Shown here: in pieces, positions 1 through 64,000 of the stretch
Numbering within the stretch: position 1 is the stretch's first letter
Layout: the number at the start of each line of letters is the position of its first letter
DNA from: Acidobacteriota bacterium
GTDB lineage: Bacteria > Acidobacteriota > Blastocatellia > UBA7656
DNA: 64,000 nt
Assembly (NCBI GenBank): GCA_038040445.1
Contig: JBBPIG010000003.1
Span: forward strand, 248,001-312,000
Direction of reading: 5' to 3'
Notes under the pieces: model-generated
Told to the model about the DNA's origin: nothing
Database searches by the model: none
The model's input: only the letters and a program-made list of their open reading frames with translations
Position numbers and translations under genes: made by a program

Positions 1-1661
1 TGATTAGAGAAGCCCAACTCGGCGGCGTTGTACAACTCCTCGATCAGGGCGGGTCCGTAGCGCGACAGGAAGTAGTAGACATTCAGCTCGCGCTCCTGGA
101 GGTTCTTGTCCGGGCAAAGGGTAGTGTACGCGCGCTCGACCTGGCGGTATGCGGTCTGTTCGCGATGCGCGCTTGCGTGGATGAAGCGAGTTCGCAGGTG
201 TTCCAACTGATAAGTAATCTTCTCGCGAGCTCGTTTTAGCGGGTCACTCAACGTAGCGTCAGTCTGCTGCAATGCTTCTCCGAGCTTGTCCAGTTGTTCG
301 TTCACCAATCGCTCAGTTTCGGTGAATGCGCCGGCTGCGTTTCGATCGAGGCTCTGCTCGACGACCTTTGTAACCGCCGGGTGCAACCCATCGAAGAAGT
401 CTCGAAGTTCCAGCCCGTACTTCTGCATCGTTTTTTGATGACGGCCTTCCACGATCGTAAGGCTCGCGCGCGGCAAAACACACGGCTCCTGGCGGCCGAG
501 CGTCTCGTACACCGCGCGAAGCTGCGCGAAGTAGGCGATCTCCGCCGGACCCCCGATGTAAGCGGCAGCCGGCAGCAAGTAATCCTGAACCACCGGCCTC
601 AGCGTTACGTTGGGGCTAAAGCAACTCGGACACCGAGCCGCCAGCTCAACAAGCTCTTCGGCGGCGAACGAGCGGTCCGAGCCTTTCACCGTGAAGCGCC
701 CGTCCTGGTGCTGTGTGATTGCCTTGCGTCGTCCATCGTCCATTATGAACAGCGGAACCATGTCTTCGGATACTTTGATCTGCGCGTGATAACCCGCTTC
801 CTCGAGCTCGCGGCTCCGCTCGACCAGAGCCCGGGCTATCTCGCTCGACTTCTGGATTGCGCGTTCATAAAGCGGAGCGGCGACCTGCTTCAATTCATCA
901 TCGAGAGGGTCCAGCAACACGACGCCGTAATCGCGGAACAACCGCGCCATCAATCGCTCGAATGCCTCCGCGAATCCGACGCCTTTCTCATAGCTCTCGC
1001 GCAGGTCGCGCTCGAGCGCCGGCGTGAACTCCGAAGGCGCGAGCTGCGCGATGAGATCGTCAATCGTCTGGCTTATGTCTTCGCAAAGCACAACGCTGCC
1101 GACCGGCTCGTCGGGTTTATGACCGCTTGCCTCGTATTGAATCCGTTTCAAATGTCCTTCGCGGTCGACGACTCGGCAATGGTTCACTTCTTCGTAGTCG
1201 TGGTCTTCGCTCGCAACCCAGAAAACGGGTACGGCCTCAACGCCCTGATCGCGAAGGCAAGCGGCCAGTTTGATCACGGTGAGCGCCTTGTGGATGGTGT
1301 ACAGAGGGCCGGTGAACAGCCCTGCTTGCTGTCCGGTTACGATCGCGACCGAACCCGGATGCCGAAGCATCTCGATATGCTTGAACGTCAGCTCGGGGGA
1401 ACCGGCCCGGCGATTGATTCGCTCGAGCGCGTCGGGCACGCGCTTGCGATCGAACTCCTGCGCTCCGACGCGGCGGGAATGATCGGCGAGAGGCTCGACC
1501 GAACGGCCGTAGTTTGGATAAAACCGCGCGACCTTCTGATAGTCGTACAAGAAATCCGTGAACAGAGGAGTCATGCGCGGGATGTCGGTGAACCGCACCG
1601 CATCAGTAAGTTTATTGGCAGCAGCCTCGAGATTGTTACAGTCGGCAGTCATAGTTTTCAT
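1..1661 (-). CDS. bshC: BshC, putative cysteine ligase of bacillithiol synthesis (3' end cut by window edge)
   Basis: Reading the minus strand from an ATG at 1661 gives an open frame of 553 codons that runs off the left edge without a stop. A second in-frame ATG lies three codons later. BshC is expected to add cysteine to glucosaminyl-malate, the last step of bacillithiol synthesis, in the cytoplasm. The recognition rests on the N-terminal FTDFLYDYQKVARFYPNY segment, the TGQQAGLFTGPLYT stretch and the FWVASEDHDYEEVNH stretch, all typical of the family, and on the length: known members are about 540 residues, so nearly the whole protein is present. The aldolase gene lies upstream on the same strand, 116 bases away, and a strong hairpin fills the gap, so the two may not be tightly cotranscribed. 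The long plus-strand ORF over the same bases is a shadow. Confidence 0.87.
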   Translation of the reverse strand, partial: MKTMTADCNNLEAAANKLTDAVRFTDIPRMTPLFTDFLYDYQKVARFYPNYGRSVEPLADHSRRVGAQEFDRKRVPDALERINRRAGSPELTFKHIEMLRHPGSVAIVTGQQAGLFTGPLYTIHKALTVIKLAACLRDQGVEAVPVFWVASEDHDYEEVNHCRVVDREGHLKRIQYEASGHKPDEPVGSVVLCEDISQTIDDLIAQLAPSEFTPALERDLRESYEKGVGFAEAFERLMARLFRDYGVVLLDPLDDELKQVAAPLYERAIQKSSEIARALVERSRELEEAGYHAQIKVSEDMVPLFIMDDGRRKAITQHQDGRFTVKGSDRSFAAEELVELAARCPSCFSPNVTLRPVVQDYLLPAAAYIGGPAEIAYFAQLRAVYETLGRQEPCVLPRASLTIVEGRHQKTMQKYGLELRDFFDGLHPAVTKVVEQSLDRNAAGAFTETERLVNEQLDKLGEALQQTDATLSDPLKRAREKITYQLEHLRTRFIHASAHREQTAYRQVERAYTTLCPDKNLQERELNVYYFLSRYGPALIEELYNAAELGFSN

Positions 1662-1665
1662 TCTT

Positions 1666-1772
1666 GAAACGTGATGCGACGACGGATGACCGACGACCGA
1701 CGACCGACGACCGACGACCGTCTCCGGTCGTCCGTCATCGGTCATCTGTCGTCGCATCACGCATCACGTTTC
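1666..1772. repeat. Long hairpin with tandem GACGACC units
   Basis: The spacer between the aldolase gene and bshC holds a left arm (about 1666-1710) and a right arm (about 1730-1772) that pair over most of their length; TGATGCGACGAC on the left pairs with GTCGTCGCATCA on the right. The left arm contains several tandem copies of a 7-8 base GACGACC word. The same word pattern returns at 6838-6927. It is too GC-rich and lacks a T-run, so it is not an obvious terminator. Confidence 0.8.
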
Positions 1773-1777
1773 ACGCG

Positions 1778-2695
1778 TCACTCAATTTCCGGGAAGAGCC
1801 CGGTCTCGCGAATCACCGCCTTGATCTGCTCTCTATGCGAGTTACTTACTGGATTGAGCGGGGCGCGCGGAAGCCCGCTGGCATACCCCAGCATATCCAT
1901 CGCAGCCTTTAATCCGGGCACACTCAAACCTGCCGTTACTATGTGCGACAGCGGCGCGAGGCGATGTTGAAGCTCGCGCGCTCGCGCGTGGTCGCCGGAA
2001 TCGACCGCGGCGTACAGCTCTACACAGGCGCGCGGGGCGGCGCATGCAACACCGAGGATCGCGCCTGTCGCTCCCATCGTAAGCGAGGGGTACACAATGC
2101 CCCCGTTTCCGACCATCACCGCGAACCCTTCAGGCGCGCGCCGGATAGTCTCCGACATCGCTCCCATGTTTCCCGCGCTGTCTTTTACACCAATGATCTT
2201 CTCGTGCGCACCGAGCGCGGCGATCGTCGCCGGCTCGATAACCACTCCGGTGTTCTGTGGGACGTTGTAAATCAAAACAGGAATCGGTGAATGATCGGCG
2301 ACCTCGGTGAAGTGGCGACCGAGCGCTTCCTGAGTCATCGACGATTTGTAAAAGTACGGAGTGATGACCAGCACGGCGTCGGCCCCGCAATCGGCTGCGG
2401 CTCGCGCCGCTTCGATGGCTGCGCGGGTTGAAAGCTCGTTCACACCGGCGATGATCGTGTGCGTGCTTGTGGCCGCGCGTTTGAGCGTCTCAATCACTGT
2501 TCTGCGTTCGTCGGCGTTGAGGTGCACTGCTTCGCCGTTTGAGCCTAAGGCGACATAACCCACGAGCCCGGTCTCGTTGTAGCGAGCAATGTTTGAGGAA
2601 AGCGCTGCATAGTCAACGTCGCCGCGTTGGTTGAACGGCGTGGTTATGGGCGGGAGTATTCCGTTGAGGTTGATGGGGCGCTCGCTGGTAGACAT
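1778..2695 (-). CDS. DHDPS/HOGA-family aldolase (dihydrodipicolinate synthase-like)
   Basis: A 305-residue class I aldolase of the DapA superfamily. Visible family marks are the Schiff-base lysine in IIGVKDSAGN, the catalytic-region tyrosine in LIYNVPQNTG and the GADAVLVITPYFYK strand. In true dihydrodipicolinate synthases the substrate loop is usually GTTGE; here it is GSNGE, as in eukaryotic 4-hydroxy-2-oxoglutarate aldolase. The C-terminal VPGLKAAMDMLGY and APLNPVS segments also look like that branch. It may therefore cleave 4-hydroxy-2-oxoglutarate or a related keto acid rather than make lysine precursors; the sequence alone does not settle this. No lysine-pathway genes are next to it. 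The ATG at 2695 gives the normal family length. Confidence 0.85.
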   Translation of the reverse strand: MSTSERPINLNGILPPITTPFNQRGDVDYAALSSNIARYNETGLVGYVALGSNGEAVHLNADERRTVIETLKRAATSTHTIIAGVNELSTRAAIEAARAAADCGADAVLVITPYFYKSSMTQEALGRHFTEVADHSPIPVLIYNVPQNTGVVIEPATIAALGAHEKIIGVKDSAGNMGAMSETIRRAPEGFAVMVGNGGIVYPSLTMGATGAILGVACAAPRACVELYAAVDSGDHARARELQHRLAPLSHIVTAGLSVPGLKAAMDMLGYASGLPRAPLNPVSNSHREQIKAVIRETGLFPEIE

Positions 2696-2788
2696 TGTTC
2701 TATTCTACGCTTTCGTCCAGTCGGCAGTTTCAGCCGGCTGCAAAGTAAAGTGCGATTATAGGTGTCGATAGCTCGCGCACGCAACTTT

Positions 2789-2956
2789 GGGAATAAAACA
2801 CAAAGGCACTAAGGCACTAAGGCACGAAGAGAAGAAATGAGGTCCGAGTTCTGAGAATCACGCGACGCACCGACCCTTGCTCAGTCCGATGCCGAGCTAT
2901 GTTGTGATCTTCCTTGGTTTTCCCTTCGTGCCTTAGTGCCTTTGTGTTTGATTCCC
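2789..2956. repeat. Intergenic inverted repeat (AAGGCACTA family)
   Basis: The left arm (2789-2834) and right arm (2921-2956) are near-perfect reverse complements around CACAAAGGCACTAAGGCAC, with one extra copy of the AAGGCACT unit in the left arm. The right arm ends 20 bases before the fmt start codon, so the hairpin could affect fmt transcription or translation. No T-run follows it. A fragment with similar words lies at about 27795-27830. Confidence 0.8.
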
Positions 2957-2976
2957 GCCTGGGTTATGAATGAATC

Positions 2977-3966
2977 GTGAAACTGATCTTCATGGGCACG
3001 CCTGAATTCTCAGTCCCGTCGCTCGAGCGGTTGATACGTGACGGCCACGAAGTCGCGGCTGTGTTCACTCAGCCTGACAAGCCGGCGGGCCGGGGAAAGC
3101 ACCTGAACACTCCCGCGGTTAAAGCATTGGCGGTCGAACGCGGCATCCCCGTGCACCAGCCGGCAAAGATCAAAAGCAACGACGAGGTGCGCGCGATCTT
3201 CGAGGCCATATCGCCCGATGCATGCGTGGTCGCGGCGTACGGTAAGATCCTCCCTCAGTGGATGCTTTCCATCCCTCGACTCGGGTGTATCAACGTTCAC
3301 GCATCCTTGCTGCCGAAGTATCGCGGCGCTGCGCCGATCAACTGGGCGATCGCGAACGGCGAGCGCGAAACAGGCGTGACGATCATGCAAATGGACGCCG
3401 GGATGGATACCGGACCGATGCTGGCAAAGCTCTCCATATCGATCGGCGATCAAGAAACCGCTCCTGTGCTTTCAACGCGCCTCGCTCAGTTGGGAGCGGA
3501 GCTTCTGGGCGAAACGCTTCCGCGCATCGAGCGAGGCGAAATCGCGCCACTCACTCAAGACGATAGCGAAGCCACTTACGCGCCGATGCTCAAACGCGAA
3601 GACGGATTGATCGACTGGCGAATGAGCGCGAGCGAAATAGCTAATCGCGTTCGGGCGTTTCAACCGTGGCCGGGCACCTATACCAACTTCCGCGGCGGGC
3701 GGCTGATCGTATGGCAGGGATCTGAAGCGCCCTCTCGCCAAGAAGCGGACTTTGCGGCCGAACCTGGAACTATTTTGAACATCGACGAATCGGGGCTCAC
3801 GATTGCGTGTAGCGGCTTGAGCGCTCTGCTCATCCAGGAGGTTCAGATCGAAGGCAAACGACGTGTCTCGGCGCGCGAGTTCGCAAACGGCGCGCGGTTG
3901 AAACCAGGCGACCTAATCAACAGGAATGATCTGGTCCAGCCTCCAGCACTGAATCCTTCGCAGTGA
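2977..3966 (+). CDS. fmt: Methionyl-tRNA formyltransferase
   Basis: A 329-residue protein that formylates initiator Met-tRNA using 10-formyl-tetrahydrofolate. The N-terminal domain starts MKLIFMGTPEFSVPSL. The catalytic triad expected for the family is visible as N106 and H108 in INVHASLLPKYRG and D144 in MQMDAGMDTGPM. A C-terminal domain with RAFQPWPGTYT follows. The start is GTG at 2977, chosen because the conserved MGTPEF strand begins almost at once; no earlier in-frame start fits. There is no def (peptide deformylase) next to it, although def often neighbours fmt. It stands alone between a repeat-filled spacer and a toxin-antitoxin pair. Confidence 0.96.
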   Translation: MKLIFMGTPEFSVPSLERLIRDGHEVAAVFTQPDKPAGRGKHLNTPAVKALAVERGIPVHQPAKIKSNDEVRAIFEAISPDACVVAAYGKILPQWMLSIPRLGCINVHASLLPKYRGAAPINWAIANGERETGVTIMQMDAGMDTGPMLAKLSISIGDQETAPVLSTRLAQLGAELLGETLPRIERGEIAPLTQDDSEATYAPMLKREDGLIDWRMSASEIANRVRAFQPWPGTYTNFRGGRLIVWQGSEAPSRQEADFAAEPGTILNIDESGLTIACSGLSALLIQEVQIEGKRRVSAREFANGARLKPGDLINRNDLVQPPALNPSQ

Positions 3967-4046
3967 AGGTGACCTTCTTCTTCTCTCGAGTTTTTGAATT
4001 CCCTCCGCTTGCCCTTGGTTACGCCAGTACCGTACTCTGTGACAGG

Positions 4047-4062
4047 GTAGTATAGTAACTAC
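4047..4062. promoter_or_regulatory. Possible operator/promoter of the HigBA-type pair
   Basis: GTAGTATAGTAACTAC is an imperfect dyad (GTAGT/ACTAC, 6-base centre) that includes a -10-like TATAGT at 4051-4056, about 30 bases before the toxin start. Toxin-antitoxin operons are usually repressed through such a site by the antitoxin; that this dyad has that role is inference. Confidence 0.35.
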
Positions 4063-4093
4063 GTTATAGAAAGGTAATTGCAAAGGGAGCGCC

Positions 4094-4450
4094 TTGAGCA
4101 AATCGCCCGAAAGGCTCTACAGCTTTTTTGAGACGCCGATATTCATGAGACAGATCGAACAGCGGGCATCGATGAAAGTGCTCTTTGCCATCGAAGACGA
4201 CTTATTGAAGAACCCTGAACGTGGAGATGTCATTCAGGGCACGCACGGAGCCCGGAAAGCCAGAATAGGCGATCCAGCTTTCAGAAGAGGGAAGCGAGGC
4301 GGTTACAGGTACATATACGCGTACTTTCCCGAATATCATCACATAATCCTGTTATACCTGTTTGCCAAGAATGACGCGGCCGACTTATCGGCCAAAGTGA
4401 AAAAGCAACTGGCCCAGTTTGTGAGCCAGATTAAGGGAGCGATCAAATGA
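4094..4450 (+). CDS. RelE/HigB-type toxin
   Basis: A 118-residue small basic protein with the RelE-fold pattern: a helical N-terminus, GTHGARKARI, then the strongly conserved RGKRGGYRYIYAYF strand-turn-strand, then a hydrophobic IILLYLF strand and a KNDAADLS segment. Relatives are ribosome-dependent or free mRNA interferases. The start is TTG at 4094 with a GGGAG ribosome site just upstream. The stop codon overlaps the next start (ATGA), so toxin and antitoxin are translationally coupled. The toxin comes first, as in HigBA modules and unlike most RelBE modules. The specific subfamily is not certain. Confidence 0.85.
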   Translation: MSKSPERLYSFFETPIFMRQIEQRASMKVLFAIEDDLLKNPERGDVIQGTHGARKARIGDPAFRRGKRGGYRYIYAYFPEYHHIILLYLFAKNDAADLSAKVKKQLAQFVSQIKGAIK

Positions 4451-4830
4451 GCGGCAAAGCAAAAATGAAGCAGATTAAGTCTGCGCGCAAGCCCGTGACC
4501 AAACGCGAACGCCTGATGACGGATAGAGAGTCTTCCGACCTACTTGAATCAGCCAGCCAAGCGCTCGCGATGGTCCAAGGATCAAAACTCATTGGCGGAC
4601 GGATAAGCGTCCGCCAGGCGCCTGCCGAACCGCGGCCACGAAACAAAAAAGATATAGTTCAGCTTCGAGAGCGGCTCAACTTCTCCCAGGGAATGCTGGC
4701 CCGAGCTCTAAACGTTAGTCCCTCGACCATTCAAGCTTGGGAGGCTGGGCGTCGAACTCCAAGCGATGCTGCCTTGAAGTTGCTGGCTATTGCCGAGAAG
4801 CACCCCGAAGCCTTATTTGATTCAGTATAG
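4447..4830 (+). CDS. XRE-family antitoxin (HigA-like)
   Basis: A 127-residue protein with a disordered basic N-terminus and a C-terminal helix-turn-helix; the DNA-binding unit runs from VQLRERLNFSQGMLARALNV through PSTIQAWEAGRR. It overlaps the toxin gene by four bases. It should neutralise the toxin and repress the operon. The 55 or so residues before the helix-turn-helix have no domain I can name; they may be the toxin-binding part. The helix-turn-helix family call is firm, the pairing follows from overlap and order. Confidence 0.85.
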   Translation: MSGKAKMKQIKSARKPVTKRERLMTDRESSDLLESASQALAMVQGSKLIGGRISVRQAPAEPRPRNKKDIVQLRERLNFSQGMLARALNVSPSTIQAWEAGRRTPSDAALKLLAIAEKHPEALFDSV

Positions 4831-4837
4831 ATCGCGG

Positions 4838-4966
4838 GAGACAGCGTCAGGAGGGTCAGGCTTGAGTTTGTCGACATTTCTACATTCCCCTACGTCGGCT
4901 GCTTAGATTCCCAGCGCGGTCCAAATCTCAACAAACTCAACCCTGACGCCTCCTGACGCGTCTCGG
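4838..4966. repeat. Inverted repeat; rest of 4831-5244 holds no gene
   Basis: The left arm (4838-4876) and right arm (4928-4966) are reverse complements with few mismatches; the core AGCGTCAGGAGG/CCTCCTGACGC is followed by GTTTGTCGAC/GTTGAG-type arms. The loop is about 50 bases. Part of the left arm (GAGGGTCAGGCTTGA) recurs at 5741-5767, on the far side of the next ORF. No T-run is present. The remaining spacer up to 5244 holds the left inverted repeat of the unit described next and no coding frame that I can support. Confidence 0.7.
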
Positions 4967-5157
4967 CCATTTGAGAAAGCAGGGGACGCATCAGTCCTTC
5001 AAAATATCTACCTACTGGTTTCTGTCGAACAAATGAAGCGGAAGGCACAAACAAGAGGTTAATGCGAGAAGCCACAAGTTGATTTTTCCTCTTGCCTTTC
5101 GGAAGACACGTTCGGTAGACTCTTTGGTAGCACTATCGCGAAGTAGTGCCCTGGTGT

Positions 5158-5714
5158 TTGACAATCTAACTGGCAACTTCACGCTGTAGGTTTATCACGA
5201 CCATTACGGTTCCTTTTGTAAATTTGAAGACAAGGAGGACGCGTATGAGGAGAATAAACCTCCAGTTGGCAATAACGGTCGCGTTGACCATAACGTTCAC
5301 TGTAGCCCCAAGCGGCTGCTTCGTGAACTTCAGCATCTTTGGTCCAGCGGATCAGAGAATAACCAACCCTCCGGGGTCAAGAGGAGAACCAAAACAGAAA
5401 CCGAAACACAAACCGAAAGCTAAGGCCAAAGCGACTAAGACTTCAAATGCGAAATTAAGATCTTCTACGCGACATCCACGAAATACACGACAGACTCGAA
5501 AGCAAACGAAAACGCAAATTACACCCTGCAATCAAAATCCAACCAGACAAATTTCTACGACACCTTACACAAACTCCAAGACGAATTCCTACATAAGCAC
5601 GAACACGACCAAACCCAGAATCATGTTTTCTCTGACGAGCAAGTAAGACTCTTCAGCAACTAGTTCCACGTGAAGTGTGATAGGCCTTAGCGTGAAGTTG
5701 CCAGTGAGATTGTC
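5158..5714. mobile_element. Possible small mobile unit bounded by ~38-bp inverted repeats
   Basis: GACAATCT followed by ACTGGCAACTTCACGCT at about 5160-5198 reappears in inverted orientation at 5677-5714. The core 17 bases match exactly and the outer and inner bases match with a few changes. The repeats enclose one AT-rich ORF. No transposase is present and I see no clear target-site duplication, so a MITE-like or satellite element is only one reading; a transcriptional hairpin pair is another. Confidence 0.45.
5245..5663 (+). pseudogene. Lysine-rich secreted or lipoprotein-like ORF with an apparent frameshift
   Basis: ATG at 5245 is preceded by a good AGGAGG site. The frame begins with a hydrophobic signal-like segment ending in VAPSGC (a weak lipobox), then a polar and K-P-rich linker (KQKPKHKPKAKAKA). 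After about codon 68 this frame becomes an unlikely string of R, T, N and P. The -1 frame, open from 5439 to a TAG at 5661-5663, reads like protein instead (EIKIFYATSTKYTTDS, then NQTNFYDTLHKLQDEFLH). The most economical view is one gene of about 139 residues broken by a single-base shift near 5437-5452, from mutation or assembly error. No canonical slippery heptamer is visible. G+C is clearly lower than in the neighbours. Function unknown. Confidence 0.5.
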
Positions 5715-5909
5715 TGCCAGATGTCGGCAAAAAGTGGTCGGAGGGGTCAGGCTTGACATTGTTGACACTCCACCCCAGGGCCCTTTCTTTTCAGCGTTGT
5801 AAATGACACTTCGCGTAACTACTCGCGTGCCAGCTTTGGCGCCAACGCCACACCCGGCCAGGAAGAAATCGAGTTCAATCTACGCCACCCCTCTTGGTAA
5901 CATCGAGAC

Positions 5910-6854
5910 GTGAGTCCCGAGCGCGAAACAGAATTGATTCCCGCCGTCGTAGGGCCCACTGCTTCCGGCAAAAGCGAACTGGGCATCGAGCTGGCTCTGG
6001 CCCGCAACGGAGAGATCATCAATCTGGATTCCATCCAGGTTTATCGGGAAATATACATCGCAACAGCTAAAGTCCCTATAGCCGAGCAACGAGGGGTGCC
6101 GCATCATCTGATCGACATCGCCGAGCCGACGGAGAACTTCACCGCGGGCGACTACGCACGCCTCGCCGCTCGCACGATCCAGGAAGTCGAAGCTCGTCAT
6201 CACTGCGCGGTTTTCGTCGGCGGCACGGGCTTCTACTTGCGCGCGTTGATGAAGCCTTTGTTTGAAGGACCGCCGACCGACCCCGCGCTTCGCGACCGGC
6301 TTGTTGATTTGCGCGACAGGCACGGCCCGGAGCACCTGCATCGCATGCTCGCGCGCGTTGATTCTCAAGCCGCGTTGAATCTTAGTCCGCGTGATTGGTC
6401 GCGTACGATGCGCGCGCTGGAAGTCTACCTTCAAACCGGCCGGCGCATTTCGGAGTCCCAACCGGCGACGCCTCCCCCGCCCGAACTTGCCTCACGCGTT
6501 CGGGTGATCGCGCTCAACCCGCCGCGCGAAGAGCTATACGCGCGCATCAACACACGGGCCAATGAAATGTTCGAGCGCGGGCTGGTCGAAGAAGTCGAAT
6601 CGCTGATCGCCTCGGGCATTCCGTCAACGGCAAAAGCCTTTCAGGCTCACGGCTACCGCCGAGTGGTCGAATATCTCGACGGTAAGCGTACGCGTGAGGA
6701 TGCGCTCAATCAGATGAAGCTGGACACGCGTCACTACGCCAAGCGACAGCTTAGTTGGTGGCGCTCCTGGCCTGGAGTGAGGTGGATCGATCGATTCGGA
6801 GACGAGCCCGAGGCCTTCGAGGAAGCGAGCCGCGCGCTGACCGACGACAGATGA
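5910..6854 (+). CDS. miaA: tRNA dimethylallyltransferase
   Basis: A 314-residue enzyme that transfers a dimethylallyl group to A37 of tRNAs reading UNN codons. The P-loop GPTASGKS is at residues 15-22, the DSIQVYRE strand with the catalytic-site aspartate follows at 40-47, and GGTGFYLRAL carries the tRNA/pyrophosphate-binding residues. AFQAHGYRRVVEYL and HYAKRQLSWWR are typical C-terminal blocks. The start is GTG at 5910; the P-loop would be too far inside from any earlier start. The last codons (ALTDDR) and the stop lie inside a 14-base tandem repeat that continues into the spacer, so the extreme C-terminus is repeat-derived. It is not next to hfq or mutL. Confidence 0.96.
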   Translation: MSPERETELIPAVVGPTASGKSELGIELALARNGEIINLDSIQVYREIYIATAKVPIAEQRGVPHHLIDIAEPTENFTAGDYARLAARTIQEVEARHHCAVFVGGTGFYLRALMKPLFEGPPTDPALRDRLVDLRDRHGPEHLHRMLARVDSQAALNLSPRDWSRTMRALEVYLQTGRRISESQPATPPPPELASRVRVIALNPPREELYARINTRANEMFERGLVEEVESLIASGIPSTAKAFQAHGYRRVVEYLDGKRTREDALNQMKLDTRHYAKRQLSWWRSWPGVRWIDRFGDEPEAFEEASRALTDDR

Positions 6855-6927
6855 CCGACGACAGATGACCGACGACAGATGACGGACGACCGTCTCCGGT
6901 CATCCGTCATCGGTCGCCAGTCGTCAG
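6838..6927. repeat. Tandem ACCGACGACAGATG repeat with inverted partner
   Basis: About three 14-base copies of ACCGACGACAGATG start inside the end of miaA. They are followed by GACGGACGACCGTCTCCGGT and a reverse-complement arm (CATCCGTCATCGGTCG). The words are the same as in the element at 1666-1772, so the two are copies of one repeat family. Confidence 0.8.
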
Positions 6928-8384
6928 TCATTATTCCAAGAGCCGGTTATCTTCTCGATCACTCGATCGAGGCCAAAGCTCTCAAACTCCGCTCGATTGC
7001 CCGCGAGCAGTTTCTGCAGATCCTCAGTCACGTAAGCGCGAAACCTGTCTGCGTACGAGGTGGAACGCGTCACCGCAGCAACTGCGAGTTTGAGAGCTTC
7101 CGTTAAGCCGGCGATGAACTCTGTGGCGGTGGCGTGTCCTACGAAAACAATTTCGCCCGCCAGGTATTCGATCTCACCCGCAAACGGATCGAGGAACGGG
7201 TAGCGGTCGGCGATCTTTAACTGCCCGGCGCGCAGGGACATCGAGAAGCTCTCGGGTCGATCGACTGCCTGTGCCGCCTGTTCGATCGTCCGAGCTATCT
7301 CGCCCATCAGCCGCTTGATCTCGGCCATAGCTTCGGCGTCTGCTGATACTGAAAGCTCACCGGTTCCAAGCGACAAGGCGAGAGCCTCCGTCTCAATCGG
7401 GCCGCCCGGCCTCTCGATCGCGAGAGTTCCTTCGGGCCATGTGGCGATCTCTTCGGGTAGCGTTGACATCGGCCCGGTTGCAGCAGCCGATCGCGCGCTG
7501 TTTGAACCCTCGATTAGCGCTTCGGGCTCGCCCGCTGGGCGATCCGGGGGCAGCCGCCAAACATCCGGACTCGACATATCGTGCGGCGTCAACGGTCCGG
7601 ATGCCGCTCTCCCCGTGTCGTTCGCTTGCCTATGATCGAGGCCGTCGAGACTGTTAGCCGGCTGCGCTTCGACGTGCGTCTCATTCATCGGCGTCTCGAT
7701 CGGGTGAAAATCTGAGATCGGCTCCGCAGCTTCAAAAGCAACGCGGTCAGTCGCGGCGACGTCGGCTTCGGCCGCGGGTCTGAAGTACACATCGAAACTT
7801 GCCGCCGCACGGTTGCCTTCATCGAGCAGCCTGGCGAGCGCCGTGTTACCCATCAGGTCCAGCGCCTCAGTCTCCTCGGCCGGCGCAAGTTCTGAGTTCA
7901 GGATTCGGCAGCGGCCATCGCGCATGTGTATCAGGGTGCCTGGTGCGCTTTCGGCGTAGATTTCGATGAACCACTCGCGATCGCGCTCGCGGACGAGCTT
8001 CCAGATCATCTTCTCTAGGTCGGTAAATTCGGTGCTCAACCCGACGTAAAGCGGCCGCGCGTTTATCCTACCGGCGACGGCAGCAGCCGTGGATGCGGGG
8101 TAGCCGTAGATCGAAACGCGACCCCGTTCCCGTCGTGCACGCTCTGCGAGCTGCTCAATAGTTGCGCGAGTATAAGCGACCCTGCCCTGGGCGTGTTCGC
8201 CGCGCCTTTCGACAACGGCAGCCACACGGCCGGCGCTGATAATGACGAAGCTATCCGTATCGCGGAGCACTACTTCAACAACACCCGAGAAGCCACCTTC
8301 GCCGAGATCGGCAACAAGCGCATCCACCTGCACGTAGCTGGTCGCCAGATTTTCGTGGATCATTTTTCCGCGAGGAATGAACAT
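6924..8384 (-). CDS. Unrecognised 486-residue cytoplasmic protein
   Basis: No known domain is evident to me. Residues 1-200 look folded (VVEVVLRDTDSFVIISAGRV suggests a beta-rich sensor-like start), 200-340 are a low-complexity A/P/E-rich linker, and 340-486 look helical (EAMAEIKRLMGEIARTIEQA) with a final alpha/beta part. No signal peptide or membrane segment is seen. The start at 8384 has no clear ribosome site; an ATG seven codons inside is an alternative. Its 3' end touches the repeat after miaA. A structure-type match to effector or adaptor domains would be needed to say more. Confidence 0.65.
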   Translation of the reverse strand: MFIPRGKMIHENLATSYVQVDALVADLGEGGFSGVVEVVLRDTDSFVIISAGRVAAVVERRGEHAQGRVAYTRATIEQLAERARRERGRVSIYGYPASTAAAVAGRINARPLYVGLSTEFTDLEKMIWKLVRERDREWFIEIYAESAPGTLIHMRDGRCRILNSELAPAEETEALDLMGNTALARLLDEGNRAAASFDVYFRPAAEADVAATDRVAFEAAEPISDFHPIETPMNETHVEAQPANSLDGLDHRQANDTGRAASGPLTPHDMSSPDVWRLPPDRPAGEPEALIEGSNSARSAAATGPMSTLPEEIATWPEGTLAIERPGGPIETEALALSLGTGELSVSADAEAMAEIKRLMGEIARTIEQAAQAVDRPESFSMSLRAGQLKIADRYPFLDPFAGEIEYLAGEIVFVGHATATEFIAGLTEALKLAVAAVTRSTSYADRFRAYVTEDLQKLLAGNRAEFESFGLDRVIEKITGSWNND

Positions 8385-8389
8385 GGAGG

Positions 8390-8497
8390 AGGTCAGTAGT
8401 CCGTAGTTCGTGGTCCGTAGTCAGTAGGCAGTCAGTAGTGGGTCAGTGGTCAGTGTTGCAGCAGGGGAGCAACGGACTACTGACTACGGACTACGGA
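8390..8497. repeat. GTCAGTGG/CCGTAGTC inverted repeat
   Basis: The spacer between two minus-strand genes is filled by simple words (GTCAGTAG, CCGTAGT, GTCAGTGGTCAGTG). A right arm, CGGACTACTGACTACGGACT, pairs back to the left arm near 8393-8430. It belongs to the same type of element as the insertion found inside smc. Confidence 0.75.
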
Positions 8498-8504
8498 CGT
8501 CCTT

Positions 8505-9209
8505 TTATTTCTTTACCGGCGATTTGAACTTACCTTTCTTAATGGCTTCAATTATCCGCTTGGCGTGATTGCGAGCGATCAACGGTTGAAAATCGTCGCC
8601 GGCGATTTCGTTCAGGGCGGCCAGCAATCGCTCGGGCTCGGCTATTCGCTCGAGCTTCAAATCCCTCTCGAGGATCTCAATCTGCTTAGGCAGATCGAGA
8701 GGCTGATAGCGCTCGGCGTTCTCCATGTCAAACAGCGATATCTCCTGGGACGCGATGGCGCGAAAGATTTCCTGCAGCGCTTTCATGTGAACGTTGGTAG
8801 TAAAGTTGAACCGCGTCTTTCGCTCGAGCGCTCCCTGCCGCGCGACGAGCGTTACCCAGCCCATATGCGAAAAGTCCTTCTTATCCTGATAGTCGATGAC
8901 CGAGGCCAGAAGGCCGGAGGCTTCAAACAGGTTGCGTATGCGCGCGATGGTCGCAGGGAAAAGCTTGACCTTACAGTCCAGAATCTCATCTGACGTTCCG
9001 CGCGTGAATCGTAGTTCGCCCGCCCCGTTCGAGTCGAGGTCGATCTCGATCACCCGGATGTCGAACCGCGGGTGCTCAAACTTGTAGCTGAAACTCAGAT
9101 CACGCGAGGCCGACCCGTCAACCAGGCTCTGCGACGTTTGATATGCTAGTCCATAAGCCGCCGCCAGCAAGAGGACCAGTACAGATAACGTAAGACGATG
9201 CCTGCGCAT
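8505..9209 (-). CDS. Exported protein of unknown function
   Basis: A 234-residue protein with an N-terminal signal segment (RRHRLTLSVLVLLLAAAYGL) and no further membrane spans. The mature part has a beta-rich middle (VIEIDLDSNGAGELRFTR, then a DILDCKVKLFPATIARI-like stretch) and a lysine-rich helical tail. It probably acts in the periplasm or at the membrane. I do not recognise the family. It lies 94 bases downstream of the smc stop on the same strand. Confidence 0.65.
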   Translation of the reverse strand: MRRHRLTLSVLVLLLAAAYGLAYQTSQSLVDGSASRDLSFSYKFEHPRFDIRVIEIDLDSNGAGELRFTRGTSDEILDCKVKLFPATIARIRNLFEASGLLASVIDYQDKKDFSHMGWVTLVARQGALERKTRFNFTTNVHMKALQEIFRAIASQEISLFDMENAERYQPLDLPKQIEILERDLKLERIAEPERLLAALNEIAGDDFQPLIARNHAKRIIEAIKKGKFKSPVKK

Positions 9210-9303
9210 AAGGTTGCTTCAAATTCAAACAGGGACGATCAAGATAAACAAGGATAATTAAAATCTATCCCGCCCATCCTGTCCATCCCTGTTGTTGAGA
9301 AAT

Positions 9304-12300
9304 CTAATCGAACTTCACTGAAACCAGCTTTGACACGCCGGGCTCTTCCATCGTAACGCCGTACAGCGCGCGGGCCGCCTCCATCGTGCGCTTGTTGTGA
9401 GTGATGACCAGGAACTGGGTTTCGCTGCTCATCTCTGTGACCTTTCCGGCGAAGCGGCCGACGTTCACTTCGTCCAGCGGCGCATCAACTTCGTCAAGTA
9501 TGCAGAAAGGCGACGGCCGGTATTGGAAGATCGAAAGCACCAGCGCGATCGCGGCCATTGCCTTCTCGCCTCCCGAAAGCAGCAGCACGTTCTGCAAGCG
9601 CTTGCCCGGCGGCTGGGCGATCAGGTCTATGCCCGACTCCATCACGTCGTCCTCGTCGATGAGCATCATCTCGCCGCGGCCGCCGCCGAACAACTCGACG
9701 AACATGCGCTGGAAGTTCTCGTTGATATGAGTGAACGCGTGGCGGAATCGCTCTTGCGAGCGCCGCTTGATTTCGGTCAACGCCTCCTCTGTCATCTTAA
9801 TCGAATCGAGTATGTCGCGCCGCTGCACGGTCAAGAACCCGAAGCGCTCGTCGGCTTCTTCAAGCTCTTCGAGCGCCATCATGTTGACTGGCCCCATCTC
9901 GTCGAGCTTGATGCGCAACTCATCGTGACGAGCGCGCGCCGCATCGATATCCACAGTGGTCAGTGGCTGGTGATCAGTGGCCAGTTGTTGTTCACGACCC
10001 AACTCAGATTCGGGATGGCTCTCGTCGCTACTCTCAGAAACCGTCGGGTCAGGCGACAGTTTCGCGGCCTCGGCCAACTGGTCACTGGCCACTGACCACT
10101 GACCACTGCCGGCCAGCTCAACGCTGGTCACGACGTCCTCGAGCGACATCGCCAGTTCCGAGAAACAGGTCCTGGTCAGGTGCTCGGCTTCGGACTCGAT
10201 CCTTGCCCGCTCGACTTCGATTTGGGCTCGACGATCGTGTGCTGTCGCCGACGCCTGCCTCTGCTCACCTAACTGCTTTTCAAGCTCGTCTGTTCGCGCT
10301 CGCGCAGACGTGAGTTCTTCGCTGCCGGTGGCGATGAGCTCACCGAGCGACGCTCGCTCCTGTTCGAATTGCGCCGCGGCGCCCGCGCCCTCCTCGAGCG
10401 AAGTCCTCAACGTGTCGATGCGGCCGTGGCTGTCGTACATTTCCAGCCGGTTGCGATTGATTCTCGATCTGAGTTCTTCGGCCTCGCTCTCCGTCCGCCG
10501 CATTTCAGCTTTGGCTGCGTGCAACCTTTCGGCGCGCGCTGCAACCGACGCGCGGACGGCGGACACTTGCTGGGCTAACTCGTCGACGTGCGCGCGCATT
10601 TCGATGAAGCGCGACCCTGCCTCGTCGAGCGACCGTTGCACCGCCTCCCGCGAAGCTTCCGCTGCCGCCCGCTCCACGCCGAGTTGTTCGATGCGAGTCT
10701 CGAGTTCCGCGCGCTCCGCGGACGACTGCTCGATTTCGGCTTCGACGACTCGAACGTGCTGCGCGGCGCGTTCCAGGTCGCGCCCGAGTCCTTCCAGATG
10801 CGAGTTGCGCGCGGCCGCCGATTTTTCGTGCTCGCGAAGCTGCTGGTCCAGCGACGAGGCTTCGACTTCGACCAGACGCAGGCGCTCTTCGGCGCCGGTC
10901 AGTTCCTCGGACACTTGCCGCTCTTCTTCGGCGCCGCTCTCCGCGTGTTCTCGAAGCTGTTTGATCTCACGCTTCAAGCCCAGAAGCGAGGTGCCCTTTT
11001 GCCCCGCTTGCGTGCCGGTAACGATCAGCCTGCCGCCCGCGACCTGATCGCCGTCATAGGTCACATAGATCAGGGATGCGTTTTCAATCGACAGTTGAAG
11101 CGCGGCTTCCATGTCGGGCACAATCGCGGCCCCGCACTTTTCCGGGAACGCGCGCTCGACCACCGTCTTGATCTCGGGTCTAATCCCGAGCAAATCGATT
11201 GCGCGCAACACGTCGAGTTGAAAGCGCGAAGCGTGCGCCGCGGCCTCCTCATCAAACTGCCGGGCGGCGCGATCATCTGATTCCGCCGCCGCTTCAATTC
11301 CGGAGTCGGAGATCAGCGGCTGGGTCTCATCGTTGAGCTGAATCACCACGGCGTCAAGCGATGTGAGATCGGCGGCAGGCAGTTGCCGCTCTTCAGGCAC
11401 GTACTCTTCGTTAGTTCGCAACGCGTCGCGTTCGTCATCAGTCGCAATCAGCCACCGTTCAATCCCGCTGGATGGTTGCACCTGTGAATCGTCTTGTTCA
11501 CGACCTTCGTCTTCAGGATCCCCTTCGCCGCCATGCAGGCCAACGACCAGGAAGGCGCCTCGGCCCAGTCCTTCACTCTTGATGTAGTCGACTCCAGCCA
11601 GCGCGTCATCAATGGTAGGGACCAGAACGCTTTGCAGCTCGCGCGCGAACAGGCTCTCGATCAGGCGCTCATATTGAGGCTCGACCTCGACAAAGTCGGC
11701 GAGCGTTCCGAGCGCATTTATGCGCGCGGCCTGCTCCCGCGAAAGAACTTGCTGAACCGCGTCCGAATAGTAAGCGTGATGCGCGTCGAGGTCTTCGAGT
11801 GACGTTAACCTGTGCGTGGCAGAGTCGCGTCTGGCGTGCGAGGCTTCAAACTGTGAGCGGAGGGCCGACGCCTGTTCGCGAAGCGTCTCCAGAGCGGACG
11901 TGCGTCCCGCGATTTGTTCAATCAGCTCCGCAAGAAGCCTGGCGTCACCCTCGACTTCGCCTCCAACGCGGGCAAACTCGCCCGAAGCCTCATCCCGCCG
12001 CGCGGCAGCCCGCTCGAGCTCACTGGCCAGGCTTCGTTGTTTCAGATCCAATCGTCTGAGCGCATCTTCGAGATTAGCGCCGAGGTTTCGAAGCCGCTCG
12101 GTCATACCGATCTCGGTGAGCATCCGCTGGCGCATCTGCTCGATATCGCTCTCGGCATCCCGCGAGCGCCTCAGCTCTTCCTGGTATGCGCCATCGCGCG
12201 CGAGCAGGTCGGCTTGCTCGGCGGCTACCTCAGCTTCGAGTTCTTGGAGAGCGGCCGCTCGACGCTGCGATTCCGAGTCGAGCTGCGTGAGCCGTTCATC

Positions 12301-13800
12301 GAGCGACTTCTGATCGCGATTGAGCTCCTCGATTCGGGCGGTCAGTTCATTGATCTGCTGCTCCTCGAATGCGCGCCGATTGCGAGCGCGGTCCGCTTCA
12401 AGCTCGACCGCCGCCGCGCGCTCGCGCAACTCTGCCAAATGATCTTCCGCCGCGCGCGCGTGAGCTGACGCCGTCCTGTTTTCGGCCTCGAGTTCCGATA
12501 GCCGCGCATCCAGTTCCGCCTGATTGTGCCGGGCTTCTTCAAACTCTCTTCCAACTCGCTCGTTCGCCTCAGTCAGTCGATAATAATCGGCGGTAAAAAT
12601 GATCTTCAGCAGCGAGCGCATTTCTTCCCGGAGCCGCCGATATCGGCGCGCCTTTTGTGCCTGGCGCTTGAGGCTGTTCACCTGACGTTCGACTTCGCTG
12701 ATGATGTCGTTGAGCCTTGTAAGATTCTGCTTCGCGGATTCGAGCTTGAGCTCGGTGGCGCGCTTTCGCGATTTGAACTTGGTTATTCCGGCCGCTTCTT
12801 CAATCAGCGCTCGACGGTCGAGCGGCTTGGACGAAAGAATCTGTCCTATTCGGCCCTGCTCGATGATGGCGTAATGGGCCCCGCCGAGCCCGGTGCCCGC
12901 GAACAAGTCCTGGATGTCACGAAGCAAACACGGCCGCCCGTTCATCAGGTAGTCGCTATCGCCGGTGCGATAGAGGCGGCGGCCTACTGTTATGCGTTCG
13001 CCGGCGGAGATGGCTATCGTCGTGCGCTTGCGATGATGACGAGTGCGTTTGCGCTCGGCAGGCTTCGGTGTTTCTTGATCGGCTTCGACGGCGATGAGTT
13101 CAAGCCGCGCCGGCGACGGCTCGTGTTTCACAGTCGCTGATGCTTCATGAGGTGATTCGTTATCATCGAGCGAGTGCGAAGTTACCGCCGGCGATGTCCC
13201 CGTCTCGGCGGTTGCGTCCTCGGACAGTGCGCGGTTGCCAGATTGGTTTTGCTCTTCTGGTTTTCCAGCGTCCAACTCGGCAGGAGTCGAAATCTGCCCG
13301 GCGCTCTCCAGGTCAGCGGGTCCCGGTTGCAGAGCCGGCTCACGTTGACCGTCGGTCGCGGGCTCGGGCGAAGCTGTTAGCGCCACTTGAGCATCGTTAG
13401 CGGGTTCCGGCGGAGCCATCTCTTGAACCAGCGAGCGCGCGGCTTCGGCGGCGTGTTCTGCGTTGGTCAGCGCGTCTTCGTATTCTTGCTCGTCGTCTTT
13501 TTCCGAGCCTTCGCTGTCGCGGACGGCGATGTCTTCGATAGCTACCATGGTGAGCAGCACCTCGGCCATCCCGGTAGGCTTGCGGTCGCGGGTGCCGTTG
13601 AAGATGACGTCTTCCATCTTGCCGCCGCGAAGGTTTTTGGCGGACTGCTCGCCCAGCACCCAAGAGATGGCTTCAGCGATATTACTCTTGCCGCAGCCGT
13701 TCGGGCCGACGACTCCGGTGATGCCTTCGCCGAAGACGAGATGAGTGCGATCCGCGAAAGATTTGAAGCCGGCTATCTCAAGTTTTTCGAGTCTGAACAT
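9304..13800 (-). CDS. smc: Chromosome segregation protein SMC, unusually long
   Basis: SMC ATPase that organises and segregates the chromosome. The N-terminal ATP-binding half has Walker A GPNGCGKS at residues 32-39. Long coiled coils flank a hinge at roughly 660-960. The C-terminal half has the ABC signature LLLSGGEKAM from residue 1406 and Walker B FCILDEVDAP near 1432-1441. At 1498 residues it is about 300 longer than usual. Extra material is visible in three places: an acidic E/P/A-rich insert at about 100-265 just after the nucleotide-binding start; a charged insert in the hinge region; and residues 1231-1283, encoded by an inverted-repeat element that stays in frame. Its promoter is visible at 13865-13893. 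No scpA or scpB is in the window. Confidence 0.95.
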   Translation of the reverse strand: MFRLEKLEIAGFKSFADRTHLVFGEGITGVVGPNGCGKSNIAEAISWVLGEQSAKNLRGGKMEDVIFNGTRDRKPTGMAEVLLTMVAIEDIAVRDSEGSEKDDEQEYEDALTNAEHAAEAARSLVQEMAPPEPANDAQVALTASPEPATDGQREPALQPGPADLESAGQISTPAELDAGKPEEQNQSGNRALSEDATAETGTSPAVTSHSLDDNESPHEASATVKHEPSPARLELIAVEADQETPKPAERKRTRHHRKRTTIAISAGERITVGRRLYRTGDSDYLMNGRPCLLRDIQDLFAGTGLGGAHYAIIEQGRIGQILSSKPLDRRALIEEAAGITKFKSRKRATELKLESAKQNLTRLNDIISEVERQVNSLKRQAQKARRYRRLREEMRSLLKIIFTADYYRLTEANERVGREFEEARHNQAELDARLSELEAENRTASAHARAAEDHLAELRERAAAVELEADRARNRRAFEEQQINELTARIEELNRDQKSLDERLTQLDSESQRRAAALQELEAEVAAEQADLLARDGAYQEELRRSRDAESDIEQMRQRMLTEIGMTERLRNLGANLEDALRRLDLKQRSLASELERAAARRDEASGEFARVGGEVEGDARLLAELIEQIAGRTSALETLREQASALRSQFEASHARRDSATHRLTSLEDLDAHHAYYSDAVQQVLSREQAARINALGTLADFVEVEPQYERLIESLFARELQSVLVPTIDDALAGVDYIKSEGLGRGAFLVVGLHGGEGDPEDEGREQDDSQVQPSSGIERWLIATDDERDALRTNEEYVPEERQLPAADLTSLDAVVIQLNDETQPLISDSGIEAAAESDDRAARQFDEEAAAHASRFQLDVLRAIDLLGIRPEIKTVVERAFPEKCGAAIVPDMEAALQLSIENASLIYVTYDGDQVAGGRLIVTGTQAGQKGTSLLGLKREIKQLREHAESGAEEERQVSEELTGAEERLRLVEVEASSLDQQLREHEKSAAARNSHLEGLGRDLERAAQHVRVVEAEIEQSSAERAELETRIEQLGVERAAAEASREAVQRSLDEAGSRFIEMRAHVDELAQQVSAVRASVAARAERLHAAKAEMRRTESEAEELRSRINRNRLEMYDSHGRIDTLRTSLEEGAGAAAQFEQERASLGELIATGSEELTSARARTDELEKQLGEQRQASATAHDRRAQIEVERARIESEAEHLTRTCFSELAMSLEDVVTSVELAGSGQWSVASDQLAEAAKLSPDPTVSESSDESHPESELGREQQLATDHQPLTTVDIDAARARHDELRIKLDEMGPVNMMALEELEEADERFGFLTVQRRDILDSIKMTEEALTEIKRRSQERFRHAFTHINENFQRMFVELFGGGRGEMMLIDEDDVMESGIDLIAQPPGKRLQNVLLLSGGEKAMAAIALVLSIFQYRPSPFCILDEVDAPLDEVNVGRFAGKVTEMSSETQFLVITHNKRTMEAARALYGVTMEEPGVSKLVSVKFD
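9952..10110. repeat. Inverted-repeat element inserted in frame within smc
   Basis: The left arm (about 9952-9990, CAGTGGTCAGTGG and CAGTGGCCAGTTG) and right arm (10072-10110, CAACTGGTCACTGG and CACTGACCACTG) are reverse complements. The loop is about 80 bases. Translated, this gives a polar S/D/E/Q-rich tract at SMC residues 1231-1283 that normal SMC proteins lack. The words match the intergenic element at 8390-8497. Confidence 0.8.
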
Positions 13801-13864
13801 TCACCGCTCCGTGGTCTGATGACACAGACCACCATTAATAGCGCTTCGAATAAGGGCGTAGCAC

Positions 13865-13893
13865 ACTATAGTGTAGAGAGGATTAGCTGTCAA
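13865..13893 (-). promoter_or_regulatory. Strong sigma-70-type promoter for smc
   Basis: On the minus strand TTGACA (13893-13888), a 17-base spacer and TATAGT (13870-13865) form a near-consensus promoter, about 65 bases before the smc start. The -10 element sits inside a 12-base perfect palindrome, ACACTATAGTGT (13863-13874). The rest of the divergent spacer to rsmI (to 14097) shows no gene and no equally clear plus-strand promoter. Confidence 0.6.
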
Positions 13894-14097
13894 ACTTTAT
13901 CAATGTTGAGACGGAGTGACCGATACACCGTTGAGACTCATTCGAGGACAAAGCTTTCAAGGCTGCAGTAGGCGAACAATCTTTCCTGCTCTCCTCCATT
14001 GCGGTCTGCTCTTTTACTCATCCTCAAAACCGGTGCATTATATTGGTTCGGGCTCGACAGGACTTATCTCTCTTAGTCTGATTCCTTCAAGACGCTA

Positions 14098-14943
14098 ATG
14101 GCAGGCACTTTGTATATCGTCGCTACGCCGATAGGCAATCTTGAGGACATCACCCTTCGCGCGCTGCGCGTGCTCAAAGAGGTCGACCTCATCGCCTGCG
14201 AAGACACCCGGCACTCGCGAAAGCTGCTGGCTCGCTATCAAATCTCAAAGCCAACCGTAAGCTATCACCAGCACAATGAACGTGAGCGCACGGCCGAACT
14301 TATCAAGAAGCTTGAAGCCGGTGTGAACATCGCGCTCGTATCTGATGCCGGAACCCCTCTGATCTCAGATCCGGGCCTTCACATCGTGCGCGAGGCCATC
14401 GAGCGGGAGATTACGGTTGTGCCGATTCCGGGGCCCTCGGCTCTGGTGACAGCGTTTTCGGTAGCTGGGCTTTCGACCGCGGAGTTCACTTTTGTAGGAT
14501 TTCTACCTTCGCGGCGGCCAGCGCGACGAGCGCGGCTCAAGGAGCTTGCGGGGATTAAATCAGCGTTGATCTTGTACGAGGCTCCCCACCGGATCAGAAT
14601 CGCAATCATTGATGCGCGCGAAGCCCTTGGCGACCGCGAATGTGTGATTGCGCGCGAGCTGACGAAGCTGCACGAGGAGTTTGTGCGAGGCCGGCTTTCT
14701 GAGATAGAAGTGCCCGAAGGCTCGGCTCGCGGCGAGATCGTCTTGTTGATTGGGCCGCCGGTTCAAGGTCACGCGAAACAAACCGCGGGGGAGGCAACTC
14801 GCTCGATGGCCGAGGAGGTCGAACATTTGATCAATGCCGAAGGACTCGATCGGAAGACCGCGCTCAAGCGTGTTGCCCGCGAACGAGGGATCGGCAAGAG
14901 CGAAGCTTACAGGCTGATGATCGCTGAGCGCGCTAAGGAGTAA
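14098..14943 (+). CDS. rsmI: 16S rRNA (cytidine-1402 2'-O)-methyltransferase
   Basis: A 281-residue tetrapyrrole-methylase-fold enzyme that uses S-adenosylmethionine to methylate C1402 of 16S rRNA. Family marks are GTLYIVATPIGNLEDITLRA at the N-terminus, CEDTRHSRKLL, LVSDAGTPLISDPG and VPIPGPSAL. The C-terminal ERGIGKSEAYRLM region is the usual small appended domain. The ATG at 14098 gives the normal length. It is followed by only six bases and the TonB-domain gene on the same strand, so the two may be cotranscribed, though no functional link is obvious. Confidence 0.96.
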   Translation: MAGTLYIVATPIGNLEDITLRALRVLKEVDLIACEDTRHSRKLLARYQISKPTVSYHQHNERERTAELIKKLEAGVNIALVSDAGTPLISDPGLHIVREAIEREITVVPIPGPSALVTAFSVAGLSTAEFTFVGFLPSRRPARRARLKELAGIKSALILYEAPHRIRIAIIDAREALGDRECVIARELTKLHEEFVRGRLSEIEVPEGSARGEIVLLIGPPVQGHAKQTAGEATRSMAEEVEHLINAEGLDRKTALKRVARERGIGKSEAYRLMIAERAKE

Positions 14944-14949
14944 GTAGCG

Positions 14950-16017
14950 ATGACGTTTACGGGAAATCAAACCGTGGAGGGCGCAAAGGCGCGCAGGGGC
15001 CGTCTCTGGGAATCTCTGGGTCCTCTGTGGTTGATTCTATTGTTGACGATTGACGTCCAGGTAACCGCAATGGCGCAAAGCGGAGCCGGCGGCGTGCGCG
15101 CCGGGGGCCGCGAATACGGCGTGAATCTCACATTCGCCGTCTATCAGTATGACGCCGGGCGTTCGCCCGTACTGCAAGAACTGACGCGACTGTCGGGCAC
15201 CTATTCGACCGCTCAAGAAGAAATCGCCTACTTGAAGGACAAGAACAAGCTCGAAGAGCTCGCCGTCCGTCACGTTCGGTCGGTCGGTCTGCGAAGCGGC
15301 GAGACATTCAACGACGCGGTCCTGCTTGGTCCCGAATACATGGTTTTCACGGTGACGCCGCGCGACGTGGTCCGCGGCTACATGAAGCTCGACCTGCGAG
15401 TGCGCTACGCGAATGAACCGCTGCTCGAGGTCAAAGGTGTTGAGTTCGATAACTACGAAACGGTGATGCTGCGCGGCGGCAAAGGCATGTTCGGCGTGAA
15501 GTATTTCGTCGGCGGGGGCGGAGGCCAGGAAAGCGTGCCCGTCGAGCGCACTTTGCTGGTGTCGGTAACACCCGAAATCGTTCCCGTCACAAACCTGCGG
15601 AATCGACCCGGGGAGTTGTCGCATCCGGTTGATGAATACGGCGGCCCGATTCGTTCGAACCAGAGCGACCGCTTCACTCCTCCAGTGGCGCTCGAACGCG
15701 TGGCGCCGCAGTTTGAAGCCGGCCGCAGCGTTAGGGGAGCCGTGTTGTTAGGCGGCGTGGTCACACCCGAGGGGAAGATAGTCAACATCCGGGTGCTGAG
15801 ATCGCTCGACCCGGTGATAGACGAGCGCGCAGTGGAAGCGTTCCGCCAGTACAAGTTCTCTCCGGCGCTTTTGAACGGCAAGCCTGTGTTCGCGACCTAC
15901 CGCGAAGAACTGACGTTTGCGGCGGCTCCTCCGTCACTATTGGAAATCGAAGAGGAACAGCGCAAGCAGCGCGAGTTGGAGAAGGAACGCGAGAAGCAGA
16001 AGCGAAAGAAGCCGTGA
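14950..16017 (+). CDS. TonB C-terminal-domain protein
   Basis: A 355-residue inner-membrane-anchored periplasmic protein. The order is a short cytoplasmic start, a single hydrophobic anchor (LWLILLLTIDVQVTAMA, about 27-43), an unrecognised middle domain, and a TonB C-terminal domain at about 255-330 with GAVLLGGVVTPEGKI, VLRSLDPVIDERAVEAFRQY and FSPALLNGKPV. A charged E/K/R-rich tail ends the protein. Such proteins transmit proton-motive energy to outer-membrane receptors or act in envelope assembly. No exbB, exbD or receptor gene is nearby. The first about 30 codons coincide with an imperfect inverted repeat, so the true start could be further inside; the ATG at 14950 has no clear ribosome site. 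Confidence 0.75.
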   Translation: MTFTGNQTVEGAKARRGRLWESLGPLWLILLLTIDVQVTAMAQSGAGGVRAGGREYGVNLTFAVYQYDAGRSPVLQELTRLSGTYSTAQEEIAYLKDKNKLEELAVRHVRSVGLRSGETFNDAVLLGPEYMVFTVTPRDVVRGYMKLDLRVRYANEPLLEVKGVEFDNYETVMLRGGKGMFGVKYFVGGGGGQESVPVERTLLVSVTPEIVPVTNLRNRPGELSHPVDEYGGPIRSNQSDRFTPPVALERVAPQFEAGRSVRGAVLLGGVVTPEGKIVNIRVLRSLDPVIDERAVEAFRQYKFSPALLNGKPVFATYREELTFAAAPPSLLEIEEEQRKQRELEKEREKQKRKKP

Positions 16018-16190
16018 TGATCCCTGATTCGTGATTGATGATCCGTGATTCGTGACACTGTTTGGGTAGGATCTATGGGAGGGATCACAGGTTGGGAAGG
16101 GCGGTTTATCCGCACTCTTGTCTCTCACCTTGGCGATGTAACGTCTGCCGGTAGCGGGGGTAAACCGCGCTTCCCAACCTGTGAATCCTA
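16018..16190. repeat. Direct and inverted repeats after the TonB-domain gene
   Basis: At 16020-16055 TGATTCGTGA occurs twice within short direct repeats. At 16085-16108 ATCACAGGTTGGGAAG and GCGGTTT pair with AAACCGC and CTTCCCAACCTGTGA at 16161-16184, with about a 50-base loop. The element lies between convergent genes and could serve as a two-way terminator, but has no T-run. Confidence 0.65.
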
Positions 16191-16239
16191 CGCACGCGAA
16201 CTTTCAACTTTGAGCATCGCGCATCACGAATTGCGATTT

Positions 16240-18507
16240 CTAGAACTTCTTCTTAACGAATCGTACCCAATACGGAACGTGGAGGGTCTGGCCACCCCCG
16301 GTGACGACCACGTAGCCCGTGTAGTCACGTCTTTGAGAGCCCACGATAGCCGCCATTGTAATCGTGATCGTCTTTGTCTCACCGCGCACGAGCAGCACCG
16401 AGCCGCCGGAAGGAGTGACGGTAATCCCATCGCCCGGATTGAGCTGCTCCACCCCTACAGTAAAGCTGTTTTGCCCATCGACCGTGCTGGTGATCTGGAG
16501 ATCGATGGTCACCGAAACGTTATTCTTCTTGAGCTTTCTGATTCCGAAGCTCAAGCTGGGCGGTGAGAGCGTCGCGCTGACCGAACTCGCTCGAGCAAGA
16601 TCGACGCGGCCGGCGCCAGTATCGAGGACTCCGACTCGCGCCGTCTTGCCGACCGTCGTGAAGACATCGGTTGTAGCCGAGCTGATCAGTGCAGACTTGA
16701 TTTGCTCCGGCGTGAATGAGGGGTTAAGTTGTTTGAGAAGCGCGGCGGCTCCGGCTACGTGCGGGGTGGCCTGGCTGGTACCGCTGATAGCAAGGAAGCC
16801 GCTAGGGTCTACTACTCCGACATTCGGGTTACCGGTGGCCGCGGCCGCCGAATAGATGATCACACCTGGGGCCGAGACATCCGGCTTGAGGCCTTCGATC
16901 GTTGAAGGCCCTCGCGAACTGAAATCCGCAAAGACGTCGGGCGTGAAGCTGCCGGATCCGAACGATGCGATGCTGACGGTGGCGTCGGGATTCGCTCTAA
17001 CGAAATCGCGCAACGCTAGCCCCTTGCTGCGCACGACAAAGAACGAAGGTATCGTCGTGCCGGTAACAAGCATAGTGAAGAGGTTGTCACCGCCGCCAGT
17101 ACTGCCTGCCGTGTCTTCACTCGCGTCTCTGTTGAAGACGATCACGGCTCGTGCTCCTGCCGCAGCGGCGGCGTTGATCTTCGTCACAAAGTCGCAGTTC
17201 CCGCGCTCGATCAGCGCGATCTTTCCGTTTAGTGATCCCGCCGGAATCCCTCCGCAAGCGCGGCCCAGTGGGTCCGGCTCTGCGTAAGTCAATGGCCCGA
17301 GGGTGCCGTCGACGACTGCCGAGCTGCCGCTGCCAAGAGTCGATCCGATTCCGTTTAGAACTGCCGAGACCGGACCCGGTCCCGCTACGCTGATCACCGG
17401 TCCGACTACGTGAGCGTTCGTGGTTGCCCCAACGGTGATGGCTGACGGCGCGATGCCCGGTGACGTGATTGTCATCTGAGCGCCTCCGTCTCCTATGTTG
17501 CCCGCGGCGATCACCACAACGCGTCCGGCAGCGACCGCGGCTTCCGCCGCCCTTGCGCTAATATCCAGATCGGGACCCGCGTCGCCGCCAAAACTCAAGT
17601 TCAGCACATCGAATCCGTCGGCCACCGCCTGTTCGATCCCTTGAGCTATCAAATCGGTGCTTCCCGAGCCGTTCGCGCCCAACACGCGATAGTTGCCAAG
17701 GTACGCCATCGGAGCTACACCCGAGAGTGTGCCTAGCGCCGTCGCGGCGGTCACACTTCCGGCTGCGATGCCGGCAACGTTCGAGCCGTGCCCGTTCTCG
17801 TCGCCCGCATTCGAGGCCGACTGAAGGAACGACTTTGCCGCAATCACCTTGTTGTTGATGAGGGCATCGCTTCCGTTGTTCGTCTTCGGGAAGCCGGCGG
17901 GCATGTTGAAGCCTGCATCTGAGAACAGCGGATTGGTGATGTCAATGCCGGTGTCCAGAATGGCTATCTTCATTCCCTGACCGGCCGCCCCGATCCCGCC
18001 AAGGCGATCCCAGACCGCGGGTGCGTTTATGAGTGGAACGCTCGAGTTGAGCAGGGCGTGAACCTCTTTAACTAACTCAACGCGTCTAACACCCGGCAGG
18101 GCGGCGATTTCGGCAAGCTCGCTCTCGGAAACCTCGATCGAAACCGCATTCACAAGCTTGCGAAGCTCAGCACGCACGCGCAGGTTCGGCGATATGAGCG
18201 CCGCCCGCGATTTGAAGCTCGCGTGCTCGCTTTCAAGTCGCGCCTCGTAAGCCTGCGCATTGAGCGCTTCGAAATCGACGCCTCGACGAGGTATGCGTTC
18301 TGCCAGCCGCTGGTGCGCTGCGACCGGCTCGCTCTCGAACTCGACTATCGCGGCCATTGGGCCGGGCGCACGCTGCGGCTTTTGGGCAAGCGCTCCAACT
18401 CCATCGGTTTTGACTTGAGCCTTTGCGCTTCGAAGTAGTCCGGTGGAGGCCTGCATTGCCAGCGCAAGCGTCATTGAGATTGCGATTAGATATAACTTCG
18501 TCTTCAT
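16240..18507 (-). CDS. Exported subtilisin-like serine protease (S8) with PA insert
   Basis: A 755-residue secreted protease. A signal peptide (about 1-30) is followed by an I9-type propeptide (about 50-150, ending in LPGVRRVELVKEVHALL). The S8 domain has D185 in IAILDTGID, H240 in DENGHGSNVAG, oxyanion N337 in AAGNIGDGG and S578 in ISGTSQATPHVAG. A PA (protease-associated) domain lies between the histidine and serine parts at about 365-520 (CGGIPAGSLNGKIALIERG). The C-terminal 110 residues form a beta-rich fibronectin-like domain. It should degrade extracellular or periplasmic proteins. It is transcribed alone, convergent with the TonB-domain gene. Confidence 0.93.
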   Translation of the reverse strand: MKTKLYLIAISMTLALAMQASTGLLRSAKAQVKTDGVGALAQKPQRAPGPMAAIVEFESEPVAAHQRLAERIPRRGVDFEALNAQAYEARLESEHASFKSRAALISPNLRVRAELRKLVNAVSIEVSESELAEIAALPGVRRVELVKEVHALLNSSVPLINAPAVWDRLGGIGAAGQGMKIAILDTGIDITNPLFSDAGFNMPAGFPKTNNGSDALINNKVIAAKSFLQSASNAGDENGHGSNVAGIAAGSVTAATALGTLSGVAPMAYLGNYRVLGANGSGSTDLIAQGIEQAVADGFDVLNLSFGGDAGPDLDISARAAEAAVAAGRVVVIAAGNIGDGGAQMTITSPGIAPSAITVGATTNAHVVGPVISVAGPGPVSAVLNGIGSTLGSGSSAVVDGTLGPLTYAEPDPLGRACGGIPAGSLNGKIALIERGNCDFVTKINAAAAAGARAVIVFNRDASEDTAGSTGGGDNLFTMLVTGTTIPSFFVVRSKGLALRDFVRANPDATVSIASFGSGSFTPDVFADFSSRGPSTIEGLKPDVSAPGVIIYSAAAATGNPNVGVVDPSGFLAISGTSQATPHVAGAAALLKQLNPSFTPEQIKSALISSATTDVFTTVGKTARVGVLDTGAGRVDLARASSVSATLSPPSLSFGIRKLKKNNVSVTIDLQITSTVDGQNSFTVGVEQLNPGDGITVTPSGGSVLLVRGETKTITITMAAIVGSQRRDYTGYVVVTGGGQTLHVPYWVRFVKKKF

Positions 18508-18805
18508 CCAAAAACCTCTTTTGTTGTTTGATCGACAACCGATGCTGTTTCAAAACCTGAGCGAACTCAAACTTGTCGCCTTAAACCTCTCATCTCGCCG
18601 GCATCCGGCCTGGAATCGGCCAAAGGCTGGACTTGAGACTCGGACATTATAGCTGTCTCACTGCGTTAGAGCGAGCTTAGCCTGTCACGTACGGTTGAAG
18701 GCGTGCATTGTCCTAGACGCAGAACAGAGCCCGATGGTCACATAATTCATGAGGCTTTCCATTTTTAGCCGGGCGACGCCCGAAGTTTAGAGGCATAACG
18801 GCGCC

Positions 18806-20137
18806 TCAAAGCCTGACTATTTTTCCTTCGTGTTCAGGCATGCCAAGCTTGCGGGTGACGTTGCGTGTGTCGACTATCAGCGGCGCGAGCCTCACCACTT
18901 GCGCGTAGTCGACATCGGAATGGTCGGTCACGATCACGGCGCAGTCGCAGCCTGACAGCGCTTCGTCGGTTAGCGCGACGCTGGAGAGCGAGCCCCTTCC
19001 GTCCAGGGACATCTCATCAATGAAAGGATCGTGATAACTGATCTCGGCGCCTTTGCGAAGCAACTGGTCGACTATTCCCAGCGCAGGCGACTCGCGAACA
19101 TCGTTGATGTCGCGCTTGTAAGCGACACCCAGAACGAGAATGCGCGAGCCCTTCACCGCCTTGCCGTGATTGTTCAAGCCGTCTTGCACGAGCTGCACAA
19201 CGTGACCGGGCATATGCGAATTCACTTCTTCTGCGAGCCCGATAAATCTCGCCTCGAACCCGTGCAGCCGCGCCTTCCACGACAGATAGTGCGGGTCGAG
19301 TGGAATGCAGTGGCCGCCTATGCCGGGACCGGGATAGAAGGCCATGAACCCGAACGGCTTTGTCGCCGCCGCCTCGATCACTTCCCAGGAGTCTATCCCG
19401 ATGTGATAGCAGAGCTGCGCCATCTCATTTACCAGTCCGATGTTGACCGAGCGATAGGTGTTCTCGAGCAGCTTCGCGGTTTCGGCGACCCGCGCGCTTG
19501 AAACCTTGTGCACTTCGTCAACGATCGTCGAATACAGAGCGGCCGCGATGTCAGTGGACGAGGCCGAAACTCCGCCGACGACTTTGGGTATGTTGTTGGT
19601 TTGATACTGCTGGTTACCGGGATCGACGCGCTCGGGCGAGAATGCGAGGTAAAAATCCTTGTCGAGGCTAAGCCCTGTCGCTTCGAGCATCGGCAGCACT
19701 ACTTCGTCCGTGGTGCCCGGATAGGTTGTAGATTCCAGCACCACGAGCTGCGGCGAATGCAGATACGTTTTGACCTGCTCGGCGGCAGCGAGAATAAAGG
19801 AAATGTCCGGCTCCTTCGTTTTGCGCAGAGGAGTCGGCACGCAAATGATCACCGCATCGGCTTCGGCCAGATGCGAGAAGTCGGTCGCCGCCGAAAGCTT
19901 GCCGCGCTCGACAAGAGCCGCGACCATCTCGGTCGGCACGTCGGGAATGTATGAGCGGCCATTGTTGATCGAGTCGACGCGCGACTGGTCCAGATCGAAT
20001 CCGATTACCTTCAATCCGCCGCGCGCGAACTCGACCGCGAGCGGCAGTCCCACATAGCCGAGCCCAATCACGCCCACGATGGCGCGACGCTCGTTTAGTT
20101 TGTTCAGAATCTCCTCACTCATTCGTTGGAACCCCAT
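18806..20137 (-). CDS. Nucleotide-sugar dehydrogenase (UDP-GlcNAc/ManNAc 6-dehydrogenase type)
   Basis: A 443-residue NAD-dependent enzyme that oxidises C6 of a UDP-hexose to the uronate. Rossmann motif GLGYVG at 25-30, ESTTYPGTT, FSPERVDPGN and catalytic C277 in GPGIGGHCIPLDP are all visible, followed by the C-terminal UDP-binding domain (GVAYKRDINDVRESPAL). FSPERVDPGN resembles the WbpA/WecC branch acting on N-acetylated sugars more than plain UDP-glucose dehydrogenases. It is the last gene of the heptose operon, 120 bases after the kinase. A second ATG at 20122 is an alternative start. Likely role: surface polysaccharide precursor supply. Confidence 0.92.
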   Translation of the reverse strand: MGFQRMSEEILNKLNERRAIVGVIGLGYVGLPLAVEFARGGLKVIGFDLDQSRVDSINNGRSYIPDVPTEMVAALVERGKLSAATDFSHLAEADAVIICVPTPLRKTKEPDISFILAAAEQVKTYLHSPQLVVLESTTYPGTTDEVVLPMLEATGLSLDKDFYLAFSPERVDPGNQQYQTNNIPKVVGGVSASSTDIAAALYSTIVDEVHKVSSARVAETAKLLENTYRSVNIGLVNEMAQLCYHIGIDSWEVIEAAATKPFGFMAFYPGPGIGGHCIPLDPHYLSWKARLHGFEARFIGLAEEVNSHMPGHVVQLVQDGLNNHGKAVKGSRILVLGVAYKRDINDVRESPALGIVDQLLRKGAEISYHDPFIDEMSLDGRGSLSSVALTDEALSGCDCAVIVTDHSDVDYAQVVRLAPLIVDTRNVTRKLGMPEHEGKIVRL

Positions 20138-20257
20138 TGTTGCGATTGATTTTGATTCACATTAGTAAGAGGCAGGGCGCAATCGTTATGAAACTACGCC
20201 TCAGCCGTCGCGTCAAGACAATAGTGCCTTAATCCTGCTGTCACGCCCCCTCACGCG

Positions 20258-21250
20258 TTAGATAGCGGCGAGCAATTCGTCGCGGGTAACCGCTGCCGTC
20301 CCCACCTTACCCACAACCACGCCTGCAGCATGGTTGGCGAGCATGGCAGCTTCCTCAAGCGAAGCGCCGCTGGCAAGCGCAAGCGCGAGCGTGGCGATGA
20401 CCGTGTCGCCGGCGCCGGTTACGTCGTAGACCTCACGCGCTACCGTGGGGATGTGCGTGACTTCGGCGCCATCCGTGCCGCCGCCGGTGAACAGCGTCAT
20501 TCCTTCTTCTCCGCGGGTGATCAGTACGGCGCGAGTGTCGATCGAGCCGAGCAGCTTGCGGCCGGCTTCGGCCAGACTGTGTTTGTCATCGATCGGGACC
20601 CCGGACGCGTCTGCCGCTTCCTGATTGTTGGGCGTGATGACTGTGACCGGTTGATAGTGAACGAAGCTGCGCATCTTCGGATCGAGACAAACGATCAACC
20701 CTCGTTCTCGCGTAGCCGCGAGCGCGAGAGAAAGCAGGCCCGGCGTCAAAAGACCTTTTCCATAGTCAGAGACAACAACGGCATCGGCCGTATCGATCTC
20801 ACTGCGAAAGGCCTCGATCACGCTATCTCGTACCTCCTCACTAATCGGCGCTCGGCTCTCCCGGTCGGCCCTCACGACTTGCTGACTATGAGCAATGATG
20901 CGAGTCTTGACGGTCGTCGGCCGGGTCGTATCGACCACGACTCTGTGGGTGCTGACAGCCAGCTCGAGAAAAGCCTGGCGAAGCCGCTCGGCGTCAGCGT
21001 CATCGCCGACCACGCCGATCGGTGTGGGGCTTGCACCGAGCGCGACCAGATTCGAAACGACGTTTCCGGCGCCGCCCAGCGCAAGTGTTTGCCGATCCAC
21101 CTCAACAACCGGGACGGGCGCCTCCGGCGAGATTCGGCGCACGCGGCCCCATATGAACTCGTCGAGCATCACGTCGCCCAACACGATGATGCGCTTGCCA
21201 TCAAAGCCGGCGGTCAGTGTACCTGCGCGTTCCCGACTAAGTTTGCTCAT
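20258..21250 (-). CDS. hldA: D-glycero-beta-D-manno-heptose-7-phosphate kinase
   Basis: A 330-residue PfkB-family sugar kinase matching the N-terminal (kinase) half of HldE/RfaE. It has VLGDVMLDEFIWGRVRRISP at the N-terminus, LGGAGNVVSNL, and the PfkB signature DVTGAGDT with catalytic D282. It phosphorylates heptose 7-phosphate at C1 for ADP-heptose and LPS core synthesis. The adenylyltransferase half is absent, so a separate hldC/rfaE2 must exist elsewhere. It starts six bases after the heptosyltransferase stop, which fits a common operon. Confidence 0.93.
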   Translation of the reverse strand: MSKLSRERAGTLTAGFDGKRIIVLGDVMLDEFIWGRVRRISPEAPVPVVEVDRQTLALGGAGNVVSNLVALGASPTPIGVVGDDADAERLRQAFLELAVSTHRVVVDTTRPTTVKTRIIAHSQQVVRADRESRAPISEEVRDSVIEAFRSEIDTADAVVVSDYGKGLLTPGLLSLALAATRERGLIVCLDPKMRSFVHYQPVTVITPNNQEAADASGVPIDDKHSLAEAGRKLLGSIDTRAVLITRGEEGMTLFTGGGTDGAEVTHIPTVAREVYDVTGAGDTVIATLALALASGASLEEAAMLANHAAGVVVGKVGTAAVTRDELLAAI

Positions 21251-21256
21251 AAGGTT

Positions 21257-22351
21257 TCAGGAAGCGGCGCGGGTCGCAGCGGACTGGAGCACCTCGTCCA
21301 CGGCCGCGATCACCTCGCTCACTCTAACCGTATCGATCGAGCCGCGGACGTTGCTGTCGGCAGTACCTCGCTCGCCGCCGAGGACTCGATAAGCCGCTCC
21401 GGTCCAGGGATGCCACACGTCTGGATTTGAAGACCCGAACACCGCCACAACGGGACACTCGAGAGCTGCCGCGATGTGCATAGGCCCGCTGTCGTTGCCC
21501 ACGAACAAGCGAGCTGTTTCGAGCAACGCGACCAGCTCTTTCAAGCCGAGTCCGGCAAGCACGGTGGTCTTGGCGTTTGCTGCCGAAGCGACTTCTCGCG
21601 CGAGCCTCTCTTGACCTGGCCCAGCTACGACGACGCTCGGCAGGCTCCAACGCTCGGTCAAATGGTCTGCCACCCTGGCGAATCCCTCGGCGGTCCACAT
21701 CTTGGATTCAAAAGCTGCTCCGGGTACTATGCAAGCGAAGCCGCCGCCGCCAGCTCCATTCCAACCTGCGTCGCACGCCGCCTGGAGTCTCTCTCTTACC
21801 CTAGCCCGGGCATCGGGTGACACGACCAGGCTCGAACGCGGTTGCGATGCCGGCCATGGCACACCCGACCATTTCAACAACGCCAGTTGCTGCTCGCTGC
21901 TGTGTATTCGCGAGCGTTCCAGCACGACGCCGGGGGACGGAGTGCGATCGGTCAGCAGCCACGATAGGGGCAGGCCTCGATAGCCGATGGAATGTTTCGC
22001 TCCCGAAAGTCGAGCGAGAATCGCGCTCGTCGAGCCGCCATGCATGTTGAACGCGACGTCGAAACGCGCTCGTCGCAACCTGGCAATCACCGACACGCGT
22101 GAGGCGACCGACTTTCGTGCGATTATGAGCTTATCGACTAGCGGGTGATCTTCGAGGAGGGGCGCAGCTAATGGTTCCAACATTACGGCGATCTCCAGGT
22201 TCGGCCGCCACTCTTTGAGCGCCGTAAGGCAGGGAGTCATGAGAACGGTGTCGCCGATTGACCGCAGGCGAATGAGCAGAACGCTTTGAACTCGCGACCA
22301 ATCGACGGGCGTGTCCGCGGCGTTCGGGGAACTGCTTGCTTCACTCTTCAA
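21257..22351 (-). CDS. Heptosyltransferase-like glycosyltransferase, family 9
   Basis: A 364-residue GT9 enzyme with two Rossmann-like halves: VLLIRLRSIGDTVLMTPCL near the N-terminus, IVPGAAFESKMWTAEGFARV at the donor site, and LFVGNDSGPMHIAAAL with the conserved GNDSGPMH block. It should transfer a heptose or similar sugar from ADP-heptose to the LPS core. The start appears to be TTG at 22351, overlapping the last codons of the Trm112-like gene; the conserved domain begins only 23 residues later, so an internal start is possible. It lies upstream of the heptose kinase. Confidence 0.88.
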   Translation of the reverse strand: MKSEASSSPNAADTPVDWSRVQSVLLIRLRSIGDTVLMTPCLTALKEWRPNLEIAVMLEPLAAPLLEDHPLVDKLIIARKSVASRVSVIARLRRARFDVAFNMHGGSTSAILARLSGAKHSIGYRGLPLSWLLTDRTPSPGVVLERSRIHSSEQQLALLKWSGVPWPASQPRSSLVVSPDARARVRERLQAACDAGWNGAGGGGFACIVPGAAFESKMWTAEGFARVADHLTERWSLPSVVVAGPGQERLAREVASAANAKTTVLAGLGLKELVALLETARLFVGNDSGPMHIAAALECPVVAVFGSSNPDVWHPWTGAAYRVLGGERGTADSNVRGSIDTVRVSEVIAAVDEVLQSAATRAAS

Positions 22352-22511
22352 TCACTGCCTCGTCTACGAGCATCACCGGAATATCGTCGCGGATGGGATA
22401 CACGCGTTTGCACTTGGCGCACTTCAGAGCGCTCGCGTCAGGCTTCAGTTCGACTTTCACCTTGCAGACCGGGCACGCAAGGATTTCGAGAAGTCTCTCG
22501 CTTACCGGCAT
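22341..22511 (-). CDS. Trm112-like small zinc-ribbon protein (UPF0434 type)
   Basis: A 56-residue protein, MPVSERLLEILACPVC at its start, with two CxxC pairs (CPVC and CAKC) for zinc and RVYPIRDDIPVML in the C-terminal part, as in YcaR/Trm112 proteins. In other bacteria this family is often next to lipid A or LPS genes; here it is the first gene of the heptose operon and overlaps the glycosyltransferase gene. Its role is not well defined; the eukaryotic relative activates methyltransferases. It is easy to miss because of its length. Confidence 0.88.
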   Translation of the reverse strand: MPVSERLLEILACPVCKVKVELKPDASALKCAKCKRVYPIRDDIPVMLVDEAVIEE

Positions 22512-22682
22512 CTGGCGCCTCCTTTGAGTTGAGGCGTCAAGTCTAACACCCGGATTCTGAGAGCGTCAATTTTTGGCACGCCGCTGCTTCATTGCTTTGG
22601 TGCGATCTCCACTGCCGAGCGCGGTTAGACTCACCCCCGAACCTCCCGGGGCTGCCCCGCTCAAAAGATGGACAGGATAAGA

Positions 22683-22712
22683 TTGTAGTCAACCAGGGTA
22701 CTGGTTTAGAAT
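22683..22712 (+). promoter_or_regulatory. Promoter with embedded dyad for the XRE gene
   Basis: TTGTAG (22683-22688), an 18-base spacer and TAGAAT (22707-22712) form a plausible promoter. Between them is a perfect dyad, AACCAG-GGTA-CTGGTT (22691-22706), placed where a bound repressor would block polymerase. The next gene encodes a helix-turn-helix protein, so autorepression is a reasonable guess. Confidence 0.5.
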
Positions 22713-22782
22713 AGGGCCGCCTTTCAATGGGTTTTTGAACTGGCCATCCTCAAACTAATATCGACTAAGCAGGAGTTTCATT

Positions 22783-23226
22783 ATGTCGAAGACCCGCAAA
22801 CAAGGTTTGAGTCATTACGTCGACCGGGTGATGAAGGAGAAGCACCTTTCGCGGCGCGATGTGAAGCTGAGATCCGGCGGAGAGATAACCGATAGCTACG
22901 TGAGCGGAATCATAAGCGGCACTGCAAAGAACCTGAGCGTCGAGAAGCTCAAGGCTTTGGCGCGCGGGCTCCGAGTGCGCGAGCTGGAGCTGATTCGCGT
23001 GGCGTTCGGACTATCGGACGAACGCGAAGCTCATCGAAGCGTGGACCTGTCGCACAACCTTGTACTTGTGGACATTACAAAGAAAACGGTCATTAGCAAC
23101 GACGTGGCCGAAATCGTTCAAGAGGTGGTCAAGTTGTCACCAGCCGACCGCGCTATCGTGCTTCAGTATATCAAGAGATTGGGGAAGCCGGAGCGGAGGG
23201 CGCAGCGAAAGGGCCGGTCAGTCTAG
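22783..23226 (+). CDS. XRE-like helix-turn-helix regulator
   Basis: A 147-residue protein. The N-terminal 70 residues form an XRE-type DNA-binding domain (SHYVDRVMKEKHLSRRDVKL, then ITDSYVSGIISG as the recognition part). The C-terminal part ends with LSPADRAIVLQYIKRLGK, a pattern seen in many single-domain regulators of this class. An AGGAG site precedes the ATG. It stands alone, convergent with the BMC-T gene, so a target cannot be read from context except its own promoter dyad. Confidence 0.8.
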   Translation: MSKTRKQGLSHYVDRVMKEKHLSRRDVKLRSGGEITDSYVSGIISGTAKNLSVEKLKALARGLRVRELELIRVAFGLSDEREAHRSVDLSHNLVLVDITKKTVISNDVAEIVQEVVKLSPADRAIVLQYIKRLGKPERRAQRKGRSV

Positions 23227-23361
23227 CTTCTCGTTTCGACCCTGCAAAACTATTTGTTCCACAGCTTCTAGAATCCTGTCTATCGTCACATCATCCGTTC
23301 CATCTTGCGTTCCATCTTGCGTTTCATCTTGAGAAAATCAGGTCCATGAGCCTGATCCCGA

Positions 23362-23931
23362 CTACGCGGTCAAGATTTTCCGCAGCGCCTCGTGGGCGTA
23401 GGGAATCACAACCTCGGCGATCAACATCCCTTCTTTCTTGATCGAGGCCACTCCCGCAGCGACCGCTGTCCGCACGGCCCCCACTTCACCGGTCAAAACC
23501 ACAAGGCCTTTCCCGCCGGGTTGGTTCCGAGCCTCGATCAGCTTGATGTTCGCCGACTTCACCGCGGCGTCTCCCGCGTAAATCGCCGAGGCCACCTCTT
23601 TCGTCTCGATGATGCCGATGGCCTCGATGTGCTCGACCTTCACACGGCCTCTTATCGCGGGGAAGAGCTCGCTGTGAACGTTCGGAATAATGAAGTGGTC
23701 CAGGACCGTTCCGGCGGCGGTTTGAAGACCGGCTCGCAGCGACGATTCGACATCGGCCACGTTCCCGCCGATCATTATCAGGTACTTTCCGCGCGGGATT
23801 ATCGTGGTCATCAGAAGCTCAACGTCAGCCATCTTCATCATCGCATCGGTGGCTTGGATGCCCTTGGCAATCGAGCCAGTCTCGAGGAAGCCGATACAAT
23901 GATGCGGGTCAGTCAGGTCGCTTGCGCTCAT
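23362..23931 (-). CDS. BMC-T microcompartment shell protein (two BMC domains)
   Basis: A 189-residue protein made of two tandem BMC domains: residues about 11-90 (CIGFLETGSIAKGIQATDAM, then PRGKYLIMIGG) and about 103-187 (AIGIIETKEVASAIYAGDAA, then QPGGKGLVVLTGEV). Family members form pseudohexameric trimers in polyhedral protein shells around metabolic enzymes. The start is ATG at 23931 with an AGGAGAA site; the open frame extends further upstream only as a shadow of the next gene. No BMC-H hexamer, BMC-P pentamer or core enzyme is adjacent. One cysteine (C12) is present, and it is not in the PduT iron-sulfur position. It lies 14 bases downstream of the M14-type gene, so the two should share a transcript. 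Confidence 0.93.
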   Translation of the reverse strand: MSASDLTDPHHCIGFLETGSIAKGIQATDAMMKMADVELLMTTIIPRGKYLIMIGGNVADVESSLRAGLQTAAGTVLDHFIIPNVHSELFPAIRGRVKVEHIEAIGIIETKEVASAIYAGDAAVKSANIKLIEARNQPGGKGLVVLTGEVGAVRTAVAAGVASIKKEGMLIAEVVIPYAHEALRKILTA

Positions 23932-23945
23932 CGATTCTTCTCCTG

Positions 23946-25007
23946 TTACTTGTTCTGGCCGGCGACAACTCCGACGTTGGCGATTGTTGCGCCTTTGGTC
24001 ATCGACGGCACGGCGCAGATGTATAGGACAACTCCGGCCGCCGGCGCGCGGGCTTCGAAAATCGTCTTGCCGACATAGTCGGTGACGTAGCCGACCTTCA
24101 TCCCTTGCTCGACATAGGTACCGCGCTTCACCAGCGGGTAGAAAATCCCGGTCTGCTCGCTCGCAATCGTCGCGATTTTTTCGATCCACACAGGACGCTC
24201 AATCGGAGCGGGCACGCCCGGAAGCATCTTCAGGTAGCGCATCACGCTCAAGCATCCGTCGACCAGCGCGGCAAGGTCCTCCGGCTCAACCGTCCCGGCG
24301 TATCCGGCTTCAACGGTGATCGAAGGTTTACCTCGAGTGGTTGCGGTGTTCTCGAGATACCTCGAAGCATTCGGGTCCTTCGGCCGATCGGTTGAAATAA
24401 TGATGTGATCTAGCCCGAACGCAAGAACCATTTCGCGCGAGATTCGATCCTGATTCTCGTTGCCGGTCCTGGTCCAGTAGCTGTACGGCCGCAGACTCTC
24501 GTCGAGATCGCCGCCGTGCAGATCGATCAAATGATCGCACTGCTCGACTACCTGTTTAGTGATCAGGTAGGAAGCGCGATCCGTCTGCGTGCCGTCCATC
24601 TTGCCGGGATACATCCGGTTCATGCTCTTGCCGTCAACCGGATTGACGTGCGGGACTTTCTGCTCGAAGGATGGGATGTTGACCAGGGGCACGATGATTA
24701 CGGTGCCGGATATCTCGGCGGCATCGAGCAGGCCGATCAGTTTCTCGAGCGCGATGATCGACGCGTATTCGGTCCCGTGCGCGCCCGAGACGAGCGCAAT
24801 CACTGGTCCGGGTTTAGCTCCGTGAACAACGGCGACTGGGATGCTGGTAGCCGCGTCAACTCCGCGCGGAACTTCGATGAGGCCGGTAGCTTTCTGACCG
24901 CGCGTGGCAGTCGCGGTGCCGACACTGAACGTCGTTCGATCCTGAGCGGCGGCGACGCCGCTCAGGGTGAGGATGGCTAAGACTGAAGCGATGATTGCGC
25001 GTTGCAT
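23946..25007 (-). CDS. Exported succinylglutamate desuccinylase/aspartoacylase-family metallo-hydrolase
   Basis: A 353-residue protein with a signal peptide (about 1-21, cut near GVAAAQ). The M14-type zinc site is visible as H77 and E80 in SGAHGTEY and H164 in LIDLHGGD; RMYPGKMDG matches the substrate-binding arginine region, and a catalytic glutamate is likely in ITVEAGYAG. A C-terminal beta-barrel domain (about 270-350) is typical of the family. It should cleave an N-acyl amino acid or similar amide in the periplasm. It is upstream of and close to the BMC-T gene, which is odd because BMC shells are cytoplasmic. Confidence 0.88.
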   Translation of the reverse strand: MQRAIIASVLAILTLSGVAAAQDRTTFSVGTATATRGQKATGLIEVPRGVDAATSIPVAVVHGAKPGPVIALVSGAHGTEYASIIALEKLIGLLDAAEISGTVIIVPLVNIPSFEQKVPHVNPVDGKSMNRMYPGKMDGTQTDRASYLITKQVVEQCDHLIDLHGGDLDESLRPYSYWTRTGNENQDRISREMVLAFGLDHIIISTDRPKDPNASRYLENTATTRGKPSITVEAGYAGTVEPEDLAALVDGCLSVMRYLKMLPGVPAPIERPVWIEKIATIASEQTGIFYPLVKRGTYVEQGMKVGYVTDYVGKTIFEARAPAAGVVLYICAVPSMTKGATIANVGVVAGQNK

Positions 25008-25145
25008 ATTGAACCTCCAGATGCGAGCCGCTAAAAACCTAGTCGCGACTCAACCCCAAGGCGGCGAGAGTATCGCGAAATGAGGCTCATTGCAACGAAA
25101 CGAAGTGAGATTGTCAAAGCTCTTTGGAACTGCCTCAGGCAAGGT

Positions 25146-25314
25146 CTTATTTGGACTGCGCCGCCTTTTCGTCAACCAAGGAGTTGGTCAGGCAGTGGCG
25201 GCGCTTTGGCCCAGGGGGAGTGAGCAACCGCGTGTTGGCAGAGTGTTTGCCAAAAGCGCCGCCACTGCCTGAGACACTCCTTGGTTGACGAAGAGGCGGC
25301 GCAGTCCAAATAAG
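25146..25314. repeat. Very long inverted repeat in the 25008-25483 spacer
   Basis: Two arms of about 66 bases (25146-25212 and 25249-25314) are near-perfect reverse complements. They begin and end with CTTATTTGGACTGCGCCGCC and its complement, with a GC-rich loop of about 36 bases. It would fold into one of the most stable hairpins in the window. A short piece of the element (GCTGCCTGACATACT) trails at 25317. No ORF inside looks coding. The rest of the spacer has no supported feature. Confidence 0.85.
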
Positions 25315-25483
25315 CCGCTGCCTGACATACTCGATGATCAAAGGAACAGGCGGCCCAGTCCGAGCAAGCCAACAAGTAAGCCAACGCCATTGACATCACT
25401 CCACAGAACGAGTAGGTTCACGTCACAGTGACCGCGCCCTGGTGGTCAGGTCGCTAACTTTCGTCGCTGAGAGGGCCTGCTCT

Positions 25484-26071
25484 ATGGATAGCGAAGACAC
25501 TTCCCGGCGTTTGTTTCTGATCAAGTCGCTCACAGGGGTAAGCTCAGCGTGGCTCGCGTTGCGGCTTCCGGAGATCGTCGCCGCTCAGGAGCACGCTCAT
25601 CGCGCGATGCAGTCAGCAGCGCCGGTCAAGTTCGAATTTCTCTCCGCCGAACAAGCCGCCGAGGTGGAAGCCGTCGCTGCACAGATCATCCCGACTGATG
25701 ACTCACCCGGCGCTCGCGAAGCGCGCGTGATCTACTTCATCGACCGCGCGTTGACGACCTTCGACAAGGACAAACAGAGCCAATACGTCAAAGGTCTGAA
25801 AGAGCTTCAGTCGAAGCAGAAGAAGATGTTCAAGAACTCGGCGAAGTTTTCCGACCTGAACTCGGAACAACAAATCAAGGTGCTGAAAGCTTTCGAGAAG
25901 AATGAGTTCTTCGAGACGGTTCGCATGCACACGATAGTGGGCTTCTTCGCGGATCCGTCGTACGGCGGCAACTACGACAAGGTCGGCTGGAAACTGATTG
26001 GATTCAAAGACGACTTCTACTTCAAACCGCCGTTCGGTTACTACGATCGTGAGTACAAAGAAGCGCAGTGA
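25484..26071 (+). CDS. Gluconate 2-dehydrogenase subunit 3-family protein, Tat-exported
   Basis: A 195-residue protein from the ATG at 25484 with a twin-arginine signal (SRRLFLIKSLTGVSSAWLAL). The mature part has FEFLSAEQAAEVEAVAAQII, then DDSPGAREARVIYFIDRAL, and ends with a GGNYDKVGWKLIGF block, all standard for the small subunit-3 family. Such proteins escort or stabilise a flavin-containing GMC subunit during export. The next gene encodes that GMC enzyme, 60 bases downstream. A cytochrome c subunit, often the third partner, is absent. Confidence 0.87.
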   Translation: MDSEDTSRRLFLIKSLTGVSSAWLALRLPEIVAAQEHAHRAMQSAAPVKFEFLSAEQAAEVEAVAAQIIPTDDSPGAREARVIYFIDRALTTFDKDKQSQYVKGLKELQSKQKKMFKNSAKFSDLNSEQQIKVLKAFEKNEFFETVRMHTIVGFFADPSYGGNYDKVGWKLIGFKDDFYFKPPFGYYDREYKEAQ

Positions 26072-26131
26072 CCGGCGACGGGGAGACAGGGCGACGGCAC
26101 GAGTAAAGTTCCGTTTTCTGCCGACGTGATT

Positions 26132-27790
26132 ATGAGCGCGCAACAACCTAAGTTTGAAACGCAGACGCAGGTGGACTTCGTCGTTATCGGCGCGGGCGCG
26201 GCGGGCGGAATCATTGCCAAGGAGTTGTCCACCGCCGGATTTCAAGTCGTAGTTCTCGAGCAAGGGCCGTACTTGAAGGAGAAGGACTTCGATCACGACG
26301 AGATAAAACACTTTTGGCAGGCGGCGCTGATAAACGACTGGAAGAAGCAACCCAATAGTTTTCGCAAGACTCCGAAAGCGAAAGCCACGGTTCAACCGGC
26401 AGTCATGTACGGCCGAATGGTGGGCGGGGGCACGGCGCACTTCACGGCGAACTACTGGCGGTTTCACGAAATCGACTTCGTAGAGCGAAGCAAGCTTGGA
26501 ACGATCTCGGGCACGGGCTTCGATGATTGGCCGATTACTTACGCCGAGCTCGAGCCTTATTACACCAAAGCCGAGTGGGAACTCGGAATCTCGGGGCAGC
26601 CGGGGCCGTTCGACCCGCCGCGCTCGAAACCCTACCCGCTGCCGCCGCTGCCAATAAAGTCCGCGGGAGCGCTTCTGGCAAACGGCGCTCGCAAGCTGGG
26701 CTGGCACCCGCAACCCGCGCCAATGGCGATCCTCTCCCAGCCTTATCGCGGACGAAGCGCGTGTTCGCATTGCGGCTTCTGTGAGGGCTATGGCTGCGAG
26801 ATAAAAGCGAAGTCGAGCACGCTTGCGACAGTCATCCCCGAAGCGGAAAAGACCGGCCGTTGCGAGATCCGCTCGGGTAGCTACGTGCGCAAGATCGAGA
26901 CCGATAACGCGGGCCGCGTGACCGGCGTGATTTACTTCGATGAGAAGAAGACCGAGATTTTCCAGCGAGCCAAAGCTGTAGTGTTGTGCGCTAACGGAGC
27001 CGAGACGGCGAGGCTGCTTCTGATTTCCAAGTCGAATCTCTTTCCAAACGGCCTCGCCAATTCGAGTGGAGTTGTCGGCAAGTATCTGATGTTCAACGGA
27101 GGCGGCTTCGCGACTGGAGTCTTCGAGCACGAGCTTAATGAATTCAAAAGCGTGGCGGTGACGCGAATAATACACGACTTTTACGATTCGGACCCGAAGC
27201 GCGGGTTTTATGGCGGCGGCGGGCTCGATGCCCGATTCGATGTCTACCCGATCGGCTACGCGCTTGGAGCGTTGCCGCGCGAAACTCCGCGCTGGGGCGC
27301 GGATTATAAGAAGGCTCTCAAGCAGTATTACACGCGATCGATGTTCACATTCGGGCACACGACTTCGCTGCCGGTTGAACGCAATAGCATTTCGCTCGAT
27401 CCGGAGGCGAAAGACTCGTGGGGTCTGCCGGCGATGCGAGTGACGTACAAGGATCACCCCGACGATCTCAAGATCATGAAGTTCTTTTCAGACCGCGGCA
27501 TGGAGTTGCTCGACGCCGCCGGCGCGACGAAGAGGTGGGCGGGGCCCGTTGAGGAGTCGACCTTCGGGGTTCACCTGCTGGGGACTTGCCGAATGGGAAA
27601 TGATCCAAAGAGATCAGTGGTGAACAAGTATCACCGCGCTCACGATCTGGCGAATCTTTTCATCTGCGATGGGAGCAGCTTCGTGACATCGGGACGCGGT
27701 CAGCCTACGTGCACGATACAAGCGCTCGCGTATCGCGCTTCTGATCACATCATTCGAATGGCTAAGAATGGAGAGATTAAAAGCGCTTAA
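26132..27790 (+). CDS. GMC-family FAD oxidoreductase
   Basis: A 552-residue flavoprotein. The FAD-binding Rossmann motif is VVIGAGAAGGIIAKEL near residue 17; GRMVGGGTAHFTANYWR is the second GMC signature. A cysteine cluster follows in CSHCGFCEGYGC. The C-terminal VHLLGTCRMG and DGSSFVTSGRGQPTCTIQAL blocks hold the active-site region. It likely oxidises a sugar or polyol. It has no signal of its own and would be exported with its Tat-signalled partner. ATG at 26132 is preferred to the GTG two codons earlier. The long minus-strand ORF across it is a shadow. Confidence 0.9.
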   Translation: MSAQQPKFETQTQVDFVVIGAGAAGGIIAKELSTAGFQVVVLEQGPYLKEKDFDHDEIKHFWQAALINDWKKQPNSFRKTPKAKATVQPAVMYGRMVGGGTAHFTANYWRFHEIDFVERSKLGTISGTGFDDWPITYAELEPYYTKAEWELGISGQPGPFDPPRSKPYPLPPLPIKSAGALLANGARKLGWHPQPAPMAILSQPYRGRSACSHCGFCEGYGCEIKAKSSTLATVIPEAEKTGRCEIRSGSYVRKIETDNAGRVTGVIYFDEKKTEIFQRAKAVVLCANGAETARLLLISKSNLFPNGLANSSGVVGKYLMFNGGGFATGVFEHELNEFKSVAVTRIIHDFYDSDPKRGFYGGGGLDARFDVYPIGYALGALPRETPRWGADYKKALKQYYTRSMFTFGHTTSLPVERNSISLDPEAKDSWGLPAMRVTYKDHPDDLKIMKFFSDRGMELLDAAGATKRWAGPVEESTFGVHLLGTCRMGNDPKRSVVNKYHRAHDLANLFICDGSSFVTSGRGQPTCTIQALAYRASDHIIRMAKNGEIKSA

Positions 27791-27827
27791 GGAACTCGCC
27801 ACAAAGACGCGAAGGCACAAAGAGCCA

Positions 27828-28034
27828 CTAACCCATCGGATGCCGGCGAGCGTAACGGTACGCAGTGAAAGCCGAGATGATGTGGCACACCCAGCCGAAC
27901 CATCCGCCTGTCCCAATCCAGATTCCCGGCGTGACGATCAGCCAGAAGATTCCGCGAAGGATCTTGCCGTTGTAGATCTGCCCTATCCCTGGGATGAAGA
28001 AGCTCAAAACCGCCGCTATGCCCGGGTCTCTCAT
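27828..28034 (-). CDS. TM2-like small membrane protein
   Basis: A 68-residue protein starting at ATG 28034 behind a GGGGGAA site. PGIAAVLSFFIPGIGQIYNG is the TM2-domain start, followed by a second hydrophobic span (IFWLIVTPGIWIGTGGWFGW) and a basic tail. Function unknown. It is convergent with the GMC gene, and a fragment of the AAGGCAC repeat lies between them. Confidence 0.75.
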   Translation of the reverse strand: MRDPGIAAVLSFFIPGIGQIYNGKILRGIFWLIVTPGIWIGTGGWFGWVCHIISAFTAYRYARRHPMG

Positions 28035-28286
28035 GTTTCCCCCGACTGTCGTACGAAGCATGGCAGGTGAAAGGTTCGCTGAGTTGCGTAGGGCTACACT
28101 TGTGGTCTTGTTCTGTCAGTATTGACTTCAGCTTCGGAAACAGCCGGCAGAGTCCTATCTTGGATCCAATTAGGACACCGCCGTAATCTTCCCTGATTGC
28201 GTCAAGTGGTCCTAAACCCTAGTCTGCGTGCGCGGGGGTGCAACAGAAACTTGCATTCGATCCTCAAACCTCCTGCGTACTAATGC

Positions 28287-28868
28287 ATGGTGGGGTGGGA
28301 AGGAACAATCACATTGGATAAGGCGACGGCAGCCCGGCTTGATGACACGCTGGAAAGCTCGGCGCTTGGCGACGAGTTGGCTTTCGAGCAGATCGTTCGC
28401 CAGCACCAGGGAATGGTCTTCGGCCTGGCCTGTCACTTTCTGCGAGACCGGTCGCTGGCTGAGGAGCTAGCTCAGGAGGTTTTTATGAATCTGCACCAGA
28501 ACCTCCACTCAATAAAGTCGCCGGAACACCTCACGTTCTGGTTACGCAAGGTTACCAGCCATCGCTGCATCGACCAGGCTCGGCGGCAGAAGGTCAGGCC
28601 TCAGGTCAGCCTCGATGATGTGCCGGAACCGGTGGCCAAGTCTGCTGAGAACGATCTTTTTCTTTCGGAGATGCTTCGGCGAGTGGTAGACACGCTGTCC
28701 GAGAAAGCGCGATTAGTGGTGATACTTCGCTACCAGGAAGACCTCGATCCGGTGGAAATCGCCAAAGTGCTGGATATGCCGCTCAACACAGTGAAGAGCC
28801 ATCTGCGGCGCTCGCTGTCGATTCTGAGAGACAAGTTGAGCCGCACGTTGGGGGAGATAACGATATGA
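28287..28868 (+). CDS. ECF RNA polymerase sigma factor
   Basis: A 193-residue sigma-70 family regulator. Region 2 spans LAFEQIVRQHQGMVFGLACH through HLTFWLRKVTSHRCIDQARR; region 4 has KARLVVILRYQEDLDPVEIA and the helix-turn-helix LNTVKSHLRRSLSIL. It directs transcription of a small regulon, most likely including its own operon. The start is ATG at 28287 or a TTG nine codons later. It overlaps the next gene by four bases (ATGA), typical of a sigma/anti-sigma pair. Confidence 0.93.
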   Translation: MVGWEGTITLDKATAARLDDTLESSALGDELAFEQIVRQHQGMVFGLACHFLRDRSLAEELAQEVFMNLHQNLHSIKSPEHLTFWLRKVTSHRCIDQARRQKVRPQVSLDDVPEPVAKSAENDLFLSEMLRRVVDTLSEKARLVVILRYQEDLDPVEIAKVLDMPLNTVKSHLRRSLSILRDKLSRTLGEITI

Positions 28869-29422
28869 GCCGTCTTGATGATGAATTGAGAAATGCCTTC
28901 AGACGCGAGCCGCCGCCGGCTGATTTCACGGAACACCTTCTCCGGCGAGTTGCTCAGCAGCCCGCTCCTAAGCCGGCCTGGTGGCAGAGGCTCGCGATGC
29001 TGCTCGATCCACCGAAGCTGAGATGGGTCGCGATCGGTGTCACCGCGTCGTTGTTGTTGGCAGTAGGCGCGGCACAATACCGCAAGCTTCATCAAGTCGT
29101 GGTCAACGATGACGGCAAGGTCGCGAAAAATTTCCCCGCCGCCGCGGAAGCCAACAAGAGTCCGGAGCACGCGGCGCAGCCGCCGGTCAATGATCGTTCT
29201 CAATCGAAGGCGACTAGTTCCGATCCGGCTTCGAAACCGCGACGCAGCGGCGTCGCCTCTTCAACGAATCATCGGCTCACCCTGGCTCGATTGCAGAGGG
29301 AGCGAGAGCTGAGAGCTGAAGGTGAAGCCGCCAAGGAGAAGCTAATGCTGGCGCTCCACATAGCCAGCAGCGCTCTCAACGACGCGCAGAAGGCGATTCA
29401 CGATGACAGCCCCAAGCCTTAG
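28865..29422 (+). CDS. Membrane-anchored putative anti-sigma factor
   Basis: A 185-residue protein. A short cytoplasmic N-terminal part (SRLDDELRNAFRREPPPADF) of the kind that binds sigma factors is followed by one membrane span near residues 56-71 (VAIGVTASLLLAVGAA). The rest is a disordered K/S/P-rich periplasmic linker and a C-terminal helix. No zinc-binding HxxxCxxC is present. The call rests on overlap with the sigma gene and on topology. Confidence 0.7.
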   Translation: MSRLDDELRNAFRREPPPADFTEHLLRRVAQQPAPKPAWWQRLAMLLDPPKLRWVAIGVTASLLLAVGAAQYRKLHQVVVNDDGKVAKNFPAAAEANKSPEHAAQPPVNDRSQSKATSSDPASKPRRSGVASSTNHRLTLARLQRERELRAEGEAAKEKLMLALHIASSALNDAQKAIHDDSPKP

Positions 29423-29457
29423 CTGAAAAGAAATCTTGCAGTACCCACGGAGGACTT

Positions 29458-30156
29458 ATGAAATTGCTTATAACCAAATCAGTGAGAGCGATCGCGCTTT
29501 GCTCGGCGCTCGCGGTTCTGGCGGCGGCGCCAGCCTACGCGCAAGACCCGGCAAAGGTAGACATGAGCCACCTCGACAAGTTCGCCGAGCGTGCGGATAA
29601 GGTCATTAACGTGACGGTGGACGAACAACTCTTGCGCCTGGCCGCTTCCTTTCTCAACGAGAAGCGATCACCTGATGAGGCGAAAATCAAAGAACTCATT
29701 CTTGGCTTGAAAGGCGTCTTCGTTAAACGGTTCGAGTTCGAAAAGGACAACGAATACACGATGGCCGATGTCGATTCGATTCGGACGCAGTTAAACGCGC
29801 CGGGATGGTCACACGTTGCCAATGTGCGCAGCAAACGCGAAGGCAACTACGACGTCGTTATCATGAGCGAGGGCAGCATCATCAGAGGGCTCGCCGTGCT
29901 GGCTGCAGAACCGAAGGCCTTCACTGTCGTCAACATCGTCGGCCCGATCGATCTTGCGAAGCTTTCGGAACTCGAAGGCAAGTTCGGCATTCCGCACTTC
30001 GGGCTGGAGCAGATACCGGGCATGACAGTCACAGACAAGAAGAAGGACAAGAAACCGGAACCGGACAACCCGGAACAGCAGACCACGGATGCTGCAAAAC
30101 GTCCCGAGAAGAAACCGCCAACGCTCGTACGCGGCGAAAAGCCTCCAACGGAGTAA
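29458..30156 (+). CDS. Exported DUF4252 protein (first copy)
   Basis: A 232-residue protein with a signal peptide (about 1-29, ending APAYAQ). The mature DUF4252 domain has KELILGLKGVFVKRFEF, GWSHVANVRSKREGNYDVVI and SIIRGLAVLAAEPKAFTVVN. A disordered K/P/E-rich tail follows from about residue 195. The role of DUF4252 is unknown. An excellent GGAGG ribosome site precedes it. It belongs to the sigma/anti-sigma operon. Confidence 0.85.
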   Translation: MKLLITKSVRAIALCSALAVLAAAPAYAQDPAKVDMSHLDKFAERADKVINVTVDEQLLRLAASFLNEKRSPDEAKIKELILGLKGVFVKRFEFEKDNEYTMADVDSIRTQLNAPGWSHVANVRSKREGNYDVVIMSEGSIIRGLAVLAAEPKAFTVVNIVGPIDLAKLSELEGKFGIPHFGLEQIPGMTVTDKKKDKKPEPDNPEQQTTDAAKRPEKKPPTLVRGEKPPTE

Positions 30157-30162
30157 CCAGCC

Positions 30163-30780
30163 ATGACTACATCAAAGAGACTCTTCACTCGATTCTCGAT
30201 CACGATCATGCTGGTGTCGCTCGTGCCGGGGATTGCGTTAGCCGGCGATGAGAGCTTCAACTCGGTGGTCAAACACATCAAGACGAATTACCACGCTAAG
30301 CAGCAAGGCTTCTTCGGAGCGATGATGCTTGCCAGATTCGCGGTCAAGATCATCAAGCCGGCGGGCGTCAAGAGTTTCAAGGTCGTGCTGCTGCGGGACC
30401 TCGATTATTCCGAGGCGCCCGGCCCTCAGGGCGGTGAGTTTCATTCGTTCATCAACAGCAAGATCGACCCGCGTTGGGCGCCGCTGGTGAAGTACAGCTC
30501 GCCGCGCGAACGGCAGTGGTCATACGTGTACGTGATGCGCGAAAAGGAAGACGTGAAGTTGCTAGTTGTCACGCTTCAGCAGAGAGACGCAGTTGTGCTT
30601 CAGACGAAGTTCAGTCCGGAAAAGCTGGTCGAGTTCATGAACAATCCTCAGATCATGGGCATATCGCTCAATAGCGACAACAGGTCGAAGGGTAACGCAA
30701 TTGGAACCGCCGATGCCGACGAAGATGATGACGCCGGTTCGCAAAAGCAAAAGCCGGTTGTTGCAAAACCGCCGGAATGA
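30163..30780 (+). CDS. Exported DUF4252-like protein (second copy)
   Basis: A 205-residue protein with a signal peptide (about 1-27). The region IKPAGVKSFKVVLLRDLDYS, WSYVYVMREKEDVKLLVVTL and VVLQTKFSPEKLVEFMN resembles the first copy weakly but in the same order, so it is likely a diverged paralog. The two are six bases apart. A D/E-rich tail ends the protein. Probably works with the first copy in the envelope under control of the sigma factor. Confidence 0.75.
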   Translation: MTTSKRLFTRFSITIMLVSLVPGIALAGDESFNSVVKHIKTNYHAKQQGFFGAMMLARFAVKIIKPAGVKSFKVVLLRDLDYSEAPGPQGGEFHSFINSKIDPRWAPLVKYSSPRERQWSYVYVMREKEDVKLLVVTLQQRDAVVLQTKFSPEKLVEFMNNPQIMGISLNSDNRSKGNAIGTADADEDDDAGSQKQKPVVAKPPE

Positions 30781-30820
30781 CTCATCGCCTTTGCTAGTGG
30801 AAGCGGGGTTTATCCGCGCA

Positions 30821-30925
30821 AATCAGCCGAATCAGTGTCATCCGTGGTCTATGCGGCGCTGGCAATGCGACTCTTGTGAACTCATAGACCACCGATGACA
30901 CTGATTTGACGGATTCTCACGGATT
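30821..30925. repeat. Inverted repeat between the DUF4252 and biotin-carrier genes
   Basis: The left arm (30827-30853, AATCAGTGTCATCCGTGG core) and right arm (30882-30911, CCACCGATGACACTGATT core) are reverse complements with a 28-base loop. It lies between convergent genes. No T-run is seen. Confidence 0.75.
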
Positions 30926-30932
30926 CAGTGGC

Positions 30933-31427
30933 TTATTCGACTACGGCGAGTACCTGATTAGCGTTGACGGTCGCTCCTTCAACGACGCGAACCTCCACAA
31001 CGCGGCCCGACTTTGGTGACTTGATTTCGTTTTGCATCTTCATCGCTTCGACTACTATGACACCTTGACCCATCGCTACTTCATCGCCCGCGGCAAGCAG
31101 CACCCGGACAACTTTTCCGGGCATGGGCGCGACCAGGCTTTGCCGGCCTTCGATTCCGTGCTCGATGGCCGGGCGACGGTGCTTTCTGTCTATGATGGTT
31201 GTCGAAAAGAAATGGCCGGCGAGCTCCACACGAAGCGAGTTGGGCTCGATCGCCCACACGTTCGCCTCGTAGACTCGGTCCCCGGCTAGAAATGTATACA
31301 CGCCTTCTTCGGGAGAGAGGACTTCCAGGTCGTATTTGCGGGGGCCGACGCGAGCCTGGACGCGTCCGTTGCGCTGTTCAAGCTCGACACTAACTTCGCG
31401 GCCGTGGATTTCTACTTCGTATTTCAT
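30933..31427 (-). CDS. Biotin carboxyl carrier subunit of an acyl-CoA carboxylase
   Basis: A 164-residue protein. The C-terminal biotinyl domain (about 95-164) has VAPMPGKVVRVL and the biotinylation motif EAMKM with K130. The N-terminal 90 residues are a beta-rich domain like the linker of single-chain acyl-CoA carboxylase alpha chains (FLAGDRVYEANVW). It carries the carboxyl group from the biotin carboxylase encoded 73 bases upstream to a carboxyltransferase that is not in the window. It looks like a split alpha subunit rather than AccB of fatty acid synthesis. Confidence 0.9.
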   Translation of the reverse strand: MKYEVEIHGREVSVELEQRNGRVQARVGPRKYDLEVLSPEEGVYTFLAGDRVYEANVWAIEPNSLRVELAGHFFSTTIIDRKHRRPAIEHGIEGRQSLVAPMPGKVVRVLLAAGDEVAMGQGVIVVEAMKMQNEIKSPKSGRVVEVRVVEGATVNANQVLAVVE

Positions 31428-31500
31428 ATCGACGTGGCAAGCGTTATTAGCCTGTATGGCGTTTCCTTAACTCGTGAACGCATACAGACTAAAGTCCGTG

Positions 31501-33012
31501 CTACCTCCTCTGCGCGACGCGGCGGGAGAGCTTCCAGCGACTCTCGATCCGAGCCGAACTCGTTGCATCGGGCAGCTTAGTGATCGATTTCGCGTGCAAG
31601 ATCGATGCAATGGCGGCAATATCCGCGAGCGTCGCTTCATGTTCACCGGCTGCTTCGCGGGCGCGCAGACCGGAGCTCAGAAACCGATCGATGAATCCGG
31701 TATCAAACTCGGCACGGCGAAACTCTTCGTTCCGAACAACCGCGCGGAAGAACGGCACTGTAGTGCGTATGCCTTCGATCGTGTACTCGTTCAGAACTCG
31801 CGACAGCCGGTTGATCGCGGCCTCTCTAGTTTCGGCCCACACGCAAAGCTTGGCGAGAAGCGGATCGTAGTAGATCGGCACTTCCCATCCTTGATAGCTG
31901 CCGCTGTCGTAGCGCACGCCGGGACCGGCCGGCGTCACCAGCTTTGTGATTCTCCCGGGGCTCGGCAGAAAACCATTCTCCGAATCTTCCGCATAGATGC
32001 GGCATTCGATCGCAGTTCCACGCATTACTATGTCATCCTGGTTGAAAGACAGCTTCTCTCCCGCTGCTACTCTTATTTGTTCGTGAACGAGGTCGCGGCC
32101 CGTGACCAACTCGGTCACCGGATGCTCAACCTGAAGGCGCGTGTTCATTTCGAGGAAGTAGAAGTTGCGCTCACGATCAACCAGGAACTCAATCGTTCCC
32201 GCGTTGACGTAGCCAGCCGAGCGCGCGATGGTGACGGCGGCTTCGCCCATGCGCGCCCGCAGTTGGGCGTCGACGATCGGGGAAGGGCATTCCTCGAGCA
32301 CCTTCTGATGCCGCCGTTGAAGCGAACATTCGCGTTCGCCGAGGTAAACGATATTTCCGAAGCGGTCGCCGATCAGTTGAATCTCGATGTGCCGCGGCGA
32401 ATCAATATACTTCTCGATGTAGAGGGAAGCGTCGTTGAAGCTCGACGCGGCCTCAGATCCGGCAAGTGAAAAAGCGCTTGCGATCTCATCGCGCGAGCGG
32501 ACCACTCGCAAGCCCTTCCCTCCGCCGCCCGAAGCGGCTTTTAGGATGATGGGATAGCCAATCTCGCCGGCGAGCCGCTCGGCTTCTTCTACTGATGTAA
32601 GCGGCGAGATTGTTCCGGGCACCACGACAGCGCCTGCTGCCTGGGCGGTCCGTCTGGCGCTCGTCTTTGAGCCCATCAACTTCATCGCCGCCGCGGGCGG
32701 ACCTATCAGCACGAGGCCGGCACGTTCAACCGCTTCGGCAAACTCGGCACTCTCAGACAGGAAGCCGTAGCCCGGGTGAATCGCTTCGGCGCCGGACGTC
32801 TTGGCGGCGGCGATGATCTTGTCGATGACCAGGTAGCTTTCGTTAGAAGGCGAAGCGCCGACGTGAATGGCTTGATCGGCGACGCGAACGTGCAGCGATG
32901 CGCGATCGGCGTCTGAGTAAACCGCGATCGGCGAGATGCCCATCTCGCGACACGCACGTGCTATGCGCACCGCGATTTCCCCGCGATTGGCTATCAGCAG
33001 TTTCTTAAACAT
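31501..33012 (-). CDS. accC: Biotin carboxylase subunit of acetyl-/acyl-CoA carboxylase
   Basis: A 503-residue ATP-grasp enzyme that carboxylates biotin with bicarbonate and ATP. It starts MFKKLLIANRGEIAVRIARA at ATG 33012 (the open frame runs 16 codons further upstream, but the conserved start fits 33012). KAASGGGGKGLRVVRSRDEI is the ATP-binding glycine loop; FLEMNTRLQVEHPVTE holds catalytic residues. About 50 residues beyond the usual C-terminus are unassigned. Paired with the carrier gene next door; no carboxyltransferase is nearby, so the acyl-CoA substrate is open. The symbol is by family; a propionyl- or other acyl-CoA carboxylase is equally possible. Confidence 0.92.
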   Translation of the reverse strand: MFKKLLIANRGEIAVRIARACREMGISPIAVYSDADRASLHVRVADQAIHVGASPSNESYLVIDKIIAAAKTSGAEAIHPGYGFLSESAEFAEAVERAGLVLIGPPAAAMKLMGSKTSARRTAQAAGAVVVPGTISPLTSVEEAERLAGEIGYPIILKAASGGGGKGLRVVRSRDEIASAFSLAGSEAASSFNDASLYIEKYIDSPRHIEIQLIGDRFGNIVYLGERECSLQRRHQKVLEECPSPIVDAQLRARMGEAAVTIARSAGYVNAGTIEFLVDRERNFYFLEMNTRLQVEHPVTELVTGRDLVHEQIRVAAGEKLSFNQDDIVMRGTAIECRIYAEDSENGFLPSPGRITKLVTPAGPGVRYDSGSYQGWEVPIYYDPLLAKLCVWAETREAAINRLSRVLNEYTIEGIRTTVPFFRAVVRNEEFRRAEFDTGFIDRFLSSGLRAREAAGEHEATLADIAAIASILHAKSITKLPDATSSARIESRWKLSRRVAQRR

Positions 33013-33093
33013 TGAGGCGAAGGAGAGTCTAAACGAAAAAGGCAAAAGTGAACATGTCACCTTTGCCCTTCCAATATTCGAACATTCAGACTG

Positions 33094-33123
33094 GGGGAGC
33101 AGGCAGAAAATGCCTGCGCTCCC
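33094..33123. repeat. Short hairpin with GGGAGC/GCTCCC arms
   Basis: GGGAGCAGGCA pairs with TGCCT and GCTCCC around a GAAAA loop, with a small bulge. It lies between the zinc-ribbon gene and accC on the minus strand. No T-run on either side, so a terminator role is unproven. Confidence 0.5.
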
Positions 33124-33148
33124 AGGTGGGTTCTTACTTCTTCACTGC

Positions 33149-33922
33149 TCAGCGGAGCTGTTGAACTGCCGGTTGGTTCTTAACCTCAGAGTTTGTGAAA
33201 AGTGTCCCGTCGCGCATTACTATGTCGTCGTCGGTGCCGACTACACCGTCAGGCCCGGCCGAACGCAATTCGAAATTGCGAAACTGTATCACGGTAGTCT
33301 CGATCGAACGGTCCGCGATAGCGCCGGCGTAGCTCTGATACTTGATGCTTCGGTCCCAATAGTCGGCGGGCAACGACTCGCCAATCGCCCGCTTGTACTC
33401 CTGCGCGTTGCGCGGATACGAGCCGTTAGGGTCGTTGCGTTTGTACTCTTCGAGCAGGCTCGCAACGTAGTACATTGCGCTGTTGGTTGCAGCTCGCTGC
33501 CGGAGCAAGTAGTTATCCAGTGCTTGCGGAATGTGAGCGATGCCGTAAGCGGCTAAGACCAGGCTTGCGGCGGTTGTGACAGCCAGCGTCGCGGCTGCGG
33601 TCTTGTAGCCGCCGTACCAACCGGGGTCCTGCCTGGCAAGCCGAACCGCGCGCCACGCGGACCAGATCACAAGCAACCCCGCAAGAGCCAGCCACTTGGT
33701 TGCGACCAGCGCTGCGCCGACGACCAGGATCAACAAAACCACCGACGTGAACGCCGGTCCCAGCCGTTGAACCTTGATAGGCGTTTCGTCGAGCGGCTCG
33801 CCGACAAATCGCGCCCCGCAGCCGCATTGCCGTGCCCCGCGAAGCACTAACGCTCCGCAACACGGGCAAAGCATTGCCTGGGTGCTGTTGACCTTCTTTT
33901 GAATTTCAAGTCTCGAGGTCAC
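33149..33922 (-). CDS. Zinc-ribbon membrane protein of unknown function
   Basis: A 257-residue protein. CPCC and CGCG around residues 19-35 form a zinc ribbon (CPCCGALVLRGARQCGCG). Two or three membrane spans follow (FTSVVLLILVVGAALVATKW and ATLAVTTAASLVLAAYGIAH). The C-terminal part has SAGPDGVVGTDDDIVM, which looks like the calcium-binding tail of type II pseudopilins (GspG). A pseudopilin-like periplasmic domain on a zinc-ribbon membrane anchor is the best description; the exact role is unknown. Confidence 0.7.
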   Translation of the reverse strand: MTSRLEIQKKVNSTQAMLCPCCGALVLRGARQCGCGARFVGEPLDETPIKVQRLGPAFTSVVLLILVVGAALVATKWLALAGLLVIWSAWRAVRLARQDPGWYGGYKTAAATLAVTTAASLVLAAYGIAHIPQALDNYLLRQRAATNSAMYYVASLLEEYKRNDPNGSYPRNAQEYKRAIGESLPADYWDRSIKYQSYAGAIADRSIETTVIQFRNFELRSAGPDGVVGTDDDIVMRDGTLFTNSEVKNQPAVQQLR

Positions 33923-33952
33923 GTTATCCCTTCCTTACTCAGAAACCAAAAT

Positions 33953-34660
33953 TCAGTTCTGAACGAAGTAGTCGGCCTGCACTAAGCTTTCCTTGTGCGC
34001 TTCTTCTCGCTTCACGCGAGCCGCCTCAACTGCTCGGCGGTCAGGCTCTCTCAGCTCGCGCCAGGTGTGATACACCCTGTGAACGACAGTCCAGTGTGAG
34101 AGCACCGCAAGCACCCACAGAACCTGCGGCATCTTGTGCAGGAACGGATTGTCGACCGGACCGATCTGCGTGAGCGAGCCGATGATCAGCAGCACCACCC
34201 GCTCGGGTCGTTCCAGGAAGCCCACCTTGCAGGCTATATCAAGCGACTCCGCGCGAGCGCGAGAGTAGCTGATCATCACCGATCCGACGAGTGCCAGGCC
34301 CGTCAGCGCAACCAGCAGCGTCGAATGCGCCGCCGTATCGCGCGCATAGAAAACCATTATCCCGACATAAACGATCACGTCGGAATAACGATCGATCACC
34401 GAGTCAAAGAACGCGCCGAAACTGGTGACTCGCCCGCGAAGACGGGCCACCTGTCCGTCCAACATATCAAACAAATTGGCGAGGATCATCAGCAGCCCCG
34501 CCGTGAAAAAGCTGCCGTAGCCGTACAAAACGCCGCAGCCGATGTTGATCAGCAACCCGGTGAATGTCAGCGCGTTCGGGTTTATCCGGCTGCGAGTCAG
34601 GCCGCGGGTGATCGCGTTTAGTATCCTCAGACCACCGGCCCCGATTGCTTCACTTATCAT
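33953..34660 (-). CDS. CDP-alcohol phosphatidyltransferase
   Basis: A 235-residue membrane enzyme. The full family motif D-x2-DG-x2-AR-x8-G-x3-D-x3-D is present at D65, D68, G69, A72, R73, G82, D86 and D90 (DMLDGQVARLRG, then GAFFDSVIDRYSD). About six hydrophobic spans follow. It joins a CDP-activated lipid to an alcohol such as glycerol or inositol phosphate. The residues around the motif resemble inositol-phosphate-type synthases, but substrate cannot be fixed by eye. It sits 30 bases upstream of the zinc-ribbon gene. Confidence 0.88.
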   Translation of the reverse strand: MISEAIGAGGLRILNAITRGLTRSRINPNALTFTGLLINIGCGVLYGYGSFFTAGLLMILANLFDMLDGQVARLRGRVTSFGAFFDSVIDRYSDVIVYVGIMVFYARDTAAHSTLLVALTGLALVGSVMISYSRARAESLDIACKVGFLERPERVVLLIIGSLTQIGPVDNPFLHKMPQVLWVLAVLSHWTVVHRVYHTWRELREPDRRAVEAARVKREEAHKESLVQADYFVQN

Positions 34661-34809
34661 CGCAGGGCCTCCCCGTCTCGGCCGCGCCCGCCAGTTGCGA
34701 AGCGCTACTATCGCAAACGCGCAATCCCATTGTCAACCTACGCGGTGTGTAGCATTGTCGTCGACTTACGAGCGGCGATTCATATGAGCGCAGGGAGGAA
34801 AATAACCGC

Positions 34810-35286
34810 TCAAAGGTCGGCCGAATCGTGTATGGTCGTAAGCTTAATTATTTCGAATCGCCGTTTTCCGGCGGGTGTGGTGACCTCGACATCATCTCCT
34901 TCGCTCCTGCCCATCAGCCCGCGCCCGACAGGTGATGAAGTGGAAATCTTTTTCTGTGCGATATCCGCGTCCTCGGCCATTACCAACTTGTAGGTCACTT
35001 CGTCACCAGTGTCGACATCATAGAGCAGGACTGTCGAGCCATACCCAACGCGGTCGGTTGGAAGCCGCGAAAGGTCGATCATCGACAGATCCGAAAGACG
35101 TTTCCGCAGATTACCGATTCGCGCTCGCACGTAGTCCTGCCGATTGCGCGCAGCCGTATATTCGGCATTTTCGGAGAGATCACCCATTGCGACGGCTATC
35201 TTCAGGTCCTGTGGAATCTCGGTCCTCAGTTCCGTCTCGAGCTGTCGCAACTCATCCTGGATCTTTTGTTTGCCTTCGTCCGCCAT
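34810..35286 (-). CDS. greA: Transcription elongation factor GreA
   Basis: A 158-residue protein that rescues backtracked RNA polymerase by stimulating transcript cleavage. The N-terminal coiled coil carries the acidic tip in GDLSENAEYTAARNRQ; the C-terminal globular domain has ISTSSPVGRGLMGRSEGDDV. Normal length. It lies in a minus-strand run after mglA but 164 bases away, and the spacer has only G-rich simple sequence with no gene. Confidence 0.95.
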   Translation of the reverse strand: MADEGKQKIQDELRQLETELRTEIPQDLKIAVAMGDLSENAEYTAARNRQDYVRARIGNLRKRLSDLSMIDLSRLPTDRVGYGSTVLLYDVDTGDEVTYKLVMAEDADIAQKKISTSSPVGRGLMGRSEGDDVEVTTPAGKRRFEIIKLTTIHDSADL

Positions 35287-35450
35287 AGTGCTTGCCTAAC
35301 TGACCCCAAGATTATAGCCCAGGAGAGTTACTATACAAGAGCCGGAAGTGCGGCGGGATGTTGTGGCGGGAGGTTGCGGCGGGTCGTTGATTCGACCTCG
35401 CGACCGTTGAATCGCTTCCTGGAGATGGTAGCGGAGAAGTCGATTGGCGA

Positions 35451-36044
35451 TTATCCGCCGCTGTTCTTGCGAAGCTCGAGCAGCACCTGCTTGGCAATTG
35501 CCTTGAGTGTATCGAACACGCCGATGCCGCGATTGGCCACGCCCTCGAACACAGGTTCGCCCTTGCGGACAAGCTCGGCGGTCAGATCCGCGGTTGAAAC
35601 GATGTTGGGCAAGTCCCGTTTGTTGAGCTGAAGCACGTAAGGGACCTTCAACAGATCATACCCGTGCTGTTTGAGGTTGGCTTCGAGGTTGAATAGCGAT
35701 TCCAGGTTCGCGTCCATGCGTTCGCGTTGCGAGTCCGCGACAAAGACCATTCCGTCCACGCCCTTCAAAATAAGCTTGCGGCTCGCGTCATAAAAGACCT
35801 GGCCCGGCACCGTGTATAAATGAAAGCGTGTCTTGAAGCCGCGCACTGAACCCAGATCCAGCGGGAGAAAGTCGAAGAACAAGGTGCGATCGGTTTCGGT
35901 TGCGAGGCTGATTAACTTGCCTTTCGCCTGCGCCGCCGTCGAGTCGTAGATGTACTGGAGATTGGTCGTCTTGCCGCCCAGCCCGGGCCCGTAATAGACA
36001 ATCTTGCAGTTGATTTCGCGCGATGCGTAGTTGATGAACGTCAA
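35451..36044 (-). CDS. mglA: MglA-type small GTPase
   Basis: A 197-residue Ras-like GTPase. The P-loop is GPGLGGKTT (about 19-27 from the chosen start), the switch region reads [12 protein letters not shown]-like, and LNKRDL is the guanine-specificity motif. In Myxococcus MglA sets cell polarity and drives gliding and pilus reversal. The start is probably TTG at 36044, giving the family-standard opening [15 protein letters not shown] with an AAAGGG site upstream; the frame is open further upstream, but that part is arginine-rich and overlaps the mglB end. It is paired with mglB, 73 bases upstream. Confidence 0.9.
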
Positions 36045-36117
36045 GGCTCGTATCCCTTTATCGCTGCGCCGGGGGAGGTAGAATCCGCCCCCGGTCGTTC
36101 TCGCTCTTGCAGGGGCT

Positions 36118-36609
36118 CTAGTTGAACAACGCGTCGATGTCCGCTTCGGTAATCTCGGCAAACGGCGAATCGAGCGCGAGTCCCATGTCCCGGTCGCGGT
36201 CTACCTTGGCTTCGATTGCCGCAAAGATTGAGTTCATTTCCGCGGTGGCGCGCTTGACTCGCAGCCGCACCAGACCAAGGCTCGACCGCTCATCGAAAAT
36301 GACGACCAGTATCACCCGCGCGGCGACGATCGAAATGTGAATGTTGTCGCGCTCGCCCTCGTGCGACAGGACCGGAAAGCCTCGCTCGCCGATCAGGTGA
36401 GCCAGTCCGTCTGTAGCCGCGACGTTGCCCGCCGTCAAGCTCGCCAGGCTGGTAGTGTCCAGGTTCAGCATTTCTCCGTGAGCGGCGATCTGCTGGCCGT
36501 TCTTGTCCACGAGAATAATAAACTTCGCGTTGGCGTCGGCGCACAGGCGGGTGATTACGCGCTTGAGCTGCTCGTACTCCTGTTCATAAAGTACGACCGG
36601 AGTCGTCAT
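36118..36609 (-). CDS. mglB: MglB-like roadblock/LC7 protein
   Basis: A 163-residue protein with a roadblock/LC7 domain: [40 protein letters not shown] and [17 protein letters not shown]. In the MglAB system such a protein is the GTPase-activating partner of MglA. The gene order mglB-mglA is the usual one. The acidic C-terminal tail ([11 protein letters not shown]) is also typical of the bacterial forms. Motility genes are not in the window, so its process is inferred only from the family. Confidence 0.88.
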
Positions 36610-36951
36610 CGCTTCTCCTCAATGGTAGACCGGCGTAAGCGCAGCCACGCCAGAGTAGATGCGCCCTTTAACCACCGCGCAACGCAACTCTTTCAAAAAA
36701 TCCGGAGTCTGGCATTGTGTGCAATGGAAGGGGCAGTTATGGGGTATGCCTCTTATAGCATGGCGCTAAAACCAGTTCAACACTTTCCTTGGCTTCGTTT
36801 AAGCGCGGCTCCTGGGGGGCATTTGACTGTCAGCTCGTGGGTGCGCTTCGATTCTGCTGTGGGCTCGCCTAACCGTTCGCGTGCCGATGCGGTCGCCTCT
36901 TTTCTAGTCGACAGGAGCCGGTCTATACTGGAGCTGAGTGGAGGTGAAATG
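36610..36951. other. Divergent spacer without a supported gene
   Basis: The spacer separates mglB (minus) from an antitoxin gene (plus). An ORF runs through it in frame with the antitoxin, but its composition and lack of a start or ribosome site argue against coding. A -10-like TATACT at 36924-36929 could serve the antitoxin operon. Nothing else is evident. Confidence 0.5.
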
Positions 36952-37191
36952 ACAACCAGTAATCTCACAACGGACCAGGAACACGACATCTTAGACGCGC
37001 AAAGGACTCCTGAGCAGAAGGAGGCCCTCGAGAGACTTCTGAAACTGGCTGAAGAGCAGGGTGTCAGGCCTTTGGACCTAGATGCATTACTTGCGAAAGC
37101 TGACTTTTGGCCTGAAGACGAAAGCATCGATGAATTCATAGCAACGGTGGCGGAGTGGCGCAGTGAAGGTCACGACAGGGAATTGCCTTGA
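36952..37191 (+). CDS. Antitoxin-like protein upstream of a PIN toxin
   Basis: A 79-residue acidic protein from ATG 36952, with an excellent GGAGGTG site. It is helical (EALERLLKLAEEQGVRPLDL) and ends with WPEDESIDEFIATVAEWR, like other small antitoxins of PIN-type modules. No DNA-binding fold (AbrB, RHH or HTH) is obvious, unlike classical VapB. The last codons overlap the toxin start by four bases. Assigned by position and shape. Confidence 0.75.
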   Translation, partial: TTSNLTTDQEHDILDAQRTPEQKEALERLLKLAEEQGVRPLDLDALLAKADFWPEDESIDEFIATVAEWRSEGHDRELP

Positions 37192-37592
37192 TACCCAGTG
37201 TAGTTGCTGACACAGACGTGCTTTCGTTCACCTTCAAGAAGGATAGCCGCGCTGAATTGTATCGCCCGCACATTGACGACAAGCTCGTAGTCGTATCCTT
37301 CATGACGATTGCTGAGCTCGACCGATGGGCGATTCATCATAACTGGGGAGCGCGAAGGCGGCGAAGCCTCGAAGTGTTTCTCCAGGACTTCCTGTTTTCC
37401 TATTGCGATCGTCCGCTTTGTCTCAAATGGGCCGAGGCGACCAATAACGCGCGGCGGAACGGGCGTCCGATAGAGACCGCAGATGCCTGGGTCGCAGCAA
37501 CAGCACTCCTGCACGGAATTCCCCTTGTTACTCACAATCGTTCGCATTACCTTGGTGTTGATGGACTCACGGTGCTATCAGAAGCACCGTGA
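37188..37592 (+). CDS. PIN-domain ribonuclease toxin (VapC-like)
   Basis: A 134-residue PIN nuclease. Acidic catalytic residues are visible in VVADTDVLSF, in SFMTIAELDRW and in RPIETADAWVAATALL; VTHNRSHY is the closing block. It probably cleaves tRNA or rRNA when free of its antitoxin. The start is TTG at 37188, overlapping the antitoxin stop (TTGA), a sign of translational coupling. Confidence 0.9.
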   Translation: MIPSVVADTDVLSFTFKKDSRAELYRPHIDDKLVVVSFMTIAELDRWAIHHNWGARRRRSLEVFLQDFLFSYCDRPLCLKWAEATNNARRNGRPIETADAWVAATALLHGIPLVTHNRSHYLGVDGLTVLSEAP

Positions 37593-37603
37593 CGGGAGAA
37601 TCA

Positions 37604-38770
37604 ATGGAGTCAAAGTTTCTCAAGCACGTCGATCGCGATGAGATCGTCGGGATTGTCTGCGACCTCGTTCGCCAAAACACAGTCAACCCGCCGGGCAACG
37701 AGTATCTCTGCAAGGAGATCGTTACTCGCTGCATTCAATCGCTCGGAATGGAAGTCTCTTACTACGAAAAGGAGCCGGGGCGCACAAACGTCGTCGGCCG
37801 AATCGGAAGCGGCAGCAAGTCAGTCGGATTCGTCTCGCACATGGACGTAGTCCCGCCCGGCGAGCTTGAACAGTGGAACACCCCGCCCTTCGAGCCCACG
37901 ATCATCGATGGCCGCATCTACGGGCGGGGCACACTCGACGACAAGGGTTCGTTCGCCTGCGCGTACTCGGCTTGCAAGGCATTCCTGGGCGAGCATCCGA
38001 GCTTCGACGGCACCATTTATTTGATAGCCGCGGCCGACGAAGAGGTGGGGTCTGAGCTTGGTATCATCTATCTAGTGGAAGAATGCGGCCTGAAGTTCGA
38101 CGTTGCGATCATTCCCGACGGAGGGAGAATGGACCTTTCGATCTACGGCGAGAAGGGAATTCTTTGGGTTGAGCTGGAAAGCCACGGCATTCAAGCACAC
38201 GGCTCCACTCCCGAGCTTGGCCGCAACGCCATAGTGCCGCTCGCGGAGGCGATCGCCGAGATCAAGTCGCTCGATCTTGGCGCGAGTTACGATCACGCGT
38301 TTGATGGTTGGACGATGAACGTCGGGACGATTCAAGGCGGCTCGTCGACTAACACAGTGCCTTCGATGGCGCGCGCGACCATTGATTTCCGTTTGCCGGC
38401 GGGCATCAGCAAGCAACAGGTGCTGGCGAAGATCGACGAAAAGATGTCGTCGGTACACGTTCGTTCTCCTGACGCGGATATTCGAGTGAAGGTGCTGCAC
38501 GAAACGGAAGCGCATCTTTCGGATAAGAACTCGGTCATCATTCGAAGCTTTGATCAGGCGGCTCGTCGGTTGAATCTCCCAATGAAGTACGAGACCTTCG
38601 GCGGCAACACTGTTGCTAAGAACCTCTTCTTCGCGGGCATAACATCGGTTGTGCATTATCCCGGAGACGACAAGCTGGCGCATGTTCCGAATGAGTTTGT
38701 AATCATTGACGAACTGGTATTGGGCTCGGTGCTTTATGCTGAAACGCTCGAGGCTTACTTCTTTGGTTAG
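37604..38770 (+). CDS. M20-family metallopeptidase/deacylase
   Basis: A 388-residue zinc hydrolase of the DapE/ArgE/carboxypeptidase type. Metal ligands are visible in VGFVSHMDVVPPGE (H and D), in RGTLDDKGS and in AAADEEVGSE (the catalytic EE pair), with a final histidine near VVHYPGDDKLAHVPNE. A dimerisation domain follows GIQAHGSTPELG. Start ATG 37604 has a GGGAGA site; a GTG five codons earlier is less likely. The substrate may be a peptide or acyl amino acid; its family neighbours are too varied to say. It overlaps the next gene by eight bases. Confidence 0.9.
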   Translation: MESKFLKHVDRDEIVGIVCDLVRQNTVNPPGNEYLCKEIVTRCIQSLGMEVSYYEKEPGRTNVVGRIGSGSKSVGFVSHMDVVPPGELEQWNTPPFEPTIIDGRIYGRGTLDDKGSFACAYSACKAFLGEHPSFDGTIYLIAAADEEVGSELGIIYLVEECGLKFDVAIIPDGGRMDLSIYGEKGILWVELESHGIQAHGSTPELGRNAIVPLAEAIAEIKSLDLGASYDHAFDGWTMNVGTIQGGSSTNTVPSMARATIDFRLPAGISKQQVLAKIDEKMSSVHVRSPDADIRVKVLHETEAHLSDKNSVIIRSFDQAARRLNLPMKYETFGGNTVAKNLFFAGITSVVHYPGDDKLAHVPNEFVIIDELVLGSVLYAETLEAYFFG

Positions 38771-41276
38771 CACACTCTGGAGACGCGGAGATCACAGGGT
38801 CTTTGCAAAGGCTCTGCGCAATCTCTGCGTGCTTTGCGTCTCTGCGGTGATTCTGGCGCTGTTCGATCTGGCAGGCGCAGCCAACGCGCAGACGGTTCAA
38901 CCTCCAGCCAACGACATTCGCGCCGCAATGGACGAGCGCGACTTCGAGCGCGCCGAAGCGTTAGTGCGTGAACTGCGCTCGAGTGACTCGGCCGCGTTCA
39001 CTCGCAACAACTACGATTATCTTCTTGCAAGACTGCTCGAGCGGCGCGGCGCCAACAGCGAAGCTTCGGCGCTCTTCCTCGCGTTGTTGAACCGCGGCTC
39101 GATACTCAGTCAATACGCGTTGTGGCATTTGGCGCTGTTAGCCAAAGATTCCCGTGATCTGGCGCTGGAACGCCAGTACATAACGCGGCTGCTGGTGAGC
39201 TATCCGTCGAGCGCGCTTTCGTCGCGCGCGCGGGAACGCCTGATTGACAGCCACTTCGAAAGCGGAGACTACCGCGCGACTATCGCGCTGCTTAGGCCGC
39301 TCGCCTCATCCACCGGCGTGAAAGGTCGAAGCGCGATGGCGAGGCTCGGTGAAGCTTACGCAAAGATTGGAGAGGCAGATCCGGCCCGCGGTATCTTCAC
39401 TCAACTGATCGGCGCGGCGCGCGACGATTACGCGCTGGCGGCGGCGATTGGGCTGGACGGGCTCGACCGCGCAGCCCGAATCAAGCCTAACGAGTTCGAC
39501 GCGTTGCGCCGCGCTCGAATCTATTTGTTCAACCGTCATTGGCCGGAAGCGCGCGCGCACCTTGCGGATATCGTCGAACGGTTCCCGGAAAGCCCAAATC
39601 GCGCCGAGGCGCTTTACCAGGCCGGCTTCACCTTCTTCCGAGAGTACAACCACGTCGAAGCGATCAAATGGTTCGAGCGCGCACACTCGGAGTTTCCCGC
39701 GACGAAAGACGGCGAGAAGGGTTTCTACTATGTCGGTTCGTCTTTGCAGCAGGCGCGTCGCTATGAGGAAGCCGGCCGGCGCTACGCCGATTTCATCGGG
39801 GCTTATCCCTCGAGCGAGGTGCTCGAAGGCGCCTACCGAAACGTAGTTGATTGCTTGCGCTACGCGGGCAAGTTTGACGAAGCGATCGAGTGGTCGCGCC
39901 GCATCGTGCAGAAGTACCCTGGCCACCCGCTTGCGACCGTCGGTCTGTACAATGAGGCTAAGATAGAGCTTACCCGAGGAAACTACGACGCGGCGCTTCA
40001 GTTGATGACTCGAGTCGCCGCGCTACCGGTGACCGCGAAAGTTATTAGCGCGCCGATTCGCGGCGAGGCCGCGTTCCTGCGGATATTCACGCTGGAGAAA
40101 ATGGGACGAATCGCCGAAGCGGCTCGCGCGTATCTCGCGATTCCTGACGAGCGCGACAACTACTTCGGCTATCGCGCGACCGAGCGCATGCGCGCTTTGA
40201 TGGCCACCGACGAGGGACGGCGAACGATCGAGCCGATGGCTCGCGCCTATCGCGCTCAGGCGCGAGCCGCGCTTGAAGGCGGGCGATACGCGGAAGCGAA
40301 GGACGCTGCGGGTCAGGCGCTGCGATTGATCGAAGAGGAAGCGGCGAGGAAGGAGCTGCTCGGCATTTTGCGAAAGTGCTACTTGAGTCTGCCGGCTTAT
40401 GCGGCGGCTTCACGGTACCGATTGATCCCGGTAGCGCGCGGATTCATCGCACAGTCAAAGCAAGGTGAAGGCGAAACTACGCATCAAACGCTGGCTTCCG
40501 AGTTTGTGTTTCTTGGCCTCTACGATGAAGGGGTGACCGAACTCGCCGATGGAGGACTGGCCGCCGGGAGCCAGATCAACAACTCGTCCCGCAACGCAGC
40601 AACCAGCCACTACACCACGCGAGCGGCGTCGATTCATGAAGCGAGCGGCGACCCGGCTTACTCGATGGCGGTCTATAGCAATCGTGGAGATCAAGCTTAT
40701 CGCGCGATTGCCTTCGGTGAGTCGGCGGCAAAGGCGATACCGCAGGACTACCGTCTCGAGCTTATGCCGCGCGATCTGGTCGAGTTGATCTATCCCGCGC
40801 CGTATCGCGATTCGTTCGCTCGCTATTCTCCGGCGGCTCGTGTCGATCCCCGGCTGGTGCTATCGCTCGCCCGTCAGGAGAGCCGTTTCAATCCCTCGGT
40901 CAAGAGCGCTGCCTCCGCGCGCGGGCTGTTGCAATTCATCCCCGAGACAGCGGCGAAGCTTGCGGCGGAGGAAGGCATGAAGGACTTCGAGCTCGACGAC
41001 GTGTACACGCCCGAGGTCGCGGTCCGATTGGCTGTGCGCTACGTCGCCGATTTGCTGAAGCTCTTTCCCGAAAACCCTCACGCGGTGCTGGCGGCTTACA
41101 ATACCGGCGAGCTGAACGTCGAGCGATGGATCTCGCGCGCTCGTTCGAGCGACGTCGACCGGCTGGTGACTGAGATAGCGATCCCGGAAACGAAGGACTA
41201 CGTCGCGAAAGTGATGAACAGCTATCGCGCTTATCTGCTTCTTTACACTCAAGACCTCAAACCACGCACTCGATAA
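38763..41276 (+). CDS. Soluble-type lytic murein transglycosylase with TPR-like repeats
   Basis: An 837-residue exported Slt70-like enzyme. A signal segment (about 18-40) is followed by a long helical solenoid with repeats such as AEALYQAGFTFFREYNHVEA and KGFYYVGSSLQQARRYEEAG. The catalytic SLT domain is at about 690-825: LSLARQESRFNP with E706, then SARGLLQFIPETA and VLAAYNTGELNVERW. It cleaves the glycan chain of peptidoglycan, leaving anhydro ends. The start is taken as TTG 38763 inside the end of the M20 gene; the coding of the first about 30 residues lies in a repeat-like sequence. Confidence 0.92.
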   Translation: MVSTLWRRGDHRVFAKALRNLCVLCVSAVILALFDLAGAANAQTVQPPANDIRAAMDERDFERAEALVRELRSSDSAAFTRNNYDYLLARLLERRGANSEASALFLALLNRGSILSQYALWHLALLAKDSRDLALERQYITRLLVSYPSSALSSRARERLIDSHFESGDYRATIALLRPLASSTGVKGRSAMARLGEAYAKIGEADPARGIFTQLIGAARDDYALAAAIGLDGLDRAARIKPNEFDALRRARIYLFNRHWPEARAHLADIVERFPESPNRAEALYQAGFTFFREYNHVEAIKWFERAHSEFPATKDGEKGFYYVGSSLQQARRYEEAGRRYADFIGAYPSSEVLEGAYRNVVDCLRYAGKFDEAIEWSRRIVQKYPGHPLATVGLYNEAKIELTRGNYDAALQLMTRVAALPVTAKVISAPIRGEAAFLRIFTLEKMGRIAEAARAYLAIPDERDNYFGYRATERMRALMATDEGRRTIEPMARAYRAQARAALEGGRYAEAKDAAGQALRLIEEEAARKELLGILRKCYLSLPAYAAASRYRLIPVARGFIAQSKQGEGETTHQTLASEFVFLGLYDEGVTELADGGLAAGSQINNSSRNAATSHYTTRAASIHEASGDPAYSMAVYSNRGDQAYRAIAFGESAAKAIPQDYRLELMPRDLVELIYPAPYRDSFARYSPAARVDPRLVLSLARQESRFNPSVKSAASARGLLQFIPETAAKLAAEEGMKDFELDDVYTPEVAVRLAVRYVADLLKLFPENPHAVLAAYNTGELNVERWISRARSSDVDRLVTEIAIPETKDYVAKVMNSYRAYLLLYTQDLKPRTR

Positions 41277-41381
41277 CCCCCTCGTAGTAAGACGAATAAA
41301 CTCGTTACTGCGAAGAAGCTGCTAACCTTTTTCGTCTGACGTGTCTCTATATTGATGAGGCCATGAACTTGGAGAGAGAGG

Positions 41382-41972
41382 ATGGCGAAGCTGGACGCAG
41401 AGCCGCCGGATGAAGTTCTCGTCGTGGCGGCGATACTCGGCGATCTGGATGCGTTTGATGAGCTCGCGTCGCGGTATCGCGCGGCAGTAGTGCGCGCCGC
41501 TCAGGCAGTCGTCGGGCGCGAAGACGCAGAAGATGTTGCGCAGGACGCGCTGCTGCTTGCGTTTAAGGCGCTGCCCTCGATCGAGGATCCCGCGAAGTTC
41601 GCGGCATGGCTTTCCGCCATCACTCGCCATCGAGCCCTGCGCTTCAGCAAGCGTGAACGCTCTCATCAGGCGGGACGAATCGACCTGGACGAGTTTTTGC
41701 TTGAACAAGTCCACGCGCTGGGCCATCCGCTTGTGGAAAGGCCCGAGGGAGACGACGAGTTGAAGCTCGCGCTCGAAAACATGCCGGCCGATTATGCGTT
41801 GGTGCTGCGGCTACGTTTCTTCGACGAGATGCCGCTGAAACGAATAGCTGCTTTCTTGGGCGCGCCGCTTTCGACTATCAAGTGGCGGATTCATCGCGGC
41901 AAACAATTGCTGCTCGAACAGATCAAACTTTTAAGTCAACGAGGTGAGACATGGAAAGAGACAGAGAAATAG
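41382..41972 (+). CDS. ECF RNA polymerase sigma factor (second in window)
   Basis: A 196-residue sigma-70 family protein. Region 2 runs from DLDAFDELASRYRAAVVRAA through AAWLSAITRHRALRFSKRER. Region 4 has DYALVLRLRFFDEMPLKRIA and LSTIKWRIHRGKQLL. A GAGAGAGAGG ribosome site precedes it. It overlaps the next small gene by 22 bases; no membrane anti-sigma factor follows, so control may involve the two small paralogous proteins. Confidence 0.92.
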   Translation: MAKLDAEPPDEVLVVAAILGDLDAFDELASRYRAAVVRAAQAVVGREDAEDVAQDALLLAFKALPSIEDPAKFAAWLSAITRHRALRFSKRERSHQAGRIDLDEFLLEQVHALGHPLVERPEGDDELKLALENMPADYALVLRLRFFDEMPLKRIAAFLGAPLSTIKWRIHRGKQLLLEQIKLLSQRGETWKETEK

Positions 41973-42295
41973 CAAAGCTGATCAATGTGTTGCGCCGAAT
42001 TGCGCGAGCAGCCAGCCACGCGGGATGGAGCCGCGACTCGGAAGCCGCTCGCTTCTGCGTGCTTCAGTACAACAAGGTGCTCGCGCGAGTGAGCGAGCTC
42101 GAGCCGGCAGTCGCGGCGCTGTTCACGCCGCTGCCCGAGTCGGCTTCGCCGGACGTTGCGCGAATCGCCGCGCACGAGCTTGCGGCATATTTCGAAGATG
42201 AGAATCCCAGAGTCGCGGCCGGCGTCGGCGTCCGTCTGCATGGCTGCGGAAGCCGTCGCGCGTGGGCAGGGCGCGTCAGAATGGGATCGTGCTGA
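41951..42295 (+). CDS. Small protein of unknown function, first of a tandem pair
   Basis: A 114-residue protein whose first 85 residues match the next gene closely in order: MERDREIAKLINVLRRIARA versus MEREKEIAKLVNVLRRTSRM, and VARIAAHELAAYFEDE versus VAAMACRQLAAYYEDE. After residue about 87 the two diverge; the tail here (VRLHGCGSRRAWAGRV) is unrelated to the long tail of its partner and may be truncated or frameshifted. It overlaps the sigma gene. No known domain. Confidence 0.65.
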   Translation: MERDREIAKLINVLRRIARAASHAGWSRDSEAARFCVLQYNKVLARVSELEPAVAALFTPLPESASPDVARIAAHELAAYFEDENPRVAAGVGVRLHGCGSRRAWAGRVRMGSC

Positions 42296-42309
42296 TAAGA
42301 GGTGAACCA

Positions 42310-42798
42310 ATGGAAAGAGAAAAGGAAATAGCAAAGCTAGTTAATGTGTTGCGCCGGACCTCTCGAATGGCGCTGCAGTCGGAATGGACGGGAGGCACTC
42401 AGGACGTTGCGGCGTTCTGTGTCGATCAGTACAACCGAGTGCTGGCTCGATTGAAAGAGATCGATCCCGGCGTAGGCGCAGTGTTCGATCCGCTCCCGGC
42501 GGGCAGTTCACTGACAGTTGCGGCGATGGCATGCCGGCAACTGGCGGCTTATTACGAAGACGAAGTCGGTCACGCCGGCCGCTGGGGCGACTGGAAGGGA
42601 GTGTGGGCAAGTCCGGCCGACAAGCAAGCATTCAAAGAGTTCTGGAGCAAGTCGGCTCGCGACATCGAGGACCTGGGCGAGCACATTCGGGAAACCATCG
42701 AGGATTGGGTCAGTCAGGGCAAGGCTCGTGGAAAGCAGGAAGAGAACCGCGAACGCAAAACTGCGCCAATCGATCCGAATGAGACGAAGCCGCAGTGA
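42310..42798 (+). CDS. Small protein of unknown function, second of a tandem pair
   Basis: A 162-residue protein, helical throughout, from ATG 42310 with a GAGGTGA site. The C-terminal half (KQAFKEFWSKSARDIEDLGE, then HIRETIEDWVSQGKARGKQE) is absent from the first copy. It ends in a charged disordered tail. Being encoded with a sigma factor that lacks an obvious anti-sigma factor, it may act on that sigma factor; this is a guess from position only. Confidence 0.7.
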   Translation: MEREKEIAKLVNVLRRTSRMALQSEWTGGTQDVAAFCVDQYNRVLARLKEIDPGVGAVFDPLPAGSSLTVAAMACRQLAAYYEDEVGHAGRWGDWKGVWASPADKQAFKEFWSKSARDIEDLGEHIRETIEDWVSQGKARGKQEENRERKTAPIDPNETKPQ

Positions 42799-42980
42799 GG
42801 ACCGATTAACGGCGAGGACGTAGTTCGGTCTGGTGAACCTTGACTCCCGCGTAGAGGCGACGGTGGCGCGCGCTGCGGCGCGCGCCATTGATCTCCACCC
42901 ACACCGCAATCAATGCTTCGCAGTCCGCACGTCTCGACACCTCTCAAATCCTCCACTGTTAGATTTTTCTGTATATCAGC

Positions 42981-43016
42981 TTGACGTTCTACCCGGCTAG
43001 ATGATAATAATTCTCA
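42981..43016 (+). promoter_or_regulatory. Promoter overlapped by a Fur/PerR-type 7-1-7 box
   Basis: TTGACG (42981-42986) and GATAAT (43003-43008), 16 bases apart, make a good promoter. Over the -10 lies TGATAATAATTCTCA (43002-43016), a 7-1-7 dyad with one mismatch that matches the general PerR/Fur box pattern. It stands right before the Fur-family gene, so autoregulation is likely. Confidence 0.65.
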
Positions 43017-43038
43017 AGTGATAATCCCCCGCAACAAA

Positions 43039-43536
43039 ATGCCAAGCCGCCATACGAATGAAGTGGATGGCTGGTGTTCAGAATTCGAGAAGCTTTGCCG
43101 TTCCCGGGGCATTCGAGTCACGGCTCAACGTTTGGCTGTGTATCGAGCACTGGCTGAGGACCTCGCCCATCCCACGGCAGAATCGGTTTACAGCCGCTTG
43201 AGCAAGCAACTGCCGGGTTTATCTCAGGCGACCATCTATCGCACGCTGCTGTTTCTGGAGACCGAAAACCTCATTCGAAGAGTAAGTTCCCCGGGATCAA
43301 TTGGACGCTTCGATGCGAACGTCGATCCTCATCAGCATCTGGTTTGCCGTGTGTGCGGCACTCTCGAAGATATCTCGGTTCCCGAACTGCATTCGGCGGT
43401 GCTGCCTAAAATATCCGGCTTCACGGTTGAGGAGCTCGACATTCGCCTGGTCGGGCGTTGCGAGGAATGCTCCCGCTCGAAGTCCTCGAAGGTAAAGACG
43501 CAGCGGAGCCGTAAAGCGGCAGCTCGCCAAAAGTGA
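43039..43536 (+). CDS. Fur-family regulator, probably PerR-like
   Basis: A 165-residue metal-dependent repressor (ATG 43039; a GTG at 43018 would lie almost at the transcript start). The winged helix has RGIRVTAQRLAVYRALAEDL and LSQATIYRTLLFLETENLIR. Metal sites are visible in FDANVDPHQHLVCRVCGTLE, with CxxC pairs CRVC and CEEC for structural zinc. The D/H arrangement before HQHLVC and the rubrerythrin gene next door favour a peroxide-sensing PerR role over iron-sensing Fur, but this is inference. A basic tail follows. Confidence 0.9.
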   Translation: MPSRHTNEVDGWCSEFEKLCRSRGIRVTAQRLAVYRALAEDLAHPTAESVYSRLSKQLPGLSQATIYRTLLFLETENLIRRVSSPGSIGRFDANVDPHQHLVCRVCGTLEDISVPELHSAVLPKISGFTVEELDIRLVGRCEECSRSKSSKVKTQRSRKAAARQK

Positions 43537-43571
43537 CATCATCTCTCTAAAGGAAAAGAAAGGAAACTAAA

Positions 43572-43991
43572 ATGGCTGAACTAAAAGGAAGCAAGACGCA
43601 CCAAAATCTCAAGGACGCTTTTGCCGGCGAATCGATGGCGAACCGCCGGTATCTCTACTTTGCCAAGGTTGCCGATGTGGAAGGGTATCCGGAGATCGCG
43701 GGTAACTTTCGTGATACCGCTGAGGGCGAGACCGGGCACGCGCACGGGCATCTGGACTACTTGAAGAAGGTCGGTGATCCCGCTACCGATCTGCCGTTCG
43801 GCGATACATCGCTTAACCTCAAGTCCGCTGTGCACGGCGAGACTCACGAGTACACGGATATGTATCCGGGTATGGCGAAGGCCGCGCGCGACGAAGGATT
43901 CGCCGAGATAGCCGACTGGTTCGAGACGCTTGCGAAAGCCGAAAAGTCTCACGCCGGGCGCTTCAGCAACCTGCTTAACACGATCAGCTAG
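43572..43991 (+). CDS. Rubrerythrin
   Basis: A 139-residue ferritin-like diiron protein. Helices with the iron ligands are seen in LKDAFAGESMANRRYLYFAK, FRDTAEGETGHAHGH and then HGETHEYTDMYP and LAKAEKSHAGRFSNLL. It reduces peroxide using electrons from a redoxin. The C-terminal rubredoxin domain of classical rubrerythrin is absent. It is 35 bases after the Fur-family gene and should be in its regulon. AAAGGAAA provides the ribosome site. Confidence 0.92.
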   Translation: MAELKGSKTHQNLKDAFAGESMANRRYLYFAKVADVEGYPEIAGNFRDTAEGETGHAHGHLDYLKKVGDPATDLPFGDTSLNLKSAVHGETHEYTDMYPGMAKAARDEGFAEIADWFETLAKAEKSHAGRFSNLLNTIS

Positions 43992-43992
43992 C

Positions 43993-44146
43993 TTCAGTTC
44001 AGAGTTCAAGCTTTAGCTTGCGGTCGCGTGATTCGCGGACAGCAAGTTGAAGCTTGGACTCGGAAGTTTCAGTTCACAGCACAAGCTTTGGCTTGCAATC
44101 GGCAGCCCTCAAACGGGAGCAAGCTGAAGCTTGGACTCTGAACTTA
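43993..44146. repeat. Two tandem copies of a GTTCAAGCTT-type hairpin element
   Basis: Copy one (about 43993-44068) and copy two (about 44069-44146) share CAAGCTTT(A/G)GCTTGC on the left arm and GCAAG(T/C)TGAAGCTTGGACT on the right arm. Each is itself an inverted repeat. They fill the spacer between rubrerythrin and the iron-sulfur gene. Confidence 0.75.
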
Positions 44147-44181
44147 GCTTGAACTCTGAACTTTGCTTGCGCTGCTTCAAG

Positions 44182-45552
44182 ATGACAAACGAAAAGAACA
44201 TCAGCTACAAACCGACCGATGGGCTGTCCTATGACCCTGCCGAAGAGAAGTACTGGGATGCGACCGGGCTTGGCGAGGAGATCGAGCGGACGTTCGAGAT
44301 TTGTCACGGCTGCCGGCTCTGCTTCAAATACTGCGACGCGTTCCCAACCCTCTTCTCGCTGCTCGACAACAAATACGACGGAAACGTGAGAGGGATTGAT
44401 GCGGCTGAAACCGAGACGATCATGGACTCCTGCTTTCAGTGCAAGCTATGCGAGGTGCAGTGCCCTTATTCCGAGCGCGACGGGCACGAGTTCCGACTCG
44501 ACTTCCCGCGGCTTGTGCATCGCTACGCAGCTCAGCGAACCCGCAGCCAGGGACTCACGTTGCGGGACAAAGTTCTCGAGAACCCGGACCGAGCAGGCGC
44601 GATGGCGCGCGCGAGCCTGGGTATCGCGAACGCGGCAAACAAGGTCCGCCTGCATCGAGTTTTTCTGGAAAAGGTCTTGGGTATCCATCGCGACAAGCTG
44701 CTCCCCGACTTCGCGTCGAGCACATTTGAGAAGTGGGCCGAACGTGCCGGTAAGATAGCGGCCGAGCCCGGCGGCGAAGTAGTCCTGTTCCAAACCTGCT
44801 ACGTTCAGAACAACGAACCGCAAATCGGCCGCGACACGGTCGAGGTGCTGGAGAAAAGCCGCATAGACGTAAAGTGCGTCGGCGGACTTCAGTGTTGCGG
44901 TATGCCTGCCTGGGAACGCGGCGATCTTGAGTCGCTCCGCAAACACGCGAAGGCCAACCTGAAAATCCTGCTGCCGTTCGTCGAAAAAGGCGCTAAGGTC
45001 GTCGCGATCAATCCCACCTGCTCGATGATGATGCGCCGCGAGCACCCAACGCTTGTCGAGCCGGCGGACAGACCAGCGGCAGAAAAAGTAGCGGCGGCAG
45101 TCATGGACCCGAGCGAGTTCCTCTGGTCGATACGTAACGAGCCCCGCTTCAACACCGACTTTCGCAGCACACCGGGAGGGCCGGTAGCCTATCACGCGCC
45201 CTGTCATCTTCGAGCACAGGGAGTCGGTTTTAAAGGACGCGACCTGCTTCGCAAGATTCCGGGAGTCGTCCCGCAAACTGTTATGGAATGCTGTGGACAC
45301 GACGGCACCTACGCGATGACCACCGAAGGCTTTGCGCCGTCGATCAGAATCGGCAAGCGAGCATTTGATGGCATGAACGAGAACAAGGCAGAGATCTGGG
45401 CGACCGATTGTCCTCTGGCGGCGCTACAATTTCAGCAACACGCAGGGGTAAAACCTTTGCACCCGATGTCGATCCTGGCGCGGGCCTATCGCGAGAACGG
45501 TTTTCCCGGGAAGGTGGACGCGAAACCAGAACAAGGGAGTTCAGAAAAGTGA
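44182..45552 (+). CDS. GlpC/HdrD-like iron-sulfur protein with CCG domains
   Basis: A 456-residue protein. Two [4Fe-4S] motifs are near the N-terminus (CHGCRLCFKYC and CFQCKLCEVQCP). Two cysteine-rich CCG domains follow, with CCGMPAW around residue 240 and ECCGHDGTY near 370. Such subunits pass electrons between a membrane or flavin partner and a heterodisulfide or quinone site. ATG 44182 is the first good start after the repeat. The pairing with rubrerythrin upstream and DUF3501 downstream is a known recurrent arrangement; it may supply electrons to the peroxidase. Confidence 0.9.
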   Translation: MTNEKNISYKPTDGLSYDPAEEKYWDATGLGEEIERTFEICHGCRLCFKYCDAFPTLFSLLDNKYDGNVRGIDAAETETIMDSCFQCKLCEVQCPYSERDGHEFRLDFPRLVHRYAAQRTRSQGLTLRDKVLENPDRAGAMARASLGIANAANKVRLHRVFLEKVLGIHRDKLLPDFASSTFEKWAERAGKIAAEPGGEVVLFQTCYVQNNEPQIGRDTVEVLEKSRIDVKCVGGLQCCGMPAWERGDLESLRKHAKANLKILLPFVEKGAKVVAINPTCSMMMRREHPTLVEPADRPAAEKVAAAVMDPSEFLWSIRNEPRFNTDFRSTPGGPVAYHAPCHLRAQGVGFKGRDLLRKIPGVVPQTVMECCGHDGTYAMTTEGFAPSIRIGKRAFDGMNENKAEIWATDCPLAALQFQQHAGVKPLHPMSILARAYRENGFPGKVDAKPEQGSSEK

Positions 45553-46103
45553 AACCAGTCGAGCGCGGAGAAATCATTGACTATGCGACCTACGAGGAAC
45601 GGCGCGACGCCTTGCGGGCGGAGGTGATGGCAGCAAAGGCGCTTCGCCGCGTGCACATCGGCGAGTACTTAACGCTGCTGTTCGAGAACCATCTGACGAT
45701 GCGCTATCAGATTCAAGAAATGGTTCGCGCCGAGCGTATGGTCAAAGAGTCCGACATCCAACACGAGATCGACACTTACAACGAGTTGCTTGGGGGCGAA
45801 GGCGAATTAGGCTGCACGCTTTTGATCGAGATCGAGGATCCGGCGGTTCGCAACGTGAAGCTCAAAGAGTGGTGGAACCTGCCCGAGAAGATATATCTGC
45901 TGCTGGAAGACGGCACGCGGGTTTCGCCTACGTTCGATGAACGCCAGCGCGGAGACGATCGCGTCAGCTCAGTTCAGTATTTGAAGTTCGACACCAAAGG
46001 ACAGGTTCCCATTGCCGCCGGCGTCAACATGCCGGAGTTGCAAGCTGAAGCCAGACTGGCCGATGATCAGCGCCAGGCGTTGAGTGAAGATCTATCGTCC
46101 TAA
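45549..46103 (+). CDS. DUF3501 protein
   Basis: A 184-residue soluble protein starting at GTG 45549, overlapping the iron-sulfur gene stop (GTGA). YEERRDALRAEVMAAKALRR, VHIGEYLTLLFENHLTMRYQ and IQEMVRAERM are the conserved N-terminal helices; VQYLKFDTKGQVPI is near the C-terminus. The family has no firm function but repeatedly travels with rubrerythrin and CCG iron-sulfur proteins. Confidence 0.88.
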   Translation: MKPVERGEIIDYATYEERRDALRAEVMAAKALRRVHIGEYLTLLFENHLTMRYQIQEMVRAERMVKESDIQHEIDTYNELLGGEGELGCTLLIEIEDPAVRNVKLKEWWNLPEKIYLLLEDGTRVSPTFDERQRGDDRVSSVQYLKFDTKGQVPIAAGVNMPELQAEARLADDQRQALSEDLSS

Positions 46104-46170
46104 TGAGCTTGGATATATCTGTAATGATTGGGCGCAACCCGTGCTAGAATGCCGACCAAGAGGAGTTGTT

Positions 46171-46395
46171 ATGAACGTAAGCGAATTGGTGGAAGTGGAC
46201 CCAGAGAAAATGGGAGGCGTCCCGGTCTTCACGGGCACGCGTGTTCCTATCACGCACCTGTTCGAATACCTTGAAGGCGGCGATAGCCTTGAGGAATTCC
46301 TCGACCAGTTTCCAACCGTTAGTCGCGAACAGGCGCAAGGAGTGCTCGAATTATCGCGTAAGAAGCTGCTAGCAGACTATGAAGCTGCTGCTTGA
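46171..46395 (+). CDS. DUF433 antitoxin-like protein
   Basis: A 74-residue protein from ATG 46171, with an AGAGGAG site. GVPVFTGTRVPITHLFEYLE and SLEEFLDQFPTVSREQAQGV are the DUF433 helix-turn-helix-like core. It probably binds and represses its own promoter and neutralises the downstream PIN-like protein, as in other DUF433/DUF5615 pairs. The genes overlap by 17 bases. A -10-like TAGAAT lies at 46144-46149. Confidence 0.88.
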   Translation: MNVSELVEVDPEKMGGVPVFTGTRVPITHLFEYLEGGDSLEEFLDQFPTVSREQAQGVLELSRKKLLADYEAAA

Positions 46396-46732
46396 TGAAT
46401 GCGTCACGCGCTACTTGAAGCGAGATTTCATCGGTCACGACGTGAGCACCGTCGATGAAGCGAGCTTCAAGGGCCTCAAGAACGGAGCGTTACTTAGAGC
46501 TGCCGACAGCAAGTTTGATGTGCTTGTGACGGTGGACAAGAGTATTCGCCACCAACAGAACCTTCAGTCGTTTCAAATTGCTGTCCTGCTTCTGGTCGCA
46601 AGGACCAATAAGTACGAACATCTCAAACCCCTGGTGCCTCAAGCGCTTGAGGCTCTGAAGTCTCTAAAACCCGGCACCTTTGCTCGAGTCGAGTACGCGG
46701 AAGAATCGCCGTCCACACCACGGGACCAATGA
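46379..46732 (+). CDS. DUF5615 PIN-like toxin
   Basis: A 117-residue protein with the PIN-like opening MKLLLDECV and acidic residues in RAADSKFDVLVTVDKSI, typical of DUF5615. LQSFQIAVLLLVARTNKYEH completes the fold. Expected to be a nuclease toxin paired with the DUF433 protein. The overlap and order support the pair. Confidence 0.87.
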   Translation: MKLLLDECVTRYLKRDFIGHDVSTVDEASFKGLKNGALLRAADSKFDVLVTVDKSIRHQQNLQSFQIAVLLLVARTNKYEHLKPLVPQALEALKSLKPGTFARVEYAEESPSTPRDQ

Positions 46733-46890
46733 ATCTGTCTTGAAGTTGCTCTCCCGAGGTGTCCGACTATCGTTTTGTTTAGGATACAGATCCGCAAGCG
46801 GCGGTTAGAGCCTGTATTCTGAACCGGAGCCTGGTTCACTCGAACAATCCTGGCCGTTGATGTTAATGGTATCTTCCGCGGAGGCGTTCT

Positions 46891-47478
46891 ATGGCTGGAG
46901 ACGATGTGAAGGAGGGAAGAGTGCAAGCCGTAAAACACCTCAGAGCCGTACCCAGTCCTCCCGATGAGGTCGAACTCCTTTATCGAGAGCACCACGACCA
47001 CGTCTTACGGGCCGCTTATCGCGTCACCGGAAGCGTCGTGGATGCCGAGGACGTTCTTCAAACCGTTTTTTTCCGACTCGTGCGGCGCAAAGAGAAAGTC
47101 GACCTGTCGCCTAGCCCGGGAAGCTATCTTCACCGCGCCGCTGTAAATGCCTCGCTTGATTTGCTGCGCAGCCGGACCCGCTCGCGCTCGGTGTCTATCG
47201 AAGAAGTCGCGCCTGCCGCGACCGAAAGCTCCGAGCCGAATCCGGAAATGCAACACGTCGATCGAGAGCTTCATAATCAAATCAGGCGATCGATTGCGAC
47301 CCTTGGACCGAAGGCGGCCGAGATTGTCGTGCTCAAATACTTTGAAGGGCATAGCAATCTCGAAATCGCCCAGATGCTCGGCACGTCTCAGATGGTCATA
47401 GGCGTGCTGCTGCACCGTGCTCGGACCAGGCTTCGCAAAGAGATCTCCAAGTTCATGGAGGAACATCATGAAGCGTAG
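46891..47478 (+). CDS. ECF RNA polymerase sigma factor (third in window)
   Basis: A 195-residue sigma-70 family protein. Region 2 has [20 protein letters not shown] and [15 protein letters not shown]; region 4 has [20 protein letters not shown] and [20 protein letters not shown]. Start ATG 46891 with GCGGAGG upstream; an upstream spacer of about 160 bases has no other gene. It overlaps the large FecR-domain gene by 11 bases. Confidence 0.92.
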
Positions 47479-50149
47479 TAACAAAGACCTTTACGAAATA
47501 CTCGATCAGGCCACGGCCGAGATCCGCAGCGAGCGGGTGGATCAGACCGCGGTCGAGAGCGCGGCGGAGCGCGTGTGGGCGAAGCTGTCTAGCGAGAATG
47601 CAACGGCCAGCGCGCCCGCTGCGCCCAGCGAGCATGTGGAGCATATCCGGAGCTGCGGTGACTTCCAAACGCTGATACCCGAATACATGAGCGGCACTCT
47701 GTCGCCGGCGCGTTCGCTGCTGTTCGAGGATCACACCCACGAATGTATCCCGTGCCGCAAGGCGCTCAAGGAAGCGCGCTACGGAGTGACAGCCACTCCA
47801 CTCCGGCCTGGCGCGTCGAAGACCTCAGCTTCCCGGCGCACGGTGGTCAGATGGGCGATTGCCGCTACGATCATAATCGGACTCGGCGTGATCTCTTTGA
47901 CTTCCTACGATCGCTTCCTGCGGGGGGCGGATGCGTTTCATATGGTCGTGCACGCGATGGACGGGCAGGCATATCTCGTATCTGACACCAGCACCGAACC
48001 GCTCAAGGTGGGCGAACAGATCAAGGCGGGCGACAAGGTTCGCACGTCCAAAGACGCAGGCGCCGTGGTGCGTTTGCCTGACGGCTCGCTCATCGAGATG
48101 CGAGAGCGCTCTGAGTTTTCTGTGACCGATGGCGCGCGCGGAACGATCATTCATCTGGATCGCGGCAACATCATAGTGCAAGCCGCAAAACAACCGAGCT
48201 CGCGGCATCTCTACGTCCAAACTGATGATTGCATGGTCTCGGTGATCGGGACGGTGTTCTCAGTGAACAGCGGGACGAAGGGCTCGCGCGTGTCTGTAGT
48301 CGAGGGCGAAGTCCAGGTCGAACACGGAAGCAAACAGGATGTGCTCCATCCTGGCGACCAGGTCGCGACGACCGCGAGCATAGAACGTGTTCCCGTGAAG
48401 GACGAGATCGCCTGGAGCCGCGACGCCGCGCGCTACGGGCAGATGCTTGCCGCGCTTCGCAAAGAAATCGACGAGCGAGTGGCTCGGCCCGGCGTTAGGT
48501 ATTCGACTCGATTGCTCGATATGACGCCGGATGACACGGTCTTCTACGTCGCGATTCCGAACCTGACCGAGACGTTGGCCGAATCGAACAAGATCATCCA
48601 AGAGCGATTGGCTCAGAACCCTGAGCTTAGCCAGTGGTGGGACAAAGAGCAGGCTTCGTCACGCGGCAAGCAGGAGTGGGACACAGTCATCTCGAGGGTC
48701 GCTGAGTTCGGTGAGCAAATCGGAGACGAGATAGTCGTGACCGCGCAGCTTGCCAAGACGGGCAAGGGCGAGCCGGATGGTCCAATCGTATTGACGACGC
48801 TGAAGAATCCGGGCTCGTTCCGCTCATTCGTCGAAGGTCAATTGTCGACACTGAGCGTGAACTCGAAGAAGGCTCCCGGTGTTCGGTTCATCGATGATCC
48901 GATGAGCGAAATGAAGACGGCTGCCGCGAACACGCCAAGTGATTTGTACGTCTGGATCAACGGCGACGTGCTCGCAGCCTCGCCTAAGATCGAGTTTCTA
49001 GAACGCGTGGCAGCGAGCGCGAAAACAGCAAGCGCGGGCCAGTACGCTGAAGGCTCATTCCGCGCGCGAATCGCCGACATCTATCGCGACGGCGCGGGGT
49101 TCATTATCGCTGCCGACGTGCAGAGGTTCATCGCGCAGTCGAAGGGCGAAGACGCAAAGACAAACGCCGCGCTGGATCGATTGGGCGTCACGAACTTGAA
49201 GTACTTCATCGCCGAGATCAAGGAAGACCAGGGCAAGTCGTTCAACCGCGCGACGCTGAGCTTCAGCGACACGAGTCACGGAATGGCGTCGTGGCTTGCA
49301 GCGCCTGGGCCGATGGGAGCTCTGGAGTTCATCTCGCCCGATGCCAACGTGGTTGCGGCGTTCGTGGTGAAAGACCCTGTCGCTTTGGTAGACGATCTGA
49401 TGAGCGCGCTGAACGCTGTTGATCCGAAGTTCAGCGAGCACCTCGGGAAGTTCCAGAACGAAACAGGGCTGAACATTCGAGACGACTTCGCAAAGCCGCT
49501 TGGTGGTGAGTTCGCGTTCGCGGTTGACGGTCCTCTGCTGCCGACGCCTTCGTGGAAGATGGTGTTCGAGGTTTACGATCCGGCGCACTTGCAGCAGACC
49601 TTCGAGCGAGTGGTTGAAAAGATGAACGAGTTGGCCGCCCGCGAAGGCAAGAAGGGTTTCCAGTGGGATCGCTCCGACTCGGGAGGCCGAACGTTCTACA
49701 CGCTGAAGTCGCTCGACTTCGGCCTCGAGGTGAACTACACCTACTCGAACGGCTATTTGATTGCGGGGCCGAGCCGCGCGCTTATCGACCGTGCAGTGAA
49801 GTATCACGATTCGGGCTACACGCTGTTGCACTCGCCGCGGTTCGTGGCTGCGTTGCCAGAAGACAAGCAAGCCAACTTCTCGGCGCTGATCTATCAGAAC
49901 CTGGCGCCGGTGCTGCACGGGATCGCGAAGCGCGTGGGAGGTGTTACCGGCGGCTTGCCCGAAGAGCAGCGGAAGAGTCTTGGTTCGCTGGTCGGGGGGC
50001 CGGTTCTCGCTTACGCGTACGCGCAAGGCGATCACATATCGTTTGCGCTGAACGGCGAAGAAGGACCGATCGGATTGAAGCCGTCCAACTTGATCGGAAT
50101 GCCGGGGTCGTTCGGGTTGAGCAGTATCATCCAACATTCCGTGCGTTGA
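47468..50149 (+). CDS. Very large anti-sigma-like protein: zinc finger, membrane span, FecR domain
   Basis: An 893-residue protein from ATG 47468 (GGAGG site). Residues about 40-95 hold a zf-HC2-like zinc site ([13 protein letters not shown]). One membrane span follows at about 127-147 ([19 protein letters not shown]), then a FecR domain at about 155-290 ([40 protein letters not shown]). The remaining 600 periplasmic residues have no FecR match; [13 protein letters not shown] and repeated beta-strand segments recall DUF3352-type domains. Translational coupling to the sigma gene argues for an anti-sigma role, but it is several times longer than normal ones. Confidence 0.83.
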
Positions 50150-50177
50150 TGAGCAGCGCATGATTGTTCGCCTCAAG

Positions 50178-50222
50178 CGCCAGCCGTTGGGAACTCAGAC
50201 CCAACGGCTGGCGTAATGTTTT
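50178..50222. terminator. Hairpin terminator after the FecR-domain gene
   Basis: CGCCAGCCGTTGGG (50178-50191) and CCCAACGGCTGGCG (50200-50213) form a perfect 14-base stem with an 8-base loop, followed by TAATGTTTTG. It lies 28 bases after the FecR gene stop. The T-stretch is only moderate, so a repeat element is also possible. Confidence 0.6.
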
Positions 50223-50355
50223 GAGACTTGGGAATCACATTCACTCGAGAAACTAGAATCAAAGATGCGGCGAGACGGTTGATCTTCCGCGGACTCGGGG
50301 AGAAGATATCACCGGCTGCCGAGATCACATGACCGACGACTGAGCGACTAACTCG

Positions 50356-51426
50356 ATGGACAACGCGCTAAAACAAACTTCCGGGCCGATGCCTGCGGTC
50401 GCGGTCCTACCCATGACGCCAGAGCTTGTGCCGGCGGCTCCGGTGATTGAACTCGACGGTTTGAGTGTGACGTTTGGCGGACGGCCGATACTCAGAGAGC
50501 TGCGTGGCGAGCTGCGCGGAAGGGCTATCGGACTGTTGGGACCTAACGGAGCCGGCAAGACGACTCTGATTCACACGCTGCTGGGGTTTCATTCTCCTTC
50601 CTCTGGCACGGCTCATATCTTCGGCCGCGACATTCGCAACGACGCAAAACAGATTCGAACGCAGATCGGCTACATGCCCGAGCGCGATTCTTTCATCGCT
50701 AACATGAGTTGCGTTCACTTCGTTCGTTTGATGGCCGAGCTTTCGGGTTTGCCCTCGGAAGCCGCTCTCGAACGCGCACACGAAGCGCTGTTTTATGTCG
50801 GTTTGGGCGAAGCGCGCTATCGAAATGTCGGAACCTACTCGCTTGGCATGAAGCAACTCGCCAAGCTCGCTCAATCCATCGTTCACGGGCCGCGGTTGAT
50901 CTTTCTTGACGAGCCGACTAACGGGCTCGATCCGCCGGCGCGCCTGCGAATGATCGAGCTGATCCGCCAGATTCGCGACAGCGGCAAGGCTCATATTCTG
51001 TTGTCGTCGCACCTGCTGCGCGACGTCGAAGAGTGCTGCGAAGAGATACTGATCGTCAAACAGGGCCGAATAGTTGTCTATTGCAACCTTGAAGAAGAAC
51101 GCAAAGCGAATCGCAAGTTCCTTGAGATCGAAACGCGCGGCGACCGCGAAGCCTTTGTTGAAGCTATCGCGACGCTCGGCTGCGAATACGCGCTCACGAG
51201 CGAGCGCCGCCTGAAGCTTGTCTTGCAGAATGGCGTCGAGATTCGGGACCTCTATCGCCTCGCAGGCGAGCACCAGGTTCAGATTCGCCGGCTCAATTTC
51301 AAGCGCGATTCCCTCGAAGACATTTTCTTGAAGGCAATGGAGGACGGCAATGGCGGTGTAGGGCACGCTGCCAGCTTGCCGGATGTAGGGCACGCTGCCA
51401 GCTTGCCGGACAGGGGGAAACAATAA
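50356..51426 (+). CDS. ABC-2 exporter ATPase (first)
   Basis: A 356-residue ATP-binding subunit. Walker A is [13 protein letters not shown], the signature is [15 protein letters not shown] (a variant LGMKQ instead of LSGGQ), Walker B is [14 protein letters not shown] and the H-loop is LLSSHLLRD. Residues after about 225 form the usual extra C-terminal domain. The final 24 residues hold two copies of VGHAASLPD from a 27-base tandem repeat. It energises the permease encoded next (overlap ATGG region at 51426). Confidence 0.92.
51358..51411 (+). repeat. 27-bp tandem repeat in the ATPase C-terminus
   Basis: Two copies (51358-51384 and 51385-51411) of a 27-base unit beginning GTAGGGCACGCTGCCAGCTT, identical but for the last base, encode VGHAASLPD twice in frame. 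Confidence 0.9.
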
Positions 51427-52304
51427 TGGCGGTCTATGAGCACACCTACAGGCCGTACGCGGGCCCGCAGACACCGGAGTGGTCGCGCTTCCTGATCATC
51501 CCGCGCCACGCTTATCGCGACGTTTTCGGCTCGAAGCTGTTCACCGGTTTCTTCGCATTGTGCTTCGTATGCCCGCTGGTGATGGCGATTTTGATTTACT
51601 TGCATCACAACCTGACCGCAATGGCGATCTTTCAGATCGACCTGCGAGACCTTGCGCCGATCAACGGCTTTTTCTTCCAGTTTTTTGTTGCATTCCAGGC
51701 CGGCCTGGGCTTCCTGCTGACCGTTTTGATTGGACCGCCGCTGATATCGCGCGATCTGGCCAACAACGCGTTGCCGCTCTACTTGTGCCGTCCGTTCTCG
51801 CGGGCGGAATACGTGATTGGCAAAATGAGCGTGCTGTTGATTTTGATCTCGGCGATCACGTGGGTGCCGGGCGAAATGCTGTTTCTGTTCCAGTCTTATC
51901 TGGAAGGGGCGGGGTGGGCTGCGAGAAACCTGTGGATCGCAGGCGCGATCTTTATCCTAAGCTGGACCTGGATTCTGTTGCTCGCTCTCTTGTCGGTAAC
52001 GATTTCGGCTTGGGTGAAGTGGCGACTAGCCGCGAGCGCCGCATTGTTCGGCTTGTTCATCATCTCGAATGCGATTGGGTTCACGGTAAACGGGGTGCTC
52101 CAAACACGGTGGGGAAGCCTCTTTAACCTGACCATCATAATGAAGACGATCGAGGACAGCTTGTTCCGCGCTCCGAACTCGATGGACCTTCCGAGGTGGA
52201 TGGTGCTTCCGACCGCGGCGGCCTGGATCGCGCTTGCCGTGTACTCTGCCGCGTGTCTGTTTCTTCTTACACGCAAGGTTCGGGCATACGAGGTGGTGCG
52301 GTGA
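51426..52304 (+). CDS. ABC-2 exporter permease (first)
   Basis: A 292-residue integral membrane protein with about six spans ([19 protein letters not shown], then [20 protein letters not shown], then later [13 protein letters not shown] and [11 protein letters not shown]). [20 protein letters not shown] is the cytoplasmic loop typical of ABC-2 permeases of the antibiotic/Na export type. Substrate unknown. It overlaps the next ATPase start (GTGA). Confidence 0.88.
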
Positions 52305-53254
52305 CGGATAAACCCGATGACCACTTGATCATCTTCGAAGACGTCTCCAAGTTCTACGGCGAGATACTCGGAGTGAATCGTGTGAGTCTGACGATCGAGC
52401 CGGGCATAACCAGCCTGGTTGGGCCGAACGGCTCAGGCAAGACGACGCTGATGAACTTGATGACAGGTTTGATAAGACCGACACGCGGCCGCGTGAGCGT
52501 GCTCGGGCTGAGAGCCGATCATCCCGAAGTCTTTTTCCGCAAGGTGGGCTATTGCTCGCAGTTCGATTCGTTTCCCCGCGCGTTGACCGGCTTTCAGTTC
52601 ATCTACTCTTATCTGCGCGTTCACGGACGGCCGAAGCAGGAAGCTCAGGAAATTGCGTGGAAAGCGTTGCACCGGGTCGATCTGCTCGACGCCGCTCACT
52701 TGAAAATCGGAGCTTACAGCAAAGGCATGCGGCAACGGGTGAGGCTGGCGCAGGCTATCGCGCACGAGCCGGGGGTGATGATACTGGATGAGCCGCTAAA
52801 CGGGCTGGATCCGATGGCTCGCGCGGAAACGATTCGTCTATTTCGACAACTGGCGGCAGAAGGGCTTCACCTGATTATCTCGAGTCACATCCTTCACGAA
52901 GTCGATATGATGAGCGACAGCGTGATCCTCCTGAACAACGGCTACGTCGTTGCTGAAGGCGAGATTCACGGCGTGCGCAGCGAGATGGAAGAGCACCCGA
53001 TGCAGATACTGATTCGCTGCGATCGTCCTGGCATCCTGGCCGCGCGAGTGTTCGAGCAGGACTCGGTCGTCGAAGCAAAGATTCACAAGGACAGGCACGG
53101 TCTGTTCGTGAAGACTCGCGATGCGGACGCGTTCTATCTGCTGCTCAATAGCATCGTTGTAGAAGACGGCTTGACCGTCGAATCGGTCGCGCCCGTCGAC
53201 GATGATATCAACGCGGTCTATCAGTACTTGATCGGAGGAGGTGAAGCAGCGTGA
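52301..53254 (+). CDS. ABC-2 exporter ATPase (second)
   Basis: A 317-residue ATP-binding subunit starting at GTG 52301. Walker A is [11 protein letters not shown], the signature region is [19 protein letters not shown], Walker B is [14 protein letters not shown] and [10 protein letters not shown] carries the H-loop. Translational coupling with both permeases (GTGA on each side) suggests a four-gene unit with two ATPase/permease pairs forming one or two exporters. Confidence 0.93.
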
Positions 53255-54117
53255 GCGCATCAACCGACGTTATTGCTGAAATGAAGCCGTCGCGCGAACG
53301 CCCCTGGTCGTTGTGGGCTGGACAAATCGCGGCGATATTGAGGCTCGAAGTACGCAAGAACTTCATGGGCAAGCGCGCGATCCTTATTTACCTGCTCGCG
53401 GCGGTGCCGATCCTGTTGATGGCGGCGTTGTCCGCGGAGATCAGTTGGCAACAGTCGCGCAACAACAACATCGGCGAGGTCAATATTATCTTCGCAAACC
53501 TTTACGAAGGTCTGATCCTCAGAACAATCGTCTTCTTCGGGTGCGCGTGGATTTTCATGAACCTGTTTCGCGGCGAAGTAGTCGATCGCAGCCTTCACTA
53601 TTACTTTCTCTCGCCGTTACGCCGCGAAGTGCTCGTGTGCGGGAAATACCTCTCGGGTTTAGTTGCGGCGCTTGTGTTGTTCACGGTGATGACCGCGGGG
53701 TCACTGTTGTTTTTGTATGTCGGACTGGGCTCGGCCGGCTGGAACTACCTTGTGGATGGTCCGGGTAAGGGCCAGGCAATGGCGTATCTGGGAATAACCG
53801 CGCTTGGCTGCATCGGCTACGGCGCCGCCTTTCTGGTCATAGGGCTTTTCTTTCGCAACCCGATCATCCCCGCGCTTTTGATCTACGGATGGGAGTTCAT
53901 CAACTTTCTGTTGCCGCCGGTGCTGAAGAAGATCAGTGTGATTCACTATCTGCATTCACTCTCACCTGTGCCTGTCCCCGAAGGCCCGTTCGCGATGGTA
54001 GCCGAGCCGACTCCGGCGTATCTCTCCATTCCAGGGTTGTTGATTGTGACCGTCGCCGTGCTCGCGCTGGCGAGCTTTCAGATTCGGCGGATGGAAATTA
54101 ACTACGGCGGAGAGTGA
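53251..54117 (+). CDS. ABC-2 exporter permease (second)
   Basis: A 288-residue permease from GTG 53251. About six hydrophobic spans are seen, including [38 protein letters not shown] and [36 protein letters not shown] is the gating loop of the family. It ends the ABC operon. The unit follows the third sigma/FecR pair, so envelope transport could be its target regulon; that is inference. Confidence 0.88.
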
Positions 54118-54127
54118 TAGACATACC

Positions 54128-54415
54128 GTGGCGTGGGTTCCTCCACCCGGTGAGAGGCTTCTGGCCGCATTCGGAATACCGGAGAAACCGCGAAATCTAC
54201 CGAAACGGAAAATTGCGAACTTAGTTCTTGATTGCCAAGATCGAGCGTCATCAGTAAATCAGAATTACATCGAACGTAATCACATCCCCAATCAACTAAT
54301 CAGTCTGTTTAGCGAGATTGAAAAGTCGGCCCGCAAACCAAACAGAACGTGTTTTAGGCAACTATTTTTCTCAGGGCTTTGTGGTTGCTGTATAGGGCTT
54401 CGCAAAACTTGTTAG
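54128..54415 (+). CDS. Doubtful 95-residue ORF
   Basis: From GTG 54128, ten bases after the ABC operon. No ribosome site, lower G+C, ends inside the convergent gene. Opening PPPGERLLAAFGIPEKPR is weakly protein-like and the tail (CFRQLFFSGLCGCCIGLR) is not. It may be a remnant or noise. Confidence 0.25.
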   Translation: MAWVPPPGERLLAAFGIPEKPRNLPKRKIANLVLDCQDRASSVNQNYIERNHIPNQLISLFSEIEKSARKPNRTCFRQLFFSGLCGCCIGLRKTC

Positions 54416-55445
54416 GTTTGTATACCTTAGGCAGTTGCTTAAGCGTGCCCTTGATGTTCTCTCGCAGCGAGTTGATCTGGCTAGATGTGGCCGCATCTGT
54501 TTCCGAGTCTCGATAGAACTCCACCAAAGCCATTACCATGAGGTAGCAGAGCCGAACGTTCGATCCGTAACACCGGAGTTTTCCTTGGCCATTCTTGCTG
54601 GCGGCCTCTTGCATAAACAGCAATGCCGCCCGCCTGAAATCGATCAGCCCGAAGTCGGGTCGTTTGTCGGAATATGTCAAAGAGAATTTCTTGTCATTAG
54701 TCTCAGCCGCCCAGTCAGCAAGGTTGAGGGGACGACCGCGCAGGATGCTTAACATCAAAGCGCGATCCGTGTCTGCCATATCGGTTGTGGCGCCTGATCG
54801 GCTACGGTAGTACATAAGGGGGCCACTGAATCTTGCCACCGATGTAATAAGATATCGAGAAATTGACTGCGTATCTACTGGACTACAGTCCGGGAGATAT
54901 ATTTCGCGGCCAAGCTGACCGGCAAACAGCTTGAAGATCTCAACTATGCTCTTGTTCTTACCGTTCACTTGGAAGACTGCTTCTCCACGGTCCAGTTTGC
55001 CGGTGAGTTCTATTAGTTGACCGGGATCAATGTCGCCCGAAAGATGTATATAGAGATTTGAAGACCATCCGACGGCAGAAAGAAAAACAACTGGCCGCAC
55101 GCTTCCGCGAAGAGCGGTGACGCCTGCGTCCAGCCTTACTTTGGTATTTCTTGGTTGACAGACGAACGGAAGCTGAAGCTTCCAGTAATCGGGTTTGCTC
55201 CCGGCTAACCAGATGTCTTTATAACGTTTCCAAAAGTGATTGTGAATTAGACTGCGCTTTGTCAGAGGGTGCACATTGAAGCTTGCCGTTTGCACCACTT
55301 TGCTTTTGTCGTATTGGTTTCGATACTCCGCTTCGTTATTGAGAAAGCTGAATGCAGGTTGAAGGCAGCCCGAACTGCGCAGGGGCTTGAGCACCGTGTG
55401 AACGTCAAAGATGTAAAAATTGACTTCGTGAAAGAGATACGCCAT
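54354..55445 (-). CDS. Unrecognised 363-residue protein, low G+C
   Basis: A full-length frame with protein-like composition but no motif that I recognise. It starts MAYLFHEVNFYIFDVHTVLK. The middle has FVCQPRNTKVRLDAGVTALR and LVVFLSAVGWSSNLYIHLSG-like strands, and the C-terminal half is helical (RRAALLFMQEAASKNGQGKL). G+C is well below that of the flanking operons, which suggests recent acquisition. No signal peptide or spans. A repeat-filled spacer lies upstream. Confidence 0.6.
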   Translation of the reverse strand: MAYLFHEVNFYIFDVHTVLKPLRSSGCLQPAFSFLNNEAEYRNQYDKSKVVQTASFNVHPLTKRSLIHNHFWKRYKDIWLAGSKPDYWKLQLPFVCQPRNTKVRLDAGVTALRGSVRPVVFLSAVGWSSNLYIHLSGDIDPGQLIELTGKLDRGEAVFQVNGKNKSIVEIFKLFAGQLGREIYLPDCSPVDTQSISRYLITSVARFSGPLMYYRSRSGATTDMADTDRALMLSILRGRPLNLADWAAETNDKKFSLTYSDKRPDFGLIDFRRAALLFMQEAASKNGQGKLRCYGSNVRLCYLMVMALVEFYRDSETDAATSSQINSLRENIKGTLKQLPKVYKPNKFCEALYSNHKALRKIVA

Positions 55446-55543
55446 AGCGTTTTAGGCTTCTATGACTCTGGACGCTCTTGACTCGGCCGCCATTTGCGCG
55501 TTATTTTGGCGCCGTCGGGCGAAAAATCCCGTTTTGGGAACTA

Positions 55544-55664
55544 CCGATCGGTGATGTCAAGCGCCCAGCTGCAAGGCTTGGCACCCTGACGCACCGACGG
55601 CTAGAGTAACCCGATCGGCGACGTCTAACTCCGGAGCCGCAAGGCTTGGGCCCTGACGCACCGA
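55544..55664. repeat. 67-bp-period direct repeat in the 55446-55783 spacer
   Basis: Two diverged copies begin CCGATCGG(T/C)GA(T/C)GTC (55544 and 55611) and both end with CAAGGCTTGG and CCCTGACGCACCGA. They sit between two minus-strand unknown genes. Nothing else is evident in the spacer apart from a short AT-poor tail. Confidence 0.7.
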
Positions 55665-55783
55665 AACGGTTGGCCGACCGGCTCAAGGTTATCACGGCGT
55701 CTGCCATCGCGGCTTACTACCGTGATATGAATGAGCCGGTTGGCTAATATATTGGCAGTGCCAGCCGAAAGGCTGCCACTGCC

Positions 55784-57049
55784 TTAGCTTTTCAACTCTA
55801 GAAGACTGCCGAACTTTTTACCATCTTCAAGCGAAGACTCCAAAACCTCATCCTCGCGCCAATGCATACACTCGTCCTTGGGCGACTCTGTGCCACTCTC
55901 CAGTTTTCTAATAACGGTGCGCGCCTTGACGGCCATCTGTTTGCCGCTGGCGAGGCGTACCATCGCGAGCTGGTTGCCGCTTTTTTTATACTTCTGCACT
56001 TTGTCAATGACATCACGTGGCTGACCGACCAGGTCGATCTCGAACCACCCAAAAAGCCATCTAGTGCCGGCAGTCATCGCTGATAAGGAACCGATGTACT
56101 GCTCACCGCTCTTCATTCGCACAACGGTTCGAGGCAAGAAACCCGGGTTCAACTTCATCAATTGGCGATAGTCAGGGTTAAGCACCAGCAGTTTGTCCAA
56201 TTTTGTCTGAGTATCATCGCCAAACTCTATTCGCTTCGCTTTTTCGCTCCGCTGCCGCAGAAAATGGTTAATTCCGCCCACAAACGATCCCAGCACCGCG
56301 CCGACGATGGCAAGTGCAAGCAGCTTGACAACGCTAATCCCCGTACTGACATCAATGTAGTTGACCCAACCTCCGCCTCGCACAATTCCAACCGAGACGA
56401 GAAGGTAGCTGACCAAGGTTGCGGAAACCATAAAGCCGATTGAAACCAGCACGCTGTAGATCAGCTTTTCACCCAGGGCGAGCCCGACGCTCCAGGGTAC
56501 TTTCCAAACGCTGACAGCAAGCCAGAAGAACAAACCGGGCACGATGAATCCTGCAAGCCCTAAAGGAACGCCAGCGACGGAGTCGCTGCCGAACAGGCTT
56601 ACATTCAGGGGCTTTTCGCTTACGACATATGACGCTCGCCCTACATTATTCGCTTCCCATTTGAACTCGAGCGTGAACAGAATGTTGTAATTCCCTACTT
56701 TGATTCTCGGCCCGGTCCTGACGCATAGTGTGCGATTGAGAGTGGAGTTTGGGGTGACTATCGTCCCGAAGGGTCGGCTCAATGGTGGCCCATCACACGA
56801 GTTGTCACGCCACTCCAGGAAGTCCGGCCCGGCAATGTGCAACTCAACTTCTGAGAATGCTTGTTGCGAGTCGTTGGAAAACCAAATCTCAACCTCCACT
56901 GAATCGTTCTCTCGGATAGATTGTCGCTCAAAAGAAACGAAAACGGATGTCTTCGGTGATTGACTCGCCTCCTGGCTGGCCGCTGTTTGGGCCGCCGCGC
57001 ACACCGACAGCAGGAAAACCAAGGGCATGAGGAATACCGTCAACTTCAT
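55784..57049 (-). CDS. Membrane protein with a periplasmic beta domain, unknown function
   Basis: A 421-residue protein. A signal segment (1-20, FLMPLVFLLSVCAAA) is followed by a beta-rich Ig-like region (about 35-155, SVEVEIWFSNDSQQAFSEVE). Four membrane spans follow at about 165-270 (LGLAGFIVPGLFFWLAVSVW, YSVLVSIGFMVSATLVSYLL and others). A cytoplasmic C-terminal part (about 275-421) contains VRMKSGEQYIGSLSAM and a short beta region with a lysine-rich segment. I do not recognise the family. G+C is moderately low. Confidence 0.65.
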   Translation of the reverse strand: MKLTVFLMPLVFLLSVCAAAQTAASQEASQSPKTSVFVSFERQSIRENDSVEVEIWFSNDSQQAFSEVELHIAGPDFLEWRDNSCDGPPLSRPFGTIVTPNSTLNRTLCVRTGPRIKVGNYNILFTLEFKWEANNVGRASYVVSEKPLNVSLFGSDSVAGVPLGLAGFIVPGLFFWLAVSVWKVPWSVGLALGEKLIYSVLVSIGFMVSATLVSYLLVSVGIVRGGGWVNYIDVSTGISVVKLLALAIVGAVLGSFVGGINHFLRQRSEKAKRIEFGDDTQTKLDKLLVLNPDYRQLMKLNPGFLPRTVVRMKSGEQYIGSLSAMTAGTRWLFGWFEIDLVGQPRDVIDKVQKYKKSGNQLAMVRLASGKQMAVKARTVIRKLESGTESPKDECMHWREDEVLESSLEDGKKFGSLLELKS

Positions 57050-57710
57050 ATAATCGGCCGCCAGATCTGCTTCAACTCAAGAGCAAAAGAATCGTTTGCT
57101 AAGCTACAGTTTGGATATAACTCTATTATACGCCGACAAGAAGTCAAGCTAGGCACGGCATTAGGCTAACTCACACGTTCGCCCGGGCCAAACGTCTTTG
57201 AGCCGAAAAAGTTCAGTGTGATCACTACGCGCCGCCTACTCCGCGACCTTACCGATGTTCCGTCTATCAAGATAACGGGCTTGCTCCGGCCCACGCTCTC
57301 AGCATGTTCTGCCACACCGTTCGGCACCCTTTGAGCAACTATGAACAACCGACTCGAACAGGCATTAAGGTCTTCTACGGTTAATTTTTCTCCTACGTAG
57401 TCGCGCTGTCGGTAGGTCTTCAGATGGTCATTCTTCCTATTCTGGGCGCGATAGACGACTACTCGCATCCCAAGTATCAGATGCTCGCACTCATTGCCTA
57501 CATCGGGTCATTCGCGACAATTGGGGTTTTGTTTTTGCAAGGCAAGCGGCATTCTCGCCTGTATTCGTCGCAATTGTACAAGCGCCGAGCGCCCCGATTA
57601 GCTTCCGTTCACATGCTTGCGACGCAAAACAGGCGGGTGCTAGTATCGAGGCTCAAATCGAATGACTTTCGACCGCATGACCCGGTATTGCGGCGAGGTG
57701 AGCGGAGGAC
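57050..57710. other. Spacer with possible gene remnants
   Basis: A minus-strand frame (57166-57468, 100 residues) ends with AEHAESVGRSKPVILIDGTS, which faintly recalls the end of Mrr-type restriction endonucleases. A plus-strand frame (57424-57714) holds one convincing span, MLALIAYIGSFATIGVLFLQ. Neither has a credible full gene. They look like decayed pieces. The last 30 bases carry the fabH ribosome site. Confidence 0.3.
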
Positions 57711-58718
57711 GTGAGCGACATGAGAGCAACGCGCAGAGCCAAGATAACCGCGCTGGGCCGCTTCGTGCCGCCGAAGGTTGTGACCAACCACGATCTCGCG
57801 AAGCGAGTCGATACGAATCACGACTGGGTCGTCGCGCGAACGGGAATCGTCGAACGGCATTGGGTGGAGCCAGGGACGCCTACCTCGGAGCTCGCGGCGC
57901 AGGCGGTCGGGGATCTCCTCAAGAATCGCGGAATCGAGGCCGCCGATATCGAGCTCATCATCGTCGCCACCGTCACTCCCGATATGTTCTTCCCGGCAAC
58001 TGCCTGCGTCGTGCAGAATAAAGTGCGGGCCACCCGCGCTTGGGGGTTCGACGTTTCGGCCGCCTGCTCCGGCTTTCTGTATGCCTTGACCGTCGGCGCT
58101 CAATTTATCGAGTCGGGCGCGCACAACAAGATTGTGGTCGTCGGCGCGGACGTGATGTCGTCGATAACTAACCCCGATGACCGCTCAACGTGCGTGTTGT
58201 TCGGCGATGCCGCCGGGGCTGTGCTGCTCGAACCGAGCGCGGAAGAGGAATTCGGAATACTCGATTATCTGCACGAGGTGGATGGGTCGGGTGGCGAGTT
58301 TTTGTATATGCCTGCGGGCGGCAGCCTGCACCCTGCCTCGCATGAAACCGTTGATAAGAAGATGCACTACGTCCATCAGGAAGGGCAGCCGGTCTTTAAG
58401 TACGCTGTGCGCAAGATGGGTGAGATCAGCCGCGGAATACTGCAGCGCAATGGATACCAAAGCAACGACCTTGATCTGTTCATCGCGCATCAGGCCAATA
58501 TGCGGATCATCAATGCGGCTGCCGACAAACTCGGTCTCGATGAAAACAAGGTGGTCAAGAACATTCAAAAGTTCGGCAACACTACCGCTGCTACGATCCC
58601 GCTTGCAATCGGGGACGCGATAGACGATGGAAGGTTGACTAGAGGTAAGCTCGTAGTGTTCGCCGCGGTGGGCGCGGGATATACAGTTGGCTCTGTCCTT
58701 ACGCGGTGGGCTTACTGA
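57711..58718 (+). CDS. fabH: Beta-ketoacyl-ACP synthase III
   Basis: A 335-residue condensing enzyme that starts fatty acid synthesis from acyl-CoA and malonyl-ACP. The catalytic triad is visible: C119 in [14 protein letters not shown]260 in [10 protein letters not shown] and N290 in [10 protein letters not shown]. The N-terminal [20 protein letters not shown] is standard. Start GTG 57711 follows a GGAGG site by five bases; an ATG three codons later is an alternative. It stands alone, without other fab genes. Confidence 0.95.
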
Positions 58719-58839
58719 TGCGGTGGGCTGCGTAACAAGGATAGAGTCCAAGAGGAAAGAACACTGGTGCGGTCTTGAGATCATCAAAGCGGCGCCGGGC
58801 TCTTTGGGGGCCGTGCCAACGAACGTGATCACTTATCAA

Positions 58840-59736
58840 TCAATAGGTGTGAGTTGATTGACCGCTCTGAGACGCAGGCGAGCCGGCGGCTTCCTGCATG
58901 ATCTTGACGCCGACGCTCGCCCCGATGCGAGTTGCGCCTGCCTGTATCATCTCTTGCGCCTGCTTAAGGTCGCGAACTCCGCCCGATGCCTTCACACCCA
59001 TTTGACCACCAACTGCGCGGCGCATCAACGCGACGTCGGCAGCCGTCGCTCCTCCCTTGCTGAACCCGGTCGAAGTCTTGACGAAATCGGCGCCCGCTTC
59101 TTTAGCGATCAAGCACGCGCTGACCTTTTCATCATCCGTCAGCAGCGCAGTTTCGATTATCACCTTGCAGATGTAGCCGGCCTCATGGGCAACCTCGACA
59201 ATGCCCCTGATGTCTCGCGAGACAAGGTCGTTATCGCCGGACTTCAGCGCCCCAACGTTGATGACCATATCAAGCTCGCTTGCGCCGTCGAAAATCGCGC
59301 GTCTTGCTTCGTAGGATTTTGCGTCGGGCGTGTTCGCCCCCAGCGGAAATCCGATCACCGTGCAAACCTTCACGCCGCTGCCTCGCAAAGCGCAAGCTGC
59401 TTCGCGCACCCAGATTGGGTTGATGCAGACTGAGGCGAACCCGAAGCGCACACCTTCTTCGCAAATCCTTAATATCTCATCGCGAGTCGCATCCGGTTTA
59501 AGCAGAGTGTGGTCGATGTAACGAGCGACCTCGCGCGCAGCTTCGCTTTCCGCCCCGCTGAGGCCGAACCGCACGCCGCCGCCGGCGATCAGCGATTGCA
59601 TGCGATCCGGACATTTCACAAAACACTCGTCGTGGTGCAAGTGGCAGTCGGTCGCAGACGAAATGCCACCGAGCCGCGACAGAATGACGTCCGTAACTTG
59701 CGAAACTAGCTCCTCAATGTTCGGCTCATCTTGCAT
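58840..59736 (-). CDS. deoC: Deoxyribose-phosphate aldolase with an N-terminal extension
   Basis: A 298-residue class I aldolase that splits 2-deoxyribose 5-phosphate. The core (about 70-285) has D157 in [12 protein letters not shown], Schiff-base K220 in [10 protein letters not shown] and K249 in [10 protein letters not shown]. Standard DeoC is about 220 residues; here 70 extra residues lead. The first 22 form an amphipathic helix ([19 protein letters not shown]), then a linker with [12 protein letters not shown] (C31, C38, C42 plus histidines), a possible metal site. Such leading helices act as encapsulation peptides in some microcompartment enzymes. Otherwise an ordinary pentose-salvage role remains possible. 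Confidence 0.93.
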
Positions 59737-59810
59737 AGCATTCCAGTTCCTCGCTACAAGTCCTGCGCGTAGCTTTCAGAGTAAGATATTCCCCCATCAT
59801 CGCTGCCCTT

Positions 59811-60710
59811 CTATGTAAAAGCCGTATGGACCTCGTCAGCATGTGACGGTCTTGAGTGATTGGCGGCGCGAGCCTTCAGCGCTTCCAATAACTCGTAAGG
59901 CACCTCCAAATCGCCAAGACCCGTTATGAGACTAATATCAGGCTTGTACGTCCCGTGAAAATCGCTCCCGCCCGTCACCAACAACCCGTGGTGCGTCGCA
60001 ATCCGGGCGTAGCTTACGCGTTCGATAACGCTGTGCCGGCTATAGATAGCTTCTATGCCGTCCAACCCCGAATCGGCCAGTTCCCGCACAAGCCCGTCCA
60101 CCTGCTCGTAAGAGGAGAGCTTTAGCTGATAAGGATGCGCCAGGACTGCAAGGCCGCCGGCTTTGTGGATCAAGGCGATCGAGTCAGCCGGAGATAGCCG
60201 AGCCTTTTCGACATAGGCCGCGGCATCTTTCTTCAAAAACCTATCGAACGCCTCTTGAATGCTTGCAACATATCCTTTCTCGACCATCACTCGCGCGAAG
60301 TGCGGTCTGCCGACAACCTCGTTTCCGGCGACCTGAACAACCTCATCGTAGTTGATGTCAAATCCTAGGGACCGCAACCGGCTCGCGATCTGTGGATTCC
60401 TCGTCTCGCGCGCCTTCTTCAGCTCGTTGAGTTTCTCTGCTAGCCCCATCGACTCTTCGTCAATACAGTAGCCGAGTATATGCATCGTTCCTGGCGAATA
60501 CTCTGCGCTGATCTCTATGCCCGCGACGAACTCGATTCCGAAGCGCGCTGCCGCTGCTCGTGCTTCACCGATAGCGGCGACCGTATCGTGATCCGTGATT
60601 GCGACCGCTCGCGCTCGCTTCGCGCTGGCCAACTCGATCAACTCTTCAGGAGTCGCGCTGCCGTCTGAGCTAGTCGTATGAGTATGCAAGTCGATAGTGC
60701 CTGCTGCCAT
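59811..60710 (-). CDS. PHP-domain phosphoesterase
   Basis: A 299-residue metal-dependent phosphoesterase. The PHP motifs are IDLHTHTTSSDGSATPEEL (metal HxH), VAITDHDTVAA, AGIEISAEY, VVGRPHFARVM, VLAHPYQLKL and the last one, GGSDFHGTY. Close relatives hydrolyse 3',5'-nucleoside bisphosphates or trim RNA ends (RNase AM type). It is near deoC but not overlapping it. Confidence 0.9.
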   Translation of the reverse strand: MAAGTIDLHTHTTSSDGSATPEELIELASAKRARAVAITDHDTVAAIGEARAAAARFGIEFVAGIEISAEYSPGTMHILGYCIDEESMGLAEKLNELKKARETRNPQIASRLRSLGFDINYDEVVQVAGNEVVGRPHFARVMVEKGYVASIQEAFDRFLKKDAAAYVEKARLSPADSIALIHKAGGLAVLAHPYQLKLSSYEQVDGLVRELADSGLDGIEAIYSRHSVIERVSYARIATHHGLLVTGGSDFHGTYKPDISLITGLGDLEVPYELLEALKARAANHSRPSHADEVHTAFT

Positions 60711-61053
60711 CGTGCACGATATTATCTTCCGCCAACGAACTCAGTCAATCGATTCGAACCTGATCGCAACGGCCTCGAAAGTCGCAACCGGAGCCGCTTT
60801 CGTGCCAGTGTCGCGGAATAGGCTCCCAGAGCCAGTCTCAAGGCACCAGTCACACAACTGGCTCTGGGAGCCTATTGCATCCGCATCGCTATTTCCAACG
60901 TTGCATCGCTTCGCTCACTACAGGCCATTTAGATAAACAGACCGAGCACAAACAGCACAAACGAAGCGCAGTCGTGAAACTGGCTCTGGTAGCCGCTTTC
61001 AAGGATCAGATGATGTTTCGTCGTTTTGATGGCGTTCTCGGCAAAAAAAAACG
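60711..61053. repeat. Spacer with a 20-bp perfect inverted repeat
   Basis: AATAGGCTCCCAGAGCCAGT (60817-60836) and its exact reverse complement (60857-60876) enclose a 20-base loop. No T-run follows. No gene is evident in the rest of the spacer. Confidence 0.75.
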
Positions 61054-61099
61054 TTGACAAGAATCCGCGAAGCAAATATATACAACAATATGTTGTATA
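61054..61099 (+). promoter_or_regulatory. Consensus promoter with a perfect 9-3-9 operator dyad
   Basis: TTGACA (61054-61059), a 17-base spacer and TATATA (61077-61082) are close to consensus. Overlapping the -10 and the expected start is TATACAACA-ATA-TGTTGTATA (61079-61099), a perfect nine-base dyad. A repressor or activator binding there would control the tiny gene downstream. No known regulator site was matched. Confidence 0.75.
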
Positions 61100-61113
61100 A
61101 CATTTACGTTAGT

Positions 61114-61146
61114 ACACAAGAGTAGCAACGCTACAGTATCTTGTGT
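61114..61146 (+). promoter_or_regulatory. Leader stem-loop before the lysine-rich peptide gene
   Basis: ACACAAGA pairs with TCTTGTGT (outer arms, 61114-61121 and 61139-61146), with an inner GTAGC-AAC-GCTAC hairpin and a four-base bulge. It lies between the promoter and the ribosome site. It could stabilise the mRNA or act as a regulatory leader. Confidence 0.6.
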
Positions 61147-61180
61147 GCGAGGTAAAATTTAACGAAAGGAGAACCACAAT

Positions 61181-61261
61181 ATGGCAACTGCAAAGAAAGG
61201 CGGCGCGAAGAAGAGCACCAAGAAAGCCGCTCCAAAGAAAAAAGGCGCGAAGAAGAGATAA
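61181..61261 (+). CDS. 26-residue lysine-rich histone-like peptide
   Basis: ATG 61181 follows AAAGGAGAA by eight bases. The peptide (start MATAKKGGAKKSTKKAAPKK) has 11 lysines and one arginine in 26 residues, with A, G, P, S and T as the rest, much like the tail of H1-type histone-like proteins. Such a composition suggests DNA, RNA or polyanion binding. It is a complete unit: strong promoter, operator dyad, leader hairpin, good ribosome site, ORF and terminator. It could alternatively be a small RNA with an incidental ORF, but the ribosome site argues for translation. Confidence 0.7.
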   Translation: MATAKKGGAKKSTKKAAPKKKGAKKR

Positions 61262-61305
61262 CCTTCTACCGCCACGCAAAACGGGGGTTCTCTGTGTGAG
61301 AACGC

Positions 61306-61332
61306 GGGGATGGGTGACCATCCCCTTTTTCT
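61306..61332 (+). terminator. Intrinsic terminator of the lysine-rich peptide gene
   Basis: GGGGATGG (61306-61313), loop GTGA, CCATCCCC (61318-61325), then TTTTTCTTTC: a textbook rho-independent terminator, 45 bases after the stop codon. A smaller GTTCTC/GAGAAC hairpin precedes it. Confidence 0.88.
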
Positions 61333-61411
61333 TTCTGTCCCGTTGCTGTCACTTCACTTTGGTTCAACCGCATGAACTCACCCCGGCGACTGGTGTAGAC
61401 TTATCCACGGT

Positions 61412-61777
61412 ATGTATATCGAAAGAGACGAGCGCCCCTGGGGAATGTACGAGGTCCTCACGCAAGGCGAAGGCTATAAGGTGAAGCGCATTGAAGTCCA
61501 CCCTGGTCACCGCCTCAGCCTGCAGATGCACCAGAGCCGTAGCGAGCATTGGGTGATCGTTAGAGGCGAAGCGCTAGTCACCGTAGGAGAACGAGAAATC
61601 CGGTTGCGCGAAAACGAGGACGCGCTCATTCCACCTCGCACCAAACACAGGGTCGCCAATCCTGGAACAAGCCCGTTGGTCTTTATTGAGGTTCAGTGCG
61701 GAGCTTACCTTGGCGAGGATGACATAACGCGATTCGAGGACGACTACAATAGGACTGCCAATCCTAATAAGCAGTAA
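61412..61777 (+). CDS. Mannose-6-phosphate isomerase-type cupin
   Basis: A 121-residue single cupin domain equal to the C-terminal isomerase part of type II phosphomannose isomerase/GDP-mannose pyrophosphorylase fusions. RPWGMYEVLTQGEGYKVKRI, LSLQMHQSRSEHWVIVRGEA and IPPRTKHRVANPG hold the metal histidines. It likely interconverts mannose 6-phosphate and fructose 6-phosphate or a related sugar. No GDP-mannose pyrophosphorylase domain is attached. Confidence 0.88.
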   Translation: MYIERDERPWGMYEVLTQGEGYKVKRIEVHPGHRLSLQMHQSRSEHWVIVRGEALVTVGEREIRLRENEDALIPPRTKHRVANPGTSPLVFIEVQCGAYLGEDDITRFEDDYNRTANPNKQ

Positions 61778-61798
61778 GCCGTCGACCTTATCTTCTTT

Positions 61799-62779
61799 CT
61801 AGACCTGCACTTCGATCTTCACCGATGAGCTGGCGTCGTGGCCGCCGCCTTCGCGACTGTAGAGGTCGGGCTCGCCTTCCGGCCGAGTGTGCCATCGCTT
61901 GTGAACCCACAGCCAATGATCCGGATAACGCCGAGCGTAATTCTCGATCACCTTTGTGAAGCGGGCTGTGTTGATCATGACTTCTTCTTTGAAGTCGCCG
62001 GTCCGTACCAACGGAATCTCGGGCTCGAACCGAAGGCGGTGTTTCCTTCGCTGCTCGTCCCAGATCAAGAAGCCCGGAACAACTGGGGCGTCAGCGCGCA
62101 GAGCGAAGACCGCGAGTCCGGTGGTGGAACAAGCTGGTATCCCGAAAAAATCGCAGAAGATACCTTGATCCGGCAGCGTATTTACATCGATCAGCAATCC
62201 CACGTCCTGGCCACGCCGCAGAATCTCGAGCACGGGCTTGACCGCGCGGTTCTTATTTATCGTACGGTTCCCAGAGATTTCGCGGTAGTCGGTGATTATG
62301 CGATCCAATAGCGGATTGTCGAGCGGCCGAACCAGAAAGCTCAGCGGGTGGCCATAGACCCCCTGAGCAAACGCGCACAGTTCCCACGCCCCCACGTGGC
62401 CGGTAAGCATCAGCACACCTCGCCCGCGTTCAGAGGCTCGCTTGTAATTCTCGAACCCATCGTACTCGACGAGCTTTGCGATGTTCTGGCGAGTGATCTT
62501 CTTGAACTGCGAGAATTCTCCCAGCAGCCTTCCGAGATTCATGAAAACTTCCCTGATGATTACACGCCGCTCGCCGGGATTGAGTTCGGGCATGGCGAGC
62601 GCGAGGTTTCTGTAGCCTACGCGTCGCAGCCTGCCGTGCAGATGGTATGCGGCGGTTGCAATCAGTTTGCCGGCACCGATCGCAGCTTCGCGCGGCAAGA
62701 CCGCTAGCAGCTTTAGCAGCAACCACGCCGGGACAAACTCGATCAGATTGCGGAACGCGCTTCTCTTTCTGGCAGGCAC
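61799..62779 (-). CDS. LpxL/HtrB-type lipid A acyltransferase
   Basis: A 326-residue membrane-associated enzyme. A hydrophobic N-terminal helix (VPAWLLLKLLAVL) precedes the HX4E acyltransferase motif: H128 and E133 in LTGHVGAWEL. LLIDVNTLPDQGIFCDFFG and WLWVHKRWHTRP are conserved family blocks. It adds a secondary acyl chain to lipid A. The C-terminal tail is poorly conserved. It is convergent with the cupin gene. Confidence 0.9.
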   Translation of the reverse strand: MPARKRSAFRNLIEFVPAWLLLKLLAVLPREAAIGAGKLIATAAYHLHGRLRRVGYRNLALAMPELNPGERRVIIREVFMNLGRLLGEFSQFKKITRQNIAKLVEYDGFENYKRASERGRGVLMLTGHVGAWELCAFAQGVYGHPLSFLVRPLDNPLLDRIITDYREISGNRTINKNRAVKPVLEILRRGQDVGLLIDVNTLPDQGIFCDFFGIPACSTTGLAVFALRADAPVVPGFLIWDEQRRKHRLRFEPEIPLVRTGDFKEEVMINTARFTKVIENYARRYPDHWLWVHKRWHTRPEGEPDLYSREGGGHDASSSVKIEVQV

Positions 62780-63025
62780 GCGGTCAAACTAGCACGGCAC
62801 TTCGAGGGTGTCAATTTTGGGCGGGCGCCACGAGCCGGCGGACGATCTTTTCGATCATAGCGATTACGGGGATAGTCGGTAGGAGCGCGCCACAACTGCT
62901 ACCTGAATTCGCCAATTCGATATCGACCTTTACTCTTGCGCCCCATGCCTACGCGGGGTATTCTTTCGCCAGCCTGCCCCTTTTCCTGATTATCCCTTAA
63001 GCCAATCACGCGGGAGCGACAGCTT

Positions 63026-63934
63026 ATGAGAAGCCTTCGGCGTATCGCCGCGACGGCGACGAAATGCTTTCTTCCTCGACTCATCTTTGCGCTAGCGCTA
63101 ACTCTGCTCTGGCTCACAACGACCGGCGCTCAACAGCCAGCTAACCGGCACAGGCCGCCGAGGCTCACAACAGATGACGTCATGCGCCCGCGGGTCGAGG
63201 AGCCGAGTACCGAATCGAAAGAAGCGGCGGTTAAGCCCGCAGATGCCGGCAAGGCTGGAGCCGCCGACGCGAAGGCGGGTCAACCGAAAGCAAGCGAATC
63301 CAAAGCTAATCCTGAGGAGTCTTCGTGGCGAGATAACGTCGGCAAAGCCCGGGACCGAGCGAAGGAGATGGAGCGATCTGCGGAAGAGGCCGAGCTTCGA
63401 ATTACAAAGCTTCGAAACGACCTGGGTGTTTCAGGCCAAAGCGCGAGGTACCGAAACGAGACCGCCGCTGAGCTTGATCAAGCCGGTCAGCGACTCTCTG
63501 AACTTCGAGCTCAAGCTCGAGCCGCCGCCAATGATCTTGCGCAACTGATTGAATACGGCAAGCAAAAAGGATTCACCGACGCCGAAGATCCGAAGCCGAC
63601 TGCTGAAGAGGGGAAACCAAACGAACTGTATTATCGCGGTCAATTCGACAAACTCACCGAGAGGCTTGAGAGCGCGCAACGCCGCATTCAGCTATACGAC
63701 GACCGAGTCCGCGACCTCAATCAACAGCTATCGACAAACAGCAGCGGAAAAGATAAGAACGGGCGTAACACGGGGGGCGACAGCTTTTTTGCCAGTCAGC
63801 TCCAGAAAGACCGCGAAGAGGCACAGCAAAAATTGGATGAGGCTCGTGGGTCGTTTGCGAAAGCTCAAGCGGATCTCGATTCTCTCAAAGAAGAAGCCCG
63901 GCGAGCCGGCCTGCCGCCTGGCTTGTTCAGATAA
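63026..63934 (+). CDS. Exported coiled-coil protein
   Basis: A 302-residue protein with a signal peptide (about 1-35, ALALTLLWLTTTGAQQ). Residues 45-105 are A/K/E/P-rich and disordered. Two coiled-coil stretches follow: about 110-180 (KARDRAKEMERSAEEAELRI) and about 200-295 (DKLTERLESAQRRIQLYDDR, then KDREEAQQKLDEARGSFAKA). No catalytic domain is seen. It is probably a periplasmic scaffold. The gene ends 17 bases before the response-regulator start, so they may be cotranscribed. Confidence 0.75.
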   Translation: MRSLRRIAATATKCFLPRLIFALALTLLWLTTTGAQQPANRHRPPRLTTDDVMRPRVEEPSTESKEAAVKPADAGKAGAADAKAGQPKASESKANPEESSWRDNVGKARDRAKEMERSAEEAELRITKLRNDLGVSGQSARYRNETAAELDQAGQRLSELRAQARAAANDLAQLIEYGKQKGFTDAEDPKPTAEEGKPNELYYRGQFDKLTERLESAQRRIQLYDDRVRDLNQQLSTNSSGKDKNGRNTGGDSFFASQLQKDREEAQQKLDEARGSFAKAQADLDSLKEEARRAGLPPGLFR

Positions 63935-63951
63935 GACAAGCGCAAATTTCG

Positions 63952-64000
63952 ATGTCGGAGATACTACTCGTAGAAGACAAAGACAGCCTCAGGCAGATGT
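63952..64000 (+). CDS. Response regulator, N-terminal fragment at the window edge
   Basis: ATG 63952 opens MSEILLVEDKDSLRQM, the start of a CheY-like receiver domain (the ED pair after the first strand is the metal-binding acidic pocket). The rest lies outside the window, so the output domain is unknown. It could be an NtrC-type activator by its opening, but this is not certain. Confidence 0.75.
   Translation, partial: MSEILLVEDKDSLRQM

Follow-up and report, generated by a model that had tools for sequence, protein, structure and literature searches.

Organization of the locus

The window, by which we mean the whole stretch of 64,000 nucleotides analysed, carries on its reverse strand a BMC-T shell gene situated directly downstream of a gene for an AstE/AspA-type metallo-hydrolase (Table 1). 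PF00936 matches the shell protein twice, with an E-value of 8.1e-43 over the whole protein (Pfam; the query lacked the first four residues), and the gene has an ATG start codon with AGGAG eight bases ahead of it. The hydrolase matches PF24827 (AstE_AspA_cat) at 92.3 bits against a curated cut-off of 25 (Pfam), and its N-terminus is signal-peptide-like, with a basic n-region, a hydrophobic core and an Ala-rich end (by eye and by hydropathy), a build that is retained with differing residues in 7 further aligned orthologues. These data bear out the preliminary description of this DNA, in which a complete two-domain BMC-T was placed 14 bases downstream of a desuccinylase/aspartoacylase-family hydrolase with a signal peptide. 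The shell protein itself shows no signal peptide and therefore does not go out of the cytoplasm with the hydrolase.

Table 1. Coordinates of the BMC-T and hydrolase genes, their elements and their flanks
Feature	Positions	Strand	Remarks
HTH_3 DNA-binding protein (PF01381)	22783-23226	+	small; convergent with the BMC-T gene
BMC-T shell gene	23362-23931	-	189 aa; tandem non-permuted BMC domains, PduT-like fold, no pore cysteine
Second-domain loop codons, Asn-Gln-Pro-Gly-Gly-Lys, residues 136-141	23509-23526	-	cysteine-clade loop is two residues longer
First-domain pore-loop codons, Pro-Arg-Gly-Lys, residues 46-49	23785-23796	-	PduT equivalent Cys-Pro-Gly-Lys
Intergenic gap with BMC-T ribosome-binding site	23932-23945	-	14 bases
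AstE/AspA-type metallo-hydrolase, signal peptide predicted	23946-25007	-	353 aa; PF24827; upstream of BMC-T, same orientation
Inverted repeat	25135-25207 / 25253-25325		73-base arms, 90% complementary, 45-base spacer
Gluconate 2-dehydrogenase subunit 3-like protein and GMC oxidoreductase	25442-27790	+	divergent from the hydrolase gene

The motifs HGTE and DLHGGD, which we take to bind zinc in this family, are present in 8/8 aligned hydrolase orthologues, and together with the family match they constitute the likeness to AstE/AspA-type deacylases (DoeB, PDB 6twl; 3cdx). The window hydrolase differs from these in its predicted export, and it falls far under the DoeB cut-off (101.7 versus 402.7 bits). 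The inverted repeat, upstream of both the hydrolase gene and the divergent GMC oxidoreductase genes, looks from its sequence like a small non-autonomous mobile element.

Modelled as a single chain from an 11-row alignment (AlphaFold, pLDDT 90.9), the BMC-T has the predicted structure of a standard non-permuted BMC-T, and the top Foldseek matches in the PDB include 3nwg, 3n79 (PduT C38S) and 3pac (PduT) with TM-scores of 0.87-0.89. In the model the residues PRGK link strands 38-45 and 49-57, in what is by homology with PduT the putative pore loop. The top NCBIfam match is TIGR02526 (eut_PduT), far under its cut-off (104.6 versus 250.3 bits). We considered whether the gene might be a recent foreign acquisition or a paralogue of a BMC-H gene of the same genome. 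Base composition gives no support to the former, as GC (0.593) and GC3 (0.758) are near the values of the measured neighbours (0.55-0.62 and 0.68-0.73), and the latter is rejected by an identity of about 40% over one domain, compared with 67-73% over both domains to the BMC-T proteins of genomes G007 and G465 and of the Elusimicrobia locus L014.

Recurrence of the hydrolase and BMC-T pair

Two genes on the same strand, separated by a 14-base gap that holds the ribosome-binding site of the second, may be read as a functional operon. The exported hydrolase would then release a carboxylate or an amino compound outside the cytoplasm, and this product, once imported, would enter a compartment through the BMC-T. 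Within the class, of which 162 genomes were searched, the BMC-T query matches 7 genomes (E-value of 1e-22 or lower) and the hydrolase query 18 (E-value of 1e-40 or lower). In a sample of 396 genomes from the phylum, 5 match the BMC-T with E-values no higher than 1e-45. Apart from our own genome, only G009 and G013 in the class have both genes, the hydrolase there being 34% identical and on another contig. By tblastn, a hydrolase relative is found in 0/20 stretches around BMC-T relatives, and a BMC-T in 0/24 stretches around 17 other hydrolase genes, several of the stretches extending only 1-1.5 kb to each side. Hydrolase orthologues with 78-82% identity, some of them in same-family genomes, are present in G003, G005, G006, G019, G156, G157 and G160, which all lack the BMC-T, and the flanks are unlike those of the window in all 7 orthologue stretches read.

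In these searches the pair thus occurs in a single genome. We therefore reject it as a conserved module, and find no support for the view that the pairing is a functional unit fitting no known compartment type. In G156 and G157 the hydrolase orthologue is situated directly behind genes for a DUF485 protein and an SSF (sodium:solute) symporter (L085:5435-8564; L088:4335-7376), the latter presumably of the acetate-permease kind. This arrangement makes uptake of a product plausible and to that extent accommodates a functional operon, but it also suggests that the hydrolase has a scavenging role of its own. As the close relatives of the BMC-T have quite different neighbours (see below), we regard a functional operon as improbable, and the hydrolase looks like an incidental operon neighbour of the BMC-T.

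Shell genes elsewhere in the genome

On the contig that contains the window (C3), profile searches find PF00936 only at this BMC-T and PF03319 nowhere. The absence of BMC-H, BMC-P and core enzyme genes noted in the preliminary description is therefore correct for the window, but it does not hold for the genome. The genome-wide search with PF00936 and PF03319 that had been proposed there as a check locates two BMC-H genes (C9:64361 and C2:281356) and three BMC-P genes (C9:64754, C1:18909 and C1:19256). On C9 a class II aldolase gene (PF00596; match at L010:17416-18246, E-value 1.1e-46) comes first, then BMC-H and then BMC-P (Pfam). On C2 the BMC-H is followed by an aldehyde dehydrogenase (Aldedh, Pfam; stretch L012), and on C1 the two BMC-P genes adjoin. 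PduL (PF06130) is absent from the genome, and by eye no hydroxyacid dehydrogenase (pfam00389/02826) is recognised beside the shell genes of C9 and C1. One trait of the ACI type of microcompartment (see below) is an encapsulation peptide at the C-terminus of the aldolase; a helix-like tail is apparent on the aldolase of the present genome (G000), G004 and G008, as judged by eye only.

In its accessible part, the survey of Sutter 2021 (PMC8217296; a further microcompartment source, likewise accessible in part, is PMC4207490) describes an ACI type, exclusive to Acidobacteria, with a class II aldolase, a BMC-H, a BMC-P triplet, and an AldDh on a satellite. The present genome resembles this type in its class II aldolase with BMC-H and BMC-P, its aldehyde dehydrogenase with BMC-H on a satellite and its three BMC-P genes in total. 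Judging from this ACI-like set, the genome is probably that of a member of the Acidobacteriota. As far as that text allows a comparison, it differs in that the BMC-P triplet is divided over two loci (one on C9, two on C1), that no hydroxyacid dehydrogenase is noticed by eye beside the shell genes, and that there is a lone BMC-T in addition. The division of one and two BMC-P genes is also found in G002, G003 and G004 of the same family (only G004 being additionally read as sequence). The BMC-T itself is absent from G001 of the same genus and from G002-G006 of the same family, from which it follows that the compartment works without it.

Small proteins encoded right after BMC-P (L008:19548-19952; L100:11006-11524) both have a cysteine-bearing C-terminus ending in ...C..RGF, and the first of them has no Pfam match; from their sequences they may possibly represent a core protein of such compartments that has yet to be given a name.

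Satellite loci are distal shell genes in the accessible text of Sutter 2021 (PMC8217296), and they are recognised, in the corresponding parts of Axen 2014 and Sutter 2021, by having only PF00936 or only PF03319 in a genome with another locus that has BMC-H and BMC-P. Here the shell set on the window's contig is incomplete, with the BMC-T alone, and C9 has BMC-H and BMC-P beside the class II aldolase. Because the genome has this ACI-like set elsewhere, assignment of the BMC-T as a satellite shell gene is supported, as had been offered as one of two possibilities in the preliminary description. A full shell locus elsewhere and absence of the pair in relatives had been named there as arguing against a new role for the BMC-T; the pair is indeed absent from relatives and a shell set does exist, but the set is split over contigs and does not form one normal full locus.

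Two clades of BMC-T

The BMC-T proteins of the loci were taken by tblastn and reading frame, and those that could be aligned fall into two sets. Fourteen rows read C-[PS]-G-K in the first of the pore loops, while a cysteine-free set, comprising the window, G007, G465, G360 and the Elusimicrobia loci L014 and L015, has [P/A]-R-G-K, with a second loop that is two residues shorter except in L015. In the tree the two clades (6 versus 14 rows) are separated with support of 100/100. We excluded L025, of which 47 residues are matched, from alignment and tree, and G041, whose sequence breaks off with its contig ahead of the pore loop, from the tree; placement of G041 with the cysteine-free set is by its C-terminal half only. 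An aligned Calditrichaeota BMC-T gene (L020:10001-10510) has one in-frame stop codon, either a sequencing error or a pseudogene.

The two clades also differ in the company of PduS. In 14/14 cysteine loci PduS is found upstream on the same strand (about 1 kb away in L018, much closer in the others), compared with 0/7 loci of the cysteine-free clade, G041 included. Genome-wide, PduS is matched at E 7.9e-99 or better in 5/5 sampled cysteine-bearing genomes, whereas 5/5 sampled cysteine-free genomes give partial matches only, with best E-values from 3.5e-11 to 7.0e-5; the latter is that of our own genome, with 30% identity over about 100 aa. According to the accessible part of PMC6325248, the PduT cysteine, in a pore motif C-P/S/A-G-K/R/S-Y/F, is a ligand of a [4Fe-4S] cluster on the axis of the trimer, and PduS interacts with PduT. 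The window BMC-T shares with PduT, the [4Fe-4S] BMC-T of PDU and GRM compartments (3n79, 3pac), the same tandem fold (TM 0.87-0.88, 37-39% identity), but has a proline at the position of the pore cysteine, followed by an arginine (P46-R47-G-K versus C-P-G-K), and has no PduS partner in the locus or the genome. Without pore cysteine and PduS, it has either lost both or never had them.

Cysteine-free BMC-T tiles are already known, and the advance is in this respect a modest one: the accessible part of PMC6325248 mentions a BMC-T in which a pore serine was changed to cysteine, and the cysteine-free 5dih/5dii are among the structure matches of our model. Searches of the open-licence PMC literature turned up no paper describing a PduT clade without the cysteine or an acidobacterial BMC-T.

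Distribution of the cysteine-free clade

In the Elusimicrobia locus L015 the BMC-T has RpiB directly downstream and DeoC, AldDH, BMC-P and BMC-H around it, a gene set that is the signature of SPU (sugar phosphate utilisation) loci as given in the accessible text of PMC8217296. L014 has a BMC-P, and a reading frame resembling RpiB is recognised downstream by eye only. These SPU-type BMC-T proteins belong to the same clade as that of the window, with 61-68% identity and the same cysteine-free pore motif, but in L015 the gene is inside its locus, whereas in the window it is alone. In the sampled genomes outside Elusimicrobia the BMC-T of this clade is solitary and has a different neighbour each time. 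It is divergent from a transketolase in G465, behind a protein with an FGE-sulfatase domain in G007, and in G041 it converges with the gene for a DcuC carrier. In G360 it lies 8 bases behind an exported Amidohydro_3 protein, of a family unrelated to the window hydrolase, and this second adjacency to an exported hydrolase might be more than chance.

Such a patchy distribution, with other neighbours each time and a single gene without its original locus, could also be that of a relic, a functionless shell gene gained by horizontal transfer that has so far escaped decay. We consider this unlikely, although somewhat less so than a functional operon, because the reading frame is intact, the ribosome-binding site good and GC and GC3 neighbour-like, and because pore motif and length are retained in 6/6 full-length clade members from different families and two phyla. 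Moreover, other shell genes are always present where whole genomes were searched: in all five sampled genomes, the BMC-T of the close clade is accompanied by BMC-H and BMC-P genes (a single BMC-P in the 78%-complete G041). This last observation also bears on the suggestion, made in the preliminary description, of a lone shell trimer with another job, outside any microcompartment. Apart from the gene being encoded alone beside an exported enzyme there is nothing in favour of it; the shell-tile fold is retained and the protein has no visible signal peptide with which to follow the hydrolase, and we find it the least probable of the alternatives, with very little to recommend it.

A model for the BMC-T

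We propose, with a probability of about 0.72, that the BMC-T is an accessory trimeric tile of a dispersed, ACI-like catabolic compartment, that it has an arginine pore, and that the hydrolase is incidental to it. This builds on what is demonstrated, namely the tile fold (as given by the predicted model and the sequence), the shell set elsewhere, the non-recurrence of the pair, and the clade's loss of both PduT cysteine and PduS. In this model the gene would be expressed by read-through from the hydrolase promoter with no functional link, and its product would most likely join the ACI-like shell as a minor tile, the remainder of the compartment (class II aldolase, aldehyde dehydrogenase, two BMC-H and three BMC-P) being encoded on three other contigs. 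At the putative pore, one conserved arginine per subunit, three in all, would replace the [4Fe-4S] cluster. An arginine from each of three subunits would suit anions, so that the pore may admit anionic metabolites, for example sugar phosphates, and no longer electrons. Sugar phosphates are the best guess because the clade is linked with SPU loci and because the ACI-like set has an aldolase; the accessible text of PMC8217296 places the class II aldolase family also in compartments handling fuculose and rhamnulose phosphates. The BMC-T gene has probably spread horizontally as a single tile, its nearest named kin being the SPU-type loci of Elusimicrobia.

A more general and decidedly more tentative idea, which we would doubt sooner than accept, is that the cysteine-free clade consists of PduT-like tiles whose [4Fe-4S] pore has turned into an arginine conduit for phosphorylated sugars, and that it is an exchangeable single gene moving between SPU and ACI-like sets and working from any operon.

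The puzzling pairing with an exported hydrolase is thereby explained away, and 'solitary' shell genes evidently need a whole-genome check. A satellite shell gene is a known kind of gene, but the clade that lacks both the pore cysteine and PduS is a variant that merits mention. The match of pore cysteine and PduS, both in 14/14 loci and neither in the 6 full-length cysteine-free loci, amounts to a simple sequence rule that separates electron-relay tiles from metabolite-pore tiles, and the two clades are a natural pair for a comparison of pore selectivity.

What the first reader, a model, noticed from the sequence alone, without database searches (positions are those of the whole stretch)
61054..61332. 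Self-contained regulated unit for a 26-residue lysine-rich peptide
In 280 bases there is a near-consensus promoter, a perfect 9-3-9 operator dyad over its -10, a leader stem-loop, a strong ribosome site, a 26-codon ORF with 11 lysines and a textbook terminator. So much signal for so small a product suggests an abundant, controlled DNA- or RNA-binding peptide, or a dual-function small RNA.
Basis: seen in the sequence. Interest (0 to 1): 0.72.

Follow-up and report, generated by a model that had tools for sequence, protein, structure and literature searches.

The report
Conserved leader driving a lysine-rich peptide
A free-standing bacterial gene makes a tiny, lysine-rich, histone-tail-like peptide under a strong promoter and an unusual fixed-spacing leader sequence that is conserved across a whole class of Acidobacteria and, in nearly every case found, sits in front of just this kind of peptide; neither the leader nor the peptide is in the family libraries searched.

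Summary
In window 61054-61332, TTGACA-17-TATATA, a perfect 9-3-9 dyad, a leader hairpin, AAAGGAG, a 26-codon ORF (11 Lys) and a terminator are all present. Homologues occur in all 6 other family genomes searched and in 71 of 162 class genomes (Blastocatellia, Acidobacteriota); in a phylum-wide draw, all 20 genomes with hits belong to that class. From the start-site region to the second hairpin arm, 66 distinct leaders align over 66 columns without a gap. The hits read are followed by a lysine-rich, low-complexity ORF (20-167 aa; one weak exception), including a second copy in the window's own genome. No Rfam, Pfam or NCBIfam family matches. Neighbouring genes differ between families, which argues against attenuation. 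The perfect 9-3-9 dyad is specific to close relatives; conserved class-wide are CAAnATnTTG at the start site and the boxes TTGTG/CACAA/CACAG/TTGTG. The hairpin has compensatory changes at four pairs; a crossing helix (pseudoknot) is possible, not proven. Best reading: an abundant histone-H1-tail-like polycation with a dedicated, class-specific leader, perhaps self-regulated. Shown: conservation and coding. Inferred: function and control.

The parts
61044..61051 (+). A-tract directly upstream of -35 (UP-element-like)
   Evidence: AAAAAAAA; A/T-rich at the same place in most of 68 homologues
61054..61059 (+). -35 TTGACA
   Evidence: TTGACA in all full-length true leaders, bar one TTGACT
61077..61082 (+). 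-10 TATATA, 17-nt spacer
   Evidence: TATATA/TATAAG/TATAAA/TATACA at a 17-nt spacer in 65 of 68 homologues
   Evidence: exact core unique in genome; perfect only in part of the family
61086..61095 (.). class-wide start-site dyad CAAnATnTTG
   Evidence: A5 columns 2-11; 8 double-changed cells, 0/500 shuffles as high
61085..61150 (+). class-wide leader element (66 columns, no gaps in 66 distinct sequences)
61112..61121 (+). leader helix S2, 5' arm GTACACAAGA
   Evidence: pairs with 61139-61148; 89.8% of cells paired, 17 double-changed cells
61139..61148 (+). leader helix S2, 3' arm TCTTGTGTGC
61093..61097 (+). box 1 TTGTA, candidate helix S1 5' arm
   Evidence: 88.8% of cells paired with 61132-61136
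61132..61136 (+). TACAG, candidate helix S1 3' arm; would cross S2 (pseudoknot)
61165..61171 (+). Shine-Dalgarno AAAGGAG
   Evidence: AAGGAG in 67 of 68 homologues
61181..61261 (+). ORF MATAKKGGAKKSTKKAAPKKKGAKKR (26 aa)
   Evidence: lysine-rich ORF at the same place in all 68 leaders; pN/pS 0.32; no Pfam or NCBIfam family
61270..61330 (+). 3' UTR conserved in the family: hairpin GTTCTC-TGTGT-GAGAAC (61287-61303) and terminator GGGGATGG-GTGA-CCATCCCC-TTTTT (61306-61330)
   Evidence: nearly identical in seven family members, more so than the ORF

Best explanation
A free-standing, strongly transcribed gene for a short, disordered, histone-H1-tail-like polycation (K/A/G/P/T/S repeats) that most likely coats or condenses a polyanion (DNA, RNA or polyphosphate). 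Its mRNA starts at or just before box 1 and carries a class-specific structured leader: box 2 (CACAAG) pairs with box 3 (CTTGTG) in a hairpin just upstream of the ribosome site, and box 1 (TTGTG) may pair across it with CACAG. I propose that the leader protects the 5' end and adjusts output, possibly by feedback: free peptide, itself an RNA binder, would bind the leader when in excess. Shown: unit, conservation, coding, near-exclusive leader-peptide linkage. Inferred: polyanion binding, RNA-level action, feedback.
For: Same unit in 6/6 family genomes and in 71/162 class genomes, 34 of 53 genera; the leaders read are followed by a K-rich ORF with AAGGAG, including the second copies in this genome and in G150; the stem pattern ACAAG-N17-ATCTTGT occurs only twice in this 6.7 Mb genome, both times at such units. 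S2 is the best-paired 6-bp helix of 1378 possible ones, with compensatory changes at four of its ten pairs in different lineages (A-U/C-G, C-G/U-A, G-C/U-A, U-A/A-U) and many G-U intermediates, as expected of RNA. Peptide: 36% K, 27% A over 68 homologues, no globular domain, pN/pS 0.32, differences concentrated at codon position 3 (155 of 255). Composition matches AlgP's C-terminal domain, which binds DNA and is needed for polyP granule positioning (PMC9239181).
Against: No expression or binding data. Sequence conservation in the boxes is so strong that few independent compensatory events can be counted on a tree, so an RNA structure is favoured, not proven. Predicted folds differ by family: in the Chloracidobacterium-like family (f4) S1 is extended and S2 weak; in f5 and f7 box 3 folds locally. 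Total lack of indels in variable loops also fits helically phased DNA sites. At least one relative (L017, genus g11) has a K-rich ORF without the leader; one f7 hit (L179) has a merely basic first ORF. Feedback by the peptide rests on the leader's restriction to this product only.
Confidence: 0.5

Rival explanations
1. The conserved boxes are DNA sites: an unknown repressor or activator binds the palindrome CAAnATnTTG over the start site and CACAG-nATn-TTGTG 48 bp downstream plus the half-site CACAAG; the hairpins are a by-product of inverted sites.
For: Boxes 1 and 3 share ATnTTGTG including the unpaired AT; spacing is fixed over 66 columns; the start-site dyad co-varies (8 cells), and its left arm should lie upstream of the start site; the perfect dyad is unique in the genome.
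Against: No regulon: CACARNATNTTGTG occurs about once per genome and beside unrelated genes. GC-to-GU changes in S2 are tolerated, as in RNA. The downstream half of the second palindrome (CACAG against TTGTG) shows no covariation.
Confidence: 0.27
2. The RNA is the main product: a structured transcript whose 5' and 3' parts interact, with a peptide as second function.
For: In the family the 3' UTR is more conserved than the ORF. In Pyrinomonadaceae-type (f3) relatives the 5' end UGUGCGCC is complementary to GGCGCACA in the 3' UTR of nearly all 37 loci (mean score 22.7 against 15.6 for shuffled UTRs), with matching changes in L111, L081 and L144.
Against: The 5'-3' complementarity is not seen in the window's own family. 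The ORF keeps frame, start, ribosome site and composition everywhere while its length varies. Swapping UTRs among f3 members costs little, so the covariation is thin.
Confidence: 0.14
3. Lysine attenuator: the K-rich ORF is a leader peptide and the terminator controls downstream genes.
For: Short Lys-rich ORF followed by a terminator.
Against: Downstream genes differ between families (cupin or acyltransferase, TrmL-like then TypA-like, dTDP-glucose dehydratase-like, phosphoglycerate-mutase-like, kinase) and are partly on the other strand; peptides reach 167 aa; no antiterminator evident.
Confidence: 0.03
4. Chance arrangement or decayed gene.
For: Low-complexity ORF of only 26 codons.
Against: Conservation across a bacterial class with purifying selection.
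Confidence: 0.01

Closest known systems
AlgP/AlgR3 of Pseudomonas (histone-H1-like, KPAA repeats; PMC9239181)
   Same: Lys/Ala/Pro-rich low-complexity repeats of variable number; in AlgP this tail binds DNA and is needed for the positioning of polyP granules
   Different: AlgP is 352 aa with an N-terminal helical domain; here the whole protein can be only 20-40 aa of repeat, with a dedicated conserved leader
Chlamydial histone H1-like Hc2 (hctB; PMC2848022)
   Same: Lysine-rich repeat protein whose size varies with the number of repeat units
   Different: 165-237 aa; no sequence family match here; no comparable leader known to me
Thermus ribosomal peptide Thx (from memory)
   Same: Basic peptide of about 26 residues
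   Different: Thx has a defined, non-repetitive sequence; no resemblance in sequence
cspA-type structured leaders, 5' stabilising hairpins (from memory)
   Same: Long structured leader on the mRNA of a small abundant nucleic-acid-binding protein
   Different: Different sequence; restricted to one class; not in Rfam

Membership tests
Bacterial histone-H1-like proteins (AlgP, Hc2) | Lys/Ala/Pro-rich repeats, intrinsically disordered composition | tested here: met
   36% K, 27% A; residues K,A,G,T,S,P make up over 90% across 68 homologues
Bacterial histone-H1-like proteins (AlgP, Hc2) | Repeat number varies between relatives | tested here: met
   20-167 aa
Bacterial histone-H1-like proteins (AlgP, Hc2) | Match to a curated family model | tested here: not met
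   no Pfam or NCBIfam hit up to E 0.1 for five members
Bacterial histone-H1-like proteins (AlgP, Hc2) | Binds DNA or polyphosphate | not testable with these tools
   no experiment
Known structured RNA leaders (Rfam) | Match to an Rfam covariance model | tested here: not met
   none at gathering score in the window; only chance-level matches in the unit
H-type pseudoknot leader | Two crossing helices, both with covariation | tested here: inconclusive
   S1 88.8% and S2 89.8% of cells paired, 25 double-changed cells, 0/500 shuffles, but few independent events on a tree
Amino-acid attenuator with leader peptide | Downstream biosynthetic gene of the same amino acid, conserved | tested here: not met
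   downstream genes differ by family
DNA operator of a regulon | Same site upstream of other genes | tested here: not met

The most novel reading that the evidence does not exclude
A class-wide RNA switch or pseudoknot leader, specific to polycationic peptides, that senses its own product (or polyanion/polyP status) and sets how much of a minimal, domain-less bacterial 'histone tail' is made.
Probability: 0.2. Interest if true: 0.82.

Novelty: new variant of a known kind. Interest (0 to 1): 0.62.

Why it matters
H1-tail-like repeats in the bacterial proteins compared here are parts of larger proteins; here the tail alone, down to 20-26 residues, is a gene of its own with a strikingly constrained leader, conserved across a class that includes cultured members. 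That makes two things directly testable: what a minimal bacterial polycation does to the nucleoid, RNA or polyP, and whether a low-complexity peptide can be controlled by its own leader RNA. Peptides this small and repetitive are easily missed by gene finders and family models.

Tried and rejected
Rfam search at gathering and relaxed thresholds: only chance-level matches. tblastn against phages: none, so no sign of a phage gene. Attenuator idea rejected by synteny. Regulon search for the start-site palindrome: single unrelated sites per genome, one inside a repeat array. Local CACAG/TTGTG hairpin: paired but no covariation. Pairing of box 1 with box 2: 80% of cells, weaker than S1 or S2. 5'-3' pairing: seen in f3 relatives, not in the window's family. 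First alignment was misled by unoriented minus-strand loci and was redone. Hits of the pattern scan in Clostridia and other phyla carry no lysine-rich low-complexity ORF after the pattern and are treated as chance. Structure prediction was not spent on a 26-residue disordered peptide.

Full report
What is there. The window lies at G000:C3:248001-312000 of a 6.7 Mb genome in 72 contigs. Reading the sequence confirms every element named: TTGACA 61054-61059, 17 nt, TATATA 61077-61082, a perfect 9-3-9 dyad 61079-61099, a leader hairpin, AAAGGAG, a 26-codon ORF with 11 lysines, and a terminator with eight pairs and T5. The transcript folds far better than shuffles (z -4.75). The inner dyad TACAACANNNTGTTGTA occurs exactly only here in the genome.

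Conservation. A DNA search of relatives finds the whole unit in 6 of 6 other family genomes, one same-order genome and several class genomes. After orienting the loci the -35, -10, leader, ribosome site, ORF start MAT and lysine-rich end line up, with ORFs of 24-92 aa. A covariance model of promoter plus leader finds it in 71 of 162 class genomes, 34 of 53 genera. A genome-wide pattern scan of GTDB species gives mostly Acidobacteriota, with record titles such as Blastocatellia, Pyrinomonadaceae, Chloracidobacterium, gp4 and the isolate Pyrinomonas methylaliphatogenes K22. A second model from 66 leaders searched in 396 genomes drawn from the phylum hits 20 genomes, all of the same class. So the element looks class-specific. 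Some class members, for example most genus g11 genomes searched, show no convincing match; one of these (L017) keeps a K-rich ORF with a different upstream region.

Linkage. In 68 leaders collected by pattern and filtered for a lysine-rich ORF, the ORF starts 29-52 nt after box 3 and AAGGAG is present in 67. The filter cannot create the link: of the pattern matches outside Acidobacteriota none qualifies, and the matches found by the covariance model without any ORF filter also lead into such ORFs. One weak hit in f7 (L179) has a basic but less K-rich first ORF followed by a 15-aa K-rich ORF. The window genome has a second unit at G000:C8:245049, with ORF MVLKSSTGGGKKKTTKKSTKKAGTKKSAKKR and its own terminator-like sequence. 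G150 has a second unit with KLTKVPP repeats. The stem pattern ACAAG-N17-ATCTTGT occurs twice in the window genome, exactly at these two units.

The peptide. Over 68 homologues: K 36%, A 27%, G 11%, T 7%, S 6%, P 6%; median length in the thirties; N-terminus MATK in 43, C-terminus KKR in 36. In 25 pairs of equal length and at least 80% identity, pN/pS is 0.32 and 155 of 255 differences are at codon position 3; the identity filter biases this downwards, so it is supportive, not precise. No Pfam or NCBIfam family matches. The closest described proteins are H1-like repeat proteins: AlgP of Pseudomonas, whose KPAA-repeat domain binds DNA and is needed for polyP granule positioning (PMC9239181), and chlamydial Hc2, whose size varies with lysine-rich repeat units (PMC2848022).

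The leader. Anchored on ACAA of box 2, 66 distinct leaders align over 66 columns with no gap. The box 2 to box 3 distance was imposed by my pattern, but the covariance-model hits, which allow gaps, show the same distance, and the box 1 to box 2 distance was not imposed. Consensus: nCAAnATgTTGTGcgccgtttactcTaGnCCACAAGAnnaaannnaaCACAGnATCTTGTGGtca. Invariant are ATnTnG at the start site, ACAA, and ATnTnGTG in box 3. Helix S2 (61112-61121 with 61139-61148): 89.8% of cells paired, 17 double-changed cells, 0/500 shuffles as high. Compensatory changes are visible at four pairs: C-G to U-A in G001, A-U to C-G between f1 and f3, U-A to A-U in G008, G-C to U-A in f5. Helix S1 (61093-61097 with 61132-61136): 88.8% paired. 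S1 and S2 cross, which would make a pseudoknot. A parsimony count on a tree finds hardly any independent double changes because the boxes barely vary, so the structure is favoured, not proven. Minimum-energy folds give S2 in f1, f3 and part of f6, an extended S1 in f4, and a local CACAG/TTGTG hairpin in f5 and f7. The start-site dyad CAAnATnTTG also co-varies, and its left arm should lie upstream of the start site inferred 6-8 nt after the -10, which keeps a DNA-binding component in play. A regulon with that motif was not found.

Surroundings. Neighbours are shared within families but differ between them: PHP-domain protein and DeoC-like upstream and a cupin downstream here; pseudopilin-like genes upstream and TrmL-like and TypA-like genes downstream in f3; dTDP-glucose dehydratase-like downstream in f5 and f7; M28-peptidase-like upstream in f6 (names by my reading of the sequences). 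This argues for a free-standing unit and against attenuation. The 3' UTR is conserved within the family beyond the terminator. In f3 a different conserved 3' UTR carries GGCGCACA, complementary to the 5' end UGUGCGCC in nearly all 37 loci; this is absent in the window's family.

Mechanism. Shown: a conserved promoter-leader-peptide unit under selection at the protein level. Inferred: abundant product (strong promoter with A-tract, strong ribosome site, terminator); binding to nucleic acid or polyP (composition, AlgP analogy); control at the RNA level (hairpin 5' of the ribosome site, G-U intermediates); feedback by the peptide (the leader is tied almost exclusively to this product). The main rival is control by an unknown DNA-binding protein at phased sites.

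Novelty. No Rfam, Pfam or NCBIfam entry covers leader or peptide, and the literature searches made here found no description; most subscription journals are not covered. I rate it a new variant of a known kind: a structured leader on a minimal H1-tail-like protein.

Noticed in passing
G000:C8:245049-245320 (L075): Second copy of the unit in the window's genome with a 31-aa lysine-rich ORF (MVLKSSTGGGKKKTTKKSTKKAGTKKSAKKR), diverged leader and own terminator-like hairpin.
   Followed up: partly
L071 (G150:C2:118347-118483 and downstream): Paralogous leader in front of a 132-aa protein of KLTKVPPTK-type repeats, a different lysine/proline repeat from the AKK type.
   Followed up: partly
L010-L161, f3 loci, leader 5' end and 3' UTR: In Pyrinomonadaceae-type relatives the mRNA 5' end UGUGCGCC is complementary to a conserved GGCGCACA in the 3' UTR, with matching changes in a few members (L111 CAACGCACA; L081, L144 AGCGCACA): possible 5'-3' closure of a short mRNA.
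   Followed up: partly
L012, L014-L016, L179 (f7): A second, 15-codon lysine-rich ORF (MPAKKKATKKKGGKK or MAAKKKAPAKKKGKK) lies just downstream of the first ORF.
   Followed up: no
window 60817-60876 and 60976-60995: Inverted repeat AATAGGCTCCCAGAGCCAGT (20-bp perfect arms) plus a third partial copy between the PHP gene and the unit; the word ACTGGCTCTGGNAGCC recurs at about 20 places in the genome against 0-1 for the reversed control: a dispersed repeat family.
   Followed up: partly
L017 (G028, genus g11): A 74-aa K/A/P-rich ORF without the conserved leader; most g11 genomes searched show no convincing leader match.
   Followed up: no
G000:C1:286467-286480 (L199): Perfect CACAA-N4-TTGTG palindrome about 130 bp upstream of an FtsZ-like open frame; probably chance, as such a site occurs about once per genome.
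   Followed up: partly
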